Below the pieces are notes generated by a model. It made no database searches, was not told the origin of the DNA, and worked only from the letters and a program-made list of their open reading frames with translations. DNA of 11,925 nt from Physocladia obscura (Eukaryota; Chytridiomycota; Chytridiomycetes; Chytridiales; Chytriomycetaceae), in assembly GCA_027596945.1 (NCBI GenBank), contig JADGJH010001103.1:1-11925 (forward strand), in the 5' to 3' direction. How positions within the stretch are numbered: the first letter of the stretch is position 1; each line of letters opens with the position of its first letter. Shown in pieces: positions 1 through 11,925 of this stretch. Position numbers and translations under genes: made by a program.

Positions 1-1272
1 GTGAAACCCACAGCAGACTTACAAATATACACAAAAACTGATAACTTGTAGTCTGACACCTCTTTCCTAAAGGCTTCCAACTCTACTCAACATCTTACAG
101 CCAACAACAATACTTTGGCTGAATTGAATTGAAAATGAAAGGCTTTTATCTGAATAAAGATCTTTATTATTACATCATGATAACTTATGCAGACACCTCC
201 TGCCATTATCCATTCATCCAAAAGCACAATCCATGCATTGTAAAGTGTTCTTTGCAATGATCAATTGATACTACATGTATATATATGTGATTTGAATTTC
301 TTCTGATAAACAAAAGTAATGTATTGAAGCAAAATGAGAATTCATTATACTACATTATTGAGGCTCTGTGTTGTTTTATGTAATAACAGTAATGAATGAT
401 TAGTCAGCATTGGAGAAAGATAGTATATTGCAAATAGCAATTATAAATGTGAATGTATACTTAGAGTATCTATTGTGTATATCAACAGATTTATAGTTGC
501 ATCTCAAACTATTGTCATTTAGTTCTGAGAGACCAAGTTTTAATAAATTGATACAAGCCAATTCAGCAACCAGCAACCCTTCTACTCTTCTTCTACAACT
601 TACCAGAGCCTTATATCTGTTTTCATTCTTCCACTTTTAGTTTACATCATCTACAAGCAATTAGCAACCTGTAAATATGCCTGTGGACCTGCAGCATGTA
701 TTTTTGCCCACATATGCCAGTAAATACTGCAAAATCCATGCGCTATACAAGTAAGTCTCTGAAATTGCTTAAATATGCATGAAGTATCCCAACGCTGGAT
801 CTGTCAATACAAAGAAACTGGAGGCATTTATCACATTGTAACAAAAGCTGTTGAAATGTACATAACTCTGTGGTGAGAGATGTTTATTACAAAACAAGTA
901 AAATAAAGTTAATTTGTCTTTTCTCAAATGAAAAAAATAAACTACTTGTCAACAATCTAATTTTGCAAAATGGCAAATGGACAAAATTGTTGTTCTTGAT
1001 CTCATGCATATGGGAAATCAATACAAACACTAACTATGCAAAATCATTACAAATCTGTTTTATAATTAAAGCTAAATCATAAAAATAGTTTTAGTTATGA
1101 ACAATTGATAAAAGCAAATAACCTTATGAAAAGATCAAGCTAATGCTATTTCGATTGATATTGGCATAATTGCCAAAAAATCTTATTTTTTATTTTTTGC
1201 TTTTCTGCCAGTTAAAAAAGCAGCTTTTCTGACAACAAATTTTTTCAACTTTTGTACGTCCTGATTTGAAAA
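1..1272. other. Non-coding host DNA upstream of the OST48 gene
   Basis: AT-rich sequence with frequent stops in all frames. The only open stretch of note (870-1082, +) has no recognisable motif and unconvincing composition. AATAAA-like strings occur near 154 and 902 but could be chance in such AT-rich DNA. The last 100 bases before the OST48 start contain T-rich runs and would hold its promoter and 5' UTR, but I cannot point to a TATA box or initiator with confidence. Confidence 0.5.
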
Positions 1273-3110
1273 ATGGGACATGGAATTCTGAGGATTGTTG
1301 CGGCGGTTGTCATTTGTTTTGTTACCAGAACCTTTGCAAAGCCTGCGGATCCAGCATTAAACAAAATTCTTGTCGTACTTAACTCTTTGGACCAACAAAC
1401 GGAGTTTTCTCACTTCCTGGATTCACTTGAAAGTAAGTGACAGAAAATAAAATAATGCAAAGTCAGCTGGATTTTTTACTGATCAATGACAACCTGTTAC
1501 TATTTGCATGCGTAATTCGTTGGTCTCGTACTGCATATATATATTTTTTTTGTTGCATGAAATCGCAGAACGTGGCTTTGATTTAACAATCAAGGCTGCA
1601 TCGGACAATTCTGCGAGTCTCGTTGCATGGGAAGAATTAGCTTTCAACAATCTTTTGCTATTGGCAGACGCAACGTCAGGTGAAGCATAAGACCAATTAT
1701 TATCATTCCTCTTTTCGTTGCTGTCATTTCTTGCTGATCCCGATTTTTATTTTTTATTTCTCAGGCGCCTTATTCACACCTGCAAAAGTCATTGATTTCG
1801 TAAACCGTGGCGGAAATGTTTTGATTGCCGCTTCGTCGCAAGTTTCAGAGACGATCCGCGATATTTCCATTGAACTATCTGCCGATTTTGATGAAAAAGG
1901 CAACAGCGTTTTTGACTCTTTTAATTCGCCCGTTAAAGGAAAATCGGATATCATCTCTGCGACAAAGTTTGCTGGTAAGATTATATTATTTTCGCAATGC
2001 TGTTTTTTGATGCGATTTTTAATGTGGCTATTATTTTAGGAGAGCACATTATTATTCCCCCAACTCTTCAAGGACAAATTTCGCGAGGCGAATTGCCTCT
2101 TCTCTTTAGAGGAGTTGGACACCGCCTTACTGGAAAAAACCCGCTAATTATGCCAGTTCTTGTAGGAAACCCCACATCTTTTTCATACTTGGATTCGACG
2201 AAAGGAAACGCTGCTCCATTGACATCGGGATCGCTTGTTGGAAGTTCATTGGTTCTTATTAGCGCCTTTCAGGCAAGAAATAATGCCAGAGTTGTCTTTA
2301 GTGGAAGTGTTGATTTGTTCAAAAATGAATTTGTGGAAGCAATAATTGGGTAATTTTGCATTTTTTACTATAAATCTTCTGATTTTTTCTTTTTTTCTTT
2401 TCTTCTTTTCTTCGATTATTGTAGTGACAAAACGACGGCCAATGGTAGGTTTGCGAATGAGCTTACGAAATGGGCATTTCAGGAAAAAGATGTGTTAAAA
2501 GTTGTCAAAACGTTCCACCACCGTTTGCTCGAAAACCAACAGCACGGATCCTATAGAATTAAAGAAGAATTGGTATTTTTTACTTAGTTTAAGTTTTTCT
2601 AGTTAAATGAAAAAATTTGAACTCAGCTCTACGAAATCGAATTATCAGCTTATTATGATGACGCATGGCATCCATATGCCAGTAGCTCGCCAATTCAGTT
2701 TACTGCCACCATGCTTGACCCATATATTCGCCAGAATATGACTTTGTCATCGAAAGTGACCGACACGACGAGCATATACACGCTACCGTTCCTGACGCCA
2801 GACGTATATGGTGTGTTTACGTTCCAAGTTGAACACAAAAGACGAGAAGGTTATAGTTGGATCGATGAGAAGGAAGTTGTGAGCATTCATCCGTTCAGAC
2901 ATGGTTAGCTGTATATGTATCCCTCTTCTCGTCGATGTTGCTTTACTCACTTTATAATCTATTTTGTTTTAAGACGAATATCCACGATTTTTGAGCGCTG
3001 CTTTCCCGTACTACGCGAACGTGTTTAGCATTATGGCGGGATTTGTAGTTTTGAGTGGCGTTGTGTTATATCACAAAGATTTTGCGGTCGCGAAAGTCAA
3101 GACCAATTAA
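1273..3110 (+). CDS. DDOST: Oligosaccharyltransferase 48 kDa subunit (OST48/WBP1), seven exons
   Basis: Structural subunit of the ER oligosaccharyltransferase complex, which transfers the lipid-linked glycan to Asn in nascent proteins. Exons by GT-AG borders and frame: 1273-1432, 1569-1679, 1765-1974, 2040-2349, 2425-2572, 2627-2903, 2974-3110; they total 1353 nt, giving 450 residues, close to the usual length of about 455. Seen: a signal peptide (residues 1-22, ending TRTFA before KPADP), an N-terminal segment with ILVVLNSL, the GGNVLIAASS stretch, the family block LPDVYGVF-like (here LTPDVYGVFTFQVEH), the YPYYA-like FPYYANVFS, one C-terminal membrane helix (about 421-438) and a short cytosolic tail ending KVKTN. 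That tail fits the KxKxx ER-retrieval signal known in this subunit. All splice phases join in frame and no stop or frameshift is seen, so the gene looks functional. Start chosen because the signal peptide follows directly. Confidence 0.95.
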
Positions 3111-3127
3111 TTCAATTTTGTTGTTTT

Positions 3128-3602
3128 GTGGTCGATGAAATGATACGAAGCGTTTTGAATTTGCAAATCAGTTTAAGTTTTACAATCAGCAATAATAGTG
3201 GCAATAGCGGCAACGGTGGTGGGCGCAACTACAGCGGTGATAACAGTAATCAAGCACGCTTACAAAGTCGTACCGAATACGGGGGATCGAGAAACGTGGG
3301 GCGCGCTGACAATAATTACCGAGAAAACAATACCAATTACCGCGACAATAGCAACAGCTATAACGGCGCAGGGGGCAGTAAATGGGCGCAGGCTGCTAAC
3401 GCAGTCGAAACAGGACGTATCAATCGCTACGACGGATGGGAGAATGTTAACAGCGAGGAGGAAAATTATCGTATTCCCCACATTTTAGCCAATCAACATC
3501 AACGATGATGAAGGCTGGCTGTCACACAAGACTCGAAACCTACAGAATAAATCTGCAGATAAAACTCGTCGTGCACTCCAAAAAGCACGTGATGCTGACT
3601 GA
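3128..3602 (+). pseudogene. Asn/Gly-rich protein with SNAP-25/29-like SNARE helix start, cut off at the mobile element
   Basis: Begins 18 bp after the OST48 stop. The frame from 3128 to 3445 encodes a low-complexity Asn/Gly/Tyr/Ser-rich region (for example NNSGNSGNGGG) ending in RINRYDGWEN. A 43-bp GT-AG interval (3446-3488, gttaac to ttttag) would restore the frame into 3489-3599, which contains DDEGWLSHKTRNLQNKSADK and then TRRALQKARDAD. This second part resembles the start of the Qb helix in SNAP-25/SNAP-29/Sec9 proteins, where an STRR-type motif opens the SNARE core; Asn/Gly-rich N-termini are known in Sec9-like members. The frame meets TGA at 3600-3602, 8 bp before the element's left repeat, whereas family members continue for well over 150 residues. 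I do not see the remainder beyond the element. Start codon (3128 or 3140) is uncertain. Alternative: a low-complexity ORF with chance SNARE resemblance. Confidence 0.4.
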
Positions 3603-3609
3603 GATTGTA

Positions 3610-3674
3610 CTGCGGCAAGTGACGAATTAACTCAACTTTGAATGGGGTGGGGATTGTTCACTCAATGATAGTGA
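3610..3674. repeat. Left outer terminal inverted repeat unit (L1)
   Basis: About 65 bp that match 11248-11311 in inverted orientation with few mismatches and a one-base length difference. Shared blocks include GGCAAGTGAC, ACTCAACTTTGAATGG and GATTGTTCACTCAATGATAG. The outward match fades beyond 3610 (ctgcgg versus ctgagg), so that is taken as the element's edge. Confidence 0.85.
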
Positions 3675-3732
3675 GGAATAGTGTGCTTGATTTGAGTGAG
3701 AAGAGTCGCTGAAAGTGGATGAAATGAGTATT

Positions 3733-3781
3733 GTGTCAACTCCACTTGATTTGTTGTGAGATTGTTCACTCAATTATAGTG
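3733..3781. repeat. Left inner terminal unit (L2)
   Basis: A second, more diverged unit about 98 bp inward from L1, sharing GATTGTTCACTCAATTATAG with the inverted right inner unit at 11141-11195. It has ATTATAG where both outer units have ATGATAG, so inner pairs with inner and outer with outer. Confidence 0.75.
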
Positions 3782-3876
3782 TTGAATAAATGTGGGAGTT
3801 GTCGCTAAGAGTCAACTGTATTAAACTGTATTCTCGTTTGAGCGAAAAAGTCCAAATCTAATAGAATTTTTAAAAA

Positions 3877-4180
3877 ATGACGAGAAAGCCAACCAACACA
3901 ATCACAAACTACTACGCCGGCGCACCCACAACTACAACCAACTCCTCATCATCGTCGTCGTTTTCTGAGATGAAGAAGAAGGCGAAAACAGGTGATGGTT
4001 TGTCTGAAAAGCATACAAATTAAAATCAAAGCACACTCAGACTCTCGCGCGTCTTCCTCATCAATGTCATCTACTTCTTCATCTTCTTCTTCGCCGCTCG
4101 CTGTCGATGGCGTGATATGGCGCTTTCTCTTGTTTCATGGCGTTAAGAGACTCTGGACAAAAGTGCTGCTCGTAGAATGA
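3877..4180 (+). CDS. Ser-rich ORF, possible two-exon gene; strand uncertain
   Basis: An ATG at 3877, after an A-rich leader, opens a frame rich in Thr, Ser and Lys that starts MTRKPTNTITNYYAGAPTTT. A GT-AG interval at 3992-4040 (49 bp, more AT-rich than its flanks) would join it to a second frame with a long Ser run and then a Trp/Phe-containing end (GVIWRFLLFHGVKR), stopping at 4178-4180. I do not recognise the product. The same DNA read on the minus strand also gives a plausible acidic protein, because runs of TCA/TCG/TCT codons are Asp/Glu codons in reverse, and a T-rich candidate intron lies there too. Strand choice here rests mainly on the ATG position near the element's left end. Both could be spurious. 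Confidence 0.25.
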
Positions 4181-4400
4181 ATCCTCGGTACGACTAGCTG
4201 AAGTAGCCCCAGGGTCTGTGCTGCCTGCCGCCTGGAAACGCAGTTTCAACCCGCGATTTATCGCACCGTCTGAATCCTGCGTTTGGGGTACCACCTTGTG
4301 TGTTGAAGGCGCAGTAGTTAGACAAGAGCGATGTCACTTGTCACGAGATGTTTTTGCACAAGAGCGCAAGTTACTTCCTGGACTAACGGACCAACTCAAA
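4042..4400. other. GC-richer patch inside the AT-rich element
   Basis: Base composition changes clearly here: CpG-containing strings such as ctcgcgcg, cccgcgattt and tgcgtttggggtacc are frequent, while the rest of the element is strongly AT-rich with few CpGs. A minus-strand frame at 4079-4294 stays open for 71 codons with protein-like composition but no motif I know. Possible explanations are a captured host fragment, a nested insertion or a conserved structural RNA. No tRNA cloverleaf or Pol III boxes were convincing. Confidence 0.4.
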
Positions 4401-4410
4401 AGACTAAGCC

Positions 4411-4449
4411 TATTATTATTATTATTTTTTATTATTTTTATTATTTTTT
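4411..4449. repeat. ATT-type low-complexity tract
   Basis: A run built from TATTATTATT and T-rich variants. It marks the edge between the GC-richer patch and the AT-rich DNA ahead of the next gene. The stretch from 4450 to 4688 holds no credible coding region. Confidence 0.8.
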
Positions 4450-4650
4450 CATTAAAATATTTCTGTTCCAACCTTTTTTATTGCACCTACGAAATTCTTG
4501 TCCGATGCCATGATGAGAGTGATGTCGATGAATGAGGGGTGTTATATCAGTCTATGGATACATATCTATTTGCTTTATTACAGAATAACGATTATGTGCT
4601 TTGTTGGGAATAAAACGGAATGTCAGAGAACATTTTGGAACTTTTTTGAC

Positions 4651-4657
4651 TATAAAA
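4651..4657 (+). promoter_or_regulatory. TATA-like box before the 4689 gene
   Basis: TATAAAA lies 31 bp before the ATG at 4689, a spacing that would allow a very short leader. In AT-rich DNA this is weak evidence alone. Confidence 0.3.
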
Positions 4658-4688
4658 AAATTGACAATTTTTCAAGTGGCAACAAAAA

Positions 4689-5497
4689 ATGTCCACTCGT
4701 GAGATTAAGATTGTCGGCGATTGGATACTTCGATGCAAGAACCACCCTACCGAACGCATTCATGATATGATGTATGACATGTTGCATGCTAACAGCCGTT
4801 GTCTCACGCTGCTGGCCAAAGCTATTGTCAAGGTGCAAGGTAGCTAGTCCTCGGTTTCAAAAGAACTCCAGGGTTCAACTGATGCCTTGGAAGCATACGA
4901 AGTTTTGGATGATGAAGACTTGCCAATTTCATTGGTTGTATGACCTCCCAAAGACAAACACTTACAAGTGGAGCAACTGCTGACATTCATTAGGCCAACT
5001 GCAGTCACCGCAAAGACTGACGTCAAACCAAGAAGCTACGACCGACTCTCTGTTGATGGACTGTCAGATTATGTCATTGACTGCGTCAAGAAAATCGAAT
5101 TCAACCACTTTAAGTCTCTCTCCATACATGAACTTGGCTGATGCTCTTCAAGCTCTAATGGTCAACCTTCAGCACTATGAGGGAAAGCGTGTTTGTACCA
5201 AAGAAGAATGTTATCCTGTTATTCATGAGCGCACTGGCATCGCCAAAAGTACCTACTGCAGATTATCCTCGGTTCTTTCACACTTCGTTAACATACAATC
5301 AAATCAAGCAGAATCAATCAGCCATACGCAGCTGGTTCAGCAAGCAAGATATTACTCTACCTGCAACTGATTTCACCTCAATGCGGTACTGGCAGCAAAG
5401 TTTGGATGCTTCGGATGGCGCCAGTCATTTCAACGAAATGAGTATGGACTGCAATGACGATTTGTCCAGCCAGAATTCTGATTCAGAAGAGTAAATA
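4689..5497 (+). pseudogene. Unrecognised element protein with possible helix-turn-helix, broken
   Basis: The ATG at 4689 opens MSTREIKIVGDWILRCKNHP and a frame interrupted by TAG (4845-4847) and TGA (4941-4943), closing at TGA 5139-5141. The reading moves to the +1 frame around 5137 (DALQALMVNLQHYEGK, then the block at 5221-5265 with ERTGIAKSTYCRL) and to the third frame around 5260 (YPRFFHTSLTYNQIKQNQ onward), ending in an acidic NSDSEE tail before TAA at 5495-5497. Intact length would be near 268 residues. The TGIAKSTYCRL block has the spacing of a recognition-type helix-turn-helix (TGI-x-x-ST-x-x-R-L), suggesting DNA binding. I know no family match. As the leftmost large gene of the element it could be a regulator, a terminus-binding protein or a transposase. 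The last two are guesses. Confidence 0.55.
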
Positions 5498-5761
5498 ATG
5501 TATGTGGTTTATTTGTTTTTTTTGTCTGGCTAAAAAAATATGTCTATGCAGGGAGACATTTCTATAATTTTTTTAAATCAAGATTTCAGTAATGCTTTTT
5601 GTCTATCCACGGAGATAACCTTTTGTTTATTGTTTGTATATGTTGTGTACTACCCATGGAGACAACATCTCTTCATCTGTGAATATATTTATGTTTTTAA
5701 TTGGTCGAATAAAAAAAACTGAATTAAATTCGAAAACTTATTTTATTTTATAATACTAAAC
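5495..5761. other. Intergenic spacer with three diverged GGAGA repeats
   Basis: AT-rich spacer between two element genes. It holds three related strings: gtctatgcagggagacattt (from 5542), gtctatccacggagataacc (from 5601) and gtactacccatggagacaac (from 5647). The GGAGA cores are 59 and 47 bp apart. No open frame of note lies here; the final 20 bases form the promoter-like box of the next gene. Confidence 0.4.
5746..5755 (+). promoter_or_regulatory. Promoter-like TTTTATAATA box before the polymerase gene
   Basis: TTTTATAATA ends 6 bp before the ATG at 5762. The same ten bases occur 8 bp before the start of the minus-strand gene at the other end of the element (10949-10958). Such a box hard against the start codon suggests an element-specific promoter. 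Confidence 0.45.
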
Positions 5762-5986
5762 ATGTTCTCGTTGGAAAGTGTACATCCTTTCTACCAAAGT
5801 ATACAGCTATTTGAACCAAATAACTTTGGCTTGACTTACAAAGGAATCTTTATCACTATCAAGAAAAGAAGTAGCACCGTTTTAAACCAGTTCAAGCTTC
5901 CACATAACAAAAAACAACATAACATGTTGCAATCACATATTGCCAATCTCATTCGGAGCAATAAAGCTTCAATTATTGGAAACTAA
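5762..5986 (+). pseudogene. N-terminal segment leading into the polymerase gene, or a separate small ORF
   Basis: An ATG directly behind the TTTTATAATA box opens 74 codons (MFSLESVHPFYQSIQLFEPN at the start, LIRSNKASIIGN at the end). It overlaps in a different frame the open polymerase frame, which becomes readable from 5965. Because the promoter-like box sits here and no other ATG has one, I think this was the true N-terminus of the polymerase protein before a frameshift between about 5940 and 5986. It has no motif I recognise, so an independent small protein remains possible. Confidence 0.45.
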
Positions 5987-8064
5987 TTCTAAAGTTGGAC
6001 AATTCTTTCATCAGGAAAACTGACAAGACAATGAAGCAACTTCAATTTGGGGGCATGAACATCATTCATAATATTTTGAAGAGAAGGAGGCCAGATTCAC
6101 CTGAATCATCAAGAAAGGAGCAACAAATGGACACTTCATCAAAGAGAAAGAGACCCAATATTCCATTTGATTCTCAAAAAGAAAGACACATTGACTATTC
6201 ATTGTACTATCTTCCAATTCTCTTCTCACAGAGGATAATTGTGACTTATGAATTCAAGTATGTGATTCATTATGGAGATTACGAAGATAGCAAGACAGGA
6301 ATCATTTGAGATATTCCTGACTATTTGATTGAGCAACACCTTGATACTCTGACAAAAGAGTATGCTGCAAGGAAGACATATGACTGTGAGATTTTAGAGA
6401 TTGATTATATTACTCAACCAGTTCCACATCAGCAAGTAGCTTTATTAGAACAGAGAATGTTTGGGATGGTTTTAAACTACCACCATTTAAACCTTGCACC
6501 AAACTTTACTAATGAAAACATTTGTGTTTATCAACATTTAATAAACACATATTCAAAACACATTAAAGGAGTAACTTTTGATGGTTTAAAGGGTATCTTT
6601 GAAGAAGGCGAGATTGATACTGGAGTAAAAACAAATCAAATAGTTTGATTCTGTGAAAAGTATGGAATCAGCTTATATGCAATGGATTTAGAGTTTGAAA
6701 TTTTCTGCCGACACATTCCTAAAGTCAGAAATCACCATGTCCCTTGCCTGATTTACATTGTTGCCAATAACTACATGTATCTTGTATTAGAAGAAGAGCT
6801 TAGAAGGAGTATTTTTGCCTCTGAGAGAACAAAGGGCACCAGCAATTCAAGAGTTTTCAAGAGCAAGGAGAAGCAGGTAAATACTTTTGACAGAACAATC
6901 AAAATCATACTAAATGCTTCATATGAAACTTTTAGTCAACTTGAAAACTGTAATGTTGTTTATACAAATAGAGCCAACCTTTCAGACTTTGTTGTATATT
7001 TAGCACAGACTGAACAAAAGTTATACAAGACAAGAGGTAACAGCAGGCATATAGTTCAAATTGAATATAAGAACAACGTCATTATTGAAGTCAACAAGCA
7101 CTATCAAGAGTCATTATCAGTATCAAAAGCATTAACAATTCCATTTAGAAACCAAAACCTCATTAGTCTGGTCTTAGAGGCCTTCCAAATATACAAGGGT
7201 GATGACATTATAGAGAGCACATTCAATTGAGTGACTCAATCAGTATTCTTCAACTGTGTCAAGGGTGCAATTGTTGATACATTTTATGAACCATCAGAAT
7301 CGGCCGATTTAAAGAGTTTCAATATTCAAAAATGCCATATGGCATATTTGACCATCAAGAATGAAATGCCATGGTCTGTTTTCAGTATTTTTGATGAAGT
7401 CAAACCATACTCTGGTAAACTAAGAACTGGATTCTATTATGTTGAAACTGAGAACACGTTTCCACTAAGAGGCTCTCGTTGGCATTCAGCACCCATACTA
7501 CAATATTGTCAAATGATTGCCGTGCCACTCAAGATTGTATATGAAATCATTTCAAGTAAGACTCTCAAAGCAGATTACTTTAATGATTTTGTAAAGAGGA
7601 TATATGACAAGAGTGGCAATAATGCAAAGCTGATGATTAACTGTTTTGTAAGATGTTTGAACAAAAGAAGTGATAAAAAGCAGACAGATAGGTTTACAAT
7701 GAGTTTGAATGATGCAGTTTGATACTTTTTCTCAAACAAAAATCAGTGTATTCATGCATCTCACAGACCCTAAATTTGTACCATATTTCAATTAAAAATG
7801 ACTCTCTTAAGTGTTTCAACACAATTCCTATATACTGGCAGGTGATTGATAATGGCAATATGATGTTGCATCAACTAGCAATGAAGATGGGTGGGAGAAT
7901 AGTTCGATTAAAGACTGATTGCATTGTAGTTGATGATGGCAATGATGTTGAGTGTAAACCAGGTATTGGTAATTATCGGCTCGAAGCATTACCAAAAGAG
8001 TACAAAGTATCTGAGCCATTCAAGAGTACATATGCATTTCATCTTGAAAATAAAAACTGGATTC
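5965..8064 (+). pseudogene. Family-B DNA polymerase region (exonuclease and palm) of a polymerase-helicase-HNH fusion, broken
   Basis: Would synthesise element DNA. One frame runs from 5965 to about 7730 broken only by four TGA codons (6307, 6646, 7228, 7720), then shifts to a second frame. Exonuclease motif I is MDLE at 6682-6693 with both acidic residues kept; an exo II-like stretch (VVYTNRANLSDF) and a later block ending SLSVSKALTIPF follow. Palm motif A is SFNIQKC, with Asn at 7321 where the catalytic Asp is expected. After it come PWSVFSIFDEV and a YYVETENTFPLRG block, typical of a divergent polB group in eukaryotic elements. Motif B is KLMINCFVRC (Lys 7627, Asn 7639; Arg 7651 where Gly is usual). 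Motif C is KTDCIVV with Asp at 7917. Frame and spacing lead straight into the helicase. The type is closest to PF03175-like polymerases; inactive in this copy. Confidence 0.75.
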
Positions 8065-9140
8065 CAACAGAAAATAGATTAGAGCGTCGGTTATTAACTG
8101 GAATGGCAGGTACGGGGAAATTGACCAAAGTCAGAGAAACCATTAAAAAATTGGAGCCAGGTTCATTTGTGTTGCTGGCAAGTACAAATAAGGCAGCAAG
8201 GTTGATAAATGGTCAAACAGTCCACCATTTTTTTCATATTGACAACAATGACAAGTGTAACTTGAAGGAAGCAGGTAAAGGCAGCCAGCAGATATCAGTA
8301 CATTTTCATTGATGAAGTTGGTATGCTGAGAGCAGCAATTTATGAAATCTTATATTGTGTGAAACTACAAACAAAAGTCAAGTTTGTATTAGTTGGTAAC
8401 TATAAACATTTGGGAGGAGTAGAGAAAAACAATAGAAATACAATTACCTCAGTACCCTAGCATTAAAAGAACTTGTCAATTCCAGTATAACAGAGCTCTT
8501 GATTAATCATCGTTCAGACAACTCAGTGACAGTGCTATTTGACATTGTGCACACATTGAATCCAAGTGACTTTGACAATAAGCACTTGTATACTCAAGTA
8601 AATCTAGCATACACTCATAACAAGAGAAAACAAATCAATGAAATCATGATGTAGAGAGATAAACTGAAGAAAAAGAAAAAGATTAGAGTAGAAGCAAATA
8701 ACAATGACCCAAACTCACAAGATGTTTTATTGATGGTTTGCACTCCAGTTATTTTGAATAGAAACTACAAGAAACTCGGACTTGCCAATAGTGCAACATT
8801 TGTAGTCAAAAAGATTGAGCCACTGTTGTTGCTGGAAGATACAGTAACCAAGGACAAGATTGAGATTACTATAGAACAATTTTGGTTATATTTCTGGGTC
8901 AACTATTGTTTGTCAGTCCATCGAGTGCAGGGTGATTCAATAAAAGAGCCTTTCACAATCCATGAATCGAGTAAAATGGCAAAGGATATGCAATACACGG
9001 CAATTAGTCAGACCACTAAAAAAGAATACATTAATGTGGTTGACAATGGTATGAAACACAAAGTAACAAAAGAGACTGATTTTGACAGGATGAAACAGAA
9101 GAGAGAGCGAGATTTAAAAGATGAACTCAAACGAAAGTAG
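8065..9140 (+). pseudogene. SF1 (Pif1/RecD-like) DNA helicase region of the fusion, broken
   Basis: Would unwind DNA for the attached polymerase. Walker A reads GMAGTGKLTKV, with Leu at 8121 where Ser or Thr should follow the Lys. Walker B is IFIDEVGML (Asp-Glu at 8311-8316), but one frame away, so a frameshift lies near 8285; a second lies between about 8400 and 8460. Motif III has VGNYKHL where GD-x-x-QLPP is usual (Asn at 8398). Near the C-terminus SVHRVQGD (8913-8936) matches the conserved HR-x-QG motif, and YTAISQTTKKEYI matches motif VI with Gln at 9009 in place of the Arg finger. In-frame TAG codons lie at 8652 and 9138. Continuous frame geometry with the polymerase upstream and HNH downstream indicates a former single protein. 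The motif set identifies SF1 securely; assignment to Pif1 over RecD is less sure. Confidence 0.75.
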
Positions 9141-9413
9141 ATAGAGGCTGTTCAAGTAATCAACTACATTATTCAAAAGGGCTGTTCTGATGACTTTAGT
9201 TTGAAGCATACTTTGGTAAAGAGACAAGAGCTGTTGGAGCATCTTGGTATTCCTGATGGGGTAGTACCAAGAGGATATGAGATAGACCACATCAAATCAC
9301 GATGCCAACATACCACAGATGATGACTTCAAAAACATTAATGCTCATTGGAATCTGCGACTGATTTCGAGAAGAGAAAACAACGAGTTGGGACAAAAATT
9401 GCAATCATTGTAA
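9141..9413 (+). pseudogene. HNH nuclease-like C-terminal tail of the fusion
   Basis: In the same frame as the helicase end, separated by one TAG (9138-9140). A helical linker (VKRQELLEHLGIP) leads to GYEIDHIKSR, a DH pair at 9285-9290, then HWNLRLISRRENNELGQK with Asn at 9351 and a later Asn-Asn pair. The DH...NL...EN-x-x-G/K layout is that of HNH endonucleases, which cut DNA with one metal ion. The stop at 9411-9413 is the natural end. In a transposable element such a domain could nick or cut target DNA or resolve replication ends, but that role is inferred. It is short, about 45 residues of recognisable domain, so a structural zinc-less remnant is also possible. Confidence 0.6.
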
Positions 9414-9460
9414 AAAATGAAGACTTTTGATTGGTCCAAAAATTCCATTTTTGTGGAATT

Positions 9461-9467
9461 TCTATAA
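9461..9467 (+). promoter_or_regulatory. TATA-like box before the RING gene
   Basis: CTATAAAC-type sequence about 30 bp before the ATG at 9496, followed by TTATATTAAAAA directly ahead of the start. The 82-bp gap after the HNH stop suggests that the RING gene had its own promoter. Confidence 0.35.
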
Positions 9468-9495
9468 ACTTAAAATCTTTTGCTTATATTAAAAA

Positions 9496-10320
9496 ATGGA
9501 ATCAATAGTAAACTACTCTGTGAATTTAAAACAATCAGATTTAACCTGTTGTGTCTGTCTTGAAAACATCAATTTTCCAATTATTCAGTGTGCAAATGGG
9601 TCAAATCCACACTTTGTTTGTATCAAATGCCATCATCAATTGGGCCAAAAGTGCCAGCAATGTAAGACTGAATCATTATTTCATAATAAACTATTGCAAG
9701 TTACACTAACACCCTTTTTAGAATCATGCACCAATGAAAATTGTAAAATGCAAGTATAGAAGTGGAATCTCAATGAGCATGTAGAAGACTGTGACTACAA
9801 GAAACACAAGTGTTTCATATGTTAAAGAAAAGTGCTATCAAGAAAAACATTGCAGAGTCACTTTGAATCGAAATGCAAGACTGGAATTATTCAACAAAAC
9901 ATGACATCAATTGAATTCAATGGATGGGATTTAAACAAAGAAGGATTTAAGGTTGAGTTAAATGAAGATTTAAATGAAGGAGGTGTGCTGACAACACACA
10001 ATGCTGTTGTTTTAATTTACAGAAACAAATGTTCAAAATAGGTCATTGCCTCAATCGCACTAATGAAGCTTCCATCGAAGGCAACTATCACAACCATCAA
10101 ATCAATGCCCAATGATGCAATTGTCGAATCAACAGTACACACTACATGTGCTTCAAGTCCGAGTGTGCCTGTTTTCATTGAAGTTGAACAAGCAAACTCA
10201 GTCTTTATCACCACCAAACAAAAAGAATTGAAAAATATAAGGAGTCCAAGTGCTGATGCAATTGGACAGTTTCTTGAGCACATACACATGGCACAAGGTG
10301 TCGAATCAGATGACGATTAA
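9496..10320 (+). pseudogene. SIAH/TRAF-type RING finger and zinc-finger protein (E3 ubiquitin ligase-like), broken
   Basis: A single frame from ATG 9496 to TAA 10318-10320 (274 codons) interrupted by TAG 9757, TAA 9823 and TAG 10039 but with no frameshift. Residues 18-56 form a RING: CCVC, then QCANGSNPHFVCIKCHH, then KCQQCK, giving the C-x2-C...C...H-x2-C-x2-C...C-x2-C order. A second cysteine/histidine set follows (Cys 9727 and 9742, His and Cys near 9790, Cys 9811 and 9820, His and Cys near 9860-9880), as in the SIAH-type zinc finger, and then a C-terminal part of uncertain fold ending in acidic ESDDD. SIAH proteins transfer ubiquitin to substrates bound by their C-terminal domain. Here the protein may have targeted host proteins on behalf of the element. 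The end overlaps the stop of the convergent gene by three bases. Probably captured from a host. Confidence 0.65.
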
Positions 10321-10940
10321 TGTCTCTTTATTTCAACAATCTTCTCTTTGTCGAATTCCTTCTTGAGGTGATGATAGAGTTGCTTTTGAATGGCTGGCTG
10401 ATTGTCATGGAGTTCTTTACAGAGGTTTGTGTTTCCTTTCATTAAATCATGTTTGATTTGCTGGATTCTCTTTTTATTGCCACTGCTGCTCTTTTTTCTT
10501 AGATAATAGACAAGGGTATTGTCAACAAAGAACAACTCACTATCAGTCTCAAAGTACTTGTTACCATTCATTAATTGTTTTATTTTATCCAGTAATGCAT
10601 GTTTTATTTCAATCACAGACAGCTTTTCGAAATCAGGATTATTAGTGTCATTCAATTCCGATTCAAGTCTCTTGACAGTCTCTTCCAATTTGACTATTCG
10701 TTCCTTCATTGACTGGTTAATATTGGAGTTGACCATTTTCATCCATTTGTCAGGCACATCAATAACAAGAGGTTGATTTGAGCCGAAATAAGGTACACCC
10801 ACTTTTGAAAGAGTGGTGTTAATTTTACGTTCTTGTACTTCATAAGTGTGTTCATTACAAAGGTCCTTATAGATTGTTCCAATGGGAATGGTCTTTAAGA
10901 ACCTGTTTCGTACAGTTGTGGATGGAATTGTAACAGTCAT
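10317..10940 (-). CDS. Intact coiled-coil protein of unknown function, 207 residues
   Basis: The only large gene of the element without a stop or frameshift. It starts at ATG 10938-10940, 8 bp behind a TTTTATAATA box, and stops at TAA complementary to 10317-10319, touching the RING gene's stop. The N-terminal third (MTVTIPSTTVRNRFLKTIPI onward) is mixed alpha/beta in composition with SKVGVPYFGSNQPLVIDVP. Residues about 73-100 form a clear amphipathic coiled coil (KERIVKLEETVKRLESEL). The C-terminal half is Lys-rich and basic (YYLRKKSSSGNKKRIQQIK). There is no signal peptide or membrane segment. I recognise no family. A DNA-binding, structural or host-contact role are all open. Its survival amid decayed neighbours may reflect chance, younger age or retained function. 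Confidence 0.65.
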   Translation of the reverse strand: MTVTIPSTTVRNRFLKTIPIGTIYKDLCNEHTYEVQERKINTTLSKVGVPYFGSNQPLVIDVPDKWMKMVNSNINQSMKERIVKLEETVKRLESELNDTNNPDFEKLSVIEIKHALLDKIKQLMNGNKYFETDSELFFVDNTLVYYLRKKSSSGNKKRIQQIKHDLMKGNTNLCKELHDNQPAIQKQLYHHLKKEFDKEKIVEIKRH

Positions 10941-11140
10941 TGTTTTATTATTATAAAAGAAAATAATTTTAAGTAAATACTGTTCAATTGGAAATTAAAA
11001 TAGTCATTGATGTAATGTGTCTATTTTTAGGACAAAAAAACCAGCTGAGCGGACTTTTTCTTAGAGCACAGAAGACACATTTCATTCAAACAAACAACAT
11101 TTCAGCGAAAACACACACATAACTCCATCACAATACCCAT
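10941..11140. other. Right subterminal non-coding region of the element
   Basis: AT-rich leader of the minus-strand gene followed by A/C-rich sequence (acaaacaacattt, aaaacacacacat). No gene seen. It separates the last gene from the right inner repeat unit and mirrors the non-coding gap of about 90 bp after the left inner unit. Confidence 0.5.
10949..10958 (-). promoter_or_regulatory. Promoter-like TTTTATAATA box before the minus-strand gene
   Basis: Read on the minus strand the ten bases are identical to the box at 5746-5755 and lie 8 bp before the start codon. The match at the same distance on the opposite strand supports a shared element promoter. Confidence 0.45.
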
Positions 11141-11195
11141 CACTATAATTGAGTGAACAATCCCCACACAATTCAAAGTTGAGGTGATTCGTCAC
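11141..11195. repeat. Right inner terminal unit (R1)
   Basis: In inverted orientation shares GATTGTTCACTCAATTATAG with the left inner unit at 3733-3781. It also shares the CTCAACTTTGAATT block and a GTGACGAAT edge with the outer units. Its core lies 108 bp inward from that of the outer right unit. Confidence 0.8.
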
Positions 11196-11247
11196 AACAA
11201 TGAATTTTCTTAGTGAACACTCACACTAAAAAAATTTACAATACCCA

Positions 11248-11311
11248 TCACTATCATTGAGTGAACAATCCCACACCATTCAAAGTTGAGTTGATTTGTC
11301 ACTTGCCTCAG
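11248..11311. repeat. Right outer terminal inverted repeat unit (R2)
   Basis: Inverted partner of 3610-3674, with the diagnostic ATGATAG and the terminal CTGAGGCAAGTGAC (read inward on the minus strand). Similarity ends at 11311, taken as the right edge of the element. Confidence 0.85.
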
Positions 11312-11925
11312 AGTAAACTCGAACAATTCAAAATTTTATTAGAGAAGCTCCACAGAGAAAACGGTGCGGGCGTGTGATTGGGGGGGTTGAAGTTGGTTAT
11401 TTTCCGACAGAAATTTAGGTTAATCTGTTTTAAGTATTTCATTGCATTCATACTTGATGAAAGATAAATTCAAAAGGTTTGAGAGAAAAAACAGAAGCTA
11501 ATGCATAGACGTGGCACATGTTTTCTTTTTCGAGTGTCTGAAATTATTATAGTTTCCGATACAGCTTAATTGGTCCACTGAAGATCACGCTCAAACAATT
11601 TATGTCCCAACAAAGTCACAGTCAAATACATCCACGCAATTCCACATCACGTTCGTTGAAAGAAAACTGAAGGATATTCTTAATCAATTCATCAAGCATT
11701 TCCGTCAAAAGTTAAGGTTGCTTTATTTTGTATTGAAAAACAATGCACAAGACTAAAAAAAATAAATGACACAGTCGTTTTAAACACAAAGGATTTCAGA
11801 TTTTCTGTGTTTCAGTTAAACTGATTGTCCAGATTTACGGCCAAAAAAAAAAAAAAAAAAATTAAAAAATAATTCAACCATTGAAAAAAAAAAAAAAAAA
11901 GAAACCAAATGTAACCAGTTAAAAT
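11312..11925. other. Right host flank, mostly non-coding
   Basis: AT-rich DNA with two long A runs (about 11843-11861 and 11884-11900). No continuation of the SNARE-like gene was found. One weak possibility on the plus strand is a last exon at 11553-11756. It has an acceptor-like attattatag, a 67-codon frame beginning FPIQLNWSTED and ending NNAQD, a TAA stop and AATAAA at 11761-11766. The protein is not recognisable and a frame of that length can arise by chance, so it is not called as a gene. Confidence 0.4.

What the first reader, a model, noticed from the sequence alone, without database searches (positions are those of the whole stretch)
3610..11311. Candidate undescribed class of mobile element built on a polymerase-helicase-HNH fusion
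A single reading unit carries a family-B polymerase, an SF1 helicase and an HNH-like tail between inverted termini, together with a SIAH-like RING gene and a coiled-coil gene, in only 7.7 kb and with no capsid, packaging or DDE integrase gene visible. Polintons, Polinton-like viruses, Helitrons and cut-and-paste transposons each lack this gene set as I know them.
Basis: partly seen in the sequence, partly recalled or inferred. Interest (0 to 1): 0.85.

Follow-up and report, generated by a model that had tools for sequence, protein, structure and literature searches.

The report
Capsid-less virus-derived replicon in chytrids
A chytrid fungus carries many copies of a roughly 8-kilobase mobile DNA element that seems to be a virus replication module living on without any detected virus coat genes, its key enzyme being of a type known from small DNA viruses and virus parasites of protists.

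The parts
3596..3800 (+). Left terminal inverted repeat, outer ~65 bases missing; two 19-mer subterminal motifs at 3655 and 3763
11100..11387 (-). Right terminal inverted repeat, ending in a G-run (C-run on the other strand) at 11380-11386; two 19-mer motifs at 11141 and 11249
5046..5493 (+). ORF1 remnant, conserved C-terminal block (83-93% to the C307 copy in three pieces); function unknown, broken here
5762..9410 (+). Broken pPolB-S1H-HNH replicase gene (N-terminal region, OTU-like domain, polymerase palm, SF1 helicase, HNH)
6511..6810 (+). OTU-like region: candidate catalytic Cys codon 6523-6525 kept; candidate His position (6772-6774) reads Tyr here, His in 12 of 12 other fetched copies matched by the search pattern
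7300..7935 (+). Polymerase palm: motif A near 7318-7335 (Asp replaced by Asn in this copy), motif B near 7627-7653, motif C near 7911-7928 (KTD, first Asp of DTD absent)
   Evidence: motif names from established PolB knowledge
8090..9140 (+). SF1 (Pif1/Dda-like) helicase domain; Walker A near 8100-8123, altered after the Lys
9270..9410 (+). HNH-like tail (DH...N...N pattern)
   Evidence: (below Pfam cut-off)
9496..10317 (+). RING/TRAF-type zinc-finger gene (SIAH-like), interrupted by stops here
10320..10940 (-). Convergent coiled-coil gene, open in this copy; gave the most matches of the three genome-wide protein searches

Best explanation
A degenerate copy of a capsid-less, virus-derived replicon family of Chytridiales: TIR - ORF1 region - pPolB-S1H-HNH replicase - RING/TRAF gene - (convergent) coiled-coil gene - TIR, about 7-9 kb. 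Likely cycle: (1) genes are expressed in the nucleus (inferred from the ORF1 intron); (2) the replicase copies a linear DNA form end to end, probably protein-primed from an N-terminal domain that the OTU-like protease then releases, with the C-run tip serving for start and slide-back, and the fused SF1 helicase unwinding ahead (inferred from homologues); (3) linear copies are captured into chromosomes at breaks, perhaps helped by the HNH nuclease, without a fixed target-site duplication (weakly supported); (4) internally deleted copies keeping the TIRs are mobilised in trans. Shown: family, gene set, selection, termini, derivatives, homology of the replicase. Not shown: priming, an extrachromosomal form, the integration step.
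Against: No extrachromosomal form, terminal protein or transcript was seen. The TP domain was not identified. The OTU matches are weak. The intron-like stretch is absent at that junction in 5 of 8 copies read (C307, C1040, C608, C520, window) and unsupported by RNA. The TSD test has only 8 pairs, of old copies, and 3 of 8 show 4-5 base matches against 7 of 56 cross-pair controls, so a short TSD is not excluded. 24 of 76 core matches lack the C-run. Termini within a copy are only 64-89% identical. Absence of capsid genes genome-wide rests on Pfam searches of which two had no positive control. The left part of the element varies, and ten replicase copies have no left end found.
Confidence: 0.66

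Rival explanations
1. Internally deleted polinton-like virus: the copies are defective relics mobilised by full PLVs with capsid genes living in the same hosts.
For: The replicase type is a PLV signature; a PLV integrated in the chytrid Spizellomyces punctatus is published (PMC7805220, passage); some environmental relatives sit on contigs up to 18 kb; ten replicase copies here have no left end found.
Against: The four two-ended replicase copies are 7.1-8.8 kb, the gene order is shared by 14 of 18 stretches, and three genes are under purifying selection. No DJR-MCP, NCLDV capsid or A32 ATPase over cut-off in the genome (65 and 88 without positive control, 66 gave three sub-threshold matches).
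Confidence: 0.16
2. A true transpoviron: a cytoplasmic linear plasmid of a giant virus infecting chytrids, whose copies were caught in the nuclear genome as fossils.
For: Size, TIRs, replicase type, a zinc-finger gene, lack of capsid (published features); best viral fold match is a 999-aa protein, the length given for the largest protein of a clade-A transpoviron in PMC8877843.
Against: Intron-like stretch at a conserved place in ORF1; many copies, several subfamilies and host species; the internal tandem repeat of mimivirus transpovirons is not seen in the window; no NCLDV capsid found (no positive control).
Confidence: 0.1
3. An ordinary TIR transposon with an unrecognised transposase (ORF1 or coiled-coil protein) that captured a viral replicase as cargo.
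For: TIRs with mirrored subterminal motifs and small TIR-only derivatives are typical of such elements; ORF1 and coiled-coil genes have no Pfam function; 3 of 8 pairs have a 4-5 base flank match.
Confidence: 0.07

Closest known systems
Transpovirons (mamavirus/lentille, megavirus vitis, moumouvirus australiensis, pacmanvirus lostcity)
   Same: About 7 kb, TIRs, pPolB-S1H replicase (mimivirus ones), a zinc-finger protein (mimivirus ones), no capsid (PMC8877843, PMC7031253, PMC11788076, PMC11071308: passages)
   Different: Here: many chromosomal copies in a fungus, intron-like stretch in ORF1, C-terminal HNH, RING/TRAF and coiled-coil genes, miniature derivatives; no internal tandem repeat in the window; no giant-virus link seen
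Tlr1-like polinton-like viruses with pPolB-S1H
   Same: Replicase architecture with vOTU, palm lacking the first Asp of motif C, SF1 helicase and, in some, a C-terminal HNH or GIY-YIG (PMC11071308, PMC12721341: passages)
   Different: PLVs are given as 14-40 kb (PMC12220804, abstract start in listing) with capsid genes; none found here
OmPLV of Oxyrrhis marina (Helicase SF1-pPolB)
   Same: Endogenised, multi-copy, fragmented SF1 helicase/pPolB fusion
   Different: Reverse domain order, complete exonuclease, ~25 kb element (PMC12721341, passages)
Polintons/Mavericks
   Same: TIRs and pPolB ancestry
   Different: No RVE integrase or capsid gene found, short body, SF1 helicase fused
Fungal cytoplasmic/mitochondrial linear plasmids
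   Same: Capsid-less protein-primed PolB replicons in fungi
   Different: No SF1 helicase fusion and not nuclear high-copy repeats (recalled)

Membership tests
pPolB-S1H (Tlr1-like helicase) replicase family | PolB palm with motifs A, B and C (first Asp of DTD missing) | tested here: met
pPolB-S1H (Tlr1-like helicase) replicase family | SF1 helicase C-terminal to the palm in one polypeptide | tested here: met
   Open frames of 831-937 aa span palm and helicase; gene models P0001, P0002
pPolB-S1H (Tlr1-like helicase) replicase family | vOTU protease with Cys and His before the palm | tested here: inconclusive
   Candidate His in 12 of 12 and Cys in 8 of 8 other copies matched by the pattern, which allowed only C, Y, R or S at the Cys place; OTU folds match weakly (E 0.14-0.42)
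pPolB-S1H (Tlr1-like helicase) replicase family | Loss of the exonuclease domain | tested here: inconclusive
   No exonuclease motif recognised by eye between OTU and palm, but the model aligns from phi29 residue 3
Transpoviron | About 7 kb with TIRs and no capsid gene | tested here: met
   Four two-ended copies 7.1-8.8 kb; genes mapped; Pfam scans of pieces
Transpoviron | Internal tandem repeat 3' of the helicase (mimivirus transpovirons; absent in pltv) | tested here: not met
   TRF finds none between 4461 and 11846 of the window; other copies not tested
Transpoviron | Episome carried by a giant virus | not testable with these tools
   Only a genome assembly is held; no NCLDV capsid found, without positive control
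Transpoviron | Small transmembrane protein and second core protein | not tested
   No transpoviron protein sequences were fetched and no membrane prediction was run
Polinton-like virus | Double jelly-roll MCP and packaging ATPase | tested here: inconclusive
   None among the genes mapped nor over cut-off in the genome, but searches lacked a positive control
Polinton/Maverick | RVE integrase and capsid genes | tested here: not met
   No integrase or capsid domain in Pfam scans of the genes and of left-part pieces from C365, C184, C853, C16, C307, C1152, C373, C951 and the window; the pieces are partly broken
Polinton/Maverick | Fixed ~6-bp target-site duplication (length recalled) | tested here: inconclusive
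   8 pairs, none longer than 5 bases; copies are old
Helitron | Rep/HUH domain with helicase and no TIRs | tested here: not met
   TIRs present; no Rep domain in Pfam scans; definition recalled
DDE cut-and-paste transposon | Fixed-length target-site duplication | tested here: inconclusive
   8 pairs: best repeat 5,2,2,2,5,4,2,2 against mean 2.3 for 56 cross pairs

The most novel reading that the evidence does not exclude
A self-synthesising, protein-primed nuclear transposon lineage: a virus replicase that shed capsid and integrase, acquired an intron-bearing gene and a ubiquitin-ligase-like partner, and spreads in fungal chromosomes by making linear DNA that inserts without a dedicated integrase.
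Probability: 0.35. Interest if true: 0.82.

Novelty: new variant of a known kind. Interest (0 to 1): 0.6.

Why it matters
If right, it is a chromosomal, capsid-free counterpart of transpovirons in fungi, with enough copies, subfamilies and host species to test how a viral replicon turns into a transposon. It also offers a naturally high-copy system for asking whether pPolB-S1H fusions are active polymerases, and whether linear protein-primed DNA can colonise nuclear genomes without an integrase. A large survey of integrated PLVs searched by capsid gene and left fungi out (PMC10120064, passages), so it would not have seen such elements.
Full report
OBSERVATION. The window is contig C988 of an unnamed 21.76-Mb genome in 1222 contigs. 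A protein record of Physocladia obscura (P0060) is 100% identical to a stretch of contig C1210, whose length (10,086) equals that record's longest contig, so the host is very probably this chytrid (Chytriomycetaceae). The left flank holds an OST48 gene split by short introns (Pfam OST48_N and OST48_MD on separate pieces). The inverted repeats are real, with a 19-mer placed exactly twice in each arm. Comparison with other copies shows that the TIR commonly begins with a C-run and that the window has lost its left tip.

A REPEAT FAMILY. The helicase segment gives 95 matches at 70 places on 68 contigs, the OTU-region segment 78 matches, and the coiled-coil gene more than 150. Copies with both ends on a contig that hold the replicase are C365 (8.70 kb), C184 (8.75), C307 (7.15) and C853 (about 7.6, right tip cut by the contig end). 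The window is 7.8 kb without its left tip. Five more two-ended copies are shortened to 0.53-4.9 kb. Of 18 replicase-bearing stretches mapped, 14 have replicase, RING and, on the other strand, the coiled-coil gene in this order. The other four lack one or both of the last two: C853 (no RING), C897 (no coiled-coil hit), C427 (stretch begins at the contig start) and C520 (neither). The part left of the replicase varies from about 1.5 to 3.9 kb. For ten other replicase copies no convincing left end was found, so longer forms are not excluded.

THE REPLICASE. Twenty-seven database proteins match: one each from Chytriomyces cf. hyalinus (77% identity) and Obelidium mucronatum (63%), one partial from Physocladia, and the rest without an organism name, mostly from metagenome sources. 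Palm motifs are conserved: A (DIxKC or similar), B (KxxxNxxxG) and C (xTD, lacking the first Asp). PMC11071308 (passages) notes the same missing Asp in Tlr1-like helicases and predicts that they are still active. An AlphaFold model of C951 residues 1-772 is matched best among viral models by H6WBE3 (999 aa, unnamed in the table) and then by mavirus DNA polymerase. I take H6WBE3 for a transpoviron helicase because PMC8877843 gives 999 aa as the largest protein of a clade-A transpoviron (passage) and from memory of the accession series; this was not verified. In the PDB the match is phi29 polymerase, far above the next family. OTU proteases appear weakly, but the candidate Cys and His sit where that paper places them, and the His is kept in 12 of 12 other copies matched by my pattern. 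The window has lost the His, and its motif-A Asp reads Asn. In the tree, which is midpoint-rooted, the chytrid proteins and three unnamed ones (P0003-P0005) form one clade (support 100/100) apart from the other environmental sequences (long branches flagged, and one row read through a stop). In the alignment L021, P0002, P0003 and P0004 carry the HNH-like tail at the C-terminus (the P0001 model ends before it), while most of the other group carries a PF01844 HNH between OTU and palm, so the nuclease was gained or moved independently.

OTHER GENES. dN/dS between copies is 0.08-0.25 (replicase parts), 0.13-0.29 (RING) and 0.07-0.21 (coiled coil); 12 of the 28 pairs computed had saturated dS and are left out. 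These three proteins were therefore under selection while the family diverged, and the window copy decayed recently compared with its divergence (inference). The coiled-coil protein has 30 database relatives, chytrid and unnamed, with a conserved N-terminal block and no informative fold match. ORF1 relatives occur in Chytriomyces, Physocladia and Siphonaria. In C1152, C373 and C1210 ORF1 is interrupted at the same place by a 50-52-nt stretch with GT-AG ends, and the Chytriomyces gene model is joined there. Five of the eight copies readable at this junction have no such stretch. If these are spliced introns, the element is transcribed in the nucleus, unlike transpovirons, which replicate in giant-virus factories (passages).

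TERMINI AND INSERTION. Of 76 distinct TIR-core matches in the fetched stretches, 52 have a C-run of 4-10 outside the core and 24 do not by my criterion; A precedes the run in 46 of 52. Left and right TIRs of one copy are 64-89% identical (seven copies, mean 76%) against a mean of 71% between copies. Eight pairs show no consistent duplication (5,2,2,2,5,4,2,2 bases against a cross-pair mean of 2.3; 3 of 8 at four or more against 7 of 56). This fits capture of linear DNA at breaks but does not prove it, since the copies are old.

CAPSID AND INTEGRASE. None of the mapped genes is a capsid or ATPase gene, and Pfam scans of the genes and of pieces from the variable left parts show no capsid, integrase or transposase domain. 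Genome searches with DJR-like_dom and Capsid_NCLDV found nothing, though no control genome rang either; Pox_A32 gave three sub-threshold matches of 25-42 positions.

COMPARISON. The replicase belongs to the pPolB-S1H family known in PLVs and transpovirons (PMC11071308; also PMC3671162 and PMC12721341, passages). The element works most like a transpoviron, but differs in chromosomal life, intron-like ORF1, HNH and accessory genes, and its giant-virus link is untestable here, so I do not file it as a transpoviron. A PLV in a chytrid is published for Spizellomyces (PMC7805220, passage). My searches list no paper that I could recognise as describing this element; papers outside the held library and Repbase were not seen.

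Noticed in passing
window 1274-3109: Host gene with short introns for the OST48/WBP1 subunit of oligosaccharyltransferase, upstream of the insertion.
   Followed up: partly
window 3177-3600: Gly/Asn/Arg-rich open stretch followed by sequence abutting the truncated left end; the element may sit in or beside a second host gene.
   Followed up: no
L014 (C431) 340-870 and L053 (C1148) 550-1180: Miniature two-ended derivatives of 0.53 and 0.63 kb, MITE-like.
   Followed up: partly
L010 1257-1691: An open stretch in the left part of the C184 copy that by eye resembles an OTU-type protease; Pfam finds nothing.
   Followed up: partly
L030 7592-8999: A reverse-transcriptase-like stretch (non-LTR retrotransposon by eye) beside the C13 copy.
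   Followed up: no
Proteins P0006-P0024: Most environmental relatives carry a PF01844 HNH between OTU and palm, a different place from the chytrid C-terminal HNH; IMG/VR scans recovered none of them.
   Followed up: partly
L013 (C2) 3306-8222: A 4.9-kb two-ended copy whose two tips match the C638 tip at 77% and 93%, perhaps a recombinant or two abutting copies.
   Followed up: no
L038 (C225) and L063 (C632): Two copies share nearly the same left flank, so they are duplicates or inserted in the same repeat.
   Followed up: no
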